A stretch of 64,000 nucleotides of DNA from Nonomuraea cavernae. GTDB lineage: Bacteria; Actinomycetota; Actinomycetes; Streptosporangiales; Streptosporangiaceae. The stretch lies in the NCBI RefSeq assembly GCF_014646355.1, contig NZ_BMNH01000010.1:62001-126000 (forward strand), given 5' to 3'. Below, in pieces: positions 1 through 64,000 of the stretch. The position numbers were made by a program, and so were the translations under genes. Below the pieces are notes generated by a model that was not told the DNA's origin, ran no database searches, and saw only the letters and a list, made by a program, of their open reading frames with translations. The stretch's first letter is position 1. Every line of letters starts with the position of its first letter.

Positions 1-968
1 CCGCGCGCGACCCCTACGTGAACATGCTGCGCACCACCCTGGCCTGCTTCGCCGCCGGCGTGGGCGGCGCCGACGCGGTGACCGTGCAGCCGTTCGACGC
101 CCGGCTCCGCCTGCCCGACGCGTTCTCCCGCCGGATCGCCCGCAACACCCAGGCGCTGCTGCTGGAGGAGTCGGGGGTCGGCAGGGTGATCGACCCGGCG
201 GGCGGCTCCTGGTACGTCGAGCGGCGCACCGCCGACCTGGCCGAGCGGGCCTGGGCGTGGTTCCAGGAGATCGAGGCCGCGGGCGGCATGGAGGCGGCCG
301 GGCCGCTGGTGGCCGAGCGGGTCGCCGCGACCAGGGAGCGCCGGGCCGCTGACATCGCGCACCGCCGGTTCCCGATCACCGGCGTGAGCGAGTTCCCCGA
401 CCTCGGGGAGAAACCGCTCAGCCGTCCCACCGCGCAGGCCGGAACCTCCGCGCAGGCCGGGTCGGCCGCGCCCGTCGAGTCCGGAGGGCCCGTCGAGTCC
501 GGAGGGCCCGCCGAGTCCGGAGGGCCGGCGTCCGGTCTGCCGCGCATCACCTACGCCGAGGAGTTCGAGCGGCTGCGCGACCTCGCCGACGCGCGGCCCG
601 AGCGGCCCAAGGTGTTCCTGGCCACGATCGGCCCGGTCGCCGCCCACACCGCGCGCGCCTCGTTCGCCGCCAACCTGTTCCAGGCGGGCGGCCTGGCCAC
701 CGAGACCGCCGGGCCCGGGGTCGACCCCGAGCAGATCGCCACCGCCTTCGCCGTCAGCGGCACCACGGTCGCCTGCCTGTGCTCCAGCGACAAGCTCTAC
801 GCCCAGCACGCCGAGGCGGTAGCGGCCGCGCTGAGACGGGCGGGCGCGCACAGGATCTGGCTGGCGGGGAAGGGTGACTACGACGGTGTGGACGCCCGCC
901 TGCACGCCGGCTGCGACGTGCTCGACGTGCTCCGCACGACCTTCGACGACCTGGAGGTTGCCCGATGA
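1..968 (+). CDS. mutA: Methylmalonyl-CoA mutase small subunit (5' end outside window)
   Basis: Non-catalytic beta subunit of adenosylcobalamin-dependent methylmalonyl-CoA mutase, which interconverts methylmalonyl-CoA and succinyl-CoA. The frame is open to the window edge (first full codon at base 3, reading [20 protein letters not shown]), so the N-terminal barrel is missing; the GTG at 18 is not the true start. The last third resembles the cobalamin-binding fold ([19 protein letters not shown]) but lacks the DxHxxG cobalamin ligand motif, as is normal for this subunit. The linker between the two domains carries three in-frame 18-bp direct repeats at 471-524 encoding P-V/A-E-S-G-G. The stop overlaps the mutB start by 4 bp (ATGA), indicating translational coupling. 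Confidence 0.95.
471..524 (+). repeat. Three 18-bp tandem repeats in the mutA linker
   Basis: Units at 471-488, 489-506 and 507-524; the first two are identical and the third differs by one base. In frame, each encodes the hexapeptide PVESGG or PAESGG between the catalytic-like domain and the cobalamin-like domain, so copy-number change would only alter linker length. Confidence 0.9.
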
Positions 969-3142
969 TCCCCGACTTCACCGGCATCCCGCTGGACGGC
1001 CGCGCCCCGGCGGGGCCGCGGGACGCGCCCGAGGGCTCCGAGGGTCCCGAGGGTCCCGAGGGTGAGGTGTGGGAGACGCCCGAGGGCATCGGGGTCAAGC
1101 CGCTCTACACGGCCGGCGACCTGGACGGGCTCGACTTCCTGGAGACCTATCCGGGTGCCGCCCCGTTCCTGCGGGGCCCCTACCCGACCATGTACGTCAA
1201 CCAGCCGTGGACCATCCGCCAGTACGCCGGCTTCTCCACGGCCGAGGACTCCAACGCCTTCTACCGGCGCAACCTCGCGGCCGGGCAGAAGGGGCTCTCG
1301 GTGGCCTTCGACCTGGCCACGCACCGGGGCTACGACTCCGACCACCCGCGCGTCGCGGGCGACGTGGGCATGGCGGGGGTGGCGATCGACTCGATCTACG
1401 ACATGCGGCAGCTGTTCGACGGGATCCCGCTCGACCGGATGTCGGTGTCGATGACCATGAACGGCGCCGTGCTGCCGATCCTGGCGCTCTACATCGTGGC
1501 GGCCGAGGAACAGGGGGTGGCGCCGGAGCAGCTGGCCGGGACCATCCAGAACGACATCCTCAAGGAGTTCATGGTCCGCAACACCTACATCTATCCGCCC
1601 GCCCCATCGATGCGCATAATTTCGGATATTTTCGCTTATACGAGCGAAAAGATGCCGAAGTTCAACTCGATCAGCATCTCCGGCTACCACATCCAGGAGG
1701 CCGGGGCCACGCTCGACCTGGAGCTGGCCTACACGCTGGCCGACGGCGTCGAGTACCTCCGGGCGGGCGTCGCCGCCGGGATGGACATCGACCGGTTCGC
1801 GCCCCGCCTGTCGTTCTTCTGGTGCATCGGCATGAACTTCTTCATGGAGGTCGCCAAGCTGCGCGCCGCGCGGCTGCTGTGGGCCAGGCTGGTCTCCGGG
1901 TTCGGCGCGAAGAACCCCAAGTCGCTGTCGCTGCGTACGCACTCGCAGACGTCCGGCTGGTCGCTCACCGCCCAGGACGTCTTCAACAACGTCGCCCGCA
2001 CCTGCGTCGAGGCCATGGCCGCCACCCAGGGCCACACCCAGTCGCTGCACACCAACGCCCTGGACGAGGCGCTGGCGCTGCCCACCGACTTCTCCGCGCG
2101 CATCGCCCGCAACACCCAGCTGCTGCTGCAGCAGGAGTCGGGCACCACCCAGGTGATCGACCCGTGGGGCGGCTCCTACTACGTCGAGCGCCTCACCCAC
2201 GACCTGGCCGAACGCGCCTGGGCCCACATCGAGGAGGTCGAGGCCGCAGGCGGGATGGCCCAGGCCATCGAGGCCGGCCTGCCCAAGCTGCGCATCGAGG
2301 AGGCCGCGGCCCGCGCCCAGGCCCGCATCGACTCCGGGCGGCAGCCGGTGATCGGCGTCAACAAGTACCGTCCCGACGCCGACGAGCCGATCGACGTGCT
2401 CAAGGTCGACAACAGCGCCGTCCGCGCCCAGCAGCTCGACAAGCTGCGCCGGCTGCGCGCCGAACGCGACGACGCCGCCGTCGGCCGCGCGCTCGACGCT
2501 CTCACCAAGGCCGCCGACAACCCCACCCCCGGGCTCGACCACAACCTGCTCAAGCTCGCGGTCGACGCCGCCCGCGCCAAGGCCACGGTGGGCGAGATCT
2601 CCGACGCGCTGGAGCGGGTGTTCGGCCGGCACGCCGGTCAGGTCCGTACGATCTCGGGGGTGTACCGCGACGAGGCGGGTCCCGCCGACGGGATCGAGAG
2701 CGCGCGCCGGGCGTGCGCCGACTTCGAACGTGACGAGGGCCGGCGCCCGCGCATCCTGGTGGCCAAGATGGGCCAGGACGGCCACGACCGCGGCCAGAAG
2801 GTGATCGCCACGGCCTTCGCCGACCTCGGCTTCGACGTGGACGTCGGCCCGCTGTTCCAGACGCCCGAGGAGGTCGCGCGCCAGGCCGTCGAGGCCGACG
2901 TGCACATCGTCGGCGTCTCCTCGCTGGCGGCCGGGCACCTCACGCTGGTGCCCGCGCTCAGGCAGGCCCTGGCCGAGCTGGGCGCCGAGGACGTGATGAT
3001 CGTGGTCGGCGGCGTCATCCCGCCGGGAGACTTCGACGAGCTGCGCGCGGCGGGCGCCTCGGCGATCTTCCCGCCGGGCACCGTGATCGCCGACGCGGCC
3101 CTCGACCTGCTCCGGGAGCTTGCGGCCCGGCTGGGACACTAG
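965..3142 (+). CDS. mutB: Methylmalonyl-CoA mutase large (catalytic) subunit
   Basis: 725-residue alpha subunit that binds adenosylcobalamin and the CoA ester and acts in propionate/odd-chain fatty acid and branched-chain amino acid metabolism. The N-terminal substrate barrel shows [20 protein letters not shown] and [16 protein letters not shown]; the C-terminal cobalamin-binding domain has the ligand motif DGHDRG (DxHxxG) at residues 605-610. A low-complexity 9-bp repeat at 1031-1066 ([10 protein letters not shown]) precedes the conserved barrel. Codons near 1603-1660 are strikingly AT-rich compared with the rest and hold a perfect hairpin (see separate entry). Start ATG overlaps the mutA stop; meaB follows 4 bp after the stop, so the three genes form an operon. 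Confidence 0.97.
1629..1650 (+). repeat. Perfect inverted repeat inside mutB AT-rich patch
   Basis: Arms TTTTCGCT (1629-1636) and AGCGAAAA (1643-1650) are exact reverse complements with a 6-nt loop TATACG. It sits within about 50 bp of A/T-ending codons (ATA, ATT, GAT, ATT, GCT, TAT, GAA) in a gene that otherwise uses almost only G/C-ending codons. The encoded segment ([18 protein letters not shown]) is conserved in the family. The role is unknown; transcript structure or local slowing of translation are possibilities. Confidence 0.75.
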
Positions 3143-3146
3143 TCCG

Positions 3147-4148
3147 GTGCGGTCGCTCGAAGACTACGTCCAGGGCGTCAAGGACGGCTCCCGCGCCTGG
3201 ATCGCCCGCGCGATCACCCTGGTGGAGTCGACCAGGCCCGACCACATGGCGCTGGCCCAGCGGCTGCTCGTCGAGCTCACCCCGATGTCCGGCGCGGCCC
3301 GCCGGGTGGGCGTCTCGGGCGTGCCCGGGGCCGGCAAGTCCACCTTCGTCGACTCGCTCGGCACCCTGCTGACCGGTCAGGGGCACCGGGTGGCCGTCCT
3401 GGCCGTCGATCCCTCGTCCACCAGGACGGGCGGCAGCATCCTCGGCGACAAGACCCGCATGTCGCGCCTGTCGGTCGACCCGGCCGCCTTCATCCGGCCC
3501 TCGCCCACCTCGGGCACCCTCGGCGGCGTCACCAAGGCCACCCGGGAGGCGATGGTGGTGGTCGAGGCGGCCGGCTACGACGTCGTGCTGGTCGAGACCG
3601 TGGGCGTCGGCCAGTCGGAGACCTCGGTCGCCGACATGGTCGACACGTTCCTGCTGCTCACCCTGGCCCGCACCGGCGACCAACTGCAGGGCATCAAGAA
3701 GGGCGTGCTGGAGCTGGCCGACGTCATCGCGGTCAACAAGGCCGACGGCGAGCACGAGCCCGCCGCGCGCAAGGCGGCGCGCGAGCTGGCCGGGGCGCTG
3801 CGGATGCTCCGCTCGGACAGCACGCCGCCCCCGGTGCTCACCTGCAGCGGTCTCACCGGCGCGGGCCTGCCCGAGCTCTGGCGTCAGATCCTGGCCCACC
3901 AGGAGAGCCTCGACCTGGCGGCCAGGCGCCGCCGTCAGCAGGTGCAGTGGACCTGGACCCTGGTGCGCAACCGGCTGCTCTCGGAGCTGCGCGACGACCC
4001 GGCGGTGCGGGCCATCGGCGGGCAGGTGGAGGAGGAGGTGCTCGCGGGCACCCTGACCCCCGCCCTGGCCGCCGACCGCCTGCTGGCCGCCTTCGAGCGT
4101 CCCGCCCGCCGCGACGCGACGGGGGAAGGTCAGGCGGAGGTGTCGTAG
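3147..4148 (+). CDS. meaB: Methylmalonyl-CoA mutase-associated GTPase MeaB (ArgK family)
   Basis: 333-residue G3E-family GTPase that protects and reactivates methylmalonyl-CoA mutase and gates cobalamin loading. Visible motifs are the P-loop GVPGAGKST near residue 60, the DPSS segment ([19 protein letters not shown]), the switch segment ETVGVGQSE and NKAD near residue 196. I take the GTG at 3147, 4 bp after the mutB stop, because family members begin just before SLEDYVQGV; a TTG at 3120 in the same frame would overlap mutB. Its 3' end overlaps the convergent acyl-CoA ligase gene by 19 bp. Confidence 0.95.
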
Positions 4149-5890
4149 AAGGAGTCGAGCGTGCCGCCGTAGCGCGACTCGACCGCCTTGCGCTTGATCT
4201 TGAGGCTGGGCGTGAGCTCGCCCGACTCGACCGTGAAGTCGTCGGTCAGGATGGCGAACTTCTTGATCGTGGAGTAGCTGGCCTCTCCGTCGTTGACCTG
4301 GGCGACCGCCTTCTCGACCTCGGCGAGCATCCGCGGGTGCTCACGCAGCGCCTCGGCGTCGGCCGGCAGTCCCTCGGCCTCGGCCCACGGCCTGACCACC
4401 TCCATGTCGAGGGTCACCAGCGCCGTGCAGTAGTTGCGCCGGTCGCCGTGCACGAACACGTGCGACAGGAAGGGGCAGGCCGCCTTGATCCGGCCCTCCA
4501 GATAGGAGGGGGCGACGTACTTGCCGCCCGAGGTCTTGATCAGCTCCTTCTTGCGGTCGGTGATCGTCAGGCGGCCCTCGGCGTCGAGCTCGCCGATGTC
4601 GCCGGTGCGCAGCCAGCCGTCCTCCAGCGCCTCCGCGGTCTCCTCGGGCAGGCCGTGATAGCCGCGCATGACGCCGCGCCCGCCGATCAGCACCTCTCCG
4701 TCCTCGGCGATGCGCACCGTCGTGCCGGGCAGCGGCGGCCCGACCGTGCCGAACTTCACCGAGTCGGGCCGGTTGAGGAAGCTGCCCGCCGACGACTCGG
4801 TGAGCCCGTAGCCCTCCAGGATCGTCAGGCCGGCGGCGTCGAAGAACTCGGCGATGTCCTGGGACAGCGGCGCCGCCCCCGAGATGAAGAAGCGGATCCG
4901 CCCGCCGAAGCGGGCCCGCAGCTTGCTGAAGACCAGCCGGTCGGCCAGGGCGTATTCCAGGCGGGTGGTCAGCGGGATGGCCTTGCCGTGCTGGCGGGCC
5001 CGCACCACCCGGATGCCGGTCGCCCGCGCCCAGGTGAAGATCTTCAGCTTGGCGCCGCCCTCGCGCTGCTGGGTGGCGGCCACGGTGTTGTGGATCTTCT
5101 CGAAGATGCGCGGCGCGGCGGCCATGAAGGTGGGCCGGAGCACGCCCATGTTCTCGGCGATCTTGTCGAGGCGGCCGTCGATCGCGGTCGGCACGCCGCT
5201 GTCGATCATCACGACCTCGAGCAGCTTGCCGAACGAGTGGGACAACGGCAGCCACAGGAAGTGCAGGTCGTCGCCGGACAGCAGGCCCAGCTCGCGCACC
5301 GCGCCGCCCGCGTAGAGCCAGTTGTCGTGGGTCAGCTCCACGCCCTTGGGCCGGCCGGTCGTGCCGGAGGTGTAGATGAGCGTGGCCAGGTCGTCCTGAG
5401 CGATGGCGTCGACCATCGCGTCGTAGTCGCCCTCGCCGCTCACCGAGTCGAAGCGCAGCACCCAGCCGTCGTCGCTGGGCGTGCCGTCGATCACCAGGAC
5501 GTGCGTGACGCCGGGCAGCTCCTTCTGCACCGACCTCAGCTTGGCCACCTGGTCGTCGTCCTCGGCGATGACGATCGTGCTGCCCGAGTCGGTGATGACG
5601 AACGCCGACTCGTCCGCCGTGTTGGACGGGTAGATCGTGGTGGTGGCCGCGCCGGTGGACAGCACCGCCAGGTCGGCGAGGATCCATTCGAGCCTGGTGG
5701 AGCTGAGGATGGAGACCCGGGTGCCGGAGCCCGCGCCGAGCCCGGCCAGGCCCAGCGCCAGCGCGCGGACCCGTTCGCCCACCTCCCGCCAGGACAGCGA
5801 GGTCCAGCCGTCGGCCGAAGGGGTGCGATAGGCCTCGGCGTCGGGGGTTGCCGCGATCCGGTCGCGCAGCAGGGACGGAATGCTCGACAT
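4130..5890 (-). CDS. Long-chain fatty-acid--CoA ligase (FadD15-like AMP-binding)
   Basis: 586-residue ANL-family enzyme that activates long-chain fatty acids to acyl-CoA via an acyl-adenylate. The P-loop [11 protein letters not shown] lies near residues 170-180, followed by the A5 motif GYGLTESSA, the hinge motif [11 protein letters not shown] and [15 protein letters not shown], in the order typical of long-chain ligases. Start ATG at 5890 has the SD AGGAGGACAGGC just upstream. Convergent with meaB and overlapping it by 19 bp, so the two 3' ends share no terminator space. Its place beside mutAB fits odd-chain fatty acid degradation, but that link is inference. Confidence 0.93.
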
Positions 5891-5959
5891 GCCTGTCCTC
5901 CTGGGAGTGGTGCTGCCGACTCTAGGACTACCGCACCGTGTCCGTCGATGTCCTGATCA

Positions 5960-6124
5960 TCACGTTGCGAGCACAGTGGGAATTCTGGCGACGAGATCCC
6001 GGGGAGCGGACGTGCGCACCTCCCAGGCGCCGCAGGCGCAGCGGAGGTAGGAGACGACGCCTTCGGAGGTGGGGTGCGAGGAGACGACGGTGAGGGTCGC
6101 GGGGTCGTGCGCGCTGTCATGCAT
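5960..6124 (-). CDS. Small conserved-type hypothetical protein (54 aa)
   Basis: Short protein beginning MHDSAHDPATLTVVSSH and containing a single CAC motif (LRCACGAWEV). I recognise no named domain; similar short proteins with a TSEGVVxYLRCxCG core occur in actinomycetes, from memory only. ATG at 6124 is chosen over the upstream in-frame ATG at 6160 because the latter would lie inside the divergent CGNR gene and because a -10-like CAGATT sits 6 nt upstream of 6124, suggesting leaderless translation. Two Cys alone are too few for a full zinc finger. Confidence 0.6.
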   Translation of the reverse strand: MHDSAHDPATLTVVSSHPTSEGVVSYLRCACGAWEVRTSAPRDLVARIPTVLAT

Positions 6125-6149
6125 GATTCCAATCTGATGTAATGGCCTT
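6125..6149. promoter_or_regulatory. 25-bp divergent leaderless promoter pair
   Basis: Only 25 bp separate the two start codons. On the + strand TGTAAT (6138-6143) lies 6 nt before the CGNR ATG; on the - strand CAGATT (6136-6131) lies 6 nt before the ATG of the 54-aa gene. The two -10 elements almost abut, so RNA polymerase could probably occupy only one direction at a time. Neither start has a Shine-Dalgarno sequence. Transcription starts are inferred, not mapped. Confidence 0.5.
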
Positions 6150-6674
6150 ATGCATTTCAACGCTTACGGAGGCAACGGGGCGGCGCTCGCGGCGGACCTG
6201 GTCAACGCCACCGACCACAGCCCGGAGGCGCTGGAGCCGATGCTGGCCGAGCACGGGATGCTGCGCACCGAGCTGACGCCGGCCCAGGCGGGGCTGCTGC
6301 GGGCGTGGGCGGGCCGGCTGGCGCCGGTGTTCGGGGAGACCGACCAGGACACCCAGATCAAACTGATCAACGACCTGCTCGACGAGACCGCGTCCAAGCC
6401 GTACGTGAGCGCCCACGACGGCCGTGAGCCGCACCTGCACTTCTTCTCCGTCGAAGCCGACATCGTCTCCCGGACCAAGGACACCACCGCGGGCGGTCTG
6501 GCCCTGGCCATGTCGTTCTCGGGCGGCCGCCGCCTCGGGCGCTGCGACCGGCGGGGCTGCGTCACCGTCTACGTCGACACCTCACGCAACGGACGCCGCA
6601 GGTTCTGCTCACCGGCCTGCGCCAACCGGGTCAACGTCGCGGCCCACCGTGCCAGGACGGCCACGCCCCGCTGA
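6150..6674 (+). CDS. CGNR zinc-finger domain protein
   Basis: 174-residue probable DNA-binding regulator of the CGNR family (N-terminal helical ABATE-like stress domain plus C-terminal zinc finger). The finger reads C-DRRG-C ... RRRFCSPACANRVNVAAHR, giving the C-x4-C...C-x3-C ligand pattern and a CANR variant of the CGNR signature. The N-terminus (MHFNAYGGNGAALAADLVN) matches the family's usual start. Leaderless ATG with a -10 TGTAAT six bases upstream. Divergent from the 54-aa gene, which may be its target. The exact regulon is unknown. Confidence 0.88.
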   Translation: MHFNAYGGNGAALAADLVNATDHSPEALEPMLAEHGMLRTELTPAQAGLLRAWAGRLAPVFGETDQDTQIKLINDLLDETASKPYVSAHDGREPHLHFFSVEADIVSRTKDTTAGGLALAMSFSGGRRLGRCDRRGCVTVYVDTSRNGRRRFCSPACANRVNVAAHRARTATPR

Positions 6675-6707
6675 ACGGCGCCGGTGTCACCCCGCCATCC
6701 CCCCGAA

Positions 6708-6720
6708 ACCACCAGGTGGT
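6708..6720. promoter_or_regulatory. 13-bp perfect palindrome before lipoprotein gene
   Basis: ACCACC-A-GGTGGT, arms exact, located 25 bp upstream of the TTGACG -35 element of the next gene and 34 bp after the CGNR stop. It could be an operator or the stem of a weak terminator; there is no U-tract. Confidence 0.35.
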
Positions 6721-6744
6721 AGCGGTGGGCTGGCTGGAGTGAGA

Positions 6745-6774
6745 TTGACGTCCGGGGATCAATCGGGCGATAGT
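6745..6774 (+). promoter_or_regulatory. Sigma-70-type promoter of the lipoprotein gene
   Basis: -35 TTGACG (6745-6750), 18-bp spacer, -10 GATAGT (6769-6774). The predicted transcription start (about 6781) coincides with the GTG at 6782, so the mRNA is probably leaderless. Confidence 0.5.
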
Positions 6775-6781
6775 GTGGCAG

Positions 6782-7777
6782 GTGGCAGCCACCCGATCAA
6801 TCTCCTGTGCACTCGCCCTGGCGACCCTGACGCTGGCCGCGTGCACCGCGACCCCGTCGGCGCCGACCGGCGGCGAGCCCAGGGCCAGCGGCGTGGCCGG
6901 CGGCCTGACCTCCGTCCCCGACACCTCGGCGTCCACCGGCTCGGGCGCCCCCTCGGGCACTCCCACCGCCGCCGCGCTCGACCCCGAGGCGTACAAGACC
7001 GAGCTGGCCGCCACGCGGAAGACCGTCACCGGCGCGATCAAGTCCATGGTCGGCGCGCGCACGGTCAAGACGCTCGACCAGCGCGTCGGCCGGGCCCAGG
7101 AGGCGCTGGCCGGCGGCGCCGACACGCTGGCCGCGCTCACCCCGCCCGAGGACGTACGGACGCAGCACGAGGCGTACGTGGCCAGCCTGCGTGAGTTCGC
7201 CACCGGGCTCGGCTCGACGGCGGGCAGGGTCGGCAGCCGCGACCTGTGCACCTCCTCGGCCGTGCTGACCGACCTCGACGACCGGCTCAAGGCGCTCGAC
7301 GACGCGGGCGAGGCGCTCCAGAAGGCCGGCGACTACCCGGCCGACGTGGTCACGGTGAAGGCCGCGAGCAAGAAGACCCGGCGGCTCGGCAACGGCAGCT
7401 ACATCCGCCGGGGCACCCTGAACGGCCGCAGCTCGCTGCAGATCCACAACGGCGGCACCCGCGACGCGGTCGTCACCGTCATGCGCGGCAAGACCAAGGA
7501 GTTCAGCGTCTACGTGCGCAGGAAGGCGAAGTTCAAGGTCGGCGGCGTCCGCGACGGCACGTACAAGATCTACTTCACGCACGGCGTCGACTGGGACGGC
7601 CGAAACGGGTCGTTCACCCGCCAGTGCAGTTTCGAGCGCTTCTCGAAGCCGGTCACGTTCAAGACGACGTTCACCGCGACGCAGATCCTCTGGCACGACT
7701 GGCGGATCACGCTGCACGCCATCTCCGGCGGCAACGCCCGCACCTCGGCCGTGGACCCCGAGGACTTCCCCGGCTGA
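6782..7777 (+). CDS. Predicted secreted lipoprotein, function unknown
   Basis: 331 residues with a type II signal peptide ending LTLAAC (lipobox Cys near residue 21), a Ser/Thr/Pro/Gly-rich linker to about residue 65, a predicted helical middle (ELAATRKTVTGAIKSMVG... LRALDDAGEALQK pattern) and a C-terminal beta-rich domain (YIRRGTLNGRSSLQIHNGG... FKVGGVRDGTYKIYF) resembling carboxypeptidase-regulatory-like or Ig-like folds. A second in-frame GTG at 6773 would add MWQ; I prefer 6782 because it matches a leaderless promoter. It is likely anchored on the outer face of the membrane. A terminator hairpin follows at 7801. I do not recognise a named family. Confidence 0.75.
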   Translation: MAATRSISCALALATLTLAACTATPSAPTGGEPRASGVAGGLTSVPDTSASTGSGAPSGTPTAAALDPEAYKTELAATRKTVTGAIKSMVGARTVKTLDQRVGRAQEALAGGADTLAALTPPEDVRTQHEAYVASLREFATGLGSTAGRVGSRDLCTSSAVLTDLDDRLKALDDAGEALQKAGDYPADVVTVKAASKKTRRLGNGSYIRRGTLNGRSSLQIHNGGTRDAVVTVMRGKTKEFSVYVRRKAKFKVGGVRDGTYKIYFTHGVDWDGRNGSFTRQCSFERFSKPVTFKTTFTATQILWHDWRITLHAISGGNARTSAVDPEDFPG

Positions 7778-7800
7778 CCCCGCGCCCCGGGCGTGTCGAA

Positions 7801-7827
7801 GGGCCGCGCACCCCGTGTGTGCGGCCC
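7801..7827 (+). terminator. Hairpin terminator after the lipoprotein gene
   Basis: 11-bp stem GGGCCGCGCAC / GTGTGCGGCCC with one G-T wobble and a 5-nt loop, 23 bp after the stop codon. It has no U-tract, as is common in actinomycetes. It may also serve the convergent zinc-ribbon gene. Confidence 0.7.
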
Positions 7828-7884
7828 CTCGCCATCAGAGGACGTCAGGCGGCGTCAGCTGCCGGCAGCCGGCGCCGGATGACG

Positions 7885-8148
7885 TCAGGACGAGAACAGC
7901 ATCCCCACCCAGCTGTTCTTCCGGTGGTGGTGCCCGCCGTAGTGGGGGCCGCCGTGACGCGGCGCCCCCCAGGCGGGGCCGCCGGGAGCCGGAGGCGGGG
8001 GAGTGGAGTGCCAGCTGGACTCCATCTGGGTCAGCGACTCGAGCTCGCCGTAGTCGAGGAAAATCCCCCGGCAGTTGTCGCACTGTTCGATGTGGACGCC
8101 ATTGCGCTCATAGGTCCGCATGTTGCCGCGGCACTTCGGGCACTGCAT
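7885..8148 (-). CDS. TFIIB-type zinc-ribbon protein (zf-TFIIB family)
   Basis: 87-residue protein with an N-terminal zinc ribbon: MQCPKCRGNM then QCDNCRGIFLDYGELESL, i.e. CPxC-x(17-20)-CxxC followed by the family's FLDxGEL signature. The rest is a low-complexity Pro/Gly/His-rich tail (about residues 50-80: HGGPHYGGHHHRK) that could bind metal or be disordered. Start ATG at 8148 follows an SD-like AGGAGA. Function in this family is not established; nucleic-acid or protein binding is presumed. Confidence 0.85.
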   Translation of the reverse strand: MQCPKCRGNMRTYERNGVHIEQCDNCRGIFLDYGELESLTQMESSWHSTPPPPAPGGPAWGAPRHGGPHYGGHHHRKNSWVGMLFSS

Positions 8149-8206
8149 CTCTAGTCGGTCTCCTTGGCCTGGGATCTGTGAGGAAAACCTACCGCGCGCA
8201 ACGGCG

Positions 8207-9061
8207 TCATGCTCTGACGATTCTGTTGCACGCCTCGATCAACGAATGCTCGACCTCGTCGAGTTCCCGGCCATCCCGGGCGGCGTTGAGCACGGCCACC
8301 GCGGCCAGTTGCACGGTCAGCGCCCTGGCAGGCCGGTCGAGCAGGCGCCACGGGTCGTCGCCGGCGCCCAGCGCGGGCCCGCCCGAGGCCAGGTAGGCGC
8401 CCAGGAACCGGCCCCAGACGGCCGGGTCGAGCAGCCCGGCGGCGTACCAGGCGGCGGGCCTGGCCAGGTCCCAGGCCGGGTCGCCGACGCCGAGGTCGTC
8501 GATGTCGATGAGCAGCCAGCCGTCGCGCCGGACCAACTGGCCCAGGTGCCAGTCGCCATGGGTGAGCAGGCCGGGCCGCGGCTCCGGCGGGGGCAGCCGG
8601 TCGAACGTCAGCCGTAACAGTCGTTCGACGGGTCCGTCGCCGGGCATGCGGCGGACCGCCCGCGCGGCCCGCTCCGGGCCGCGCGCCGCCGGCAGCGGCG
8701 GCAGCAGCGTGAGAGGCACGGCGTGCAGCCTGGCCAGCAGCCTGGCCCCCTCCTCCCAGGGCGCCGAGTCGGGATCGTCGGGGGAGACCGGCCGCCCGGC
8801 CGGCCAGACGGTGACCGCCCGGTCGCCCACCTTCAGCACCTCGGGATCCAGCGGGGCGAGCATCACGCCGCTCAGCGCGGCCGAGGCGGTGGCCGCCAGC
8901 CGGGACCGCAGCGAGTCGGGATCGTCGCGGAGCGAGTGGGCCTTGACCACGACCTCGCCCCGGCGCACGACCACCACGTCGGTGCGCGTGGGATGGACCA
9001 CGGGGTCGCCGGAACCGCCGTACGCGCCCGCGACGCGGGCGAGTTCCCCCTCGAGATCCAC
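8207..9061 (-). CDS. Aminoglycoside phosphotransferase-family kinase
   Basis: 284-residue protein with the APH/choline-kinase fold: catalytic loop LLTHGDWHLGQL near residues 165-176 and the metal-binding segment LLIDIDDLGVGDPAWDLARP just after. The HGDxH core is intact, but the usual Asn five residues on is Gln. The substrate is unknown; members include antibiotic, homoserine and sugar kinases. GTG start at 9061 has TAGTCT six bases upstream and no SD, so it is probably leaderless. Divergent from the F420-type oxidoreductase, with only 18 bp between start codons. Confidence 0.85.
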   Translation of the reverse strand: MDLEGELARVAGAYGGSGDPVVHPTRTDVVVVRRGEVVVKAHSLRDDPDSLRSRLAATASAALSGVMLAPLDPEVLKVGDRAVTVWPAGRPVSPDDPDSAPWEEGARLLARLHAVPLTLLPPLPAARGPERAARAVRRMPGDGPVERLLRLTFDRLPPPEPRPGLLTHGDWHLGQLVRRDGWLLIDIDDLGVGDPAWDLARPAAWYAAGLLDPAVWGRFLGAYLASGGPALGAGDDPWRLLDRPARALTVQLAAVAVLNAARDGRELDEVEHSLIEACNRIVRA

Positions 9062-9079
9062 TCGTACAGACTAGGGGGC

Positions 9080-9976
9080 ATGAGAATCGGTTTCGCCGTG
9101 CCCCAGTCGGGCGCCTGGGCCACCCCGGACAACATGCGGCGCGTCGCCACGCGGGCCGAGGAGCTCGGCTACCACGAGCTGTGGACGTTCCAGCGGCTGC
9201 TCTATCCCGTCGGGCACACGATGGGGCCGACCTACCGCAGCGTGCATGACCCGGTGGTCACACTTTCCTACCTGGCCGGGGTGACGAGCACTGTGCGGCT
9301 GGGCGTGGCCGTGATCAACTCCTACGTCCCGCCGGTGCTGCTGGCCAAGCAGCTCGCCACCTTGCAGACGGTCTCGGGCGGCAGGCTGACGGCCGGGCTG
9401 GGGCTGGGCTGGCTGCCCGAGGAGTTCGAGGCCATGGGCGCGGGTTTCGAACGTCGTGGGCGCCGGGGCGAGGAGTTCGTCGAGGTGCTGCGCAAGGCCT
9501 GGACCGACGACGTCGTCGAGCACCACGGCGAGTTCTACCGGATCCCGCCCTCCCATCTCGACCCCAAGCCGTCGCCGGCGCCGCCGATCCTGCTGGGCGG
9601 CACCGCCGAGGTGGCGCTGCGCCGGGCCGGGCGGCTGGCCGACGGCTGGGTGAGCTCCAGCCGCGAGGACCTGGCGGGCATCGCCCCGCGCGTCGCCGCC
9701 GTCAAGGAGGCTGCGGCGCGGGCCGGGCGCGACCCGGCGGCGCTGCGCTTCGTGTGCCGGGGCGTCACCCAGGTCCGGCCCGGCGGCGGCGACGACCGGC
9801 GCCCGCTCACGGGCTCCTACGAGGACATCAGGGCGGACGTGGCCGACCTGGCGGCCAAGGGCGTGACGGACGTCTTCCACGACCTGAACTTCGACCGGGA
9901 GATCGCCTCCGCCGACGCCAAGGAGGCCATGCGCCGCGCCGAGGAGGCATTGGAGGCCCTGAGCCCCATCGGCTGA
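9080..9976 (+). CDS. LLM-class (luciferase-like) F420-dependent oxidoreductase
   Basis: 298-residue TIM-barrel flavin/F420 oxidoreductase. Hallmarks are the N-terminus MRIGFAVPQSGAWATPDNM, VRLGVAVINSYVPPVLLAKQLATLQ, GGRLTAGLGLGWLPEEFEAMG, and the C-terminal PPILLGGTAEVALRRAGR then DGWV. Start ATG at 9080 follows the SD AGGGGG; the frame remains open far upstream but that region is the antisense of the APH-like gene. Length and motifs match the F420 subfamily often annotated TIGR03619; the substrate cannot be told from sequence. Confidence 0.93.
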   Translation: MRIGFAVPQSGAWATPDNMRRVATRAEELGYHELWTFQRLLYPVGHTMGPTYRSVHDPVVTLSYLAGVTSTVRLGVAVINSYVPPVLLAKQLATLQTVSGGRLTAGLGLGWLPEEFEAMGAGFERRGRRGEEFVEVLRKAWTDDVVEHHGEFYRIPPSHLDPKPSPAPPILLGGTAEVALRRAGRLADGWVSSSREDLAGIAPRVAAVKEAAARAGRDPAALRFVCRGVTQVRPGGGDDRRPLTGSYEDIRADVADLAAKGVTDVFHDLNFDREIASADAKEAMRRAEEALEALSPIG

Positions 9977-9993
9977 GGCGGCCGGGCGCCGGC

Positions 9994-11058
9994 CTACCCG
10001 CCTGCCTGGGCGGCGAGGCGGAGGGCCTCGGCGGCGACGGCGTGGCGCAGGGCGCGGATGCCGTCGCGCCCGCGCACCGGGTGCACGGCGTTGGTCAGCA
10101 GCACGACGGTCAGCCGGCGGACGGGGTCGACGACGAGCGAGGTGCCGGTGAAGCCCGAGTGCCCGAAGGCGCCGGTCAGCGGCCCGACGATGGCCGGGTC
10201 GCCGATCCGCACGCCCAGCCCGTGGCGGAACTCCGCCCCCGACGCCCCCTGGTCGCGCAGCATCTCGGCCACGGTGCCGGGACGCAGCATCGCGCCGCCG
10301 CCGAGCCGCAGGGTCTCGCCGAAGGTCAGCACGTCGTCGGCCGTGGCGAACAGCCCCGCGTGCCCCGCCACGCCGCCGAGCGCGTAGGAGGTCTCGTCGT
10401 GCACCTCGCCCCGCACGCAGCCCGGCCCGGGGCGTTCGGCCTTCCACTCGGTGGCGGCGACGCGCGTCAGCGCCTCCGGTCCCGGACGGTAGCCGGTGTC
10501 GGCCAGCCCCAGCACGCCGGTCACCCGGTCACGGACCAGGTCGTCCAGCGGCGCGCCGCCGGCCAGCTCGGCGACGTGCCCCATCATGACCATGCCGACG
10601 TCGGTGTAGAGGTAGGGCCCGCCGACGGGCCGGGTGACCGGCGTGTCCGTGATGGCCGCCAGGCGGGCGGCCGGGCCGGCGCCGGGCAACTCCAGATCGA
10701 CGCGGCGGGTGGGCCGCAGCCCCGCCGTGTGGGTGAGCAGGCGGCGCGGCGTGATCCGCGGATCACGCCCGGGGAGCCAGGCGCTCACCGGCTCGTCCAG
10801 GCCCAGCCGCCCCTCCTCGGCCAGGGAGAGCACGACGGCCGTGGTGAACAGCTTGCTGATCGAGGCCAGGTCGAAGATGGAGTCGCGGCGCGCCGGCGGC
10901 CGGTCGGCGGCGAGCGTCCCCGTCGCGTCCAGGTGACGGACCAGCTCGCCGGTGGCCGAGGACGCCACGACCGCTCCGTCCACGGCGATCAGCGCGACCG
11001 CCGCCGAGCACGTCCCCGGCACTGCGCCCGCCAGGATCGCGTCCAACCGGTCGGACAT
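9994..11058 (-). CDS. Serine hydrolase, beta-lactamase family (AmiE/YbbE-like)
   Basis: 354-residue penicillin-binding-type serine hydrolase. The SxxK nucleophile motif is SISK (LASISKLFTTAVV) near residue 66, the second motif YTD replaces YxN (YLYTDVGMVMMGH), and the third is HSG (FGHSGFTGTSLVVDP). No signal peptide is obvious, so it may be cytoplasmic. In Bacillus subtilis the homologous-family amidase AmiE (YbbE) removes peptides from MurNAc and sits beside murQ and namZ; the same neighbours here suggest that role, although a generic esterase is possible. It lies 36 bp downstream of murQ on the same strand, so probably in the murQ operon. Confidence 0.85.
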   Translation of the reverse strand: MSDRLDAILAGAVPGTCSAAVALIAVDGAVVASSATGELVRHLDATGTLAADRPPARRDSIFDLASISKLFTTAVVLSLAEEGRLGLDEPVSAWLPGRDPRITPRRLLTHTAGLRPTRRVDLELPGAGPAARLAAITDTPVTRPVGGPYLYTDVGMVMMGHVAELAGGAPLDDLVRDRVTGVLGLADTGYRPGPEALTRVAATEWKAERPGPGCVRGEVHDETSYALGGVAGHAGLFATADDVLTFGETLRLGGGAMLRPGTVAEMLRDQGASGAEFRHGLGVRIGDPAIVGPLTGAFGHSGFTGTSLVVDPVRRLTVVLLTNAVHPVRGRDGIRALRHAVAAEALRLAAQAGG

Positions 11059-11094
11059 CGTCCCCCTCCCCGTCCCCGTGTCACCCCTGTGCGA

Positions 11095-11994
11095 TCAGCC
11101 GCTCAGCGCGTCGCTGAGCCGCTCACCGTGCGACTCCAGCAGCGCGCGCGCCCCCGCGGCGTCGAGCCCGTGCTGGATCATCACCACCGCGGTCTTGGCC
11201 TGCCCGCCCGCCGAGTCCAGCGCCTGCGCCGCCGTCTCGTGGTCGGCGCCGGTGATGTCCCTGACCATGCGCAGCGCCCGTCCCGCGAGCTTGCTGTTCA
11301 TCGCCGACATCTCGATCATCTCGTTCCCATAGGTACGGCCCAGCCGAACCATCGAGATGGTCGAGATCATGTTGAGCACCAGTTTCTGGGCGGTGCCCGC
11401 CTTCAGCCGGGTGGAGCCGGTCACCACCTCGGGGCCCACGACGACCTCGATCGCGTGCTCGGCGGCCGCCGACAAGGGGGCGCGGTCGTTGCACGACAGC
11501 CCGACGGTGAGCGCGCCGCGCCGGCCCGCCTCCGCCAGGGCGCCCAGCACGAACGGCGCGTGCCCGCTGGCCGAGACGCCCACCACCGAGTCGAGCGGCC
11601 CCACGTCCAGCCCGGCCATCGCGGCGCCGCCCGCCTCGTCGTCGTCCTCCGCGCCCTCGACCGACCGCGTGAGCGCCTCCGGGCCGCCCGCGATGATCCC
11701 CTGCACCAGCTCGGGGTCGGTGCCGAAGGTGGGCGGGCACTCGGAGGCGTCGAGCACGGCCAGCCGGCCCGACGTGCCCGCGCCGACGTACAGCAGCCGC
11801 CCGCCCGTGCCCATCCGCGCGGCGATCGCGTCGATGGCGGCGGAGATGGCCGGGATGACCACCGCGACGGCGGCGGGCACCGCGGCGTCGGCCTGGTTCA
11901 TCAGACGGGCGATGCGCTCGGTCGGCAGCCGGTCGATCTGGCTGTAGCGGGGGTCGCTCTGTTCGGTGGACAGCTCAGGTAGTGGATCAATCAT
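11095..11994 (-). CDS. murQ: N-acetylmuramic acid 6-phosphate etherase
   Basis: 299-residue cytoplasmic SIS-domain lyase that cleaves the lactyl ether of MurNAc-6-phosphate, giving GlcNAc-6-phosphate and D-lactate. Family markers are STEQSDPRYSQIDRLPTERI at the N-terminus, GGRLLYVGAGTSGRLAVLDA, ECPPTFGTDP, SVEGAEDDDEAG and KLVLNMISTISMVRLG. I choose ATG at 11994; an in-frame GTG at 12009 (adding MEISV) is an alternative. It needs phosphorylated MurNAc, yet no PTS permease or MurNAc kinase is visible in this window. Divergent from namZ across 57 bp. Confidence 0.95.
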   Translation of the reverse strand: MIDPLPELSTEQSDPRYSQIDRLPTERIARLMNQADAAVPAAVAVVIPAISAAIDAIAARMGTGGRLLYVGAGTSGRLAVLDASECPPTFGTDPELVQGIIAGGPEALTRSVEGAEDDDEAGGAAMAGLDVGPLDSVVGVSASGHAPFVLGALAEAGRRGALTVGLSCNDRAPLSAAAEHAIEVVVGPEVVTGSTRLKAGTAQKLVLNMISTISMVRLGRTYGNEMIEMSAMNSKLAGRALRMVRDITGADHETAAQALDSAGGQAKTAVVMIQHGLDAAGARALLESHGERLSDALSG

Positions 11995-12024
11995 GACGCT
12001 AATTTCCACCCTTTACTTCTCTCT

Positions 12025-12040
12025 TGTAAATATCTTTCAG
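12025..12040. promoter_or_regulatory. Candidate operator in the murQ-namZ divergent promoter
   Basis: TGTAAATATCTTTCAG contains imperfect inverted arms GTAAA/TTTCA. The same 16-bp pattern (12 of 16 identical) recurs in the promoter region of the ABC importer operon at 20009-20024. RpiR-type MurR repressors often recognise TGAAA/TTTCA-like palindromes, but no such regulator gene is visible in this window. Confidence 0.45.
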
Positions 12041-12051
12041 ACAATGGGTTC

Positions 12052-13164
12052 ATGAAGCACGTAAGAACCGGCGCCGAACGGCTGGCCGCGGATCCCGCAC
12101 TGGCGGCCGGCCACCGGCTCGGCCTGATCACGAACCCCACCGGCGTCCTGCCCGACCTCACCCCCACGCCGGACGCGCTGACGGCGGCCGGCGTGCCGCT
12201 GACCGCGCTGTTCGGCCCCGAGCACGGCATCCGCGGCACCGCGCAGGCGGGCTTCGGCGAGGGCGACACCACCGACCCCGGGACCGGCCTGCCGGTCTTC
12301 GACACCCACGCCATCGACGGGGCGGCGCTGGACGAGGTGGTGGCCCGCTCCGGCGTCGACACGCTCGTCTTCGACATCGCCGACGTCGGCGCCCGCTTCT
12401 ACACCTACGTCTGGACCATGTACGACCTGATGGCGTCGGCCGCCCGGCTCGGGCTGCGCTTCGTGGTGCTCGACCGCCCCAACCCGCTCGGCGGCACCGT
12501 GACGGAGGGACCGCCGCTCGACCCGGAGTTCGCCAGCTTCGTCGGCAGGTTCCCGCTGCCGCTGCGGCACGGCAGGACGGCGGGGGAGCTGGCCCTGCTC
12601 TTCGGCTTCGACCTGGACCTGCACGTGGTGAGGATGGAGGGCTGGCGGCGCGAGATGACCTTCGCGGACACCGGCCTGCCCTGGGTGATGCCGTCGGTCA
12701 ACATGCCGACCCCCGACACCGCGCTCGTCTACCCGGGGACCGGGCTGTTCGAGGGCACCACGTTCTCCGAGGGGCGCGGCACCACCCGGCCGTTCGAGCT
12801 GGTCGGCGCGCCGTACGTGGACGAGAGGTTCGCCCCGGCGCTCAACGCGCTCGGGCTTGCCGGTGTGCGGTTCCGTGAGACGTGGTTCACGCCGATGTTC
12901 CACAAGCACGCGGGGGCCCCCGCGCGCGGGGTCCAGTCGCACGTGCACGACCCGGTGGCGTTCCGGCCGGTGCTGACGGGCCTGTCGATGCTGCACGTGG
13001 CCCGCGAGCTCTACGCCGGAGAATTCGCCTGGCGGGGGCCCGAGCTGCAACTGGACCAGCTGTGGGGTTCCGGCGCCCTCACCCGGTGCCTGGACGCGGG
13101 GGAGGACCCGCGGGCCCTGTGTCCCGAACCCGCTCACCCCGAAGGCCGCCTGCTCTATTCCTGA
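12052..13164 (+). CDS. namZ: Exo-beta-N-acetylmuramidase NamZ family (DUF1343)
   Basis: 370-residue DUF1343 protein. In B. subtilis NamZ (YbbC) releases MurNAc from the non-reducing end of peptidoglycan chains. Motifs: RLGLITNPTGVLPD, ALFGPEHGIRGTAQAG, LVFDIADVGARFYTYVWTM, VVLDRPNPLGG, PGTGLFEGTTFSEGRGTTRPFE. No signal peptide is visible (begins MKHVRTGAERLAADPALA), so this version probably acts on imported disaccharides in the cytoplasm, which fits the linked importer (inference). The start has no clear SD; ATG at 12052 matches the domain edge. Convergent with the GNAT gene, 4 bp apart. Confidence 0.92.
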   Translation: MKHVRTGAERLAADPALAAGHRLGLITNPTGVLPDLTPTPDALTAAGVPLTALFGPEHGIRGTAQAGFGEGDTTDPGTGLPVFDTHAIDGAALDEVVARSGVDTLVFDIADVGARFYTYVWTMYDLMASAARLGLRFVVLDRPNPLGGTVTEGPPLDPEFASFVGRFPLPLRHGRTAGELALLFGFDLDLHVVRMEGWRREMTFADTGLPWVMPSVNMPTPDTALVYPGTGLFEGTTFSEGRGTTRPFELVGAPYVDERFAPALNALGLAGVRFRETWFTPMFHKHAGAPARGVQSHVHDPVAFRPVLTGLSMLHVARELYAGEFAWRGPELQLDQLWGSGALTRCLDAGEDPRALCPEPAHPEGRLLYS

Positions 13165-13168
13165 CATC

Positions 13169-14149
13169 TCACGCAAGGTCGCGCCGGTAGAGCCAGAAGA
13201 CGCGTTCGGCTCGCGCGCCCACGGCGCGCGAGTAGAACCGCAGCGGCCCGACCCAGCCGATCTGGGCGGTGCGCTGCCCGGCGGCGCGCTGCTCGGCCAG
13301 GCAGCGGCGCAGCAGCACGCCGCCCAGGCCCAGCCCGCGTGCCGCGGGCGCGGTGCCCATCGGGCCGAACCAGGCCGGTCGCGCGCCCCAGGCGGCGAAC
13401 GCCAGCACCTCGCCCCCGCGCTCGGCGTAGTGCAGCCCGGCGGCGTTGGCCGCCTCCCAGGCCCAGCGGTCGTTCCACTGCTCGTCGACGAACGCGACGA
13501 CCCGCTCGCGATCGGCCCCTGCCGCGCGCACGCTCACCCCGTCACGCGCCAGCCGCGCCACGTCGTCGTCCGTGGCGAGACGATCGGCGGACGGCTCGGA
13601 GTCGGGGCCGTCGGCGGCCTGGCCGGTGGGCGGGCCGGGGGACAGGTCGGCCGTCATGTTCCAGGCCACGTGGTAGCGCTCGTAGCCGAGGCTCTCGGCC
13701 AGGCAGGCGGCGGCGGTGTAGCGCACGTCGATGCCCGGCCAGGCGTAGCACGGCGCGTTGCCGGCGAAGCGCGCCTGCGTGGCCCCCTGTGCCCGCAGCC
13801 ACTCCTCGGCCGCGCGCACCAGCTCCCGGCCGCGCCCGCGCCCCTGCTCCCGGGGATGTACGGCGAGCAGGTCGACGTGCCCGACCAGCGGATCGCGCGT
13901 GGACATGGACGCCATGACGACCCCGCCTGCGGACACCAGCGCCGTCCACCTGCGGCCGGCGGGCGGGTCGGCCAGCCGGGCGACCAGCGCGGGCGCCTCC
14001 TCGGAGTCGAGCACGAGCGCCTCCCGCGCCACCTCCGCCGCCACGGCGAGCTCCGCGGCCGGCACCGGCGGATCCGTGCCGGGAGTGCCGGGAGCCGCCC
14101 CGGCGGCCGTGGGCCGGGTACGTTCCACGGCGTCGTCGGCGTGGGTCAC
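13169..14149 (-). CDS. GNAT-family acetyltransferase with two GNAT domains
   Basis: 326-residue protein with two tandem N-acetyltransferase modules. The first acetyl-CoA loop is HPREQGRGRGRELVRAAEEW near residues 95-115, the second APAARGLGLGGVLLRRCLAE near residues 265-285; the second domain also has the VGPLRFYSRAVGARAERVFW C-terminus. The first ~35 residues are Ala/Pro/Thr-rich and probably disordered. It lies 4 bp upstream of the DppF-like ATPase stop codon, hence as a last gene of the importer operon reading the same way. The substrate is unknown; an amino sugar or muropeptide is plausible from context. Confidence 0.85.
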   Translation of the reverse strand: MTHADDAVERTRPTAAGAAPGTPGTDPPVPAAELAVAAEVAREALVLDSEEAPALVARLADPPAGRRWTALVSAGGVVMASMSTRDPLVGHVDLLAVHPREQGRGRGRELVRAAEEWLRAQGATQARFAGNAPCYAWPGIDVRYTAAACLAESLGYERYHVAWNMTADLSPGPPTGQAADGPDSEPSADRLATDDDVARLARDGVSVRAAGADRERVVAFVDEQWNDRWAWEAANAAGLHYAERGGEVLAFAAWGARPAWFGPMGTAPAARGLGLGGVLLRRCLAEQRAAGQRTAQIGWVGPLRFYSRAVGARAERVFWLYRRDLA

Positions 14150-14153
14150 GGGA

Positions 14154-15164
14154 TCACACCTCGCTCATCGGCCGGGCGATGACGCTGCGGCGCTCGGGGT
14201 GGAAGCACGCGTGCTCCTGCGGCACCCCCTCCGTCAGCTGAAGCAGCGGCCGCTCCGTGTCGCACCGTTCGCCGCGGAACGGGCAGCGGGGCGCGAACAG
14301 GCAGCCGACGTCGTCCTGTCCCGCGTTCAGCGCCTCCAGCGGCACCACCGGCTGCTCGCCCGGCAGCTCCAGCCCGTGCAGGACCGGGATGGCCGACAGC
14401 AGCGACTGCGTGTAGGGGTGCACCGGGTCCGCGATCACCGTGTCGACCGGGCCGCGCTCCACGACCTGACCCCGGTAGATGACGTACAGGTCGCCGTCGT
14501 CGCCGATGTAGCGGGCCGTGGCCACGTCGTGCGTGATGAACAGCACGCTGACCCCGAGCCGCTCGCGCAGGTCCTTCAGCAGCGCCAGGATGCCGAGCCG
14601 GAGCGACACGTCGATCATCGAGACCGCCTCGTCGGCGACGAGCATCTCGGGGTCGACGGTCAGCGCCCTGGCGATGACCACGCGCTGGCGCATGCCGCCC
14701 GACAGCTGGTGCGGGTAGCGGGCCAGCACCGTCGCCGGGTCGAGGCCGACCAGCGACAGCACCTCGGCCGCGCGCTCGTCCATCCACGCCTTGGACCGCC
14801 CGGTCTGCTTCGCCCGCAGCGCCAGCGGGGCGCGCAGGGTCTGGTGGACCGTGCGGGTCGGGTTCAGGGCCGAGTAGGGGTCCTGGTGGATCATCTGGAT
14901 CTTGCGGAAGTGCGGCTGGCGCCGCTTGAGCGTGAGCGACGACATCGGGACGCCGTCGATGACGATCTCGCCGTCGTCGTACGTCTCCAGCCCGGCGATG
15001 ATCCGCCCGAGCGTCGTCTTGCCGCAGCCCGACTCGCCGATGAACGACGCCGCGCCGCCCTTCGGGATCGAGAAGTCCACTCCCCGCAGCGCCCGCACCT
15101 CCCGCGCGCCGAGCATGTTGCCCCGCTGCTTGAAGGTCTTGACGATGCCGTTGCCCGTGATCAC
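14154..15164 (-). CDS. Peptide-type ABC importer ATP-binding protein (DppF-like)
   Basis: 336-residue ATPase of an oligopeptide-type importer: Walker A GESGCGKTT, Q-loop region MIHQDPYSALNPTRTVHQTL, signature LSGGMRQRVVIARAL, Walker B variant MLVADEAVSMIDVSLR, and the oligopeptide-transporter C-terminal Cys-rich segment GCLFAPRCPFRGERCDTERP. Start GTG at 15164 overlaps the previous gene's stop by 4 bp (GTGA) and has the SD GAAGGAGC. The usual DEPVSALD is DEAVSMID here; catalytic Asp-Glu are retained. Confidence 0.93.
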   Translation of the reverse strand: MITGNGIVKTFKQRGNMLGAREVRALRGVDFSIPKGGAASFIGESGCGKTTLGRIIAGLETYDDGEIVIDGVPMSSLTLKRRQPHFRKIQMIHQDPYSALNPTRTVHQTLRAPLALRAKQTGRSKAWMDERAAEVLSLVGLDPATVLARYPHQLSGGMRQRVVIARALTVDPEMLVADEAVSMIDVSLRLGILALLKDLRERLGVSVLFITHDVATARYIGDDGDLYVIYRGQVVERGPVDTVIADPVHPYTQSLLSAIPVLHGLELPGEQPVVPLEALNAGQDDVGCLFAPRCPFRGERCDTERPLLQLTEGVPQEHACFHPERRSVIARPMSEV

Positions 15165-16159
15165 GCGTGCTCCTTCACCTTCACCGCATGGCAGGCCACG
15201 ATCCTCGGCCCGTGCGCGACCGCCGCCGGATCGTCGGTGTCGCAGATGTCCATCCGCAGCGCGCACCGCTCCCTGAACACGCACCCCGCCTTGGGAACGG
15301 TCGCCAGCGTGGGCGGCCGGCCCGGCAGCGCCCGCGCCTGGTCGATGTCGCCGACCAGCCGGGGGATCGCCTTGATCAGGCCCTTGGTGTAGGGGTGGCG
15401 CGGGTCGCCCAGCACCTGCCGCGTGGGGCCCTGCTCGACCAGCCGCCCGCCGTACATGACCGCGAGCCGGTCGGCCACCTCGGCGACCACGCCGATGTCG
15501 TGCGTGATGACCAGCGTGGTGAGCCCGCGCTCGGCGTGCACCTCACGGACGATCTTCAGGATGTTGGCCTGCGTGATCATGTCCAGCGCGGTGGTCGGCT
15601 CGTCGAGGACGACCACCTGCGCGTTGAGCACCAGCGCCAGCATGATGCCGACCCGCTGGCGCATGCCGCCGGACAGCTCGTGCTGGTAGGAGTCGAGCAC
15701 CCGGGCCCCGTCGAGGCCCATCCGGCCGAGCAGTTCCTGGGCCTCGCGGAGCAGACCGCGCCGATCCTCGACGCCGTGCGAACGGCCCAGGTCGAGCAGT
15801 TGCTTGCCGACCGTCTTGAGCGGGTTGAGGGAGTTCTGGGCGGCCTGGAAGACGTACCCGATGTGCGCGCCCCTGGCCTTGCGGAGCCGTTCGCCCTCGA
15901 AGCCCACGACGTCGCCCAGGCCGTCGATCTCCACGCTGCCCGCGGAGATCCGGCCGGGCGGCTGCACCGCGTTCAGCAGCGACAGCGCCAGCGTGGACTT
16001 GCCGGAGCCGGACTCGCCGACGATGCCGGTGATCGAGCCGGGCTCCAGCGTCAGGCTGACGTCGCGCACGGCGGGCAGCTCGCCGGCCGGCGTCTTGTAG
16101 ACGACCGTCAGGCCGTCGACGCGCACGCCCGGCGCCTGCCCTGTTGTTGCCTGGGCCAC
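15161..16159 (-). CDS. Peptide-type ABC importer ATP-binding protein (DppD-like)
   Basis: 332-residue nucleotide-binding subunit: Walker A GESGSGKST, Q-loop VFQAAQNSLNPLKTVGKQLL, signature LSGGMRQRVGIMLAL, Walker B VVVLDEPTTALD, H-loop LVITHDIG, then the oligopeptide-family Cys-rich tail GCVFRERCALRMDICDTDDP. It forms the ATPase pair with the next gene. It starts 2 bp from the stop of the permease gene. Substrate specificity lies with the binding protein at the head of the operon. Confidence 0.94.
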   Translation of the reverse strand: MAQATTGQAPGVRVDGLTVVYKTPAGELPAVRDVSLTLEPGSITGIVGESGSGKSTLALSLLNAVQPPGRISAGSVEIDGLGDVVGFEGERLRKARGAHIGYVFQAAQNSLNPLKTVGKQLLDLGRSHGVEDRRGLLREAQELLGRMGLDGARVLDSYQHELSGGMRQRVGIMLALVLNAQVVVLDEPTTALDMITQANILKIVREVHAERGLTTLVITHDIGVVAEVADRLAVMYGGRLVEQGPTRQVLGDPRHPYTKGLIKAIPRLVGDIDQARALPGRPPTLATVPKAGCVFRERCALRMDICDTDDPAAVAHGPRIVACHAVKVKEHA

Positions 16160-16161
16160 CG

Positions 16162-17067
16162 TTACTCCTCACGCAGCCGGGGGTTGAAGATCTCGTCCAT
16201 GGCGTCGACCACGAGCACGATGCCGAGCGTGAGCAGCATGATCGCCAGCAGCGGCGCCAGCAGGTAGCCGAGCGCGTTCGGCTGGATCATCGCCCCGGCC
16301 TGGAACACCGCCAGGTTGAGCATCACGCCCCAGTTGTCCGACTCGTAGGGCAGCACGCCGAGGAAGAACAGGCCCACCTGCGCGTAGACGGCGCCGGTGA
16401 CCGAGATGAGCATGTTCATCGCGATGTAGGGGGCCATGCTCGGCAGCAGTTCCCTGCCGACGATGTGCGACGTGGACAGGCCGAGCCCGCGCGCCGCCTC
16501 GATGAAGCCGCGCTCGCGCAGCGAGAGCGTCTGCGCGCGCACCGCCCGCGCCACGCCGCCCCAGCCCAGCAGGCCGAGCACCAGGCCCATCTGGATCGGG
16601 CTGCTGAACTTCCACACGGTCGCCAGGACCAGCAGCAGCGGCAGGCCGGGGATGGTGAGCTTCATGTCGGTGATCCGCATGAGCACGGTGTCCCAGCGGC
16701 CCCGCTTGAAGCCGGAGAACAGGCCGAGAGCGGTGCCGAGGACGACCGTGATGACGGCCGTCACCGTGGCGCAGAGCAGCACGTAGCGGGAGCCGGTGAT
16801 GACCAGCGCGAGCACGTCGCGGCCCTGCGGGTCGGTGCCGAACCAGTGCTCCCAGCTCGGCGGCTTGGTGAGGGCGTTGACGTCGCCGGGCAGGTGGTCG
16901 GGGAAGAACATCGGCCCGAAGGCGCCCATGAACGCGAAGCCCACGAGGATGACCACCCCGGCCATCCGGCTGGGCTTGCGCTTCATCACCCGCCAGACGC
17001 CGCTCCAGAAGTTACGGCGCATGGTGGTGGTGGCGGACGCCGTCTCGGGGATCAGCGTGGCGCTCAT
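16162..17067 (-). CDS. Peptide-type ABC importer permease (DppC-like)
   Basis: 301-residue inner-membrane permease with about six hydrophobic segments and the EAA loop ARGLGLSTSHIVGRELLPSM. The N-terminal OppC_N-type region (WRVMKRKPSRMAGVVILVG) and periplasmic HWFGTDPQGRDVLALVITG are diagnostic for DppC. ATG at 17067 overlaps the stop of the DppB-like gene by 4 bp and has the SD GGAGAGGAGG; upstream extension of the frame is antisense noise. Confidence 0.93.
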   Translation of the reverse strand: MSATLIPETASATTTMRRNFWSGVWRVMKRKPSRMAGVVILVGFAFMGAFGPMFFPDHLPGDVNALTKPPSWEHWFGTDPQGRDVLALVITGSRYVLLCATVTAVITVVLGTALGLFSGFKRGRWDTVLMRITDMKLTIPGLPLLLVLATVWKFSSPIQMGLVLGLLGWGGVARAVRAQTLSLRERGFIEAARGLGLSTSHIVGRELLPSMAPYIAMNMLISVTGAVYAQVGLFFLGVLPYESDNWGVMLNLAVFQAGAMIQPNALGYLLAPLLAIMLLTLGIVLVVDAMDEIFNPRLREE

Positions 17068-18071
17068 GCCGCCTCCTCTCCGCTTCGCACCCGCGGGTCG
17101 ATCACGGTGTAGAACAGGTCGGCGACGATGTTCGCGATGATGATCGCGACCGTGATCAGCAGGAAGGCCCCGCTCATCGTGGCGTAGTCGCGTTCGTTGA
17201 CGCTGTCGATGAGCAGCAGCCCGAGCCCCGGGTAGTTGAAGATCTTCTCGATGAAGACGGCGCCGCCGAGCAACAGCCCCAGGGAGAGGGCGAGGATCGT
17301 GAACAGCGGCAGGATCGCGTTGCGCGCGATGTAGCGGAAGACGATCGACCGCTTCATCCCGCGCAGCTCGGAGGCCAGGATGAAGTCGTCGCCCAGCACG
17401 GTGACCACACTGGACTTCATCGCCAGGATCCAGCCTCCGTACGCCGACAGGGCGTAGGTGACCACCGGGAGCACGGCGTGCTCGGCGAGCGAGCCGAGAT
17501 AGCCGGCGTTGAGGCCCGGCTCGAACAGGATGTCCACCGGCCCGTCGGCGGGCAGGATGGGGATCAGGGTCGCGAAGATCACCACGAGCAGCATCGCCAG
17601 CACGTACTGCGGGATGCCGTGCAGCAGCGAGCCGGAGATCGCCAGCAGGTCGCCCAGTTTGCCCTTGCGCTTGATGGCCGCGTAGACGCCGAGGATGATC
17701 CCGACGAGGAAGCTGAGCAGGGTGCCGGCCAGCACCGGTAGAACGGTCCACTTCGTCTTCTCGGCGAGCACGTCCAGGACGGGGGTGCCCGGCCTCGTGA
17801 TGGATTCGCCGAGGTCGAGACGGAGGAGCCCGGCCATGTAGTCGAGGTACTGCTGCCAGAGCGAGGTGTCCGGCTGGAACCCGTACAGCACCTTGACGGC
17901 CTGCGCCGCGGCCTCGGGCGACATGCCCCCCTCGACCAGCTTCTCGAACCTGGCGGCCATGGGGTCGCCGGGGATGTTGTTGACGATGAAGAAGCTGATC
18001 GTGGCGACCACGAGAATCATGACGAACCCGCGGGCCAGGTGGCCCGCGAGTCGGCGTGCGATAAGCGTCAT
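17064..18071 (-). CDS. Peptide-type ABC importer permease (DppB-like)
   Basis: 335-residue permease with six predicted membrane segments, N-terminal TM beginning RGFVMILVVATISFFIVNNI followed by PGDP, the usual DppB signature, and EAA loop ASELRGMKRSIVFRYIARNA. The end (LFYTVIDPRVRSGEEA) is the conserved DPR motif. It starts 4 bp after the binding-protein gene stop and overlaps the next permease by 4 bp. Confidence 0.94.
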   Translation of the reverse strand: MTLIARRLAGHLARGFVMILVVATISFFIVNNIPGDPMAARFEKLVEGGMSPEAAAQAVKVLYGFQPDTSLWQQYLDYMAGLLRLDLGESITRPGTPVLDVLAEKTKWTVLPVLAGTLLSFLVGIILGVYAAIKRKGKLGDLLAISGSLLHGIPQYVLAMLLVVIFATLIPILPADGPVDILFEPGLNAGYLGSLAEHAVLPVVTYALSAYGGWILAMKSSVVTVLGDDFILASELRGMKRSIVFRYIARNAILPLFTILALSLGLLLGGAVFIEKIFNYPGLGLLLIDSVNERDYATMSGAFLLITVAIIIANIVADLFYTVIDPRVRSGEEAA

Positions 18072-18075
18072 AAGT

Positions 18076-19902
18076 TTACGACTTCGACTTGATCATGCCG
18101 GTCTGGATCCACACGCCGGACAGGAGCACCTTGGCGCCGGAGCGGAGGATCTCGTCGTCCGTGGGCCAGCCGGTGAAGCGGCTGTTGTTGACGAACTGGT
18201 TGTTGACGTAGTCCCAGAGCTGGATGACCGGCAGGTCCTGGTTGGCCGCCTTGGCCAGCTGCGCCATGATCGGCTTGGCCTCCTCCTCGGTGGAGGAGTT
18301 GAGCTTGGCGGTCAGCTCACCGGGGTTGACCTTGGTGCCGTCGACCTCGATCTCCTCGGGGCCGCCCATCCAGTTGCCGTTCTTGCCGGCGGGGGAGTGC
18401 GAGACCTTGCCCGCGATGTTGTTCCAGCCGTTGGAGCGGCCGTACAGACGCTGGTAGATGTCGTACGGCGCGGGGCCGAGCGCCATCAGCCAGAAGCCGG
18501 CGTCGTACTTGCCCGCGTCCAGCTCCTCAAGGTAGAGCGGGAAGTCGGCGGTGGTCACGACCTCCGCGTCGATGCCGACCTTGATCAGCTGGCTCTTGAT
18601 GTTCTCCTGGGCCGACAGCCAGTCGGAGAAGCCGGCCGGCGCGTGCATGGACACCTTCCACGGCTTGCCGTCGGCCAGGGTCCACTTGCCGTCCTTCTTC
18701 GTCAGGCCGGCCGTCTTGAACTCCTCCTCGGCCTTCGCGACGTCGGTCTTGTACGGCTCGAGCGCGCCCAGCGTGTCGGGGATCCAGGCCTGCGCGGCCT
18801 TCTGGTGGATGCCGGTGGTCGTGACGGCCGCCGTGCCGCCCTCGGGAGAGGCGACCTTGGTGACCTCCTCGCGGTTGATCAGGTGGGCCAGGCCCCGGCG
18901 CACGTGCACGTTGTCGTACGGCTTCTTGGACTGGTTGAACGCCAGGCCCACGGCCACCGGCGAGTAGCCCTTGATGACGTCGCTGCCCGGCGCGGCCTTG
19001 ATCCGGTTCATCACGTCGGTCGGGGCGGCGACGAACGCCGAGTGGTCGAGCTTGCCGGCGGTCAGGTAGTTCCAGATCTGCTCGTTGCCGGTGTAGTTGA
19101 GGAACTTCACCTGGTCGGGGGCGACGTTGGCGGCGTTGAAGAAGTTCTTGTTCTTGACCAGCAGCGCCTCGCCCGGGTTGACCCGCTCCAGCACGAACGG
19201 GCCGGCCGAGACGTCCTTGGGCGGCGCGAAGGCGAGCACCTTCTCGCCGAGGGCCAGGATCTCCTCGCGCGCCTTCTCGGCGTCGGCGCCGTCGCCTCGG
19301 GAGGCCTTGAGCTTGTCCCAGAAGTCGGCGGGCAGCACGCTGGACCACACGTGCGCGGGCAGCACGATGGTGTCGAACACGCCTCGGGCGAACTTGGGGC
19401 TGGGGTTGGCCATGTCCTGCGTGATCTTCAGGGTCGCGTCGTCCACGACGGTGACCTCGGCGGCGGCTCCCGCCGCGCCGGGGGTGATCGAGAACGCCGT
19501 GCTGCCCTGCGTGTAGGCGACGCCGATGGAGAACTTGACGTCCTCGGCGGTGACGGGCTTGCCGTCGGACCACTTGGCGTTCGGCTGGAGCTTGAGGGTG
19601 ATGGCGGAGTTGTCGGGGGCGATCTCCCAGCTCGCCGCGATGCCGGGGAGAGCCTGGTTGGGATCCGTCAGATGGTTCTTGACCCAGGCGATGTTCATCG
19701 CGTTGTAGCCGACGAACGAGTTGCCCTTGGGCGCGTACGGGTTGGCCGGGGCCGACTGCTCAAGGCCGGGCCTGTTCACGTCGATCGTGGTGAAGAGCCC
19801 GCCGCCACCGCCCGAAGAGGACTTGTTGGTGGTGCCGCCGCCGCTGCACGCGGTGACGGTGGCGAGGCCCAGCAACGCCACTGCCGCTGCTAGTCGCTTC
19901 AT
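18076..19902 (-). CDS. Family-5 extracellular solute-binding lipoprotein
   Basis: 608-residue substrate-binding lipoprotein of the peptide/nickel/oligosaccharide family 5. A lipobox TVTAC places the lipid-anchored Cys at residue 19, followed by a Gly/Ser linker; the family signature region is ITLKLQPNAKWSDGKPVTAE and later LAFNQSKKPYDNVHVRRGLA. ATG at 19902 has the SD GGAG eight bases upstream. First gene of a five-gene importer operon (binding protein, two permeases, two ATPases) followed by the GNAT gene. The adjacency to murQ and namZ suggests muropeptides or MurNAc-containing sugars as cargo; this is inference, and ordinary peptides remain possible. Confidence 0.93.
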   Translation of the reverse strand: MKRLAAAVALLGLATVTACSGGGTTNKSSSGGGGGLFTTIDVNRPGLEQSAPANPYAPKGNSFVGYNAMNIAWVKNHLTDPNQALPGIAASWEIAPDNSAITLKLQPNAKWSDGKPVTAEDVKFSIGVAYTQGSTAFSITPGAAGAAAEVTVVDDATLKITQDMANPSPKFARGVFDTIVLPAHVWSSVLPADFWDKLKASRGDGADAEKAREEILALGEKVLAFAPPKDVSAGPFVLERVNPGEALLVKNKNFFNAANVAPDQVKFLNYTGNEQIWNYLTAGKLDHSAFVAAPTDVMNRIKAAPGSDVIKGYSPVAVGLAFNQSKKPYDNVHVRRGLAHLINREEVTKVASPEGGTAAVTTTGIHQKAAQAWIPDTLGALEPYKTDVAKAEEEFKTAGLTKKDGKWTLADGKPWKVSMHAPAGFSDWLSAQENIKSQLIKVGIDAEVVTTADFPLYLEELDAGKYDAGFWLMALGPAPYDIYQRLYGRSNGWNNIAGKVSHSPAGKNGNWMGGPEEIEVDGTKVNPGELTAKLNSSTEEEAKPIMAQLAKAANQDLPVIQLWDYVNNQFVNNSRFTGWPTDDEILRSGAKVLLSGVWIQTGMIKSKS

Positions 19903-20008
19903 AATGCCGCTCCGGGGGATGTCGGACCTGTTAAAGATCTGTGGGATTGACCGGACCCTACGGTCACGCCAGGGGTGCGTCAATAATCTCCAGACGTTGT
20001 GAGGTTAA

Positions 20009-20024
20009 TGTAACTTTCCTTCAT
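20009..20024. promoter_or_regulatory. Candidate operator upstream of the ABC importer operon
   Basis: TGTAACTTTCCTTCAT matches the murQ-namZ motif at 12025-12040 in 12 of 16 positions. Overlapping it, GTTA-ATG-TAAC at 20004-20014 is a small palindrome. It lies about 107 bp upstream of the importer's first ATG. Confidence 0.4.
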
Positions 20025-20064
20025 CTCCTCGCACAATGGCGCTCGGCTTCACGGTGCTGGGAGG

Positions 20065-21048
20065 TCAGGTAAAGAGCAGGACGGCGGCGCCGCTGACCCG
20101 GTCGTTGGCGAGGTCGGTCAGCGCCCGGTCGGCGGATTCGAACGGGTAGGGCGTGATCGTCACGTGTGGGGGACGGGTGAGCGCCACGTCGAGGTAGGCC
20201 CGGCCGTCGTCACGGGTGTTGGCGGTCACGCTCCGCAGGGTCCGCTCTTGGAACAGATGCCGCTGGTAATTCAGTTGAGGGATGTCGGTGAGATGGATCC
20301 CCGCGACTGCCAGAGTACCCCCGCGTTCGAGTGCTTCGAGCGCAGCTGGTACGAGGGTCCCCACCGGCGCGAACAGGATCGCCGCGTCGAGCGGCTCGGG
20401 CGGCTCGGTGGCGCCGGCGGAGGCGGCTCCGAGCTCCAGCGCGAGCTCCCGCGCGGCCGGGGCCCGGGTCACCACATGCACGGTCGCGCCCTGGGCGATG
20501 GCGGCCTGCGCGGTCAGGTGCGCCGACGCCCCGAACCCGTAGATGCCGAGCCGTCCCCCCTCGGGCAGCTCGCAGCGGAGCAGCGCCCGGTAGCCGATGA
20601 TCCCGGCGCAGAGCAACGGCGCCAGCCGCTCCGCCGGAACGTCCTCGGGCAGCGGGTAGGCGTAGGCGGCCGGGACCGTGAGGTATTCGGCGTAGCCGCC
20701 GTCCGCGTCCCAGCCGGTGTAGGCCGAGAAGGGGCACAGGTTCTCCGACCCGCGCAGGCAGTAGCGGCACGCGCCGCACGTCGACCTCAGCCAGGCGACC
20801 CCGGCCCGCGACCCCAGCGGCAGGCCCTCGCCGCCGACCACCCGCCCCACGACCTCGTGGCCGGGCGTGGTGCGCGGCCGGCGCGGCGGCAGGTCGCCCT
20901 CCGCCAGGTGCAGGTCGGTACGGCACACGCCGCACGCCTCCACCTTGACCAGCACCTCGCCCAGGCCGGGCTCGGGGATCGGCCGCTCCTCCATCACCAG
21001 GGGCCCGGTCGCCATCGGCCCCGGCTCGGCCACTGCCCACGCCCGCAT
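20065..21048 (-). CDS. Zinc-dependent alcohol dehydrogenase family protein
   Basis: 327-residue medium-chain dehydrogenase. Catalytic zinc site: GVCRTDLH and GHEVVGRVV; structural zinc lobe [15 protein letters not shown] (four Cys); nucleotide-binding region [21 protein letters not shown], where GFGASA replaces GxGxxG. The pattern resembles AdhA-like aldehyde-reducing enzymes. ATG at 21048 shares its A with the stop of the upstream gene (TGATG), so translation is coupled to the class IV aminotransferase; an in-frame GTG at 21063 is less likely. Substrate unknown. Confidence 0.92.
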
Positions 21049-21797
21049 CAGATCGGATCCCACGGCGTCTCCTCGTACCTTCCGATCAGCCGCGCCATGA
21101 TCTCCTCGTTCACCTTCAGCGTGAGGTCGTCGACGCGGCCCACCGGCACGACCCCGATCGAGTTGGCCAGGAACACCGCCCGGTGCGCCGGCAGCTCGGC
21201 GACCGTGAGCGGCCGGCGCACGCTCGGCAGCCCGCGCTCCAGCAGCCGCATCGTGACGCCCCGCAGCATCGGCGCGTCCGGCCAGACGATCCGCTCGCCG
21301 TCGAAGCAGCCCAGGTTGGTGATCGCGCCCTCGGAGATCCGGCCGTCGGGACCGACGAGCAGCGCCTCGTCATAGCCCGCCGCCCGGGCCCGCTCGCCCA
21401 GGTGGAGCTGGGGGAAGCCGCCGAGGTGCTTGAGGTGCGGCAGGAACCGCCGGTAGGCGGCCGAGACGACGGCGCGCGGCGTGGTGGCCGCCTCGGCCGG
21501 GGGCGTCGCGGTGGCGATCACGCGGACGCCGCCCCGCTCGGCCACGATGACCCGCACGCTCGCGTCGGGCTCGCCGCCGAGCGCCGCCCGGACCGAGGCC
21601 AGGACCAGCTCGCGGTCGAGGGGCACGCCGAACAGCTCGGCGTTGGCTTCCTCCAGGCGGTCGAGATGCAGGTCGAGGCCGCGCACCCGGCCCCGCCGCA
21701 CCTGCATCGCGGTGAAGTGGCCGTAGCGCGCGGCCATGGCCAGCCCCAGGTCGGCGGCGTCTCCCGGGCGGCCGTCGACGGCGACGCGATCGATCAC
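21048..21797 (-). CDS. Aminotransferase class IV protein
   Basis: 249-residue PLP enzyme of fold type IV (family of branched-chain aminotransferase, D-amino acid aminotransferase and aminodeoxychorismate lyase). Markers: [20 protein letters not shown] at the N-terminus, lysine in [10 protein letters not shown] as probable Schiff-base residue, and [16 protein letters not shown]. The activity cannot be assigned; an aminodeoxychorismate lyase-like role is possible. GTG at 21797 has TAGGCT six bases upstream and no SD, consistent with a leaderless transcript. First gene of a two-gene operon with the alcohol dehydrogenase. Confidence 0.88.
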
Positions 21798-21806
21798 CAG
21801 CCCAGC

Positions 21807-23012
21807 CTACGGAACGGCCAGCCGCGACATCGCCAGCGACGCGTACAGCGCCGCGCCGTCCGGCAGGACGGAGTCGTCGAACCGCGCCTCCGGCGAGTGG
21901 TTGTAGGGGGCGGAGGCCGGGTCGAGGTCCGGCGGGCAGGCGCCCAGGAAGACGAACGCGCCCGGCACCTGCTCCAGCACGTACGAGAAGTCCTCCGAGC
22001 CCATCACCGGCTGCGGGGTGACGAAGTAGCGGCCGGGGCCGAACAGCTCGTCGGCCGTCCGCCCGGCGAAACCGGCCTCGCCCGAGTCGTTGACCGTCAC
22101 CGGGTAGCCCATGCCGAACGACGCCTCCACGGTCAGCCCGTGGGCGGCGGCGATGCCCTCGACCAGCTCGACCAGTCGCCGCTTCACCGCCTTGCGGTTG
22201 TCCGGGCTGAACGTCCGGACCGTCGCCTCGAAGTACGCCTCGTCGGGGATCACGTTGTCCGTGGTACCCGCGTGGAACTGGCCCACGGTCACCACCACCG
22301 GATCGAACACGTCGAACGTCCTGGTGACCATCGCCTGCAGCGCCGACACCATCTCGCAGCCGGCCTGGATCGGGTCGAGCGCGCGGTGCGGGGAGGAGCC
22401 GTGGCCGCCGCGCCCCTTGACCGTGACGGCGAACACGTCGGCCGCCGCCATGATCGGCCCCGGCCGTGAGGCGAACAGGCCGGGCGGCAGCATCGCCGAG
22501 ACGACGTGCATGCCGTACGCGGCGACGGGCCGGGCGCCCGCCGCGTCGAGCACGCCCTCGCCGATCATGTGCCGGGCGCCCTCGTGCCCTTCCTCGCCCG
22601 GCTGGAACATGAAGATCACGTCGCCGGCGAGCCGCTCGCGCCGCGCGCTCAGCAGGTGCGCCGCGCCCGCCAGCATCGCGGTGTGCAGGTCGTGGCCGCA
22701 GGCGTGCATCTGACCGTCGATCCGTGAGATGAACGGCAGGTCGTTGCGCTCGGCGACGGGCAGCGCGTCCATGTCGCCGCGCAGCAGGACCGAGGGCGCC
22801 TCCGCGCCGCCGCCCGCGCCCCCGCGCAGCACGGCCGTGACCGAGCTGAGCGTCGTCCCCGTCGTGATCTCCAGGGGGAGGCCGTCGAGTGCCTGGAGGA
22901 CCTTCTCCTGCGTGCGCGGCAGGGTGAGGCCGACCTCGGGCGTCGTGTGCAGCGAGTGGCGCAGCCGGACGAGCTCGTCTCGCATGTCATGGGCGGATTC
23001 GGTGAACGACAT
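21807..23012 (-). CDS. M20-family metallo-amidohydrolase (hippurate hydrolase-like)
   Basis: 401-residue peptidase M20D/amidohydrolase that cleaves N-acyl amino acids or similar amides. Metal and catalytic motifs: [45 protein letters not shown], and the dimerisation-domain [15 protein letters not shown]. The C-terminal metal ligand lies in [17 protein letters not shown] at 23012 is chosen; ATG at 23027 in the same frame adds MNNVP. A TATATG hexamer at 23030-23025 suggests a very short or absent 5' leader. It ends 9 bp before the aminotransferase start. Confidence 0.92.
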
Positions 23013-23024
23013 GGGGACATTGTT

Positions 23025-23072
23025 CATATACCGGGTACGGAACAGGCAACCCCCGATCGATACGATGGTGCG
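23025..23072. promoter_or_regulatory. Divergent leaderless promoter region
   Basis: Between the M20 gene (-) and the HAD gene (+). The + strand has TACGAT (23061-23066) exactly 6 nt before GTG 23073; the - strand has TATATG (23030-23025) 12 nt before ATG 23012. No SD precedes either start. Confidence 0.45.
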
Positions 23073-23852
23073 GTGGCTGAGCGTAAACAGATCGACTACT
23101 GGTTGTCCGACATGGACGGCGTTCTGGTGCACGAAGGCAGGCCGGTCCCGGGCGCCGACGAGTTCATCAAGCGGCTGAGCGACTCGGGCAAGCCGTTCAG
23201 GGTGCTGACCAACAACTCGATCTACACCCAGCGCGACCTTTCGGTACGGCTCGCCGCCGCTGGCCTCCACGTGCCGCCCTCGTCGATCTGGACCTCCGCG
23301 CTGGCCACCGCCGAGTTCCTGGACGACCAGCGGCCCGGCGGCTCCGCCTATGTGATCGGTGAGGCCGGGCTCACCACGGCCCTGCACGACGCCGGCTACG
23401 TGCTGACCGACCTCGACCCCGACTACGTGGTGCTGGGCGAGACCCGGACCTACAGCTTCACCCAGATCACCCGGGCGATCCGCCTCATCGAAGGTGGCTC
23501 GCGATTCATCGCGACAAATCCGGATCCGGTGGGGCCGTCCACCGAGGGCTCCCTTCCCGCCTGCGGCGCCGTCGCCGCGCTGATCACCAAGGCGACCGGC
23601 GTCGAGCCCTACTTCGTCGGCAAGCCCAATCCCCGGATGATGCGCGGCGCCCTCAACAAGATCGAGGGTCACAGCGAGACCACCGCCATGATCGGCGACC
23701 GCATGGACACCGACATCGTCTGCGGCATGGAGGCCGGGCTCTACACCATCCTCGTGCTCACCGGCGTCATGCGGCGGCACCAGATCGACCGCTTCCCCTT
23801 CCGGCCCTCGCTGGTGGTCGACTCGGTCGCCGATCTCATCGACCTGGTCTGA
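23073..23852 (+). CDS. HAD-IIA family phosphatase (NagD-like)
   Basis: 259-residue HAD hydrolase. Motif I is [11 protein letters not shown], motif II LTNNS, the type-IIA cap lies between about residues 75 and 180, motif III is GKPNPRMM and motif [19 protein letters not shown]. Family members dephosphorylate nucleotides or sugar phosphates (E. coli NagD acts on UMP). GTG at 23073 is preferred because of the -10 at the right leaderless distance; the longer upstream frame runs through the M20 gene. The substrate is not deducible. Confidence 0.9.
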
Positions 23853-23861
23853 GCCTGGCCG

Positions 23862-23890
23862 CCATACCTGACGGCGGCTGACGGGTATGG
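23862..23890. terminator. Hairpin between HAD and DinB-like genes
   Basis: CCATACC (23862-23868) and GGTATGG (23884-23890) are exact inverted arms with a 15-nt loop; partial pairing continues outward (CCTGGCC with GGTGGCAGG). It starts 10 bp after the HAD stop and ends 16 bp before the next ATG, so it could be either a terminator or an operator/5' UTR structure. Confidence 0.4.
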
Positions 23891-23906
23891 GTGGCAGGCT
23901 GGCCCC

Positions 23907-24536
23907 ATGAACCGCGTCTACCTGGAGTTCGGCCCCAAGAAGGTCTTCGCCTGCTCGCTGGACTGGCCCGGCTGGTGCCGGGTGGCCAAGGGCGAGCAGC
24001 CGGCCGTCGACCTGCTCACGGACTACGTGCCGCGCTACCGCGTGATCGCCGAGCGGGCCGGGCTGACCTTCGAGCCGGGCCCGCCGGAGATCGTCGAACG
24101 GCTGCCGGGCGGAACGAGCACCGACTTCGGCGCGCCGGAGGCCAGGCCCGAGGCAGACCACGAGCCGCTCGACGCCGAGCGGGCCGGGCGTGACGTGGCC
24201 GTGCTGCGGGCCGCGTGGGAGCTGTTCGACGAGGTCGTGGCGGTCTCGCCGGAAGAGCTGCGCAAGGGGCCACGCGGGGGCGGGCGCGATCTGACGAAGA
24301 TCTATCACCACGTCGTCGACGCCGAGCGCTCCTACGCCCGCAAGGTGGGTGTGCGGCACAAGCCGTACACCTCGCGCCAGGACCGTGACGCGATGCGCGA
24401 CGAGCTCGCCGAGGTGCTGTCACGCCCCTGGGAGCCGCCCGCGGTCACCGCCTGGCCGCCCCGCTACGCCGTGCGCAAACTCGCCTGGCACGTCATCGAC
24501 CACCTGTGGGAGATCGAGGACCGCCGGGAGGGATGA
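23907..24536 (+). CDS. DinB-like hypothetical protein
   Basis: 209-residue cytoplasmic protein. The second half (LRAAWELFDEVVAVSPEELR ... TKIYHHVVDAERSYARKVG ... VRKLAWHVIDHLWEIEDRR) has the helical layout and spaced histidines of the DinB/YfiT metal-binding four-helix bundle, with putative ligands His in IYHHVVDAE and in WHVIDHLWE. The N-terminal 75 residues (MNRVYLEFGPKKVFACSLDWPGW) are outside the DinB fold and unrecognised. Its 3' end overlaps the convergent Nudix gene by 44 bp. The function is unknown. Confidence 0.75.
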   Translation: MNRVYLEFGPKKVFACSLDWPGWCRVAKGEQPAVDLLTDYVPRYRVIAERAGLTFEPGPPEIVERLPGGTSTDFGAPEARPEADHEPLDAERAGRDVAVLRAAWELFDEVVAVSPEELRKGPRGGGRDLTKIYHHVVDAERSYARKVGVRHKPYTSRQDRDAMRDELAEVLSRPWEPPAVTAWPPRYAVRKLAWHVIDHLWEIEDRREG

Positions 24537-24966
24537 GGCCGGGGAGGGCCGTGATGGTGGCCGACAGGTAGTAGGCGACCGGCTCCGGCACGACGTGCCG
24601 GGAGGTGATCTCCGAGCGGCGCAGCGGCAGCCGGACCACCTCGTAGTGCCCGCGCGCGGGGTCCTCCAGCTCCGGGCCGTGGCGCAGCGCCGGATCCAGG
24701 GTGACCAGGCGGCAGCCGTACACGTGCTGGGTTTTGATCCCGCCCTGCCAGGGGTAACTCACCGTGGTCAGCGGGGTGACGCCGGAGACGGTGGCGCCCA
24801 GCTCCTCGAGGAGCTCCCTGTGCAGGGTGTCCTCGAGCGTGGCGTCGTCCGGCTCGACGTGACCGCCCGGCACCGACCAGTAGACCTGGCGGCCGGGCAC
24901 GGTGCGCCGGAAGATCATCAGGCGTTCGTCATGATCGAGCAGGACACCGCGGACACTCGGTCGCAT
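24493..24966 (-). CDS. Nudix hydrolase
   Basis: 157-residue Nudix-fold pyrophosphatase. The Nudix box GHVEPDDATLEDTLHRELLE followed by ELGA has the glutamates of Gx5Ex7REUxEExGU in register (residues ~36-58). The substrate (a nucleoside diphosphate derivative) is not determinable. The C-terminal 20 residues are Pro/Gly-rich and lie in the convergent overlap with the DinB-like gene. ATG at 24966 is the first start consistent with the fold (MRPSVRGVLLDHDERLM). Confidence 0.9.
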   Translation of the reverse strand: MRPSVRGVLLDHDERLMIFRRTVPGRQVYWSVPGGHVEPDDATLEDTLHRELLEELGATVSGVTPLTTVSYPWQGGIKTQHVYGCRLVTLDPALRHGPELEDPARGHYEVVRLPLRRSEITSRHVVPEPVAYYLSATITALPGLIPPGGPRSPTGGR

Positions 24967-24994
24967 AGGGGCACTTTATTGGACGGTGGCCGTC

Positions 24995-25013
24995 CTCGGG
25001 TAGCCTAACCTAC
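24995..25013. promoter_or_regulatory. Candidate iron box (IdeR/DmdR type) before the desaturase gene
   Basis: The 19-mer CTCGGGTAGCCTAACCTAC matches the actinobacterial iron-box pattern TTAGGTTAGCCTAACCTAA at 15 of 19 positions, including an unbroken AGCCTAACCTA core. It lies 31-49 bp upstream of the ATG and overlaps -10-like TAGCCT/TAACCT hexamers, so an iron-loaded repressor there would block transcription. No experimental support. Confidence 0.5.
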
Positions 25014-25043
25014 GGTGCCGTAACCTGAAGGAGAGGATCTTCT

Positions 25044-25970
25044 ATGGCGATGTCTCAGACGGAGCTGCTGCACGAGCTGGAGCCCGTGGTGGCAGGGGAG
25101 CTCGACCGTCATCACCAGATGGCCAAGGAGTGGTTCCCGCACGAGTACGTCCCGTGGAGCGAAGGCCGTGACTTCGACGGCTTCTACCAGGGCGAGGCCT
25201 GGCAGGAGAGCGACTCCAAGATTCCCGAGGCCGCTCGTGTCTCGCTCATCGTCAATCTCCTGACCGAGGACAATCTGCCCAGCTACCACCATGAGATCGC
25301 CACGACGTTCGGCCGCGACGGCGCGTGGGGCACGTGGGTGCACCGCTGGACCGCCGAGGAGGACCGGCACGGCACGGCGATCCGCGACTACCTGACCGTG
25401 ACGCGCGCGGTCGACCCCGTCGCGCTGGAGCGGGCCCGCATGACCCACATGGAAGCCGGCTACATCACCGACTACGGGACCATGCTCCAGCAGTTGGCCT
25501 ACGTCTCCTTCCAGGAGCTGGCCACCCGCATCGCGCACCGCAACACCGGCAAGGCCTCGGGCGACGAGGGCTGCGAGCGGCTGCTGGCCCGCATCGCCGC
25601 CGACGAGAACCTGCACATGCTCTTCTACCGCAACCTGCTCAAGGCGGCCTTCGAGCTCGACCCCAACCAGACCATGCGGGCCGTGACCGACGTCGTCACC
25701 ACCTTCCAGATGCCGGGCTCCAGCATCGAGGGCTTCACCCGCAAGGCCATGATCATCGCCCATGAGGGCATCTACGACCTGCGCCTCCACCTCGACGACG
25801 TGCTCATGCCCGTGCTGCGGCAGTGGGCCGTCTTCGACAAGACCGGTCTCGACGCCGAGGGTGAGCGGGCCCGCGAGGAGCTGGCCGCGTTCCTGGCCAA
25901 GACCGAGACCACGGCCGCCAGGTTCGTCGCGCGCAGGGAGGAGCGAAAGGCGCGCGCCGCCCTGCGCTGA
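25044..25970 (+). CDS. Acyl-[ACP] desaturase (DesA-like, soluble di-iron)
   Basis: 308-residue soluble fatty-acid desaturase of the ferritin-like type found in mycobacteria (DesA1/DesA2 class), inserting a double bond into ACP-bound acyl chains with O2 and reduced ferredoxin. Di-iron ligands are visible in LLTEDNLPSYH, TAEEDRHGTAI (EExRH) and AADENLHMLFYRN (DExxH). No membrane segments. ATG at 25044 follows the SD GAAGGAGAGG. A candidate iron box in the promoter suggests iron-dependent control, which is sensible for a di-iron enzyme. Supplies unsaturated fatty acids for membrane lipids (family knowledge). Confidence 0.94.
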   Translation: MAMSQTELLHELEPVVAGELDRHHQMAKEWFPHEYVPWSEGRDFDGFYQGEAWQESDSKIPEAARVSLIVNLLTEDNLPSYHHEIATTFGRDGAWGTWVHRWTAEEDRHGTAIRDYLTVTRAVDPVALERARMTHMEAGYITDYGTMLQQLAYVSFQELATRIAHRNTGKASGDEGCERLLARIAADENLHMLFYRNLLKAAFELDPNQTMRAVTDVVTTFQMPGSSIEGFTRKAMIIAHEGIYDLRLHLDDVLMPVLRQWAVFDKTGLDAEGERAREELAAFLAKTETTAARFVARREERKARAALR

Positions 25971-26041
25971 CCGGAGGGCGTCGTCGCCGGCGCCCTGATG
26001 AACCCGGTCGCCTCTTGACCGGCGGCTGGTCTTGGTCATCC

Positions 26042-26072
26042 CCGACATCGGGCAGGTTTCCGACATCGGGCA
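26042..26072. promoter_or_regulatory. Two 13-bp direct repeats upstream of FMN reductase
   Basis: CCGACATCGGGCA occurs at 26042-26054 and 26060-26072, 18 bp from start to start; each copy contains a CCGA/TCGG mini-palindrome. They lie about 30-60 bp upstream of the GTG start, a typical position for a regulator binding as a tandem dimer. No matching regulator is identified. Confidence 0.4.
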
Positions 26073-26099
26073 CACATCGAGACCCTGCGGGAGTAGAGG

Positions 26100-26663
26100 G
26101 TGCGAATCATTGGAATTGCCGCCAGCCTCCACGCAGGGTCCTTCGTCAACCGGCTGCTCACGGCGGTGGGCCGCGAGCTGCCGCCCGGGGTGCGGTTCGG
26201 CTGCTGGCGGCACCTGGCCGAGGTGCCGCCCTACGTTCCCGGGCCGCCGCCCGAGCCGGTGGCGGGGCTGCTCCGGTCGCTGGACGAGGCCGACGGGCTG
26301 GTGCTGACCGCGCCCGAGCACAGCCTGCTGCCGGCCGAGCTGACCCACACGCTGGGCTGGCTGTCGGCCTTCGGGGCGCTCGCGGGCAAGCACGCCGCCG
26401 TGATGAGCGCCAGCGCGCGGGCCTGCGGCGCCATGTGGGCGCAGGCCGAGCTGTACAAGGAGCTGTCCGCCGCGGGAGCCGTGGTGATGGGCGGTGAGCT
26501 GGTGCTCTCGCCCGTCTGCCCGCACTTCGACGAGAAGGGCCGGCTGGTCGCGTGCTACCTCCGAGACCAGGTGCTCGATGTGATCCGCCAGCTCTGCCCG
26601 GTGTCCGTCGGCCAGCCGGTCTTCGGGGACTCCGCCCGCAGAGAGCCGGCCTTCTCGGCCTGA
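26100..26663 (+). CDS. NADPH-dependent FMN reductase-like flavoprotein
   Basis: 187-residue flavodoxin-fold protein. Starts MRIIGIAASLHAGSFVNRLL (the S-x-[RH]-x-x-S/N FMN phosphate loop of the family is IAASLHAGSF) and has LVLTAPEHSLLPAELTHTLG, equivalent to the PEYNxSxPxxLKNxxDW motif, with the typical Tyr replaced by His. GTG at 26100 has the SD GGGAGTAGAG. Its stop is 2 bp from the convergent GntR stop. The role (quinone, flavin or chromate reduction) cannot be specified. Confidence 0.82.
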   Translation: MRIIGIAASLHAGSFVNRLLTAVGRELPPGVRFGCWRHLAEVPPYVPGPPPEPVAGLLRSLDEADGLVLTAPEHSLLPAELTHTLGWLSAFGALAGKHAAVMSASARACGAMWAQAELYKELSAAGAVVMGGELVLSPVCPHFDEKGRLVACYLRDQVLDVIRQLCPVSVGQPVFGDSARREPAFSA

Positions 26664-26664
26664 C

Positions 26665-27357
26665 TCAGGCGCGGGCCTCGCCGGACGGCTCACGTTCGAG
26701 CCGCGTCCGGGTGCGTGCGATGTGGCCGCGCAGCAGCGCCCCGGCCCGGTCGCCGTCGCCCTCCTTCAGTGCCATGTAGATGAGGTAGTGCTCGGCGCGC
26801 ATCACCTCGTGCTCGTCGTCGCCGGGTCGGACCGTGTCGGCGTACGCCCGGCGTACATGCTGTGTGGCGTTCCAGAAGTCGCTGACGATCCGCCGCAGCC
26901 GGGGCGGGGCCCCCTGGTAGCAGGCGAGGTGGAACTCGCGGTCGAGCTGGAGGACCGTCTCGGGGTTGTCCCAGCCGGCCTCGATGTCGGTGTGCAGGTC
27001 GCGGAGCCGCCGGAGCTGTGCCTCGTCGAGTCGGGGCGCGCTGAGCTCGATCGCGAGCGGTTCGAGCCGTTCGCGCATGAGGTAGATCTCGCTGACCTCG
27101 GTGATGTCGAGTTTCGCGACCCGGGCGAAGCTGTTGGGCGTCAGGTGCACCAGGCCCTCGCTCTCCAGCTGCCGGAGCGCCTCGCGTACGGGGATGCGGC
27201 TCACGTCGAGCACGCCGGCGATCTGCTCCTGCGGGATGCGCTCGCCGGGAGCGAGCAGTCCGCTGACGATCGCCTCCCGGATCGCCCGCGTGACGAAGTG
27301 GCTCAGCGACTCGCCCGCCTGACGCCGTGTCCGCCACTCCTGCGCGTCGGATGCCAT
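26665..27357 (-). CDS. GntR-family regulator, FCD (FadR-like) subfamily
   Basis: 230-residue repressor. Winged helix at residues ~20-85 (ESLSHFVTRAIREAIVSGLL, then IPQEQIAGVLDVSRIPVREA) and a C-terminal FCD ligand domain with metal-binding histidines (LDREFHLACYQGA and RAEHYLIYMAL). ATG at 27357 has the SD GGAG. The 431-bp divergent region upstream holds three similar sites (AT[T/A]GGATCC-like) that are plausible operators for itself and for the flavoprotein gene at 27789. The ligand is unknown; FCD members sense carboxylic acids. Confidence 0.92.
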   Translation of the reverse strand: MASDAQEWRTRRQAGESLSHFVTRAIREAIVSGLLAPGERIPQEQIAGVLDVSRIPVREALRQLESEGLVHLTPNSFARVAKLDITEVSEIYLMRERLEPLAIELSAPRLDEAQLRRLRDLHTDIEAGWDNPETVLQLDREFHLACYQGAPPRLRRIVSDFWNATQHVRRAYADTVRPGDDEHEVMRAEHYLIYMALKEGDGDRAGALLRGHIARTRTRLEREPSGEARA

Positions 27358-27788
27358 CGCGCTCCGTTCTCTCCGCAGCCCGGCCACCTTGGATAATTGG
27401 ATCCTACATTCGCTCACCAAGGGCTGGCTCGACCGCCGTCGGCGACCTCTCCCGTAACGAAGGGTGCCAGAAACCACGGCGGTGCGGCGATAGACGGACA
27501 GTCCCCTCCGCAGGGGGATAGCGGGAGTTGTATCCAATAACGTCAAAACGGCCGGTTGACGGGCCTCGTTGGGGATGAATAGGATCCCATTATACGATTA
27601 CCGAGGTCTATCAGGAATGGTCCGGCTCCGCCGCCACGGCGTGACCGGGACCTTCGGCCAGGACTCCCCGGAATGACCCACCCCTTGTCGCGCTGGTCAG
27701 CGACGTGGAGACGACCACGGCGGGTCGTTCGACGCCCCCGCCCTGGGCCGCATGCGTTTCCATCCTGCGTATACGGAGGTAAGGCGAG
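27358..27788. promoter_or_regulatory. 431-bp GntR/flavoprotein divergent control region
   Basis: No convincing gene. Three related sites: ATTGGATCCTAC at 27396-27407, TTGTATCCAATAA at 27528-27540 (reverse complement TTATTGGATACAA), and AATAGGATCCCATT at 27578-27591. A + strand promoter candidate is TTGACG (27556-27561), 18 bp, TAGGAT (27580-27585), with its -10 inside the third site. The last 190 bp before the flavoprotein ATG are GC-rich and would form a long 5' leader; a second -10-like TATACG lies close to the SD GGAGGTAAGG. Confidence 0.5.
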
Positions 27789-28982
27789 ATGTCAGATATT
27801 TTGATCATTGGTGGCGGATTCGCCGGGGTGTGGAGCGCTCTGGCCGCCGCCCGGTTACGCGATGAGCACGGTGCCGACCTGACGATCACCATGGTCACCC
27901 CGGGCGACGATCTCGTCATCCGCCCCCGCCTGTACGAAGCCGACCCGGCGGCGCTGCGGGTGCCGCTGGAACGGATCCTGCACCCTGTGGGGGTCAACCG
28001 GCTGCCCGGGATCGCCACGGCCATCGACGGCGAACACCGGTCGGTCGCCGTCACGCACGGCGACGGGCGCACGGAGCGGCTGGGCTACCGCCGCCTCATC
28101 CTGGCCAGCGGAAGCGCCCTGCGCCGGCCGGACCTGCCCGGCGGCGAGCATCTGTTCGACGTCGACACCCTTGCCCGCGCGGTCGCCCTCGACAGCCATC
28201 TGCGCGCGCTGCCGGCCCGGCCCGAGGGATCCGGCCGGTTCACCGCCGTGGTCGTCGGGGCCGGCTTCACCGGCCTGGAGGTGGCGACCGAGCTGGTGGG
28301 GCGGCTCCGCGCGCTCGCCGGACCGGCCGCCCACGAGGTCCGTGTCGTGCTGGTGGAGCGAGCGGCCATGCTCGGGCCGGAGCTCGGCCCGGGGCCGCGT
28401 CCCGTCATCAGCGCCGCGCTGGAGGAACTCGGCATCGAGGTCCGTCTCGACTCGAGCGTCGCGTCGCTCGACGCCACCCACGTCCACCTCACCGACGGGA
28501 CGGAGCTCTCCGCGCACACCGCCGTGTGGACGGCCGGCATGGCGGCGAGCGCTCTCACCCGGCACATCCCGGGCAGCCATGACGGCCTGGGCAGGTTGCG
28601 CGTCGATCGGCACCTGCGGGTGCCGGAGTCACCGGAGGTTTTCGCCGCCGGAGACACCGCGGCCGCGATGGCGGACTCCGACCATCCGACCCTGCAGAGC
28701 TGCCAGTACGCGATTCCGCTCGGCAGGTACGCCGGCCACAACGCCGCGGCCGACCTGCTCGGGCGTCCCTCCCTGGCGTTCGCGCCCCAGCCCTACGTGA
28801 CCTGTCTCGACCTGGGGGCGGCCGGCGCCATCCTCACCACCGGATGGGAACGCTCGGTCAAGCTCACCGGCGACCGCGCCAAGGACCTCAAACGCACCAT
28901 CGTGGAAGAACGCATCTACCCGCCGCTGGACGACGTCACCGAGCTCCTGAACGCCGGTGACCCGAAGCGCCTCTGGACGTGA
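27789..28982 (+). CDS. FAD/NAD(P)-dependent oxidoreductase (NDH-2-like)
   Basis: 397-residue pyridine nucleotide-disulfide oxidoreductase family flavoprotein. FAD-binding DILIIGGGFAGVWSALAAAR at the N-terminus, NAD(P)-binding FTAVVVGAGFTGLEVATELV near residue 160, and the second FAD motif PEVFAAGDTAAAM near residue 285. The overall pattern resembles type II NADH dehydrogenases/carotenoid-type NDH-2 relatives, but the C-terminal amphipathic membrane helix is not obvious. SD GGAGGTAAGG is strong. Divergent from the GntR gene, which probably controls it. Confidence 0.88.
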   Translation: MSDILIIGGGFAGVWSALAAARLRDEHGADLTITMVTPGDDLVIRPRLYEADPAALRVPLERILHPVGVNRLPGIATAIDGEHRSVAVTHGDGRTERLGYRRLILASGSALRRPDLPGGEHLFDVDTLARAVALDSHLRALPARPEGSGRFTAVVVGAGFTGLEVATELVGRLRALAGPAAHEVRVVLVERAAMLGPELGPGPRPVISAALEELGIEVRLDSSVASLDATHVHLTDGTELSAHTAVWTAGMAASALTRHIPGSHDGLGRLRVDRHLRVPESPEVFAAGDTAAAMADSDHPTLQSCQYAIPLGRYAGHNAAADLLGRPSLAFAPQPYVTCLDLGAAGAILTTGWERSVKLTGDRAKDLKRTIVEERIYPPLDDVTELLNAGDPKRLWT

Positions 28983-29022
28983 CCTGCGCGGCCCCACTCG
29001 CCTGAGGCGCCCGCGGTGTGGA

Positions 29023-29430
29023 TCAGGGGTCGCGGCGCAGGCGCTTCAGGTCGGCGCGGTGCTTCTTGGCGACGATGCGGCGCTCGACGGCGCCCCGGCT
29101 CGGCTTGGTGGGGCGCCGGCGCTTCGGGGGCGGGGCGATCGCCTCGCGCAGACGCTGGGCCAGCCGCTGCTCGGCGGCCTCCCGGTTGCGCAGCTGGGAG
29201 CGGTGCTCCGAGGCGGCGATCGTGATGACCGGCGCGCCCAGGCGCTCGATCGCGCGGGCCTTCAGGGCCGGCGACAGGGCGGTGCTGGCCGCCACGTCGA
29301 AGGTGAGCTCCACCCGGCTGTCGGTGGTGTTGACGCCCTGCCCGCCCGGACCGGACGAGCGCGAGAAACGCCAGACGAGCTCGGCGTCGGGAACGACGAC
29401 CGAGTCGTTGACGATCAGCGGCCCGGGCAT
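29023..29430 (-). CDS. arfB: Peptidyl-tRNA hydrolase ArfB (alternative ribosome rescue)
   Basis: 135-residue release-factor-like protein that frees peptides from stalled ribosomes lacking a stop codon. The catalytic GGQ is in SRSSGPGGQGVNTTDSRVEL near residues 25-42, and the basic C-terminal tail needed to enter the empty mRNA channel is PPKRRRPTKPSRGAVERRIV followed by AKKHRADLKRLRRD. ATG at 29430 has SD AGGAG; the longer frame to 29556 lacks similarity. Divergent from a membrane protein gene. Confidence 0.93.
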   Translation of the reverse strand: MPGPLIVNDSVVVPDAELVWRFSRSSGPGGQGVNTTDSRVELTFDVAASTALSPALKARAIERLGAPVITIAASEHRSQLRNREAAEQRLAQRLREAIAPPPKRRRPTKPSRGAVERRIVAKKHRADLKRLRRDP

Positions 29431-29537
29431 GGTGGCGTGCTCCTGTCGTGGAAGGCGCGTGATGTGAGTTTCACCGTATCTGGCGGACATATGTGACAGG
29501 CAACAGCATTTCCATTGCCCATCATCGCTGCGACTAT

Positions 29538-29570
29538 GGAATCCAACATCCCGCACGGAGGGCGGATTCC
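29538..29570 (+). repeat. Inverted repeat enclosing the SD of the next gene
   Basis: GGAATCC (29538-29544) and GGATTCC (29564-29570) are perfect inverted arms separated by 19 nt; the SD GGAGGG (29557-29562) lies in the loop and the ATG follows the 3' arm directly. Such a stem could modulate initiation. Confidence 0.45.
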
Positions 29571-30353
29571 ATGCAGGAGGTCACCCCCGGGCAGGTGGGG
29601 CTCACGGTCGGGCTGGCCATGGTCTCCGCCATCGGATTCCTGCTGCTGCGCTGCCAGGGCAAGGGGCGGCCGTTCGGGCCCGCCGGCCGGCGGCTGGCGG
29701 TGGCGATCGTCATGCTGACAGGGCTGGTGTCCGCTTCGGTCGCGCTGGTGGGCGGCATCGTGCTCGACCAGTATCTGTCCACCCTGCTGGGCGCGGTGGC
29801 GCCGAGCGGCCTGTGGTTCAGCCAGGTCCGGGCCGGCGAGCCCGAGCGCCGTACGGTGGGCAAGGAGATGGCGACGTTCTGGCTGGTGTCGCTGCTCGCC
29901 CGGCTGGACCAGGCGATGGCCGAGGACCAGCGGGTCTGGTGCGAGAGACGGGTGGACGACTCGTGGAGCGTCTACGAGCTGAGCCTGGCCGCCATCCGCT
30001 ACCACGAGCGCATCTGCGACCGGCTCGCGCCTGAGCAGCGTCGCAGGGAACGGGTGCACGCCCGGCTGGAGGCGATCGAGCGCAGGCTGGACGTGGCGGC
30101 GCTGATCGAGGACGGCGCCTCGCGCTCCAAGGTGGTCACCGCCCTCGGCGGGTCGCGGCACACGAAGCTGGCCAGGTACGAGCGCTATCTCCACGATCTG
30201 ACCCGGTTGCACGGGATCCTGCGGCACGACGCCGAGAACGATCTGCTGCGGTTGCTCGCCTCGGCCTACCGGGCCGGCCATCGGTCGCTGCCCAGGTACG
30301 TGCCGCCGTCACGGTCGCGTACGGTCATCGAGCCGGTCAGTCCGCACCCGTGA
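29571..30353 (+). CDS. Predicted membrane protein, function unknown
   Basis: 260 residues. Two N-terminal membrane segments (VGLTVGLAMVSAIGFLLLRC near residue 10-30 and LAVAIVMLTGLVSASVALVG near 42-65) followed by a charged, Arg/Glu-rich, mostly helical cytoplasmic domain of about 190 residues (HERICDRLAPEQRRRERVHA). ATG at 29571 has the strong SD GGAGGG; an in-frame GTG at 29493 lacks one. Overlaps the convergent XRE gene by 17 bp. I recognise no family. Confidence 0.7.
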   Translation: MQEVTPGQVGLTVGLAMVSAIGFLLLRCQGKGRPFGPAGRRLAVAIVMLTGLVSASVALVGGIVLDQYLSTLLGAVAPSGLWFSQVRAGEPERRTVGKEMATFWLVSLLARLDQAMAEDQRVWCERRVDDSWSVYELSLAAIRYHERICDRLAPEQRRRERVHARLEAIERRLDVAALIEDGASRSKVVTALGGSRHTKLARYERYLHDLTRLHGILRHDAENDLLRLLASAYRAGHRSLPRYVPPSRSRTVIEPVSPHP

Positions 30354-30636
30354 GCCGCGCACCGGAGCCGAGGTCGGCGGAGTCCTCGGCGTCGCTCAGG
30401 GTGAGGTCGAGCCGCGCGCCGAGCGCGGCGACCACGGCGCCGAGCGTGCGGAGCGTGAGGTTCTCGTCGCCGGACAGGATCTGGCTCACGCGGCCGGGCG
30501 AGACGCCCATCGACATGGCCAGGTCGGCGCGGGTTATCTTGTGCTCGCGCATATACCAGGTGATCTCGTCGACGACGTCCTGGGCGAGGCCGCCCGGACC
30601 CGCCCCCTCGTCCCGCGTGCTCCGGCGGAAGGCCAT
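30337..30636 (-). CDS. Small XRE-family helix-turn-helix regulator
   Basis: 99-residue protein with a central HTH_3-type domain (EHKITRADLAMSMGVSPGRV then SQILSGDENLTLRTLGAVVA) at residues ~32-75 and a short acidic tail. It resembles antitoxin-like or phage-type repressors. ATG at 30636. Divergent from an alpha/beta hydrolase gene across an AT-rich promoter with three spaced GCCTAAA half-sites, the probable operator. No ribosome-binding site is clear. Confidence 0.85.
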   Translation of the reverse strand: MAFRRSTRDEGAGPGGLAQDVVDEITWYMREHKITRADLAMSMGVSPGRVSQILSGDENLTLRTLGAVVAALGARLDLTLSDAEDSADLGSGARLTGAD

Positions 30637-30685
30637 CTCGGCTCGCTCTCAGCCTCGGTTGCTCAGATGCCTTTACTTTAGCTCT

Positions 30686-30712
30686 GCCTAAACCTTTAGG
30701 CAAGCCTAAAGG
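30686..30712. promoter_or_regulatory. Three alternating GCCTAAA half-sites (probable XRE operator)
   Basis: GCCTAAA (30686-30692), its reverse complement TTTAGGC (30695-30701) and GCCTAAA again (30704-30710), each separated by 2 nt, giving two overlapping perfect palindromes with a 9-bp period. The second palindrome extends to CCTTTAGGC-AA-GCCTAAAGG (30693-30712). It lies 50 bp upstream of the XRE start and 80 bp upstream of the hydrolase start. Confidence 0.65.
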
Positions 30713-30792
30713 TGGCTCGAATGGTTGACGGCCGAACGCGGGCGGCGTATGCCAATATCGCCTGGACAATCCGGGGTGAGTGGGGAGGCGCT

Positions 30793-31611
30793 GTGGCGGG
30801 CATCGTCGGCGTGCACGGGATCGGCAAGTACAAGTACTACCTCGACGCCGGCGGTTCGGTGACCGGGGCGGCGGAGGCCATGCGCCTGAAGTGGGACCGC
30901 TACCTGGGGGTGGCGCTCGGCGGAGAGCCCCGCCCCCGCTTCAGCGAGGTCGCCTACTTCGCCCATCACCTGCACGACCGCAAGCCGGACGAGGGGCCGC
31001 GGGCGCTCGCCGCCATGGACGCCCCCGCCCACAAGGTCCTCGTCGAGTGGGCCGGGCAGCTCGGGGTGGGCGAGCACGTCACCGGGGCGCTCAAGACGTT
31101 CGCGGGATGGCTGCTGACCAGGCTCGACAGCCGGTCGGCGGCGTTCGCCACGCTGTTCGCGCCGGAGGTGGCGGCCTACCTCACCGACCCGGTGAAGCGC
31201 GAGAGATCGCGCCAGACCGTCGCGGCGGTCATCCGGAAAAATCAGCCTAAGGTGGTGGTCGCCCATTCCCTGGGCAGTGTCGTGACCTACGAGGCGCTCT
31301 GGGCCAACCCCGACCTGCGGATCGACCTGCTGCTCACCCTCGGCAGCCCGCTGGGCATGCGCAACGTCGTCTTCGAGCGGCTGCTGCCCGCCCCGATCAA
31401 CGGCCGCGGCGGACGCCCCGCCGGGGTCAGGCGCTGGGTGAACATCGCCGACAAGGACGACATCGCGGCCATCCCGCCCGATCTGTGCGACAGCTTCACC
31501 GGCGTCGACCTCACCGAGCTGGTCAACCTGGACTGGATCGACTTCCACACCGTGGAGAAGTATCTGGCCTGCCCCGCGATCCCGCCGCATCTGCGACCCT
31601 ACCTGGCATGA
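30793..31611 (+). CDS. Alpha/beta-hydrolase-like protein
   Basis: 272 residues. Begins MAGIVGVHGIGKYKYYLDAG (an HG oxyanion motif near the N-terminus, common in lipases) and carries the nucleophile elbow VVVAHSLGSVVTYEAL (G/A-H-S-x-G) near residues 155-170, followed by LLLTLGSPLGMRN. No signal peptide, so it is probably intracellular. GTG at 30793 is chosen for its SD GGGGAGG; the frame extends to 30712, inside the operator. It overlaps the following HAD gene by 4 bp. The substrate is unknown; a lipase/esterase or effector role under XRE control is inference. Confidence 0.78.
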   Translation: MAGIVGVHGIGKYKYYLDAGGSVTGAAEAMRLKWDRYLGVALGGEPRPRFSEVAYFAHHLHDRKPDEGPRALAAMDAPAHKVLVEWAGQLGVGEHVTGALKTFAGWLLTRLDSRSAAFATLFAPEVAAYLTDPVKRERSRQTVAAVIRKNQPKVVVAHSLGSVVTYEALWANPDLRIDLLLTLGSPLGMRNVVFERLLPAPINGRGGRPAGVRRWVNIADKDDIAAIPPDLCDSFTGVDLTELVNLDWIDFHTVEKYLACPAIPPHLRPYLA

Positions 31612-32189
31612 CATGGTTCATTTTCGACTACGGCAGCGTCCTTTCCCTGCCCCAGTCCGACCGTGACGCCGAGGCGATGGCCAGGGCCGTCGACGTCGAC
31701 CCCGCGGCGTTCAGCCGCGGCTACTGGGAGCACCGGCTGGAGTTCGACCGCGGCTCGCTGACACCCGCCGGCTACTGGTCGGCGGTGCTCGGCAGGCCCG
31801 TCTCCCACGGCGAGCTGGCCCGCCTGGTCGCGATGGACGTGGCCAGCTGGGCCTACCCCGACGAGGGCAGCGTCGCCCTGCTCGGCGAGCTGCTGGCCGG
31901 AGGAGGCGACGTGGCGCTGCTGTCCAACGCGCCCGTCTGCCTCGCCGACGGCCTGGACGAGCTGCCGTGGATCGCCGCCATCGAGCGGCGCTTCTACAGC
32001 GGCCGGATGGGCCTGGTGAAACCGGACCGGGAGATCTTCGACGAGGTGGCCCGCGAGCTCGACACCGATCCCGCCGACGTCGTGTTCATCGACGACCGCC
32101 CCGAGAACATCGAGGGCGCCCGGCTGGCGGGCATGACCGGCGTCCACTACACCTCGGCGGCGGCCCTGCGCGAGGCACTGGCCGTCTGA
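31608..32189 (+). CDS. HAD-IA family hydrolase
   Basis: 193-residue phosphatase-like HAD protein. Motif I FIFDYGSVLS has Tyr in place of the usual second catalytic Asp's neighbour (DYGSV instead of DxDGV), motif II LLSNAP, motif III lysine in GLVKPDREIF, motif IV FIDDRPENIEGAR. The D-x-G variant of motif I, seen in several HAD-IA epoxide hydrolase-like N-domains, may mean weak or altered phosphatase activity. Start ATG overlaps the upstream stop (ATGA), so the pair is co-translated. Confidence 0.85.
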   Translation: MTWFIFDYGSVLSLPQSDRDAEAMARAVDVDPAAFSRGYWEHRLEFDRGSLTPAGYWSAVLGRPVSHGELARLVAMDVASWAYPDEGSVALLGELLAGGGDVALLSNAPVCLADGLDELPWIAAIERRFYSGRMGLVKPDREIFDEVARELDTDPADVVFIDDRPENIEGARLAGMTGVHYTSAAALREALAV

Positions 32190-32261
32190 GCAACCAGGCG
32201 CGGCGGCCCGCCGTCCCGTGACGTGGCCCGCCGGGCCTGCGGCTACCTCGTCGAACGGGTG

Positions 32262-32401
32262 GGCGTCGGCTCGGGCAGGTGCTGGGCGACCTGGTGACCA
32301 ACGCCCTCACCCACACGCCGCCGCCCCGGACACTCCCGATCCGGACGGCGCGCCCGTCCGGCCCGGAGTGCACCTCGACCGCCTACTCGAACCTGGGCTG
32401 A
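32262..32401 (+). pseudogene. Possible relic of a histidine-kinase ATPase domain
   Basis: In one + frame the sequence reads RLGQVLGDLVTNALTHTPP, which closely resembles the N-box (D/RLxQVLxNLxxNAxxHT) of sensor kinases, then degenerates to a stop at 32399-32401. No kinase start, H-box or G-box is present around it. It fills most of the gap between the HAD and P450 genes. Confidence 0.4.
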
Positions 32402-32430
32402 ACTCCATGGGAACGTGCCAGGATAGGCGG

Positions 32431-33660
32431 GTGGACATCGACCTCGCTGATCTAGATTTCTGGCGCAAACCACTTAAAGAGCGACACGAGGCGTTCGCCC
32501 GGCTCAGACAGCTGGAACATCCGGTGTTCTTCCCGGAGAAGAAGGTGCCGCTCCTGCGCTCGGGCAAGGGCTTCTACGCCCTGGTACGCCATGCCGACGT
32601 GGTCGAGGCCAGCCGCAACGCCAAGGTGTTCTCCAGCGAGCCGGCCGTCACCAACCCCGAACCTCCGGGCTGGATCAAGCAGGTGTTCGGCGAGTCGATG
32701 GTCAACATGGACGACCCGCGCCACGCCAGGCTGCGCCGCATCGTCACCCGCTCGTTCAGCCCCCGCATGCTGGCCGGTCTGCAGAGCGACATCGAGACCG
32801 CGTGCGCCCAGATCGTCGACGACGTCGTGAACGACGGGCCGCGCGACTTCGTGGACCAGGTCGCGGCCCGGCTCCCGATCCACGTCATCTGCGACATGCT
32901 GGCCATCCCCGACGAGCTGCGCGCCAAGGTCCACCAGCACGTCGACATCTCCACCGCCTACACCGGCGTGCGGCCGAGCCTCGCCCGCAGCGTCCAGATG
33001 GCCGGCCAGAACATGCTGGCCCTGCTCGCCCTCCAGCGCATGGTCATCAAGCTCGGCCACGAACGCGTCACCGACCCCCAGGGCGACCTGATCTCGCTCC
33101 TGGTCACCGCCAACCCCGACGGCGAGAAGCTCACCGACAAGGAGCTCGGCTCGTTCTTCGCGCTGCTGCTGGTGGCGGGCAACGAGACCGCGCGCAACAC
33201 GATGGCCCACGGCATCAAGCTGCTCACCGACAACCCCGCGCAGCGCGAGCTGCTGACGAGCGACTTCGACGCGCACATCAACAACACCATCGAGGAGATG
33301 GTCCGCTACGTCTCGCCCATCATGCAGTTTCGCCGTACGGTGACGCAGGACCACTCCCTGCGCGGCCTGGAGCTGAAGAAGGGCGACAAGGTGGTGCTCT
33401 TCTACGGCTCGGCCAACCGCGACGAGAGCGTCTTCCCCGACGCCGACAGCTTCGACATCACCCGCGACACCAAGCCCCACGTCGGCTTCGGCGGCCCGGG
33501 CCCCCACTTCTGCCTGGGCGCAAACCTGGCCAGGCAGGAGATGCGCACGATGTTCCGTGAGCTGCTCACCCGGCTGCCCGGCATCCGCTCGGTCGGTGAG
33601 CCCGAGCTGCTGCTGTCCAACTTCGACAACAGCGTCCGCAGCCAGGCGTTCACCTTCTGA
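32431..33660 (+). CDS. Cytochrome P450 (CYP124/125/142-like)
   Basis: 409-residue soluble P450. The haem-binding loop is [19 protein letters not shown] near residues 350-368 (Cys ligand), the I-helix oxygen-binding motif [13 protein letters not shown] carries AGNET rather than AGxDT, and the ExxR is in EEMVRYVSP. The N-terminus ([20 protein letters not shown]) resembles the actinobacterial sterol/methyl-branched lipid omega-hydroxylases. GTG at 32431 is preferred (SD AGGATAGG); an ATG at 32407 is possible. No ferredoxin gene is adjacent. The substrate is not deducible. Confidence 0.93.
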
Positions 33661-33690
33661 CCACGACCTGACCACGACCTGACCACGACG
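33658..33690 (+). repeat. Three 11-bp repeats each bearing a stop codon
   Basis: TGACCACGACC at 33658, 33669 and 33680 (the last with one change). Because 11 is not a multiple of three, the three TGA triplets fall in the three different reading frames, giving stops in all frames directly after the P450 gene. Confidence 0.75.
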
Positions 33691-33741
33691 CGTCCGCGAC
33701 CTGAAGGCCACGCGTGACCTGTTCGCCACGCGACCTGACTC

Positions 33742-35169
33742 CTACGTGTCGGCGACGCGCGGCCGGTCAGGCAGGTCCTGCGGGGCGAGGACGTTGGCCC
33801 GGATCGTGAAGAACGTGATCGCCGCGGAGACGAGCATCATGGCCGCGCTGATCAGCATCGCGGCCTTGAACCCCGCGTCGAACACCTGCGGCTGCCTGAA
33901 CGCGTCACCCACCAGGCCGACCAGTGGCGGCACGGCGGCCACCGCGAGCAGGCTGCCGGTGCGCGCCACCGCGTTGTTGACGCCGCTCGCCGTGCCCGCG
34001 TAGCGCTCGTCGGCGCTGGCCAGGACGGTGGCGGTCAGCGGCGCCACCGCCGCCGCCAGGCCCAGGCCGAACACGGTCACCGCGGGCATGACCAGAAGCA
34101 GGTAGGACGCGCCGGGGCCGATCGTGCTCATCCACAGGAAGCCGACCCCCGCCGTCAGGATGCCGGCCGTCATCGGCCAGCGCGGCCCGTGCCGCTTGGC
34201 CACCTCGCCGGCCCGAGGTGACAGCAGCAGCATCAGCACGGTCGCCGGCAGCAGCGCCGCCCCGGCCGCGACCGGCGAGAACCCCGACACCACCTGCAGC
34301 TGCACGACCAGCAGGAAGAACACCACGCCCATCGCGGCGTACATGATCAGCGTGACGATGTTCACGGCCGTGAAGACCCGGTCGCGGAAGATCCCGACGG
34401 GCACCAGCGCGTCGGGCGACCGCCGTCTCTCGACCGCCACGAACGCCGCCCCCAGGAGCACGCCGGCGACCAGGGGCACCGGCGCGCCCCCCTCGATCAG
34501 CCCGTAGGTGATCCCCGCCAGCGCCAGCGCGGCCAGCACCGACCCGAGCACGTCGAAACGGCCGACGGCCTGCTCGTCGCGGCTCTCCGGCACGTGCCGC
34601 ACCGTGACCAGCACCACGAGCAGCGCGAACGGCAGGTTGATCAGGAACGCCCAGCGCCAGCCCGCCGTCTGCACCAGCCAGCCGCCGAGCAGCGGGCCCA
34701 CGGCGCTGGCCACCCCGCCCAGCCCGGACCAGACGCCGACCGCCCGCGGCCGGTCACCCCGGACGAACGACGCCTGGATGATCGCCAGCGAGCCCGGCGT
34801 CAGCAGCGCGCCGCCGATCCCCTGCAACGCGCGGGCGGCGATGAGGAACTCGATGTTCGGCGACAGCGCGCACAGCGCGGAGGCCAGAGCGAACCAGACC
34901 GTGCCGATGACGAACACCCTGCGCCTGCCGTAGCGGTCGCCGAGCGAGCCGCCCAGCAGGATCAGCCCGGCGAGCGTGAGCGTGTAGGAGTTGATCGTCC
35001 ACTGCAGCCCGGCCATGCCGCCGCCGAGCTCCTCGCCCAGGAACGGCAGGGCGACGTTGACCACCGTGCCGTCGAGCATGGCCATGCCGGAACCGAGCAC
35101 CGTGGCGGCCAGGATCCACCGCCCCCGCGCCGACCTGAGCTCGACCTGCCCGTTGCGCATGGGCCCCAT
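33742..35169 (-). CDS. MFS drug-efflux transporter, DHA2 (14-TM) family
   Basis: 475-residue proton-coupled exporter with 14 predicted membrane helices. DHA2 motif A is GGSLGDRYGRRRVFVIGTVW, motif C SGLGGVASAVGPLLGGWLV, with LDGTVVNVALPFLGEELGG in TM1. The substrate is unknown but probably a drug or metabolite. ATG at 35169; a second ATG at 35160 is in frame. It is 52 bp downstream of a TetR gene on the same strand, so probably part of the same transcript and repressed by that regulator. Confidence 0.93.
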   Translation of the reverse strand: MGPMRNGQVELRSARGRWILAATVLGSGMAMLDGTVVNVALPFLGEELGGGMAGLQWTINSYTLTLAGLILLGGSLGDRYGRRRVFVIGTVWFALASALCALSPNIEFLIAARALQGIGGALLTPGSLAIIQASFVRGDRPRAVGVWSGLGGVASAVGPLLGGWLVQTAGWRWAFLINLPFALLVVLVTVRHVPESRDEQAVGRFDVLGSVLAALALAGITYGLIEGGAPVPLVAGVLLGAAFVAVERRRSPDALVPVGIFRDRVFTAVNIVTLIMYAAMGVVFFLLVVQLQVVSGFSPVAAGAALLPATVLMLLLSPRAGEVAKRHGPRWPMTAGILTAGVGFLWMSTIGPGASYLLLVMPAVTVFGLGLAAAVAPLTATVLASADERYAGTASGVNNAVARTGSLLAVAAVPPLVGLVGDAFRQPQVFDAGFKAAMLISAAMMLVSAAITFFTIRANVLAPQDLPDRPRVADT

Positions 35170-35221
35170 CCTGTCACCGTCCTACGACAGGAACGGGCCC
35201 GCCTTCGCCCGGCCGCCGCGC

Positions 35222-35821
35222 TCAGGAGACGTTGCCGAGGGCCCTGAGCACGAAGCCCGACACCAGCTCGTCGGCCTTCTCGACGGAGACCGTGCCGTTG
35301 ATCAGGGGCAGCCGCTCGGCGCCGATCACCGCGAAGATCATGCGGGCTGTGGCCGCCACCTCGGCCACCTGGAAGTCACCCGATGCCACGCCACCCTCCA
35401 GGATCTCCACCAGGATGCGGTGCATGGGCGCGACGTGCTCGGCCAGCCGCTGGTAGGCGTCGGGGCCGAGGGCCGCGCTCAGGTCGGCCGCCCCCGGATG
35501 CGGGTGCGCCACCAGGCCCGCGAGCTGCAACCGCACGAACGCGCGCAGCCGGTCGGCGGGAGAGGCGCCGGCGGGCAGCTCCCGCTCGTAGCTCTCGATG
35601 AAGTAGTGGGTGACCCGCTCGGTGAAGGCGAGCAGCAGGGCCGCCTTGTCCGGATAGTAGTTGTAGAGGACGGTCCGGGTGATGCCGGCCTCGCTGGCCA
35701 CGTCGGTCATCGAGATGGAGTCGATCCCCTGCGCCCTCGACAGGCGCGAGACCGCCAGCAGGATGCGGTCGCGCGTCTGGGCGCGATGCTCGCCGATCGT
35801 GGCGGCCGAGATGCGGGGCAT
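35222..35821 (-). CDS. TetR-family transcriptional regulator
   Basis: 199-residue repressor. HTH at residues ~12-60: TRDRILLAVSRLSRAQGIDS then MTDVASEAGITRTVLYNYYP (TetR signature). The ligand-binding C-terminal domain is divergent. ATG at 35821 is chosen because the upstream extension lacks similarity. Cotranscribed with the MFS gene; the natural model is ligand-relieved repression of efflux. No clear palindrome was found immediately upstream. Confidence 0.92.
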   Translation of the reverse strand: MPRISAATIGEHRAQTRDRILLAVSRLSRAQGIDSISMTDVASEAGITRTVLYNYYPDKAALLLAFTERVTHYFIESYERELPAGASPADRLRAFVRLQLAGLVAHPHPGAADLSAALGPDAYQRLAEHVAPMHRILVEILEGGVASGDFQVAEVAATARMIFAVIGAERLPLINGTVSVEKADELVSGFVLRALGNVS

Positions 35822-36163
35822 AGGCCCATGGTAGGCCGGAGGGCCGGGCCGCGGCCGTCGATCCGCCTCCGGCCGCGACCGCCTGTCCCGCCAGGGAGCC
35901 ACGCCGCTCGGCTGAGGAGTCGTTCTCGTGGTTCACCTGCGATGCCCCGTCAGGTCATCGCTCCGGATCCACAGGGGAGGCATCATCAGCGACACAACCA
36001 TTTGTGGCGATTAGTTCGATTTTGGGTGACTCGTCCGTAATTCAGGACCTCGACAGCATCGCGAAGTGCAAGTACTTGCATTTCGGTATATCGTGCGCTC
36101 TGATATCTTTTGCCCCGGCGTGAACTGGGGCTCCGAGCGCCAGGTGTGGGAGGACCTAGTGGG
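35822..36163. other. 342-bp intergenic region, AT-rich 3' half
   Basis: No gene is supported. The first 150 bp are the GC-rich upstream of the TetR gene. From about 35980 the composition falls toward AT-rich and contains the palindrome at 36067-36080 and a -10-like TATATC (about 36088-36093) serving the XRE gene. The change in composition continues through the XRE/DUF397 locus. Confidence 0.5.
36067..36080. promoter_or_regulatory. 14-bp perfect palindrome before XRE/DUF5753 gene
   Basis: TGCAAGTACTTGCA, extendable to 20 bp (36064-36083) with one mismatched pair. It overlaps the likely promoter of the XRE gene and is a good candidate autoregulatory operator. Actinomycete XRE/DUF397 pairs often have such short palindromes (family knowledge; not verified here). 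Confidence 0.6.
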
Positions 36164-37039
36164 GTGGCGAACCGCCAGAAGGGAGCCGACCGCGTGGTCA
36201 CGGACAGGTTGACGGCGAATCGCCGCCAACTCGGCGCGATGTTACGAAGACTGCGAGAGGAGGGCGGCAAGACCCTCGAAGACGCCGCGGCGCACCTAGA
36301 GTGTTCGCCGGCCAAGGTGAGCAGAATCGAGACGGGGCAAGTGGCGGTCCGCCCGATCGACGTTCGCGAAATGCTCTCGTTGTATGAGGTGTCCAGTGCG
36401 CGCAGCGCGGCACTGCTCGCGCTGGTCCGGCAGAGCCGCGAAAAGAAAGGGTGGTGGAAAGCGTACGCGGAGGTCATCGCCGAAGGCTACGAGTTCTTCA
36501 TCAGTCTCGAAGACGAAGCCTCGGTCATATGCGACTATCAACCGTTCTTGGTGCCAGGACTGCTGCAGACGGAGTCGTACATGAGCGCGGTCATGGAGGC
36601 GTATAAGGTGCCTCCTGCGCTGGCTGCGCAGAGAATCGCACTGCGTGAACAGCGTCAATCGATCTTAGCCGGTGACGCGCCGCCACAGCTGCGGGTCGTC
36701 ATCGAAGAGCAGGTGCTTCAGAGGCCGGTCGGCGATAGCTGGGTGATGCGAGAGCAGCTCCGGCGACTGCTTGAGATGGGCACGCGGCCCGGTATCTCCA
36801 TTCAGGTGATTTCCGTCGACGTGGGCCTTCATCCGGCCGAGGGGCGGGCATTTGTCATGCTCGGCTTTCCTGACCCGAGTGAACCGAAAATCGTCTATCT
36901 CGAGCATCTCAATGAGTCACACCTGCTCGACGACGTGGACAGAACCGCCGACTACGAGCGAGTCTTCAGCAGTCTCCAGTCGATGGCCTTGTCGCTCAAG
37001 GAGTCCGCTTCCTTGATTGAGAGGATGTCCGCCGGCTAA
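36164..37039 (+). CDS. XRE-family regulator with DUF5753 domain (Scr1/WhiJ type)
   Basis: 291-residue actinomycete-specific regulator: N-terminal HTH (RQLGAMLRRLREEGGKTLED, KVSRIETG) at residues ~20-75, followed by the DUF5753 domain (SVICDYQPFLVPGLLQTESY, VVIEEQVLQRPVGD, IQVISVDVGLHPAEGRAFVM). This architecture is typical of partners of DUF397 proteins in development and antibiotic regulation of Streptomyces and relatives. GTG at 36164 with SD GGAGG; GTG at 36194 is possible. GC content is lower than in neighbours. Overlaps the convergent DUF397 gene by 4 bp. Confidence 0.92.
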   Translation: MANRQKGADRVVTDRLTANRRQLGAMLRRLREEGGKTLEDAAAHLECSPAKVSRIETGQVAVRPIDVREMLSLYEVSSARSAALLALVRQSREKKGWWKAYAEVIAEGYEFFISLEDEASVICDYQPFLVPGLLQTESYMSAVMEAYKVPPALAAQRIALREQRQSILAGDAPPQLRVVIEEQVLQRPVGDSWVMREQLRRLLEMGTRPGISIQVISVDVGLHPAEGRAFVMLGFPDPSEPKIVYLEHLNESHLLDDVDRTADYERVFSSLQSMALSLKESASLIERMSAG

Positions 37040-37233
37040 TGATCAACACGGAGATTGTCGAGAAAGGTCGCCCACTCGGCAGGGGTGAAGATCAGTACTG
37101 GGTGTTCCGGATGCCTCGATGACCGCATCGCGATGGTGTCGTCGTCCAGCATCGCTACTTCAACGCATGCCCCAGTGGCGCCACAGTGGCTGCTCCTGTG
37201 CCACATGCCCGCTGAGAGCTCAGACTCTTTCAC
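37036..37233 (-). CDS. DUF397-domain small protein
   Basis: 65-residue partner-type protein: WHRSSHCGATGACVEVAMLD followed by AMRSSRHPEHPVLIFTPAEW, the full DUF397 pattern (W-x-S-S...C-V-E-V-A...R-S-S/D...FTPAEW). In actinomycetes such proteins bind and modulate adjacent XRE/DUF5753 regulators. GTG at 37233 (SD GAGGGCGG) is preferred to GTG at 37260. Unusually it is convergent with the XRE gene, with a 4-bp 3' overlap, rather than cotranscribed with it. Confidence 0.9.
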   Translation of the reverse strand: MKESELSAGMWHRSSHCGATGACVEVAMLDDDTIAMRSSRHPEHPVLIFTPAEWATFLDNLRVDH

Positions 37234-37564
37234 CCTTACACCGCCCTCGCCGCGACTCACGAAGGTTTCGAGTCACCTGTTCACCGGCTGTCGTCGACCG
37301 CACTTAAAAGCCTACAACTATCAGGAGTCGACGTCTCGGTTCTGACCGGCCGCAGTTGACCTTAAGTACGAAGCTGTAACCTGATCCGCTAAGCCGTGAC
37401 GAAGAAGAGATTCTGTGAAGGTCCTGCGCTCCGAGGTCGGGCTGCACGGTGATGATACCGAAGTGCGGCCATTCGTCGGGAGACGCGCACCTTTCCCCCG
37501 TCCGGCGGAATCAATGATCCGCACCCTAACCGGGTGCCATGGAGTTCAAAAGAGAACGTGATCA
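37234..37564. other. 331-bp gap without a supported gene
   Basis: Contains the promoter of the DUF397 gene on the left and of the membrane protein on the right (SD-like AAAGAGAACG just before ATG 37565). A 67-residue - strand reading frame (37321-37524) has no start context or recognisable motif. A CTTAAGTACGAAG segment near 37360 weakly resembles half of the palindrome at 36067. Confidence 0.45.
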
Positions 37565-38248
37565 ATGAGCATCAAGAAGTTTTCGCTGCAGGAGAAGCGC
37601 GACCTGCCGCCGGTGGCGCTGGACCAGAGTGCGCTCATGGAGATGGGCAAAGCGGTTTCCGGCGTTGCCAACCTCGACTGCCGAGTGCGTGACGCTCGTG
37701 GCGACTGGTTCAGGCTGACCTCGCATGAGGACTTCATAAATCTGGACCAAACAGCAAGCCGGGAACTAAAGCACGTCATCATGTGCGCTGTCCGCCAGGA
37801 CGGTACGCGGCCGTTGTCGGTTGAGCTCTGCGGCGAACGTGCCCAACTCCGCTACAACAAGGACTCGGGAGAAGTTCTTCAGGCCGCAGAGGAAATCCTC
37901 GGCATCAGCCGATCACGCGCGCGGAAATGGACCAGGTTCGCGCTTGAGCGTTCCGTGGTCGGACACGTTTTCGTGGTGCTGATCGCCGCCGCCGCCAGCC
38001 TGCTCATCTCGGCGATTGTGGGTGCCAAACTCAGCTGGTGGCTCCTGCCCGCGACCGTGGTCGCCACCATGGTCCTGGTGCCTGCCTGCAAGTTCATTCT
38101 GCGCCGTGTCGTCTGCCACGCCTACATCTACAACGGGCCAGATCAAGAACGGCCCGGCTTCTTCCGGCGAAACAAGGACGCCCTTGGGGTGACCCTCATG
38201 GGGGCGGTGGCAGTCACCGCCCTCGCCCTTCTGGCGAGATTGCTATGA
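37565..38248 (+). CDS. Hypothetical protein with C-terminal membrane segments
   Basis: 227 residues. The first ~125 residues are soluble and mixed (MSIKKFSLQEKRDLPPVALD), followed by two hydrophobic helices (VVLIAAAASLLISAIVGAKL and WWLLPATVVATMVLVPACKF) and a third at the C-terminus (GVTLMGAVAVTALALLARLL). The arrangement suggests a cytoplasmic sensor or adaptor domain anchored in the membrane. No family is recognised. Base composition is moderately lower in GC than flanking genes, in line with the adjacent XRE/DUF397 locus. Confidence 0.7.
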   Translation: MSIKKFSLQEKRDLPPVALDQSALMEMGKAVSGVANLDCRVRDARGDWFRLTSHEDFINLDQTASRELKHVIMCAVRQDGTRPLSVELCGERAQLRYNKDSGEVLQAAEEILGISRSRARKWTRFALERSVVGHVFVVLIAAAASLLISAIVGAKLSWWLLPATVVATMVLVPACKFILRRVVCHAYIYNGPDQERPGFFRRNKDALGVTLMGAVAVTALALLARLL

Positions 38249-38341
38249 CCCGGGTCCCGTCGAGGGGCGGTTGACCGCGCGTTCCGCCACGTGACACCTC
38301 TCGTGGCGCTCGGCGTCGAAGCCGGTCGCTCTCCCAGCAGG

Positions 38342-38366
38342 GAGCCAGTCCGGTCGCGACTGGCTC
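38342..38366. terminator. Bidirectional hairpin terminator
   Basis: Perfect 8-bp arms GAGCCAGT (38342-38349) and ACTGGCTC (38359-38366), 9-nt loop, between the convergent membrane-protein and heme oxygenase genes. Confidence 0.7.
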
Positions 38367-38379
38367 GTTAGGCGACGTT

Positions 38380-39024
38380 TCAGGCGGCGGCGTTGAGGAC
38401 GTGCCGGAGCTCGGTCAGCACTTCGGTGTTGAGCTGGTAGGCGAGCTTGACCTCGCGGATGATCCGCTGCCGCTCCTGCTCGTCGAGCTCCAGCGCGTCG
38501 AGCCGGGCGCGGTACTCGTTCTTGAACCGGGGCAGGCTGCCGATCTCGTCGAACACGTAGAAGTCGACGCCGCCGTCGCCCTTCTGGTAGCCGTAGATCT
38601 TCTGCAGCTCCATCCGGATGAACTGGCCGCCCGACAGGTCGCCCATGTAGCGGGTGTAGTGATGCGCGATGTAGCCGCCCGGCCAGTCGGCGACCTGGTG
38701 AATCCGCGCGACCAGGGTCTGGGTGGCCTTGGACGGCGTGATCCGGTCACGCCAGCCCTCGCCGTAGATCGTGATCAGGTCTCGCACCAGGGCCGGCTCA
38801 CGGTAGAGCTCGGGGAAGACGAAAGGCCCGGCCACCGGATGATCGGCCAGTGTCCGGGAGACGCCGTCGAGCGCCACATAGGCGAAATAGTGCTGAGCGA
38901 CCAGCTCGCCGTACTCGTGCGCGCTCAACCGGCCGCCCATCAGCTCCGTCAGGTAGCTCTCGCCCTCGGCCGATTCGTGGTCGCTCCAGGTGGCGTGCTT
39001 CAAGGCTTCGGAGAACGGCGTCAC
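38380..39024 (-). CDS. Biliverdin-producing heme oxygenase
   Basis: 214-residue HmuO-type enzyme that opens haem to biliverdin, CO and Fe2+, used for iron release. The proximal His lies in the N-terminal KHATWSDHESAEG segment (residues ~9-20) and the distal helix has the GDLSGGQ motif (RYMGDLSGGQFIRMELQKIY). Length and helical pattern are normal for bacterial heme oxygenases. ATG at 39024. The upstream region carries two palindromes, one close to the likely -10, suggesting specific repression. No haem-uptake genes are adjacent. Confidence 0.95.
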   Translation of the reverse strand: MTPFSEALKHATWSDHESAEGESYLTELMGGRLSAHEYGELVAQHYFAYVALDGVSRTLADHPVAGPFVFPELYREPALVRDLITIYGEGWRDRITPSKATQTLVARIHQVADWPGGYIAHHYTRYMGDLSGGQFIRMELQKIYGYQKGDGGVDFYVFDEIGSLPRFKNEYRARLDALELDEQERQRIIREVKLAYQLNTEVLTELRHVLNAAA

Positions 39025-39053
39025 ACTTCACCCCAGGGCGTTCGGTAGTTTTA

Positions 39054-39111
39054 TGACACAGTGTCACAAAGCTTCGCCGACGACGTCAAGCCGATGACGA
39101 CACTACGTCAT
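39054..39111. promoter_or_regulatory. Two palindromes upstream of heme oxygenase
   Basis: TGACAC-A-GTGTCA at 39054-39066 (13 bp, perfect), and ATGACG-ACACTA-CGTCAT at 39094-39111 (perfect 6-bp arms). The first lies about 30-42 bp upstream of the heme oxygenase ATG, overlapping the probable promoter. TGACAC/GTGTCA is a typical TetR-type operator core, but no adjacent TetR gene exists here. Confidence 0.5.
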
Positions 39112-39227
39112 TAAACTCTTCCCCAGCATCACGGCGGTCACACGAGGACCGGCGACGCGGGTGGCATGAGCGGATGTGGGGGCCGGGCGCGCGCCGGCCC
39201 GCGAGGCGCCGGGACCGGCGAGCCAGG

Positions 39228-40067
39228 TCAAGCGGGGGTCACCTGGCTGGAGCGGCCGAGGGCGATCAGGGTGAGGTTGCGTAATGAGGCTGTGCCGACG
39301 GCGAAGTAGTCGCTGTGCCCGATGGCCCCGGTCTCGAAGATCCTCGTGTTCTGGCTCAGGGGATCGCCGTCGAAGCCGAGCGGCCCGGCCTTCAATCCGG
39401 CCACCCATCTGATCCAGTCGTTCGCCCCCAGCCCCGCCCACAACCTGACGGGAGACTGCTCGGCCTCCGTCGCCTCGACCGGCGCCGTCCTAGACCTGTC
39501 CCGCTCCGTCTCCGTGCCGTCGGCCTGCACCCTCGCGCTCGGCGTCGGCTCGGGCATGGTCGTCGCCGGTACGGTCGCCGGGAGCGGCCCGATGCCCGGG
39601 CTGCCGAACACCGCCAGGTCGGCGACCGGCAGCCCGGGGACGGCCTTGGCGCAGACCACCGACCCGTAGCTGTGGCACAGTAACGCGATCGGCGCGGCCG
39701 TCCGGGTGCGCAGGTCGTGGACGGTGCGCCGGAGCGCCGTGGCCCCCTGGCCGGCCGCCGCGTCGGTGACGGCGCCCAGGCTCCACGTCGGCGGCGCGTC
39801 GTAGCCCAGCCAGGCGACCACGGCCAGGCGGTCGCCGGGGGCCACCCGGGCGGCTTCCGCCAGCACCGCCCGCGCCGCGCCGCCCGGCCGCTTGGTGTCC
39901 TCCTCGAACGTCTCCACCGTGGTGTCGGCGCCGGGCACGATGATCGCCACCCGCTCGGCCGTGGCCAGATCTCCGTACACCCTCACCAGACGCCCGCTCT
40001 GCTGCCCGGGCAGCGCCAGGACCGCGCCGAACACCAGCAGACCCGCTGCCGCCACGTGTCGAAACAT
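39228..40067 (-). CDS. Secreted alpha/beta hydrolase (DUF1023 type)
   Basis: 279 residues. N-terminal signal-like segment (AAAGLLVFGAVLALPGQQSG), a Rossmann-like start ERVAIIVPGADTTVETFEED, and the nucleophile elbow ALLCHSYGSVVCAKAV (C-H-S-Y-G) near residue 135, matching the DUF1023 alpha/beta hydrolase family. An Ala/Thr/Glu-rich insertion (about residues 165-205) is likely disordered. The catalytic His may be in IGHSDYFAVG. The substrate is unknown. No SD is clear before ATG 40067. Confidence 0.8.
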   Translation of the reverse strand: MFRHVAAAGLLVFGAVLALPGQQSGRLVRVYGDLATAERVAIIVPGADTTVETFEEDTKRPGGAARAVLAEAARVAPGDRLAVVAWLGYDAPPTWSLGAVTDAAAGQGATALRRTVHDLRTRTAAPIALLCHSYGSVVCAKAVPGLPVADLAVFGSPGIGPLPATVPATTMPEPTPSARVQADGTETERDRSRTAPVEATEAEQSPVRLWAGLGANDWIRWVAGLKAGPLGFDGDPLSQNTRIFETGAIGHSDYFAVGTASLRNLTLIALGRSSQVTPA

Positions 40068-40175
40068 GTGCTCGAAGGTACGAAGAGCGGCCGTGCGCCC
40101 ACATCACCGCAGGGGTTGAACCTCGCCGTAGTACCGGAGGGGGACACGGGGCGATGCGGCCCGTTCAGGGACCGG

Positions 40176-41345
40176 TCACCAGGCCGCCCGGATCTCTGGC
40201 GGGGACCCCAAGAGCTTCGGATCAGGAGATCCGTGGTGGATCAAGGAGGTGACCCGTCCGTCGTCGAGCCTGCTCAGCGGATCGAAGTTCCCCGCCAGCA
40301 GCAGATGGCGCCCGGTACCGTCGTAGCGGATCAGGTCCCACCGGGGTATGACGTCGCCGTCGCGGCCCCTGCTCAACCAGGTGCGGATCTTGCGCCCGTC
40401 CGTGACGGAGTACTCGTCGATGGCGTAGCGGTGGGGTCGCCGGCCGTCGGACAGCCGGGTGTGGCCGATCAACATGCTGCGTCCGTCCGGGCTGATCGCC
40501 GAAGTGGTGGCCTCCTCTCCCGGGGCCACGACCCGGCTGATCGCGAGCGTGACGCCGGGGGCGGTCGTGTCCAGGACCCGAGCCTCGGAGCTGACCACCA
40601 GGCCGAGCAGGCGGCGATCGGCCGCCCAGGAAAGGCTCTTGATCTGTCCAGCGGTGTTCGTCGTCCAGGTTCGTGTCGTTCCCGTGGGCAGATCGACGAC
40701 CGTGAGCTGGGCGCCGGGGCAGAAGCGCACTGTTCTCCCTTGACCGCACACCGTGCCGTCGAGGCTGTACGCCAGCCGAGTTCCGTCACCGGTGACGGAG
40801 AGGGAACTCGCCGTCGTACCGGTCACCTGGGGGATCACGTCGCGAACCAACTCGGCCGGTCGCCCCCGTTCGTCGACCCGCGCCCGGTAGAACCGCGTGC
40901 TGCTCACCTGTGTCTCGCGGGACGTCACGCTCTGGGCGATGTAGAACGTCTCACCGTCGCCGGCGCCCGCGAGCAGATATCCACCGGGCTCCCGGAAGCT
41001 CCCCTCAGGGGCCGGGGGCAGCCCGACCCGGCTCGCGACCTTCCCCGTGCGGGCCTCGCGGACCGTCACGCCGTCGCCGTCGGCGACCAGCAGGAAACGC
41101 GGGCCGGTGAGGGAGTACGCCGCGGGCCCGGCCGGAGTCGTCGCCCCGATCACCATGGCGGTGACCGTGCCGATGACCACGACGACAAGGGCGGCCGCCA
41201 GCGGAACCGCCAGGGCGAACCGGCGCGTGAGGAAGCCGGGTTTCGCTCGCACCGCCTCTTCGGCGGGGCGCAAGGTCTCCGGGCCGACCTGCTCGGCGGC
41301 GGCGCTGAAGGCGTCACGGAGCTGGTCTTCGAGCCATGGCCTCAT
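40176..41345 (-). CDS. Membrane-anchored beta-propeller-like protein, sigma-factor partner
   Basis: 389 residues: short cytoplasmic N-terminus (MRPWLEDQLRDAFSAAAEQV), one membrane helix (ALAVPLAAALVVVVIGTVTA) near residues 44-68, then an extracytoplasmic domain of WD/TolB-like repeats (SLSVTGDGTRLAYSLDG, IKSLSWAADRRLLGLVVSS, TTSAISPDGRSMLIGHTRLS). It overlaps the upstream SigE-type sigma gene by 4 bp (ATGA). The layout matches proteins encoded after SigE-type sigma factors in actinomycetes and suggests an anti-sigma or sensor role, although no zinc-binding anti-sigma motif (HxxxCxxC) is present. Confidence 0.75.
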   Translation of the reverse strand: MRPWLEDQLRDAFSAAAEQVGPETLRPAEEAVRAKPGFLTRRFALAVPLAAALVVVVIGTVTAMVIGATTPAGPAAYSLTGPRFLLVADGDGVTVREARTGKVASRVGLPPAPEGSFREPGGYLLAGAGDGETFYIAQSVTSRETQVSSTRFYRARVDERGRPAELVRDVIPQVTGTTASSLSVTGDGTRLAYSLDGTVCGQGRTVRFCPGAQLTVVDLPTGTTRTWTTNTAGQIKSLSWAADRRLLGLVVSSEARVLDTTAPGVTLAISRVVAPGEEATTSAISPDGRSMLIGHTRLSDGRRPHRYAIDEYSVTDGRKIRTWLSRGRDGDVIPRWDLIRYDGTGRHLLLAGNFDPLSRLDDGRVTSLIHHGSPDPKLLGSPPEIRAAW

Positions 41346-41917
41346 CGGTTTCCCTCCAGTTCGACGGTGAGTGCCTTCAGGGCTCGGAAGACGGTCGACT
41401 TCACCGTTCCACGGCTGATTCCCATGGTCTCGGCGATCTCCGCCTCGGACAGGTCGAGGTAGTAACGCAACACGACGGCCTCTCGCTGGCGGCGGGGTAA
41501 GCCGCGCACCGCCTTGAACACCTCACGGCGCGTCTCTCCGAGCAGCGTGGCCGCCTCAGCCGACCAGAACGGCGTCTGCCGGTCGCCGGTGATCCTTCCC
41601 ATGATGGATCGCCGCCGGTGAACCATGCGGCATCCGTTCACCACACTCGCCCGCAGGTAGGGCAGTACCCGATCATGGTCGGTCAACGAGCCCCATCGCC
41701 GATGGAGCGCCGCGAAGGCGTCCTGGACGACGTCCTCGGCTGTCTCCTGATCGCCCACCAGCAGGAACGCCAACCGGACCAGGCCCAGCCGCTGAGTCAG
41801 GAACAGCTCGGCCAGGACGTCCTCGGCCGTGGCCTCGGCAGGCGGCCCCTCGTGTGGCGGCGGCGCCGATCGCTCCACCGCTCGTTGCATCGCGAATCGC
41901 GTATCTCTTCCATGCAT
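41342..41917 (-). CDS. SigE-family ECF RNA polymerase sigma factor
   Basis: 191-residue group 4 sigma factor. Region 2 is LGLVRLAFLLVGDQETAEDV followed by VQDAFAALHRRWGSL, region 4 LPRRQREAVVLRYYLDLSEA then EIAETMGISRGTVKSTVFRA. The N-terminal ~35 residues are less conserved. ATG at 41917 is chosen; ATG at 41890 is also possible, and the open frame to 42211 lacks similarity. It is translationally coupled to the downstream membrane protein, which probably controls it. Promoter targets cannot be assigned. Confidence 0.9.
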   Translation of the reverse strand: MHGRDTRFAMQRAVERSAPPPHEGPPAEATAEDVLAELFLTQRLGLVRLAFLLVGDQETAEDVVQDAFAALHRRWGSLTDHDRVLPYLRASVVNGCRMVHRRRSIMGRITGDRQTPFWSAEAATLLGETRREVFKAVRGLPRRQREAVVLRYYLDLSEAEIAETMGISRGTVKSTVFRALKALTVELEGNR

Positions 41918-42412
41918 ACTTCGCTGTCCAGGTTGCTTCCTGAGGCGGCATCCGCCGCGCCTCCGGCACGCAGGGGGCGAACTCGCTGTTGAGCCGCGGA
42001 GGACGCTCCAGGCCCACGGCGATGTTGACCTCCTCGAACCGGTCGGCGACCGTACGGCCTGCCCGTCGATCGCGCACTTTCCGGACGGTGTCCCGCGTCG
42101 CGCCGAAAATATCGCATCAGACCGTAATGGCATCGAGGGGACATGGCGGGATGCGGAATGGAGTGTGATCAATGAGGTATGTGCGCCGGAATTGATCTGA
42201 GCTTGATTCACGAGTACGCGAGCGAGGCGGACTTGATGTTATGTACTCTTCCGTCAGGCGGGCCCAACATGCCCTCTGAGCTGAACGTGAACGAGATTCT
42301 CTTTCATGTTCGGCTGTTATTCGGGAAACACCCGACCTGGAGGAGGAGTGGATCTAAGATCCATTTCTCGTGGGTCTCTCGAGTTCCTTAAAGGGAAAGC
42401 GGGAGGCCCGTT
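41918..42412. other. 495-bp region upstream of sigma factor and small orphan ORF
   Basis: No gene with convincing start or codon usage. From about 42100 to 42410 the sequence is clearly less GC-rich than the surroundings and contains several short + frames (for example beginning MPSELNVNEILFHVRLL at about 42270) without similarity. The last 20 bp form a strong SD (GGGAGG) for the ORF at 42413. The stretch may hold a long 5' leader. Confidence 0.4.
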
Positions 42413-42694
42413 ATGCGTATTACGGCAACTCGTGCGTTCGTGGGACGAGGGGGGCGACGGCATCCTGTTGCAGCAGGAGTCGTCCCCCTCGTCCCGTTGA
42501 CGCCCCGTCAGGCACAACAAAGGCGACTCGACATGACTCAACACCAATTCCCCATGTTCGTCACCCCGAATGAGGCAGGTGTCATCCCAATCGTTGTCGG
42601 CTACTCAGCGTATCTGCTCGGTCACTCTCATGTGTCGCGAACTCCCGAGCCCGACACGGACGAGGCCGCCGACGGTGACGACTCCTCCGCGTAG
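42413..42694 (+). CDS. Small orphan protein (93 aa, or 53 aa from internal start)
   Basis: Starts at an ATG with the SD GGGAGG. The first 40 residues are Arg/Val/Pro-rich (MRITATRAFVGRGGRRHPVA); from Met41 the sequence MTQHQFPMFVTPNEAGVIPI continues into a short hydrophobic stretch (IVVGYSAYLLGH) and an acidic C-terminus (EPDTDEAADGDDSS). An alternative start at 42533 also has an SD (AAAGG). The bipartite basic/acidic layout and lower GC content are unusual. No family is recognised; a small membrane peptide or processed precursor are possible. Confidence 0.5.
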   Translation: MRITATRAFVGRGGRRHPVAAGVVPLVPLTPRQAQQRRLDMTQHQFPMFVTPNEAGVIPIVVGYSAYLLGHSHVSRTPEPDTDEAADGDDSSA

Positions 42695-42703
42695 GCGGCC
42701 GGC

Positions 42704-43141
42704 ATGGCCTCGTCGCGAGGGACGCGGGTCGGGCGCTCATCCCGGGGCGCCGCGATCGGGCTGCTGGTCTCGCCGACCGCGCTGGGCGGCGGCTCGGGCC
42801 TCGCCGCCAAGGTCTGGCTCGACGCGCCGTCGGCGGCGGCGCTGGAATACGCCGGAGGGGTGATGGCGGCCGGCTACGTCTTCGCGATCGTGGCTCTCGT
42901 CTGGCAGCAGCTGCCCCGCGTGATGACCGCCTGGGCGGAGCTGAGGCAGGGAGACCGGCTGGCCAGGGAGCTGGCCGTGCACCCGGCGGCCGTCGAGGCG
43001 TACGAGAGGCTGCTGCAGGCCAGGCTCGGCTGCCACGCCATCGAGAACGGGGCGATCGACAGCACCGACATCGTGCTGATCGCCCAGGGACGGCCCGGCG
43101 ACAAGCGTCACTCGCCCGGCCGGACCAAGCCCGTCTCGTAG
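42704..43141 (+). CDS. Small membrane protein, function unknown
   Basis: 145 residues with a hydrophobic N-terminal half (AAIGLLVSPTALGGGSGLAA and AGGVMAAGYVFAIVALVWQQ) and a soluble C-terminal region (ELAVHPAAVEAYERLLQARL). It starts 10 bp after the orphan ORF and is likely cotranscribed. Its last 34 bp overlap the convergent response-regulator gene. No similarity recognised. Confidence 0.6.
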   Translation: MASSRGTRVGRSSRGAAIGLLVSPTALGGGSGLAAKVWLDAPSAAALEYAGGVMAAGYVFAIVALVWQQLPRVMTAWAELRQGDRLARELAVHPAAVEAYERLLQARLGCHAIENGAIDSTDIVLIAQGRPGDKRHSPGRTKPVS

Positions 43142-43764
43142 GCGTAGACGATCGCCTGGGCCCGGTCGCGCAGGCCGAGCTTCATCAGCACCCGCCCCAC
43201 GTGTGACTTGACCGTCTGCTCGGCCACCACCAGCTTGCCGGCGATCTCCTGGTTGGACATCGCCTGGGCGACCAGGGTGAGCACCTCGGTCTCGCGCTCC
43301 GTCAGGTCGGCCAGCCGCCGCGCCTCCGGAGCGCGAGGCCCGCCCAGCCGGGCGAACTCGCGGATCAGCCGCCTGGTGACCGCCGGCGCGATCAGCGCGT
43401 CGCCGGCCGCGACGACCCGCACCGCCTCGGCCAGTTGCGCGGCCGAGGCGTCCTTGAGCAGGAATCCGCTGGCCCCTGCCCGCAGCGCCTCGTAGACGTA
43501 GTCGTCGAGGTCGAAGGTGGTGAGGATGAGCACCTTGGGGCCCTCGCCGCCGGACAGCAGCCGCCTGGTCGCCTCCAGCCCGTCCATGACCGGCATCCGC
43601 ACGTCCATCAGCACCACGTCGGGGGCGAGGGCGGCGGCCCGCTGGATCGCCTGCGCGCCGTCGGCCGCCTCTCCCACGACCTCGATGTCGGGCTGCGCGC
43701 TCAGGAACACCCCGAACCCGGTCCGCACCATGCCCTGGTCGTCGGCGATCAGCACCCGGATCAC
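43108..43764 (-). CDS. NarL/LuxR-type response regulator
   Basis: 218-residue DNA-binding response regulator. Receiver domain with phosphoacceptor Asp in PDVVLMDVRMPVMDG (about residue 54), conserved Thr in VLILTTFDLDDYV and Lys in GFLLKDA; LuxR-type HTH in DLTERETEVLTLVAQAMSNQ then EIAGKLVVAEQTVKSHVGRV. GTG at 43764 overlaps the kinase stop by 4 bp. Cognate partner of the next gene; the regulated genes are unknown. Confidence 0.95.
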   Translation of the reverse strand: MIRVLIADDQGMVRTGFGVFLSAQPDIEVVGEAADGAQAIQRAAALAPDVVLMDVRMPVMDGLEATRRLLSGGEGPKVLILTTFDLDDYVYEALRAGASGFLLKDASAAQLAEAVRVVAAGDALIAPAVTRRLIREFARLGGPRAPEARRLADLTERETEVLTLVAQAMSNQEIAGKLVVAEQTVKSHVGRVLMKLGLRDRAQAIVYAYETGLVRPGE

Positions 43765-45035
43765 GTCGTCTCCTCCGCTCCCGCGATCGGCAGCCTGGCC
43801 GTCACCTGGAATCCGCCTTCCTTGGTCGGCCCCGCCTCCAGGACGCCGCCGAGCAGCGCCGCCCGCTCCCGCATGCCCGCCAGCCCCTGACCGGCCCCCG
43901 GGGCGCCGCCGGGCGTCTCGCCGGGCCCATTGGCGACCCGTAATCGCAGGTCGTGGTCGTCGCGGGCGACGTCGACCGCGACTGTCGCGCCGGGCGCGTG
44001 GCGCATCGCGTTGCTGAGCGACTCCTGCAGGATCCGGTAGGCCGACAGGCCGACGGCGGGCGGCAGCCCGTCGAGCGAGCCGGGTCGCTTGATCAGCACG
44101 GCCAGCCCGGCGGAGCGGGCGTGGGCGACCAGGTCGTCGATCCGGTCGAGGCCGGGCAGCGGCGCGGTGTCGGTGCGCCCGTCCTGGTCGCGCAGCACGC
44201 CGAGCACCTGGCGCAGCTCGGCGATGGCCGCCAGCGACAGCGCGCGGATCTCGGCCAGGCCCGCCTCCAGCCGCGCGGGATCGCCGGCCGCCTCCAGCGG
44301 CACCGCCTCGGCCTGGATGGCGATCACCGACATGTGGTGGGCGACGATGTCGTGCAGCTCGCGCGCGATGCGGGCGCGTTCGGCGAGCACCGCCTGGGCG
44401 CTCTCGGCCACCTGGGTGCGGTGCTCCTCCTCGACCAGCTTGGCCGTGGCGGTGCGGCGCACGCGCACGTTGTAGCCGAACAGGACGGCCACCGTCACCA
44501 TCACCGTGCCGACGATCATGCTGTTGGGCTGGATGATCCACAGAGCGAGGACCGTGATGGTCCAGGCCGCGAAGGTGATGCGCCGGTCACAGCGGAGGGA
44601 CACGGAGTAGAGCACCAGGAGATACATGATCGCCGCCCAGGCCGGGTAGGGCATGTCGCCCGCCGGGGTGATCGTGAACCCCACGTGGATCCAGAACGGC
44701 GCCAGCACGACGGCTGTCCGCCAGGCCGCGAGCGGCCACCGGTCACGCAGGGCGACCGGCGCGACCACGGCGCCGGCGGCCACGTAGATCAGCCCCTCCC
44801 ACAACGGCTCGCCGACGCTCGCGTTCCACTCGATGACGTCGCCGGTCACGACGCCGAACAGGACCCAGGTCAGCAGCAGATCGGCCATCACCACGAGGTC
44901 GAGCCTCTGGAACGGCGCGATCACGCGGAGCCGGCGCGGAACGGGCAGGTCGAGCCGCCGCGAACGAGGCGACGGCGGGTCGGCCTCCCCCCGTAACAGC
45001 GCGAGCGCGAAGGGGCTCACCACGGCCGAGATCAC
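43761..45035 (-). CDS. NarL-family sensor histidine kinase (HisKA_3)
   Basis: 424 residues with about five to six membrane segments in residues ~45-190, then a HisKA_3 dimerisation domain with phospho-acceptor His in ARIARELHDIVAHHMSVIAI, and an ATPase domain (N-box LQESLSNAMRHAPGA, G-box GAGQGLAGMRERAALLGG). There is no large extracytoplasmic sensor domain, so the signal is probably sensed in or at the membrane. GTG at 45035 has TAGGCT six nucleotides upstream, suggesting a leaderless mRNA. Confidence 0.94.
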   Translation of the reverse strand: MISAVVSPFALALLRGEADPPSPRSRRLDLPVPRRLRVIAPFQRLDLVVMADLLLTWVLFGVVTGDVIEWNASVGEPLWEGLIYVAAGAVVAPVALRDRWPLAAWRTAVVLAPFWIHVGFTITPAGDMPYPAWAAIMYLLVLYSVSLRCDRRITFAAWTITVLALWIIQPNSMIVGTVMVTVAVLFGYNVRVRRTATAKLVEEEHRTQVAESAQAVLAERARIARELHDIVAHHMSVIAIQAEAVPLEAAGDPARLEAGLAEIRALSLAAIAELRQVLGVLRDQDGRTDTAPLPGLDRIDDLVAHARSAGLAVLIKRPGSLDGLPPAVGLSAYRILQESLSNAMRHAPGATVAVDVARDDHDLRLRVANGPGETPGGAPGAGQGLAGMRERAALLGGVLEAGPTKEGGFQVTARLPIAGAEETT

Positions 45036-45168
45036 CCGACCAGCCTACGGGGGCGGGGTTCGCCGGGCGTCCTCCTCAGGTCTGACCATCAGAGGTACGA
45101 GCTTACAAAATTACGATCGCTGTGAGCGAACACCGGCAGGGAAGGGAACATCGATGGGCTCCAATGAA

Positions 45169-45187
45169 TTGAGTCTGTATAACTCAA
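45169..45187. promoter_or_regulatory. HAIR element (HspR operator) of lon
   Basis: TTGAGT-N7-ACTCAA (45169-45187) matches the HspR-binding inverted repeat CTTGAGT-N7-ACTCAAG except for the outermost base on each side. The spacer carries TATAAC, a likely -10, so HspR binding would directly occlude the promoter. lon is a known HspR target in Streptomyces (established knowledge). Confidence 0.8.
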
Positions 45188-45202
45188 CCTTGAGGAGTTC
45201 GC

Positions 45203-47563
<2,361 letters not shown>

Positions 47564-47571
47564 TCTCCGTC

Positions 47572-47610
47572 CTGCCCCGCCGTGTCCCTTTCAGGGGTAC
47601 GGCGGGGCAG
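47572..47610 (+). terminator. Strong lon terminator (first copy)
   Basis: Perfect 12-bp outer stem CTGCCCCGCCGT / ACGGCGGGGCAG with an inner CCCT/AGGG stem, 8 bp after the lon stop. Confidence 0.85.
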
Positions 47611-47614
47611 CCGC

Positions 47615-47646
47615 GCCGTGTCCCTTCCAGGGGTACGGCGGGGCAG
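47615..47646 (+). terminator. Second, near-identical terminator copy
   Basis: A 32-bp segment repeats the core of the first hairpin (47579-47610) 36 bp further on with a single base difference; the outer 5' arm is incomplete, leaving GCCGT/ACGGC plus the inner stem. A tandem duplication of terminator DNA. Confidence 0.7.
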
Positions 47647-47710
47647 TCGCATAGATGGACAAATCATTCATCGCTTTGACCGGATGATTCGTTCATGCTT
47701 CTATGAGGGC

Positions 47711-48847
47711 ATGCTCTACGCCACGCCTTCGCTCGACCCCGCCGACCAGGCGGTCCTCGCCGAGATCGAGGACATGCGGCGCGACCTGAAATACCGGCTC
47801 GCCGAGACCCACCGCTGGGACGGCCAGCTGCGCAGGCAGCTGCAGGCGCGCGCGATCCAGGGGTCCAACTCCATCGAGGGCTACCGGGCCAGTGTCGAGG
47901 ACATCGAGTCGATCATGTCGGGGGAGGAGCCGCTGGAGACCTCCGGGTCCGTGGCCCGCGAGATCGCCGGCTACCAGCAGGCCCTGACCTACATCCAGCT
48001 GCTCTCACGGGCTCCGGCGTTCCGCTACGACACGGGGCTGCTCAACGCGCTGAACTTCATGATGATCGGCCACCACCGCGACAAGACTCCGGGCGTGGTG
48101 CGCCCGGGCGGGATCTACATTCGCGACTCCGTGTCCGGCGCGGTGGTCTACGAGGGGCCCGACGCCGATCTGGTGCCAAAGCTGCTGGATGAGCTGATCG
48201 AGTGGCTCAACGACGGTGACCTGGGCGTTCCGAGCTATGTGAGAGCCGCCATGGCGCACCTCAACCTCGTCAAGGTCCACCCCTGGCGAGACGGCAACGG
48301 CCGGATGTCCAGGGCGCTGCAGACGCTCGTCCTGGGCCGGGACCAGATCACAACGCCCGAGTTCTGCTCTATCGAGGAATGGCTCGGTCAGCAACGCACC
48401 ACCATCGCCTACTACGACGTCCTGGGAGAGGTCGGCCGCCGGCAGTGGAGCCCGCATGGCGACACGCTCGCCTGGGTGCGGTTCTGTCTGCGCGCCCATC
48501 ACATGCAGGCCCAGCGCGTACGCCAGCGCCTCGCCGAGGCGGGCGAGATCTGGATGCTCCTGGAGAAGCAGGTCGACTCCGACGGGCTCAACACCAGGAC
48601 GGTGTCGGCGCTGTACGAGGTCTTCGTCACCCGGAGGCTGCGCCGGAGCCGCTATCAGGCCGACGAGTCCCTGAGCCAGGGACAGGCGGCCCGGGACCTG
48701 CGCGACCTGGCCGCCAAGGGATGGCTGTCGCCCTACGGAGAGACCAAGGGCCGTTTCTACGCCCCCGGCCCGCGCATGGTCGAGATCAAGGCGGAGTTCG
48801 CCGGCAGGGCGACCCCCTTGCGCGATCCCTACGTCCAGGCCAGGTGA
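47711..48847 (+). CDS. Fic/DOC-family AMP-transferase (Fic domain protein)
   Basis: 378-residue protein with a central Fic domain: catalytic motif HPWRDGNGRMSR near residues 190-201 (HPFxxGNGRxxR, His as catalytic base). An N-terminal autoinhibitory helix motif (S/T)xxxE(G/N) appears as SNSIEG at residues ~52-57, making it a class II Fic protein kept inactive by its own alpha-inh. The C-terminal part (ALYEVFVTRRLRRSRYQADE, LRDLAAKGWLSPYGETKGRF) looks like a winged helix. ATG at 47711 has SD GAGGG; ATG at 47684 is possible. Likely AMPylates an unknown target. Confidence 0.9.
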   Translation: MLYATPSLDPADQAVLAEIEDMRRDLKYRLAETHRWDGQLRRQLQARAIQGSNSIEGYRASVEDIESIMSGEEPLETSGSVAREIAGYQQALTYIQLLSRAPAFRYDTGLLNALNFMMIGHHRDKTPGVVRPGGIYIRDSVSGAVVYEGPDADLVPKLLDELIEWLNDGDLGVPSYVRAAMAHLNLVKVHPWRDGNGRMSRALQTLVLGRDQITTPEFCSIEEWLGQQRTTIAYYDVLGEVGRRQWSPHGDTLAWVRFCLRAHHMQAQRVRQRLAEAGEIWMLLEKQVDSDGLNTRTVSALYEVFVTRRLRRSRYQADESLSQGQAARDLRDLAAKGWLSPYGETKGRFYAPGPRMVEIKAEFAGRATPLRDPYVQAR

Positions 48848-48904
48848 GCCAGATCACGCCCACTGTCCGGAATAGCGGCAGGTGCGGCGATCGTTAGTAG
48901 GGGC

Positions 48905-49003
48905 GTGAACGAGGCATACGCGAACGACCTGGGCGCCCGTGGCGTCATGTGCTGTCGCATGCGTATGGGGCGAATGTGCGCCATGGGCTGTCAGGCCCGC
49001 TGA
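48905..49003 (+). CDS. Candidate Met/Cys-rich leader peptide upstream of metNIQ
   Basis: 32-codon frame, GTG at 48905 to TGA at 49001-49003. The last 18 residues read MCCRMRMGRMCAMGCQAR, i.e. five Met and four Cys. No SD at the right distance precedes the GTG; a weak -10-like GTTAGT lies 6 nt upstream, so leaderless translation is possible, and an internal ATG at 48947 would give the 18-residue Met/Cys peptide alone. The position before a methionine importer suggests attenuation by sulfur amino acids. Polycysteine leaderless uORFs that act as cysteine attenuators are known in mycobacteria; this one would be a Met/Cys variant. Not proven to be translated. Confidence 0.45.
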   Translation: MNEAYANDLGARGVMCCRMRMGRMCAMGCQAR

Positions 49004-49040
49004 GCGACCCCCGACCCGTTCCTCCTCCGATAGGTCCCCC

Positions 49041-49106
49041 ATGATCACCCCTGTTTTCGTGCTGCGCAGGCTGAGCCATCTGCCCTTCCATCCGGGCACG
49101 CACTGA
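49041..49106 (+). CDS. Second short leader frame (21 codons), weakly supported
   Basis: ATG at 49041 to TGA at 49104-49106 encodes MITPVFVLRRLSHLPFHPGT-H. A weak SD-like ATAGG is about 8 nt upstream. It lies between the Met/Cys frame and metN. It may be chance; included because it could form part of the leader. Confidence 0.2.
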   Translation: MITPVFVLRRLSHLPFHPGTH

Positions 49107-49142
49107 CCTCGTCCGGCTCTCGACGATGGCGTTGTCGGCTTC

Positions 49143-49159
49143 CAGCGGCGTGTCCGCTG
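49143..49159 (+). promoter_or_regulatory. Leader hairpin with alternative partner, before metN
   Basis: CAGCGG (49143-49148) pairs with CCGCTG (49154-49159) across a 5-nt loop. The same CAGCGG can instead pair with CCGCTG at 48997-49002, the end of the Met/Cys leader frame, so translation of that frame could decide which stem forms. A TTTTT run lies at 49173-49177, just before the GTG of metN. Structures are inferred by eye. Confidence 0.4.
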
Positions 49160-49178
49160 TCATAAATGGGGATTTTTC

Positions 49179-50129
49179 GTGATCCAGGCATCCGGCCTGC
49201 ACAAGTCGTACGGCGAAACCGTCGCTCTTGACGGCGTCGACCTGCACGTACGCGAAGGCGAGATCTACGGCGTGCTCGGCCGGAGCGGCGCGGGCAAGAG
49301 CACCCTGCTGCGCTGCGTCAACCTGCTCGAACGGCCCGGCCGCGGCACGGTCACCGTGGCCGGGCAGGAGCTGACCGCGCTGCGCAGCGGCGAGCTGAAC
49401 CACGCCCGCCGGCGCATCGGCATGATCCACCAGCACTTCGCGCTGCTGTCCTCGCGCACCGTCGCGGCGAACGTGGCCTTTCCCCTCGAAGTCATGGGCG
49501 TCGCCCGGGCCGAGCGCGAGCGCAGGGTCGCCGAGTTGCTGGACCTCGTGGGTCTCGGCGGACGGGGCGGTGACCGGCCGCACCAGCTGTCCGGCGGTCA
49601 GAAGCAGCGCGTCGGCATCGCCCGGGCGCTCGCCGGCGACCCCGCGGTGCTGCTGTCGGACGAGGCCACCTCGGCGCTCGACCCGGCCACCACCCGGTCG
49701 ATCCTCGACCTGCTCAAGCGGCTCAACGCCGAGCTGGGCCTGACCATCCTGCTGATCACCCACGAGATGAACGTCGTCAAGAGCGTCTGCGACTCGGTCG
49801 CCATCATGGCCGGCGGCCGGATCGAGGAGTCGGGCTCCATCGCCGGCCTGATCAGGACGCCCGGCTCGCGGCTGACCAGGGAGATCTTCCCGCTGCCCGA
49901 GCCGGCTCCGGCGGGTTCGGTGACCCTCACCTTCACCGGCGACCCGCAGCGTCCGGTGGTGTCGGAGGTGGTGCGCGAGTTCGACGTCGAGGTCAGCATT
50001 CTCGGCGGCTCGATCGAGGACCTCGCCGGAGGGGCCGTCGGCCGCCTCCGCGTCGCGCTCACCGGGGAGGCCGCCCCCGCCCTGGCCTACCTGCGCGAGC
50101 GTGGCCTGCTGGTGGAGGTGGCCCGATGA
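49179..50129 (+). CDS. metN: Methionine ABC importer ATP-binding protein
   Basis: 316-residue ATPase of the MetNIQ methionine uptake system. Walker A GRSGAGKST near residue 37, signature LSGGQKQRVGIARALA, Walker B VLLSDEATSALD, H-loop LLITHEMN; the C-terminal NIL/ACT-like regulatory domain (FTGDPQRPVVSEVVREFDVE through VSILGGSIEDLAGGAVGRL) allows trans-inhibition by internal methionine. GTG at 49179 has SD GGGGA. It overlaps metI by 4 bp. The 331-bp upstream leader is unusual and may carry an attenuator. Confidence 0.95.
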   Translation: MIQASGLHKSYGETVALDGVDLHVREGEIYGVLGRSGAGKSTLLRCVNLLERPGRGTVTVAGQELTALRSGELNHARRRIGMIHQHFALLSSRTVAANVAFPLEVMGVARAERERRVAELLDLVGLGGRGGDRPHQLSGGQKQRVGIARALAGDPAVLLSDEATSALDPATTRSILDLLKRLNAELGLTILLITHEMNVVKSVCDSVAIMAGGRIEESGSIAGLIRTPGSRLTREIFPLPEPAPAGSVTLTFTGDPQRPVVSEVVREFDVEVSILGGSIEDLAGGAVGRLRVALTGEAAPALAYLRERGLLVEVAR

Positions 50130-50785
50130 CCTGGGACGAGATGGCGCCCCTGCTGTGGGAGTCGACCTGGCAGACGGCCCTCATGGTCGGCTGGTCCACC
50201 GTGTTCACCGTGCTGTTCGGGCTGCCGATCGGTGTGGCGCTGGTGGTGTTCGACCGGGGCGGGCTGCGGCCCCTCCCGGTGCTGAAGTCCGTGCTGGGCG
50301 TCATCGTGAACGTGGGCCGGTCGCTGCCGTTCATCGTGCTGATGATCGCGATCATCCCGTTCACCCGGCTGGTCGTCGGCACCACCATCGGGACCGCCGC
50401 CGTGGTCGTGCCGCTCACGGTCGGCGCGGTGCCGTTCTTCGCCCGGCTCGTCGAGACCGCCCTGCGTGAAGTGGGCTCGGACGTGGTGCAGGCCGCCCAG
50501 GCCATGGGGGCGAGCCGTACGGCGATCGTCCGGAAGGTGCTGCTGCCCGAGGCGATGCCCGGGCTGGTGGCCGGGCTGACCGTCACGGTCGTCGCGCTCA
50601 TCGGCTACTCGGCGATGGCCGGGACCATCGGCGGGGGAGGGCTGGGCGACCTGGCCGTCAGGTACGGCTACCAGCGGTTCGAGACCCTGCTCATGATCGT
50701 GACCGTGGTGCTGCTGGTCGTGATCGTGCAGCTGATCCAGAGCTTGGGCGACGCGGTCGCCCGGCGTCTATCACACAGTAAGTAA
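50126..50785 (+). CDS. metI: Methionine ABC importer permease
   Basis: 219-residue inner-membrane permease with five or six predicted helices and an EAA loop (QAAQAMGASRTAIVRKVLLP) contacting MetN. The N-terminus MTWDEMAPLLWESTWQTALM is characteristic of MetI. Its ATG overlaps the metN stop by 4 bp; metQ follows after 10 bp, so the three genes form one operon. Confidence 0.95.
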   Translation: MTWDEMAPLLWESTWQTALMVGWSTVFTVLFGLPIGVALVVFDRGGLRPLPVLKSVLGVIVNVGRSLPFIVLMIAIIPFTRLVVGTTIGTAAVVVPLTVGAVPFFARLVETALREVGSDVVQAAQAMGASRTAIVRKVLLPEAMPGLVAGLTVTVVALIGYSAMAGTIGGGGLGDLAVRYGYQRFETLLMIVTVVLLVVIVQLIQSLGDAVARRLSHSK

Positions 50786-50795
50786 AGGAAAAATC

Positions 50796-51623
50796 ATGAA
50801 ACTTCGTGCCATCGCGGGAGTTGTCGCTCTTGCCGTGTCGCTCACCGCGTGCGGGGCGTCGCAGTCCGCCACCGGCGCGCCGGCGGCGGAGTCCGCGGAC
50901 ACCGTGCTCAAGGTGGGCGCCAGCCCGGTACCGCACGCCGAGATCCTCACCTTCGTCAAGAACGACCTCGCCCCGGCCGCCGGGCTCAAGCTTGAGATCG
51001 TCGAGTTCACCGACTACGTGCAGCCGAACGTGCAGCTCGCCGAGGGCGGGCTGGCCGCCAACTTCTTCCAGCACAAGCCCTACCTGGACGACTTCAACGC
51101 CTCCAAGGGCACCGAGCTGAGCTTCGTCACCCCCGTCCACCTGGAGCCGCTCGGCCTCTACTCCAGGAAGGCCGCCGACCTGGCCGCGCTGCCCGAGGGC
51201 GCCACGGTCGCCGTGCCCAATGACGCCACCAACCTGGGCCGTTCGCTCAAGCTGCTCGCCGACAACGGCGTGGTCACCCTGAAGGAGGGGGCCGGCACCT
51301 CGGCGACCGAGCGCGACGTGACCGGCAACCCGAAGAAGCTCGTCTTCAAGCCCCTGGAGGCCGCCCAGCTGCCGCGCTCGCTGGACGACGTCGACGCCGC
51401 GGTGATCAACGGCAACTACGCCATCGAGGCCGGTCTCAAGCCGGCGTCGCAGGCCCTGGCGCTGGAGAAGACCGAGGCCAACCCGTACGTCAACGGGCTG
51501 GTCGTGCCGGCCGGGCACGAGAAGGACGCGAACATCGTGACCCTCGGCAAGCTGCTCCAGGACCCGAAGGTCAAGGAATTCATCCAGCAGAAGTACGAGG
51601 GCTCGGTAATCCCGGCAGAATGA
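50796..51623 (+). CDS. metQ: Methionine-binding lipoprotein (NlpA/MetQ family)
   Basis: 275-residue substrate-binding lipoprotein. Lipobox SLTAC puts the anchored Cys near residue 20; the mature part shows the NlpA signature KVGASPVPHAEILTFVKNDL, GLKLEIVEFTDYVQPNVQLA, and FFQHKPYLDDFNASKGTELS. Substrate may be L- or D-methionine or a derivative. It ends the metNIQ operon; the 135-bp gap to the next gene is AT-rich and holds that gene's promoter. Confidence 0.95.
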   Translation: MKLRAIAGVVALAVSLTACGASQSATGAPAAESADTVLKVGASPVPHAEILTFVKNDLAPAAGLKLEIVEFTDYVQPNVQLAEGGLAANFFQHKPYLDDFNASKGTELSFVTPVHLEPLGLYSRKAADLAALPEGATVAVPNDATNLGRSLKLLADNGVVTLKEGAGTSATERDVTGNPKKLVFKPLEAAQLPRSLDDVDAAVINGNYAIEAGLKPASQALALEKTEANPYVNGLVVPAGHEKDANIVTLGKLLQDPKVKEFIQQKYEGSVIPAE

Positions 51624-51758
51624 CATTGAAAACGCGGACAAGATCGGAAATATCGGCATTTGGGCCCGATAGCGTACTTAAAGCGAAATGTAAGTGAGTG
51701 GCAATCTCCTCGGCGTACCAATACGGGGACAGCAAAACCTCTCCCGAGGAGGACCCAA

Positions 51759-52358
51759 GTGCGACTCGTTTCGCGCATTCTGATCGGCGCCGCCGCCGCT
51801 GCCTCAATGGTGGCTCTGGGCGCGCCCGTCGCCGCGAACGCGGCGACCACGTCCGCATCGTCCGCCGCAACGGCGGCCTCGTCGTCCTACTTCCAGGACG
51901 ACTGGGGACCCTATTTCTCCAGCGACGACAAGGCCAGGGCCCGTGGCCAGGTCACCGTGGAGAAGCAGCCCTACAAGCACTGGTACTGGAAGACCCACGT
52001 GGTCAAGCACAAGGTGTGCAAGGACGGCAAGTTCGGCAAGAAGTGCAAGATTGTTTTCAAAAAGCACAAGAAGCACGCGTGGGTCTGGAAGCACCGCTAC
52101 GTCTTCACCGTCGACAGCACCCTGCGCAACCACAAGTGGTGGGGTGGCAAGAAGTGCGCATGGGAGACCTTCAAGGTGGTCGGCCACGACGGCCACACGT
52201 ACTTCAAGAGCTTCCGCAACTGCGAGAAGTTCCCGGCCCACTACTCGTTCTCCGGTAAGGACGCCGCCCACATCTACGTGGACGTGAGCAGAGGCCACTT
52301 CGGTGGTCCGACCGGTCACCACTCCGGCTGGAAGGACGTTTACCACGCCGCTCCCTGA
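51759..52358 (+). CDS. Secreted Lys/His/Trp-rich protein, function unknown
   Basis: 199-residue secreted protein. Signal peptide (RILIGAAAAASMVALGAPVA, cleavage after ANA near residue 28), then an Ala/Ser stretch and an extremely basic domain rich in Lys, His and Trp (PYKHWYWKTHVVKHKVCKD, FKKHKKHAWVWKHRYVF, YFKSFRNCEKFPAHYSFSG) with four Cys that could form two disulfides. GTG at 51759 follows the strong SD GAGGAGG. The composition suggests binding to metal, anionic polymer or cell wall. No family recognised. A terminator follows. Confidence 0.8.
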   Translation: MRLVSRILIGAAAAASMVALGAPVAANAATTSASSAATAASSSYFQDDWGPYFSSDDKARARGQVTVEKQPYKHWYWKTHVVKHKVCKDGKFGKKCKIVFKKHKKHAWVWKHRYVFTVDSTLRNHKWWGGKKCAWETFKVVGHDGHTYFKSFRNCEKFPAHYSFSGKDAAHIYVDVSRGHFGGPTGHHSGWKDVYHAAP

Positions 52359-52370
52359 CCGGGTCTGACG

Positions 52371-52402
52371 GAATCGCGGTCCTCACGCGGGGGTCGCGAT
52401 TT
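52371..52402. terminator. Hairpin terminator after the secreted protein gene
   Basis: Arms AATCGCG (52372-52378) and CGCGATT (52395-52401) flank a partly self-pairing GC loop, followed by TTCG. It lies 13 bp after the stop. Confidence 0.6.
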
Positions 52403-52437
52403 CGTCGTGCCCGCCGACCCTGGCGCCCGGCGGGGGC

Positions 52438-52456
52438 AACCGAATAGTGTTCGGTT
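52438..52456. promoter_or_regulatory. Operator-like palindrome at a leaderless start
   Basis: AACCGAA (52438-52444) and TTCGGTT (52450-52456) are perfect inverted arms with the 5-nt spacer TAGTG. The spacer supplies a -10 TAGTGT (52445-52450) seven nucleotides before the ATG at 52458, so promoter, operator and start codon coincide. Confidence 0.55.
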
Positions 52457-52457
52457 C

Positions 52458-53990
52458 ATGCATCCGGGAGCCATCGCAGCAGTAACCCCAGACAAGCCCG
52501 CTGTGATCATGGCGGGCTCCGGCCAGGTCGTCACCTATCGCCAGCTCGACGAGGAATCGAACCGGCTGGCCCACCTGTTCCGAGCCTCGGGCCTACAGCC
52601 CGGTGACCATATCGCCTTCATGTTGCCCAACCACCCCCTGTTCCTGGCCATCGCCTGGGCGGCGCACCGCGCGGGGCTCTACTACACGGCGATCAGCTCA
52701 CGGCTGCAGACCGACGAGCTCGCCTACATCGTGAACAACTGCGGCGCCCAGGTGTTCATCTCCAGCGCGAGCCTGGCGGACGTCGCCGTCTCCATCACCT
52801 CCGCCACGCCGGGCGTCGGGCTGCGGCTGATGCTCGACGGCACCGCCGAGGGCTTCGAGTCGTACGAGGACGCGGTGGCCGACCGGCCCGTGACGCCGAT
52901 CGCCGACGAGTGCCAGGGCGCCGACATGCTCTACTCCTCGGGCACCACCGGTCAGCCCAAGGGCGTCAAACCGCCCCTGCCGCAGACCCCGATGTCCGAG
53001 CCGAACATGCTGCTCCAGCTCATCACGGGTCTGTTCGGGCCGACGGCCGACAGCGTCTACCTGTCGCCCGCGCCGCTCTACCACGCCGCGCCGCTGCGCT
53101 ACAGCATGGCGTTCCAGCGGATCGGCTCGACGGTCGTGGTGATGGAACGTTTCGATCCCGAGCAGTATCTGGAACTCGTCCAGAAGTACGGGGTCACGCA
53201 CTCGCAGCTGGTGCCGACCATGTTCATCAGGATGCTCAAGCTGCCCGAAGAAACCCGGAAGAAGTACGACCTCTCGTCGCTGCAGTGCGCCATCCACGCG
53301 GCCGCTCCCTGCCCGGTCCCGGTCAAGCAGCAGATGATGGAGTGGTGGGGCCCGATCGTCCACGAGTACTACGCGGGCACCGAGGGCAACGGCTTTCTCT
53401 ACGCCAGCCCGCAGGACTGGCTCGCGCACCCCGGCACCGTCGGCCGGTCGCTGTTCGGCACCGTGCACATCTGCGACGAGGAGGGCAACGACCTGCCTCC
53501 CGGCGAGCACGGCACGATCTACTTCGAGAGCGGCATCGTCTTCGAGTATCACGGCGACCCCGACAAGACCCGCTCGGTCCAGGACCCGAAGGGCCGGGGC
53601 TGGACGACGCTCGGCGACATCGGCTACCTGGACGCCGACGGTCTGCTCTACCTGACGGACCGCCGGTCGTACATGATCATCTCTGGCGGCGTGAACATCT
53701 ATCCCCAGGAGGCCGAGAACCTCCTGTCCATACACCCCAAGGTCGCCGACGTGGCGGTCATCGGCGTGCCGGACGAGGAGATGGGCGAGCAGGTCAAGGC
53801 CGTGGTGGAGCCGATGCCCGACGTCGAGGCCGGGCCCGAGCTGGAGGCCGAGCTGATCGCCTACTGCCGCGAGCGCCTGGCCCACTTCAAGTGCCCCAAG
53901 TCGGTCGACTTCCGCGACGAGCTGCCACGCCACCCGACGGGCAAGCTCTACAAGCGGCTGCTGCGCGACGAGTACTGGCCGGCCAAGTAG
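52458..53990 (+). CDS. Acyl-CoA synthetase (AMP-binding, FadD4-like)
   Basis: 510-residue ANL-superfamily ligase activating a carboxylic acid to its CoA ester. The P-loop LYSSGTTGQPKG is near residues 155-166; other motifs are YYAGTEGNGFLYASPQDWLA, the hinge motif WTTLGDIGYLDADGLLYLTD with RRSYMIISGGVNIYPQE, and the C-terminal Lys motif PRHPTGKLYKRLLRDEYW. It is of medium-chain/sterol side-chain type rather than FadD15 type. ATG at 52458 is leaderless with the palindrome above; a longer frame from 52407 lacks similarity. A hairpin terminator follows. Confidence 0.93.
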   Translation: MHPGAIAAVTPDKPAVIMAGSGQVVTYRQLDEESNRLAHLFRASGLQPGDHIAFMLPNHPLFLAIAWAAHRAGLYYTAISSRLQTDELAYIVNNCGAQVFISSASLADVAVSITSATPGVGLRLMLDGTAEGFESYEDAVADRPVTPIADECQGADMLYSSGTTGQPKGVKPPLPQTPMSEPNMLLQLITGLFGPTADSVYLSPAPLYHAAPLRYSMAFQRIGSTVVVMERFDPEQYLELVQKYGVTHSQLVPTMFIRMLKLPEETRKKYDLSSLQCAIHAAAPCPVPVKQQMMEWWGPIVHEYYAGTEGNGFLYASPQDWLAHPGTVGRSLFGTVHICDEEGNDLPPGEHGTIYFESGIVFEYHGDPDKTRSVQDPKGRGWTTLGDIGYLDADGLLYLTDRRSYMIISGGVNIYPQEAENLLSIHPKVADVAVIGVPDEEMGEQVKAVVEPMPDVEAGPELEAELIAYCRERLAHFKCPKSVDFRDELPRHPTGKLYKRLLRDEYWPAK

Positions 53991-54001
53991 CCGCCTCACA
54001 C

Positions 54002-54024
54002 CCCCCGGTCCACCGGGCCGGGGG
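54002..54024 (+). terminator. GC hairpin after the acyl-CoA synthetase gene
   Basis: CCCCCGG (54002-54008) pairs with CCGGGGG (54018-54024), 9-nt loop, 12 bp after the stop. Confidence 0.6.
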
Positions 54025-54254
54025 CTCGGGCCCCTGGACCTCACCGAGCTCAGGCGGAAGGCGCCCGAGGAGTCCGCCGGACGGGCCCGGGAAGCCAAGA
54101 GAGATTTCTCACGGCCCGGATCGGGCACGGAGGGTGCGTTCGACCAGCGGTGATAAAGCGTGCGTCAGGCTTCCCAGGAACCTTGGATCAGCGGCTTAAC
54201 GTGCACTTACACGCGTCTTGGCACTCTTGAGTCATCGGGACTTGAGGAGACGAG

Positions 54255-55481
54255 ATGAACGCGTACGAGCCTCGCGAGCAGGGCAACGGCGGCTGGAGCC
54301 AGTTCGGTGACACGCCGCCCTCCGCCGGGGGCTTCCCCCGGCGAGACACCGTCGTCATGCAGCAGCCTCCGCCCCCGCCGCCCCCGAGGAAGCCGGGCGT
54401 CTCCATGGGGCGCAAGGCCGTCGCCGGGCTGGCGCTGGCGGCCATGGCGATCGGCGGCGGCGCCGTGGGGGCCGTCGTCGCCACCTCGTTCCAGGATCCC
54501 ACTGTGGTCTCCGCGCCGAGCCCGGTGTTCAAGCAGGCCGGCAACCAGCTTTCCGTCGCCGAGGTCGCGCGGAAGGTGCAGCCGTCGGTCGTGATGATCC
54601 AGGGCAGCTCCGGTGAGGGCTCCGGCGTGGTGCTCTCGGACGACGGGCTCATCCTCACCAACAACCACGTCGTCGTGGGCGCCGGGCAGGGCGGCGGTCA
54701 GATGACCGTCAAGTTCAGCGACGGCAAGACGGCCAAGGCCTCGGTCGTGGGGACCGACCCGGCCACGGACCTCGCGGTCATCAGAGCGGAGGGCGTGTCG
54801 GGGCTGACCGCCGCGTCACTCGGCGACAGCGACCAGCTCAACGTCGGCGACGCCGTCCTGGCCATCGGCAGCCCGCTCGGCCTCGACGGGTCGGTCACCG
54901 CGGGCATCGTCAGCGCCCTTGACCGCACGCTCACCGTCGGCGGCGAGCAGGAGCAGCGGCAACTGCCGCCCGGGTGGGGCCAGAGCGGTGAGGTGAGCCA
55001 GCCCACCACGATCGGCGGCGCCATCCAGACGGACGCGGCGATCAACCCCGGCAACTCCGGTGGCGCCCTGGTCGACGCGGCGGGCAGGCTGATCGGGATC
55101 AACACGGCCATCGCCACGAGCGGCGGCAGCGGCAGCATCGGAGTGGGTTTCGCGATCCCCATCAACACCGCCAAGCAGGTGTCCGAGCAGCTCATCAGCA
55201 GCGGCAAGGTCAGTCACGCGTTTCTTGGGGTGAGTGTGACCGACGCCACCGGTGACGTGCCCGGCGCGCTCATCCGCCAGGTGACGGCCGGAAGCCCGGC
55301 GGAGAAGGCGGGTCTGAAGCAGGGCGACCTCATCACCAAGATCGGTGACAAGGCCGTCGATGCCGGGGACACGGTTGTGGGGCAGGTCAGAGGTTTCAAA
55401 GTGGGCCAACAGGTACAGATCACATATATGAGGGACGGTAAGACGAGTAACGTCACCGTCACCCTCGCAGAGAAGAAATAA
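54255..55481 (+). CDS. HtrA/DegP-type serine protease with PDZ domain
   Basis: 408-residue membrane-anchored S1C protease for extracytoplasmic quality control. Cytoplasmic N-terminus is Gly/Pro-rich with a polyproline run (residues ~35-45), one membrane helix (KAVAGLALAAMAIGGGAVGA) near residues 52-75, then a trypsin-like domain with triad His in ILTNNHVVVG, Asp in ATDLAVI and Ser in NPGNSGGAL, and a C-terminal PDZ domain (AFLGVSVTDATGDVPGALIR, then AGLKQGDLITKIGDKAV). ATG at 54255 has SD CTTGAGGAG. Similar to PepD-type proteins of actinobacteria. Confidence 0.95.
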   Translation: MNAYEPREQGNGGWSQFGDTPPSAGGFPRRDTVVMQQPPPPPPPRKPGVSMGRKAVAGLALAAMAIGGGAVGAVVATSFQDPTVVSAPSPVFKQAGNQLSVAEVARKVQPSVVMIQGSSGEGSGVVLSDDGLILTNNHVVVGAGQGGGQMTVKFSDGKTAKASVVGTDPATDLAVIRAEGVSGLTAASLGDSDQLNVGDAVLAIGSPLGLDGSVTAGIVSALDRTLTVGGEQEQRQLPPGWGQSGEVSQPTTIGGAIQTDAAINPGNSGGALVDAAGRLIGINTAIATSGGSGSIGVGFAIPINTAKQVSEQLISSGKVSHAFLGVSVTDATGDVPGALIRQVTAGSPAEKAGLKQGDLITKIGDKAVDAGDTVVGQVRGFKVGQQVQITYMRDGKTSNVTVTLAEKK

Positions 55482-55565
55482 CCGGACCCCCTCACGGACG
55501 GGTGTGCCGTCGAGATCGCTGCGGACTTGGCGGCACACCCCCCCGTTTCGAGAGACCGGGACGGC

Positions 55566-56306
55566 TCAGGCGAACCTGCGGCCCTCGTCACGCCGGTACG
55601 CCCAGACCGCCGCCACCCCCGCGGCCACCGTCCACACCGCGAGCATGACCAGACCGGCCGGGTCGGCGGCGGATCCGGTGGTGGCGCTCCAGACCAGCTC
55701 CACCGCGCCGCGGCTCGGCACGTACGGCGAGAGGGCCTGGACGAAGTCCGGCATGATCTGCGGCGGCAGGAACAGGCCGCCCAGGATGCACATGGGGAAG
55801 AACAGCAGCTGCGACACGGCGATCGCCGCCTTGGACGGCAGCGTGAAGCCGAGGAACAGCCCGATCAGCATGAACGGGACGGACCCGGCCAGCAGGGCGC
55901 CGATCCCCAGCAGCAGCCGGGGCCAGGTGATCGCCGCCTCGGTGAACAGGGCCGCGATGACCAGCACCGGGATCACCGCGACCGCCATGATCGCCATGCT
56001 GGTGAAGATCCGCCCGGCGAAGCGCGGCAGCGGACCGGCGGGCAGAGTGCGCAGGTAGTGGTTCCACGGCTGCTCGCGGTCCTGGGAGACCGTGATGCTC
56101 AGCCCGATCAGAGCGGCCGAGATGGCGCCGATCATCATCATCGACCCCGTCGCCCGGGTCGCGGCGACAGGGTCGGCGGCGGCGAACGGCACCACGAACG
56201 CCAGCATCGACGCGGCCGGGAAGAAGGCGCTCGCCACCCAGCTGATCGGGATCCGCATCTGCTCCAGCATCTGATAGCGGGTGTGGGTGAGGATCAGGCT
56301 AGACAT
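55566..56306 (-). CDS. ABC exporter permease (ABC-2 type)
   Basis: 246-residue ABC-2 permease with about six membrane segments (VASAFFPAASMLAFVVPFAA, MIGAISAALIGLSITVSQ, MAIMAVAVIPVLVIAALF, GIGALLAGSVPFMLIGLFLG, LLFFPMCILGGLFLP, LVMLAVWTVAAGVAAVWAYR). ATG at 56306 overlaps the stop of the partner ATPase by 8 bp. Part of a four-gene unit: membrane protein, winged-helix regulator, ATPase, permease. The substrate could be a drug, peptide or lipid. Confidence 0.9.
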   Translation of the reverse strand: MSSLILTHTRYQMLEQMRIPISWVASAFFPAASMLAFVVPFAAADPVAATRATGSMMMIGAISAALIGLSITVSQDREQPWNHYLRTLPAGPLPRFAGRIFTSMAIMAVAVIPVLVIAALFTEAAITWPRLLLGIGALLAGSVPFMLIGLFLGFTLPSKAAIAVSQLLFFPMCILGGLFLPPQIMPDFVQALSPYVPSRGAVELVWSATTGSAADPAGLVMLAVWTVAAGVAAVWAYRRDEGRRFA

Positions 56307-57225
56307 GCGTGCTCTCCTTCGACGTCGTTTCCTCTGAGGTCGTCTCCTTGGAGGTCGTCTCCTGCGAGGTGATGGCCAGGAAGGCCTCTTCGAGGGTGGT
56401 CGGCCTGATCTCCAGCCCGGAGAACGGCGTGCCGCTCCGCACCAGCTCGACGACCAGCCGGTCGGGGTCAGTGGTGACCAGGTGGGTGCGGCCGTCGGCG
56501 TGCTCGACGCCCAGCACGCCGGGCAGCTCGGGCAGGGTGCCTGCGACCAGTGAGACGCGCCGCACCCCCACCACGTCGCGCACCGCCTGGACGGTGTCGT
56601 CGGCCAGCACCCGGCCGTGGCCGACGACCACCACCCGCTGCGCGAGGGCCTCGATCTCCTCCAGGTAGTGGCTGGTGAGCAGGACGGTGCCGCCCTCCTC
56701 GTGGAACGATCTGACGCCATCCCAGAGCGTGCGCCGGGCCTCCACGTCGAGCCCGGTGGTCGGCTCGTCGAGGAAGACCATCTTCGGCCGGCCCGCGAAC
56801 GCCAGCGCCACCGCCAGCCGCCGCCTCTGCCCGCCGGACAGGCCGCCGACCTGCCGTTTGGCCAGGTCGCCCAGCCCGAAGCGGTCGAGCAACTCCGGTG
56901 TGGCGACCCGGTCGGGGAAGTGCGCGGAGACGAAGTCCACGATCTCGGCGACCCGCAGCACCTCGGGCAGGCCAGTCTCCTGCGGCGTGACGCCGACGTG
57001 CCGCCGAATCAGGGGATCGCGGGGGGAGCCGCCGAACAGCTCGACCGTGCCGGACGTCGGGCGGCGCAGGCCGACGAACAGGTTGATGAGGGTGGACTTG
57101 CCCGCCCCGTTGGGGCCGAGCAGGCCGACCAGCTCGCCCGCCCGGATGTCGAGTGACACCCGATCGAGCGCGACCACGTCACCGTAGCGACGGGTGACCT
57201 CCGCTGATCTGGCGAGAACGGCCAT
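56299..57225 (-). CDS. ABC exporter ATP-binding protein
   Basis: 308-residue ATPase of the drug/antibiotic exporter class. Walker A GPNGAGKST near residue 42, Q-loop GVTPQETGLPEVLRVAEIV, signature LSGGQRRRLAVALAFA, Walker B MVFLDEPTTGLD, H-loop LLTSHYLEEIE. The C-terminus consists of pentapeptide repeats ETTSK/ETTSE encoded by three 15-bp units at 56321-56365. The start ATG at 57225 shares its last base position with the stop of the regulator gene. It pairs with the downstream permease. Confidence 0.94.
   Translation of the reverse strand: MAVLARSAEVTRRYGDVVALDRVSLDIRAGELVGLLGPNGAGKSTLINLFVGLRRPTSGTVELFGGSPRDPLIRRHVGVTPQETGLPEVLRVAEIVDFVSAHFPDRVATPELLDRFGLGDLAKRQVGGLSGGQRRRLAVALAFAGRPKMVFLDEPTTGLDVEARRTLWDGVRSFHEEGGTVLLTSHYLEEIEALAQRVVVVGHGRVLADDTVQAVRDVVGVRRVSLVAGTLPELPGVLGVEHADGRTHLVTTDPDRLVVELVRSGTPFSGLEIRPTTLEEAFLAITSQETTSKETTSEETTSKESTHV
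56321..56365 (-). repeat. Three 15-bp repeats at the ABC ATPase C-terminus
   Basis: Units at 56321-56335, 56336-56350 and 56351-56365, each encoding a pentapeptide of the ETTSK/ETTSE type; in frame. Confidence 0.8.
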
Positions 57226-57545
57226 CAGTTTCCTCCAGCGGTGTCGAGCAGGGCGCGGATGGCCCTGGTGTAGTCGTCGAAGGCCAGCCGCCCGCGCTTG
57301 GTCAGCGACACGTACGTGACGGGGGTGCGGCCCTTGTGGGTCTTGGTGATCTGGACGTAGCCGGCGTCCTCGAGCTTGGTGAGGTGGACCGACAGGTTGC
57401 CCGCGGTCATGCCGAGCAGCTCCTTGAGTGCGGGGAAGGCCATCTCGTTGCCGTCGGCCAGCGTGTTGAGGGCGGACACCACCCGCAGCCTGGCCTGCGC
57501 GTGGATCACCGGATCCAGCTCCGGCAGCGACCCTTCGGCGGTCAC
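57225..57545 (-). CDS. Winged-helix transcriptional regulator
   Basis: 106-residue ArsR/MarR-like DNA-binding protein (HTH_27-type). The helix-turn-helix lies in FPALKELLGMTAGNLSVHLT followed by KLEDAGYVQITK, with the wing THKGRTPVTYVSLTKRGRLA. GTG at 57545 overlaps the membrane-protein stop by 4 bp. Such regulators typically repress an ABC exporter and membrane protein encoded in the same operon; the operator is probably the palindrome at 58188-58208. Confidence 0.9.
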   Translation of the reverse strand: MTAEGSLPELDPVIHAQARLRVVSALNTLADGNEMAFPALKELLGMTAGNLSVHLTKLEDAGYVQITKTHKGRTPVTYVSLTKRGRLAFDDYTRAIRALLDTAGGN

Positions 57546-58168
57546 GGGCGCCGCCGGAACCACAGACCGGCGGCGATGAACCCGCCCCCCAGCAGCACGG
57601 CGGTCAGCAACGCGTGCCATCCGGGGCCGAGCAGGACGCCGCTGGCGTCGACGGCCACCACCCAGGCGCCGACGAAGAACATCCGCCAGTCGAGCCAGAT
57701 CGCCCCGCCGGCCATGTAGAGGATCCCGACCACCAGCAGGGACGCGCCGGCCCAGACGAGCCCGGCTTCGGCCGGCGGCAGCATGGGGGAGATCCGGATC
57801 GCGATGACCGACATCAGCAGGAACCCGGCGAACCAGGTGTAGCCGTACATCGTGCCGCGGGCGGAGTTGTCGCCGCGGGTCTGCGCGCTCTGCTTCGTGA
57901 TCCCGTAGGCGGCCACGGCTCCGGCCACCAGCTGCGCGCCCATCAGCGTGGCCAGCGCCTGCGCCTCGGTGATCGGCGCGTACGGCGTGCCGTCGAGCCC
58001 GTAGTGCAGGAAGTACGCGGTGAAACCGATGGCCCAGGCGACGCCCCACGGCACGTACTGCAGCAGCGGGTTGCCTCTCAGCTGCCTGACGGTGTCGGCG
58101 CGTTGCCGTTCGATGAGCCGGAGCGTCTCCTCGGGGCTGGGGGCCCGCTCACTCTCGTCTACCATCGC
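57542..58168 (-). CDS. Membrane protein of the winged-helix/ABC operon
   Basis: 208 residues: an Arg/Glu-rich cytoplasmic N-terminus (EETLRLIERQRADTVRQLRG) and about six membrane helices (YVPWGVAWAIGFTAYFLHYG, ALATLMGAQLVAGAVAAYGI, WFAGFLLMSVIAIRISPMLP, LLVVGILYMAGGAIWLDW, LLTAVLLGGGFIAAGLWF). ATG at 58168 is chosen for its SD AGAGAGG; ATG at 58180 and TTG at 58186 are in frame. It is first in the operon, so its product may help sense or export the substrate. Function unknown. Confidence 0.82.
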   Translation of the reverse strand, partial: AMVDESERAPSPEETLRLIERQRADTVRQLRGNPLLQYVPWGVAWAIGFTAYFLHYGLDGTPYAPITEAQALATLMGAQLVAGAVAAYGITKQSAQTRGDNSARGTMYGYTWFAGFLLMSVIAIRISPMLPPAEAGLVWAGASLLVVGILYMAGGAIWLDWRMFFVGAWVVAVDASGVLLGPGWHALLTAVLLGGGFIAAGLWFRRRP

Positions 58169-58187
58169 AACCTCTCTCATCGTCAAA

Positions 58188-58208
58188 CTGGTTTGTACTT
58201 TAAACCAG
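58188..58208. promoter_or_regulatory. Operator-like palindrome of the winged-helix/ABC operon
   Basis: CTGGTTT (58188-58194) and AAACCAG (58202-58208) are perfect inverted arms with the 7-nt spacer GTACTTT; CAAAC/GTTTG at 58184-58195 is a second overlapping palindrome. It sits 20 bp upstream of the chosen start. Confidence 0.6.
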
Positions 58209-58259
58209 CTTGCGACGCCAACACAAGCCCTGATGGGCTCAGGTTGGGGGACCGGCCGC

Positions 58260-59942
58260 TCAGCGCCTGGTCAGGACCTCGGACTCCCACAGGTCGCGGT
58301 AGTAGCCCGGCTCGGTGACCAGCCGGTCGTGGGGGCCGCGCTGGATCACGCGGCCCTCCTCCAGCACGATGATCTCGTCCACCCGCTCCAGGCCGCTGAG
58401 CCGGTGGGTGACGAGCAGCGTGGTGCGGTCGTGGGTCGCGTCGAGCAGGTCGGCCATGAGGCCGTCGGCCGTCGTCTCGTCGAGCGCCTCGGCGGGCTCG
58501 TCGAGCAGCAGCACCGGCGGGTCGTAGAGCAGGGCCCGGGCGAGCGCCAGCCGCTGCAACTGGCCGCCGGACACGGTCCGGCCGTCCTCGCCGAGCTCGG
58601 TGTCCCACCCCGTGCGCTCGACCCAGTGCTCCAGCCGGGCCTCCCGCACGGCACGCGTCAGCCCCTCGTCGTCCGCGTCGGGCCCCGCCAGGCGCAGGTT
58701 GTCACGCAGCGTGGTCTGGAAGATGTACGGATCCTGGGTGAGACCGGTCATCAGGGTGCGGACGTCGTCGGAGGCCAGCTCGCGGATGTCGACGCCGTTG
58801 ACCCGGACGCTGCCCGACTCGGGCTCGGCCAGCCGCATCAGGGCCGCCAGCAGCGTGCTCTTGCCCGCTCCGCTCGGCCCCACGAGCGCGACGCGCCTGC
58901 CGGGGGTCAGGGTCAGCGACACCCCGTCGACGGCCGGCCGCCCCTGGGCGCCCGGATGGCGCACCACCAGGTCCTCGACCTCGACGGTGAGCGGCCCCGC
59001 CGGGACGGGGGCGGGGGAGGAGGGCTCGGTGACGGCGGGACTGGTGGAACGGACGTCCTTCAGCCGCCGCAGCGCCGCCGTGATGCCCGCCATGCGCTCG
59101 CCCGCCGCGGCCAGCGGCAGCACCGGCTCGAACGACACCAGCGCGGTGAGCGCGAGGACGGCCGTGGCCACGCTGCCCACTCCGGCGTCCTGGGCGAGCA
59201 GGACGATGGCCGCCACCGTGAGCCCCTGCGTGAGCGTGCCGCCCGCCAGGGCCAGGGCGTGCACCCGGGCCTGGCGGCGTTCGAGCGTGGCCAGCGCCGT
59301 GTCCGCGTGCCGCGCCTGGTCCAGGGCGCGGTCGCCGGCGCCGTAGGCGGCCAGGTCGGCGGAGCCGTGCACGAGGTCGGTCACGCGCCCGGCCAGCGCC
59401 GCCCGCGCCGGGGCGATCCTGGCCGACCAGCGGCGGGCCGCGGTGGCCGTGACGACAGGCAGCAGTACGCCCGCCACGACCAGCCCCGTGACCAGCGCCA
59501 GCGCGGAGACCGGCAGCACGAACAGCCCGAGGACCACGGCCGCCAGCGCCGTGAGCGCGGCCGCCGCGGCCGGCAGCAGGCACCGGACGAGCAGGTCCTG
59601 GACGGCTTCGGTGTCGTCGACCATCCGGCTCAGCAGGTCGGCGCCGCCGTGCCGGGGCCGCTGGGGCGGGATGAGCGACTCGTACAACTGCTCTCGGGTG
59701 CCGGCCTGGGCGCGCAGCGCCACGTCGTGGCCGGTGAGCCGCTCGGCGTAGCGGAAGACGCCCTTGCCGGTCGCGAACGCCCGGGTCGCCACGATCGCCA
59801 CGCTGAGCGCGGTCAGCGGCGGCTGCTCGGCGGCCCGCGTGATCAGCCACGCGGCGGCGGCGATCAGTCCGAGCCCGGCGAGGTCGGCCGCCGCGCCCGC
59901 GAGCACGGCCCAGCCGAGCCGGATCCCCATCCGCCGGTTCAC
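58260..59942 (-). CDS. cydC: Cytochrome bd assembly ABC exporter subunit CydC
   Basis: 560-residue fused membrane/ATPase half-transporter. It forms the CydDC heterodimer that exports cysteine/glutathione-type thiols or haem-related factors needed for cytochrome bd assembly. About six N-terminal helices (residues 5-300), then Walker A GPSGAGKST near residue 365, signature VSGGQLQRLALARAL, Walker B VLLLDEPAEALD. The N-terminal haem/thiol-related region has the CydC-like TRAAEQPPLTALSVAIVATR. Start at GTG 59942; last gene of cydABDC. Confidence 0.94.
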   Translation of the reverse strand: MNRRMGIRLGWAVLAGAAADLAGLGLIAAAAWLITRAAEQPPLTALSVAIVATRAFATGKGVFRYAERLTGHDVALRAQAGTREQLYESLIPPQRPRHGGADLLSRMVDDTEAVQDLLVRCLLPAAAAALTALAAVVLGLFVLPVSALALVTGLVVAGVLLPVVTATAARRWSARIAPARAALAGRVTDLVHGSADLAAYGAGDRALDQARHADTALATLERRQARVHALALAGGTLTQGLTVAAIVLLAQDAGVGSVATAVLALTALVSFEPVLPLAAAGERMAGITAALRRLKDVRSTSPAVTEPSSPAPVPAGPLTVEVEDLVVRHPGAQGRPAVDGVSLTLTPGRRVALVGPSGAGKSTLLAALMRLAEPESGSVRVNGVDIRELASDDVRTLMTGLTQDPYIFQTTLRDNLRLAGPDADDEGLTRAVREARLEHWVERTGWDTELGEDGRTVSGGQLQRLALARALLYDPPVLLLDEPAEALDETTADGLMADLLDATHDRTTLLVTHRLSGLERVDEIIVLEEGRVIQRGPHDRLVTEPGYYRDLWESEVLTRR

Positions 59943-60024
59943 GCGACCCTCCCCATGTCGCCCGCGTGCTCCGTCCGGTGGTGCGTCCTGGGCGGATCCG
60001 CCGTCTTCAGGCGTGGTGAGGACG

Positions 60025-61758
60025 TCATCGAAGGCTCCCCAGGTCGGTCACGGCGGCGGTGTCGGAGACCAGCCGGCCCTCGTGGACACGGACGACGCGG
60101 TCGGCGAGGTCGATCATGGCGGGGCGGTGGGCCACGATGATCGCGGTCCGGCCACGGCTCAGCTCGGCGGTGGCGGCCACCACCGCCGCCTCGCTGCGGC
60201 CGTCGAGCCGGGCCGTGGGCTCGTCGAGCAGCAGCACCGAGGCCCCGGGACGGCAGAACGCCCTGGCCAGAGCGATGCGCTGACGCTGGCCCGCCGACAG
60301 GTTGGCGCCCCGCTCGCCCACCTGGGTGTCGTAGCCGGCCGGGAGTCGCTGGACGAACCCGTCGGCGTGAGCAGCCGTGGCGGCCCGGCGTACCTCCTCC
60401 AGGGAAGCGGAGGGGGCGCCCAGGCGGATGTTGTCGGCCACCGACGTGGTGAACAGGTGGGGGCGCTGAGGGACGAACGCCAGCGACGCGCGCCAGGCGT
60501 CGAGGTCCAGGTCGCGCAGGTCGGTCTCGCCGATGAGGACCCGGCCTGCCGAGGGGGTCACGAAGCCGAGGACGAGGTGCAGCAGCGTGCTCTTGCCGCC
60601 GCCGCTCTCGCCCACCAGCGCGATGTGCTCGCCCGGCTCGATGGTGAGTGTGACGTGCTCCAGCGCGGCGTCGTCGCGGCCGGGATAGCGCACGGTGACG
60701 TCGTCCAGGTGGATCCGGGCGGCGCCGGCCGGAGGGGCCGACGTGGCGCCGGGCGAGGTGATGGCGGGCGAGGTGATGGCGGGCGAGGCGGTGGTGGGCG
60801 AGGCGGTGGCGCCGGGCGGCGTGTCCGGGGTGCGGTCGAGGACGGCGAAGGCGGCGTCGGCGGCGGCGACGCCCTCCATCGAGGCGTGGAAGCGCGTGCC
60901 CATCATGCGCAACGGCAGGTACGCCTCGGGCGCGAGCAGCAGCACCAGCAGCGCGGTCGTCAGGTCGAGCGACCCGCCCAGCAGCCGCAGCCCGATCGGC
61001 ACCGCGACCAGCGCGAGCGACAGCGACGCGCACAGCTCCAGGACCAGGGACGACAGGAACGCCACCCGCAGCGTGCGCATGGTGGCCGAGCGGTGCGCGT
61101 CGGCCACCCGCTCGATGACGGTCGCCTGGTAGCGGGCCCGGCCGAAGGCGCGCAGCGTGGGCAGGCCGCGCACCACGTCGAGGAAGTGGCCGCCGAGCCG
61201 GGACAGCGCGTGGAACTGGCGCTCGGTGACGGCCTTGGTCGTCATGCCCACCAGCGCGCCGAAGATCGGGATCAGCGGCAGCGTCAGCAGCACGATGATC
61301 GCGCTGGCCAGGTCGGCCGTGAAGAGCCGGATGAGCACCGCCAACGGCACCACGCCCGCGACGGCGATCGCGGGCAGGTAGCCGGTCAGGTAGGGGTCGA
61401 GGCCGTCGAGGCCGCGCCCGGTGAGCGTGACCAGCTCTCCCGAGCGGTGGCCGGTCAACCTGGCGGGGCCGAGCTCCTGGAAGCGGCCCAGCAGCCGCTG
61501 CCTGAGCGCCGACTTCACCCCCGTGGCGGTGCGCCCGGCGAACACCCCCTGTGTCCAGGCCAGCAGCGCCCGCAGGCCGACCACGGCGACGACGCCGGTC
61601 AGCGCCGTGACGGCGAACCGGCCGGACAGCACCCCGGCCAGCAGCTCGGCCTGGACCAGCACGAGCAGGCCCGCCAGCACCGCCGCCGCCAGGGTGACGG
61701 CCAGATGGCGGCGGACCGACCGCTCGGCCCGCATGAGGCGCAGAAGATCTTTGTGCAC
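60025..61758 (-). CDS. cydD: Cytochrome bd assembly ABC exporter subunit CydD
   Basis: 577-residue partner of CydC. Six N-terminal membrane helices; Walker A GESGGGKST near residue 385, Q-loop FVPQRPHLFTTSVADNIRLG, signature LSAGQRQRIALARAF (Ala in place of the first Gly of LSGGQ), Walker B VLLLDEPTARLD. A Ser/Pro/Thr linker (residues ~318-340) between the membrane and ATPase parts is encoded by four 15-bp repeats at 60751-60810. ATG at 61758 lies 6 bp after the cydB stop; cydC follows after an 82-bp gap. Confidence 0.94.
   Translation of the reverse strand: MHKDLLRLMRAERSVRRHLAVTLAAAVLAGLLVLVQAELLAGVLSGRFAVTALTGVVAVVGLRALLAWTQGVFAGRTATGVKSALRQRLLGRFQELGPARLTGHRSGELVTLTGRGLDGLDPYLTGYLPAIAVAGVVPLAVLIRLFTADLASAIIVLLTLPLIPIFGALVGMTTKAVTERQFHALSRLGGHFLDVVRGLPTLRAFGRARYQATVIERVADAHRSATMRTLRVAFLSSLVLELCASLSLALVAVPIGLRLLGGSLDLTTALLVLLLAPEAYLPLRMMGTRFHASMEGVAAADAAFAVLDRTPDTPPGATASPTTASPAITSPAITSPGATSAPPAGAARIHLDDVTVRYPGRDDAALEHVTLTIEPGEHIALVGESGGGKSTLLHLVLGFVTPSAGRVLIGETDLRDLDLDAWRASLAFVPQRPHLFTTSVADNIRLGAPSASLEEVRRAATAAHADGFVQRLPAGYDTQVGERGANLSAGQRQRIALARAFCRPGASVLLLDEPTARLDGRSEAAVVAATAELSRGRTAIIVAHRPAMIDLADRVVRVHEGRLVSDTAAVTDLGSLR
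60751..60810 (-). repeat. Four 15-bp repeats in the cydD linker
   Basis: Units starting at 60751, 60766, 60781 and 60796; the first two are identical, the others differ by two or three bases. They encode ASPTT/ASPAI/TSPAI-type pentapeptides between the transmembrane and ATPase domains. Confidence 0.85.
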
Positions 61759-61764
61759 GTGCCC

Positions 61765-62529
61765 TCAGAAGAACGATGGGATCCGGTCGGTGCCCTTTCC
61801 CGGATGGAAGGTGCGCCATACCCATACTTGCGCGGCGACCATGACGGGCGCGAACGGAAGGACCATGACGCTGAGCACACTTAGCGTAGAGGACGGTGCG
61901 CTGTGCTCCAGAAGGTACGGCGCGCCGCCCGCGAGCACGACGACGGCCGGGAGAGCCGCCAGCGCCCCCGAGACCAGGAGATCGCGGCCCGGACGTGGGA
62001 CTCCGGCCGCGCCGGGCGGGCGCCGCCCCAGGAACGTCCAGCCGTGCCAGGCGAACAACCCCGTCACCAGCGCGCCCAGCAGCAGCCCCACCGGGTGCAG
62101 CGGCGACACGCCGGGCCCCGCGGCGACGGCGTACAGGGCGAGGCCCCAGCCGAACGACAGCGTCAGCGAGCCGAGCGCGATCATCAGGTCCCAGAACCGC
62201 CGCCAGGCCGCGCCGTCGAGCCGGCGCCGGAACCACAGCCCGGCGTCCCGGACGACCCAGCCCAGCAGCATGGCCACCACCAGCGGATACAGCCCGAACA
62301 GGATCTCCCCTTCGAGTGCCGGGTAGACGCCGAAGAGCGTCCCGGCGAGCGCCACCAGCCAGACCTCGCCTGCCAGCACGAACGGCGCCATGGCCGCGAC
62401 CATCCGGTCCCGGCCCTCCTGGGTCCGGCCGAGCACCGGCATCAGCAGCCCCACGCCCAGGTCGAAGCCCTCCAGCGCGAAGTAGCCGGCCAGCAGCAGC
62501 GCGAAGACGGCGAACCAGATCAGTTCCAT
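61765..62529 (-). CDS. cydB: Cytochrome bd oxidase subunit II (CydB), short form
   Basis: 254-residue membrane subunit of the terminal oxidase. It keeps the CydB signature FALEGFDLGVGLLMPVLGRT and APFVLAGEVWLVALAGTLFG (NEVW is GEVW here), then about five further helices. It is about 80-100 residues shorter than usual CydB, mainly at the C-terminal half; the coding frame is intact and ends IPSFF, with no frameshift visible. ATG at 62529, 10 bp after the cydA stop. Confidence 0.88.
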   Translation of the reverse strand: MELIWFAVFALLLAGYFALEGFDLGVGLLMPVLGRTQEGRDRMVAAMAPFVLAGEVWLVALAGTLFGVYPALEGEILFGLYPLVVAMLLGWVVRDAGLWFRRRLDGAAWRRFWDLMIALGSLTLSFGWGLALYAVAAGPGVSPLHPVGLLLGALVTGLFAWHGWTFLGRRPPGAAGVPRPGRDLLVSGALAALPAVVVLAGGAPYLLEHSAPSSTLSVLSVMVLPFAPVMVAAQVWVWRTFHPGKGTDRIPSFF

Positions 62530-62539
62530 CCCGGGTCTC

Positions 62540-63697
62540 CTAGAGGCTCAGCGCGGGGGCGCACTGGTCGTCAGCGGCGCCGAGGGCGAGGTCGCGCGGG
62601 CCGCGCCTGACGGCTCTGGCGATGAGCACGTAGTCGGTGACCGCCAGCAGTCCCAGCACGACGGTGAAGCCGATCAGCGAAGTGGTGATCATCCCCGTGG
62701 TCAGTCCGGGGGACAGGGCGTCGGCGACGGTGAGCCGCTCCCAGATCATCCACGGCTGCCGGCCCACCTCCCGGGCCAGCCAGCCCAGGATGGCCAGCAC
62801 GAACGGCAGCGGCGTCAGGGCCATGAGCAGCGGATGGGCCCACCGCCGGCGCGGCAGCGAGCGGATCAGCGGCAGCATGAAGAACAGCACGACGAAGGAG
62901 AACAGGTTGCCGCCCTCCATCATCAACCCCAGCGGCACCCCGGCAGCGCCGTTGAACTTGCCCTCCTGGACCCCGCCGAACTGGCCGTAACCGAAGGCCA
63001 CGGTGAGGCTGATGCCGATCGAGGCCATGACGACGCCGACGCGCATCGAGCCGGTGAAGAACTCCGTCTCCTCGCTGCGCCGGCGCAGCCGGTAGGCGCT
63101 CGCCCCGACCAGCACCATGCCGCCGGTGAACAGCCCGGCCCCGATCACGTGCGGGAACGAGAAGATCAGTGCCTTGTTGGTGAGCATCGCGCCGAAGTCG
63201 ACCAGCTCCATCCGGTCGCCCTTGACCACCGCGCCGGCCGGGTTCTGCAGGAAGGAATTGGCCAGCATGATGAAGAAGGCGCTGGCGTAGGCCGTCGCCG
63301 TCACCAGCCAGATGCAGGCCACGTGCAGCCATTTCGGCAGCCGTCCCCACCCGAAGATCCACAGCCCGAGGAACGTCGACTCCAGGAAGAACGCCACCAG
63401 CGTCTCCATCGCCAGCGGCGCCCCGAACACGTCGCCCGCGTAGTGGGACAGCCCGCTCCACGACAGCCCGAACTGGAACTCCATCACCAGCCCGGTGACG
63501 ATGCCGAGCGCGTAGTTGATGACGTAGATCTGACCCCAGAACCGGGTCATCCGCAGATCCAGTGCCCTGCCGGACCGCGCCCAGCGGGTGTGGATGATCG
63601 CCACCAGCGGCGCCAGCCCCAGCGTGAGCACCACGAACAGGAAGTGGATGCCTCCCGTCACCGCGAACTGTAACCGGGCCAGATCGAGCGCTTCCAT
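62540..63697 (-). CDS. cydA: Cytochrome bd oxidase subunit I (CydA), short Q-loop form
   Basis: 385-residue haem-bearing subunit. The b-haem and d-haem ligands are recognisable: His in VTGGIHFLFVV (position 18), the Glu pair in METLVAFFLES (98 and 106) and His in FPHVIGAGL (about 183), plus the GRQPW motif (REVGRQPWMIWERLTVADAL). The usual quinol-binding loop is almost absent (GYGQFGGVQEGKFNGAAGVP); a Lys remains but the Glu expected five residues later is not seen. ATG 63697 is chosen, GTG 63700 is equally possible; SD GGAGG. First gene of cydABDC. Confidence 0.9.
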   Translation of the reverse strand: MEALDLARLQFAVTGGIHFLFVVLTLGLAPLVAIIHTRWARSGRALDLRMTRFWGQIYVINYALGIVTGLVMEFQFGLSWSGLSHYAGDVFGAPLAMETLVAFFLESTFLGLWIFGWGRLPKWLHVACIWLVTATAYASAFFIMLANSFLQNPAGAVVKGDRMELVDFGAMLTNKALIFSFPHVIGAGLFTGGMVLVGASAYRLRRRSEETEFFTGSMRVGVVMASIGISLTVAFGYGQFGGVQEGKFNGAAGVPLGLMMEGGNLFSFVVLFFMLPLIRSLPRRRWAHPLLMALTPLPFVLAILGWLAREVGRQPWMIWERLTVADALSPGLTTGMITTSLIGFTVVLGLLAVTDYVLIARAVRRGPRDLALGAADDQCAPALSL

Positions 63698-63722
63698 CAC
63701 GTCTGCTCCTCCGTTACGCCTG

Positions 63723-63749
63723 CCTACATGTAGGTAGCCTACATCTAGG
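63723..63749. promoter_or_regulatory. Tandem palindromes between cydA and padR
   Basis: CCTACATGTAGG (63723-63734, perfect) and CCTACATCTAGG (63738-63749, one mismatch), 15 bp apart. They also form ATGTAG-N5-CTACAT (63728-63744), similar to the PadR-type ATGT-N8-ACAT signature though with a 9-bp ATGT to ACAT spacing. Position in the 89-bp divergent gap suggests control of both genes. Confidence 0.6.
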
Positions 63750-63786
63750 CTGGCTATGCAGTGCCTGATTGCCTAGGATCTCTGGC

Positions 63787-64000
63787 ATGAACCCCGACGC
63801 GCTCCGCGGTCACATGGACGCCCTCCTGCTGTCCGTGATCGAGGACGAGCCGCTGCACGGCTACGCCATCATCGAGGCGCTGCAGGAGCGGAGCGGGGGC
63901 GCGCTCAGCGTGCCGACGGGCACCGTCTATCCGGCGCTGCGCAGGCTGGAACGCATCGGCCACCTGAGCAGCGAGTGGGCCACGGTGGGCGGGCGCAAGC
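63787..64000 (+). CDS. PadR-family regulator (3' end outside window)
   Basis: First 71 residues of a winged-helix PadR regulator: MNPDALRGHMDALLLSVIED, LHGYAIIEALQERSGGALSV and PTGTVYPALRRLERIGHLSS. The typical GTxYPxLxRLExxGL signature is complete. It runs off the window end at codon level after GGRK. ATG at 63787 without a clear SD. Divergent from cydABDC, with two palindromes between, so it is a candidate regulator of the oxidase. Confidence 0.9.
   Translation, partial: MNPDALRGHMDALLLSVIEDEPLHGYAIIEALQERSGGALSVPTGTVYPALRRLERIGHLSSEWATVGGRK

Follow-up and report, generated by a model that had tools for sequence, protein, structure and literature searches.

The window, a 64,000-nt stretch of contig NZ_BMNH01000010.1 from the 8.12-Mb genome of Nonomuraea cavernae, contains on its plus strand three genes named metN, metI and metQ from their Pfam domains and best NCBIfam matches. 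metN (49179 to 50129) encodes an ATPase with a NIL domain (Pfam ABC_tran and NIL; best NCBIfam match below the MetN cut-off), metI (50126 to 50785) a permease (BPD_transp_1; over the NCBIfam MetI cut-off) and metQ (50796 to 51623) a lipoprotein (Lipoprotein_9; best NCBIfam match below the MetQ cut-off). A leader of about 330 nt (48848 to 49178) lies between metN and a Fic-family gene (47582 to 48847). Close to its end is the metN Shine-Dalgarno sequence TGGGGA (49167 to 49172), of which TGGGG is invariant across 47 aligned leaders. In Nonomuraea and related soil actinobacteria, metNIQ is preceded by two tiny conserved frames and an apparent stress promoter. Elsewhere in the window, Rfam gave a match to ASdes, an sRNA of TB (70.5 bits; 25359 to 25426, minus strand), which overlaps a 308-aa plus-strand ORF (25044 to 25970) and a 562-aa minus-strand ORF.

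A DNA search with the leader matched 51 of the 54 genomes of the genus; 50 of these loci were analysed (G034 was left out). A slightly shorter query gave matches in 15 of 150 genomes of the family. The GTDB genus meant here extends slightly beyond Nonomuraea because it takes in Thermoactinospora rubra. The 50 genus leaders are mutually related and were collected by similarity to the window leader. Also compared were 22 loci from other named genera (Planobispora, Planomonospora, Streptosporangium, Microtetraspora, Microbispora and Thermoactinospora), among which the Thermoactinospora entry is a repeat of a genus locus (L050).

The first frame, uORF1 (48905 to 49003, plus strand), begins with GTG at 48905 and has 32 codons, with the translation VNEAYANDLGARGVMCCRMRMGRMCAMGCQAR followed by the stop. 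As described in the initial annotation, five Met and four Cys codons lie within its last 18. Nine of its 31 internal codons specify Met or Cys, where 300 dinucleotide shuffles average 3.9 (p ~0.003). Across 42 of the 50 genus loci, uORF1 holds on average 5.62 Met/Cys codons; the two alternative frames hold 2.19 and 0.36 and shuffles 2.20, and enrichment reached p < 0.05 in 35 of the 42; this count omits eight loci with a more diverged start, which were scored by promoter distance instead. By the latter definition uORF1 is present in 50 of 50 genus loci, with at least three Met/Cys codons in 48 and two in each of the exceptions (L040 and L046). Within the body of uORF1 all 31 alignment gaps are multiples of three (32 of 45 leaders aligned), and those in the interval between uORF1 and uORF2 in the same alignment are mostly of 1, 4, 6, 8 and 9 nt.

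Outside the genus, a promoter-linked uORF1 was found in 21 of the 22 loci, 19 of which have at least four Met/Cys codons; the locus lacking it (L075) has only ~35 nt of upstream sequence. The two low-Met/Cys exceptions are from Microbispora; they have a single Cys and lack internal Met, which genuinely weakens the case for a universal Met sensor. Microbispora excepted, Met/Cys content is maintained although the peptide sequences diverge strongly. The Met/Cys frame of the initial annotation is thus well supported as coding sequence. NCBIfam has no known family for either uORF. The comparison supports uORF1 as a conserved, in-frame Met/Cys-rich leader peptide before metNIQ that is probably leaderless, its fixed distance of 9 to 10 nt from the promoter fitting such a start. 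In three Microbispora loci (L098, L112 and L177) uORF1 is VSVSNLVNPPERGCPTA, without Met codons, and the promoter, the predicted leaderless uORF1 and uORF2 are all retained.

Neither a SigR-like promoter nor a second conserved uORF was named in the initial annotation. In the window a -35-like GGAAT (48869 to 48873, plus strand) is followed after 19 nt by a -10-like GTT (48893 to 48895), which ends 9 nt before the start codon of uORF1. GGAAT-N18/19-GTT ends 9 to 10 nt before uORF1 in all 50 genus loci and in 21 of the 22 from other genera, even in loci with an entirely different uORF1 sequence, the sole miss being the truncated L075. Among 20,000 random 75-nt segments drawn from these loci, 287 carried the motif, some of them overlapping the true site. 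SigR/SigH-type promoters belong to the response to thiol-oxidative stress. Both words and their spacing agree with the consensus sequences of Corynebacterium glutamicum SigH (GGAAT-N18-19-GTT; PMC10012870) and Streptomyces coelicolor SigR (GGAAT-N18-GTT; PMC2375139), the difference being that the promoter here serves a two-uORF leader of metNIQ.

Two sigma factors of SigR/SigH type that exceed the family cut-off are encoded in the N. cavernae genome (contig 3, 12596 to 13159 and 266027 to 266581). One of them has GGAACA-N18-GTT 9 nt upstream, and trxB has GGAATC-N18-GTT 31 nt upstream; no motif was found in the upstream stretch examined of the other SigR homolog or of a second, below-cut-off TrxB-like gene. 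A search of the same genome with the extended motif GGAATA-N16-18-CGTT gave five sites versus three for the reversed control and so was not clearly enriched. No sigma-70 promoter was found in the leader. From the placement of the motif we infer SigR dependence of the metNIQ leader. As the GGAAT-GTT promoter is absent from the four loci scored in two of the family's groups (g67 and g37) and from nine scored Streptomyces-like loci, SigR control would be a clade trait. In the passages and term counts consulted of two related papers, metN is not named. In addition, a palindrome, GTGA-N6-TCAC (48844 to 48857, plus strand), occurs within 75 nt 5' of uORF1 in all 46 genus leaders scored; it is CRP-like and a possible site for a CRP-type or other activator.

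The second frame, uORF2 (49041 to 49106, plus strand; MITPVFVLRRLSHLPFHPGTH), is preceded by a Shine-Dalgarno-like GATAGG (49029 to 49034), which in relatives is mostly CGAAGG. Both uORF2 and, by a loose pattern, the Shine-Dalgarno-like word are present in 50 of 50 genus loci. Variation follows the reading frame: summed over the 15 codons of the core, entropy at the first, second and third codon positions was 2.06, 2.55 and 7.12 bits in 47 DNA-selected leaders, and 2.8, 2.1 and 10.7 in 53 distinct cores, which were partly selected by amino-acid pattern. The distinct codon variants comprise 18 synonymous and 17 non-synonymous changes, where 39 and 96 would be expected from random single changes. 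The peptides have 18 to 24 residues and a variable N-terminus, and they are not hydrophobic over their full length. Their C-terminal pattern is [LFI][ST]HxP[FY][HP]PG, two codons and stop, with H, P, P and G invariant in a 20-row alignment. PG, two codons and a stop form the end in 74 of 79 distinct copies; the remaining five, of Microtetraspora type, have no stop after PGTR and are extended by 17 to 18 codons into metN. In these loci (L073, L088, L095, L118 and L169) the uORF2 stop and the metN start overlap by 4 nt. Eight of ten loci in the distant groups g67 and g37 have a shorter relative of uORF2, for example MIFVLHLLSHAPYPPGTC; its end is retained there as LLSHAPYPPG. The sequence PPG is that of classical polyproline stalling; the window copy has HPG instead.

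A degenerate uORF2 pattern run against 84,980 species genomes matched 60 stretches, 59 of them, by their titles, from Streptosporangiaceae and one from a metagenome-assembled genome labelled Cytophagaceae. In 58 of the 60, metN is 47 to 128 nt downstream or overlaps by 4 nt, the overlap being found in four Microtetraspora. Of the two without metN, one (L074) ends before the gene would be reached, and the Cytophagaceae-labelled match (L117) has none and was taken as chance. With a profile built from 20 copies, 15 of 394 genomes of the class matched at E 4.2e-8 or better, and all 15 matches adjoin metN and come from the same family. The next match had an E of 0.0015, and weaker matches were taken as noise without individual inspection.

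The comparison itself establishes, at the level of sequence, two conserved coding frames and a promoter motif at a fixed distance from the first. That uORF1 and uORF2 are both coding seems to us almost certain, and they very probably regulate metNIQ in cis. The conserved C-terminus of uORF2, its fixed distance from PG to stop and its location hint that the nascent chain has a function.

A Met/Cys leader of metNIQ is already known. A 2021 report on Streptomyces lividans TK24 describes metL (SLIV_29928; MSTTSDRTPATEATTTPGARCMCRRMCAF) as a leaderless, Met-containing leader peptide of metNIQ with no typical Rho-independent terminator (PMC8079986), and because of this the novelty claimed for such a leader in the initial annotation fails. 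Both metL, so far as described there, and uORF1 are short Met/Cys-containing peptides 5' of metNIQ, leaderless in S. lividans and predicted to be so here, and both leaders lack a typical Rho-independent terminator; the uORF1 sequence differs from that of metL (PMC8079986). By eye only, the two share a Cys-Arg-Met-rich C-terminus. Like other MetL-type leaders, uORF1 is a short ORF immediately 5' of metNIQ with over-represented codons for the regulated amino acid (L040, L046 and Microbispora excepted), and it is probably a relative of metL that works in the same way. In ten Streptomyces-like leaders examined (family f18, L146 to L155), no uORF2 was found and the SigR-type promoter was present in none of the nine scored. 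A conserved hairpin, CTCGCGCCCCGAAGCGAG, lies between the metL-like uORF and metN in these leaders. Neither uORF was found in a further group of the family (g46, L139 to L144), whose last ~150 nt before metN hold a conserved block of their own, CGTACGCTC..GTGGGCGTC..CCCACGCTGAG, possibly a different leader element.

Mycobacterial leaderless cysteine-rich uORFs contain clusters of Cys and stand before cysA2 and other genes (PMC4633059). Common to these and uORF1 are a leaderless uORF (predicted here), codons for sulfur amino acids and sulfur genes downstream; the differences are the mixture of Met and Cys and the target, metNIQ. For uORF2 the nearest comparison is with the arrest peptides ApcA, ending in RAPG, and ApdA and ApdP, ending in RAPP. 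These have 80 to 200 residues and a targeting signal and are encoded before yidC/secDF, ApcA and ApdA being actinobacterial (PMC7897499). They have in common with uORF2, whose arrest is hypothetical, a conserved Pro/Gly C-terminus, in their case close to the site of arrest, and a position 5' of the regulated gene. In contrast, uORF2 is far shorter and lacks a signal, and it contains neither RAPG nor RAPP (PMC7897499). No description of uORF2, or of any second uORF before metN, was found in the open-access PMC literature. uORF2 seems to be undescribed, and the Met/Cys leader is of a known kind.

These features may be combined in a model of a two-peptide control region of metNIQ, for which, taken as a whole, the chances seem to us about even. 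Under thiol-oxidative stress the SigR/SigH-type promoter would give a transcript starting at or next to the uORF1 GTG, which would therefore be translated leaderlessly. Progress of the ribosome through the C-terminal Met/Cys codons would depend on charged Met- and Cys-tRNA, and we infer that uORF1 senses in this manner. uORF2, with its own Shine-Dalgarno sequence, would then be translated, and its conserved peptide would slow or arrest the ribosome near the end of the frame or, at a minimum, uORF2 would keep the RNA occupied by ribosomes as far as the metN region. This step would set the amount of metNIQ mRNA finished or translated. Control would be exerted through translation-dependent events, of the Rho type or at the level of translation, with no intrinsic terminator; the Rho or coupling step is our hypothesis. 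Ribosome arrest by uORF2 is plausible, though we rate it somewhat short of even. The most specific form of the proposal, in which uORF2 is a new metabolite-sensing arrest peptide (for Met, SAM or a thiol signal) placed after a tRNA-sensing uORF1 and a SigR-type promoter, and brings oxidative stress, the charging of tRNA and sensing by the nascent chain together on one 330-nt metNIQ leader, is put forward tentatively, as a possibility rather on the unlikely side.

Classical attenuation, in which the position of the ribosome on uORF1 chooses between competing stems and a T5 terminator, was the mechanism proposed in the initial annotation. The arms are indeed where it placed them, with CCGCTG at 48997 to 49002 and 49154 to 49159, CAGCGG at 49143 to 49148 and TTTTT at 49173 to 49177. 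The hairpin CAGCGG-CGTGT-CCGCTG (49143 to 49159, plus strand) lies before the metN ribosome-binding site, and a stem at this place is common in genus loci: one of at least 5 bp occurs between uORF2 and metN in 42 of 50, and one of at least 6 bp in 28 of 50 compared with 115 of 500 shuffles. This stem may matter, and most copies have no T-run behind it. However, a competing arm of at least 6 nt was found in only one of the 37 leaders (out of 50) in which it could be scored, that of the window itself, an approximate count since in some loci the best stem chosen by the script differs from the metN-proximal one. The TTTTT lies between the metN Shine-Dalgarno sequence and the start codon, T5 is present in only 7 of 50 leaders, and no intrinsic terminator or terminator-like site was found in the leader. 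The predicted fold of the window leader is no better than that of its shuffles (z +1.63). RNAalifold gave double changes in 1 of 36 pairs with 32 leaders and in 0 of 8 with 47, and a scan of all helices in 42 leaders found 95, against 90 to 94 in six row permutations, with no excess of double changes; the compensatory stem changes looked for across relatives are thus not above the null. A further complementarity, CATACGC/GCGTATG inside uORF1, was rejected since by eye it is broken in several diverged leaders. Mutually exclusive stems with a T-tailed terminator are not supported for this leader, and we regard attenuation of this type as improbable. The initial annotation had itself warned that such short arms may arise by chance, and competition between them does not go beyond chance; of its interpretation the conserved Met/Cys leader peptide stands, the choice of CCGCTG arms and the T5 terminator are unsupported, and the novelty fails. 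Its reading that no SAM riboswitch signature is visible also holds: an Rfam scan of the window at gathering scores was blank in the leader, a relaxed scan of the leader gave only a chance microRNA match, and no curated family of SAM or other known riboswitches was matched. Least probable of all is that the conserved block 49056 to 49106 is an RNA element rather than a peptide. The codons CTG CGC are invariant across all 53 distinct cores and a GCAGG/CCTGC hairpin is possible in the window and most genus leaders, but synonymous Arg changes break this hairpin in L045, L047 and L049 with the peptide unchanged, changes fall mainly at third codon positions, and both Rfam match and covariation are absent.

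Two further alternatives accept uORF2 as a translated frame. It might be a mere translational relay near metN, acting by coupling, reinitiation or Rho protection with no peptide arrest. The extended uORF2 of Microtetraspora, overlapping the metN start, has the classical arrangement for coupling, one also described for mycobacterial small ORFs (PMC4633059). Elsewhere, however, the uORF2 stop is 47 to 128 nt before metN, compared with a reinitiation limit of roughly 12 nt given in PMC4833913, and a relay would have no need of a peptide conserved residue by residue; we consider it possible and, on balance, rather unlikely. The same residue-level conservation, together with the fact that every strong copy adjoins metNIQ, could instead point to a small protein acting in trans, with the MetNIQ transporter as one conceivable target. 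Against this are its length of only 18 to 24 residues, its variable N-terminus and a hydrophobicity that does not extend over the whole peptide, and we think such a role quite improbable, a little more so than attenuation.

To our knowledge, Met leader peptides have barely been studied, and the mechanism of S. lividans metL is not known. The loci compared here provide about seventy aligned natural variants of a compact two-uORF leader whose second peptide is strongly conserved. Should uORF2 indeed arrest on methionine or SAM, sulfur metabolism would have an arrest peptide that senses a small molecule. If the proposed two-peptide model is correct, methionine uptake would be linked to a thiol-stress sigma factor in Streptosporangiaceae.
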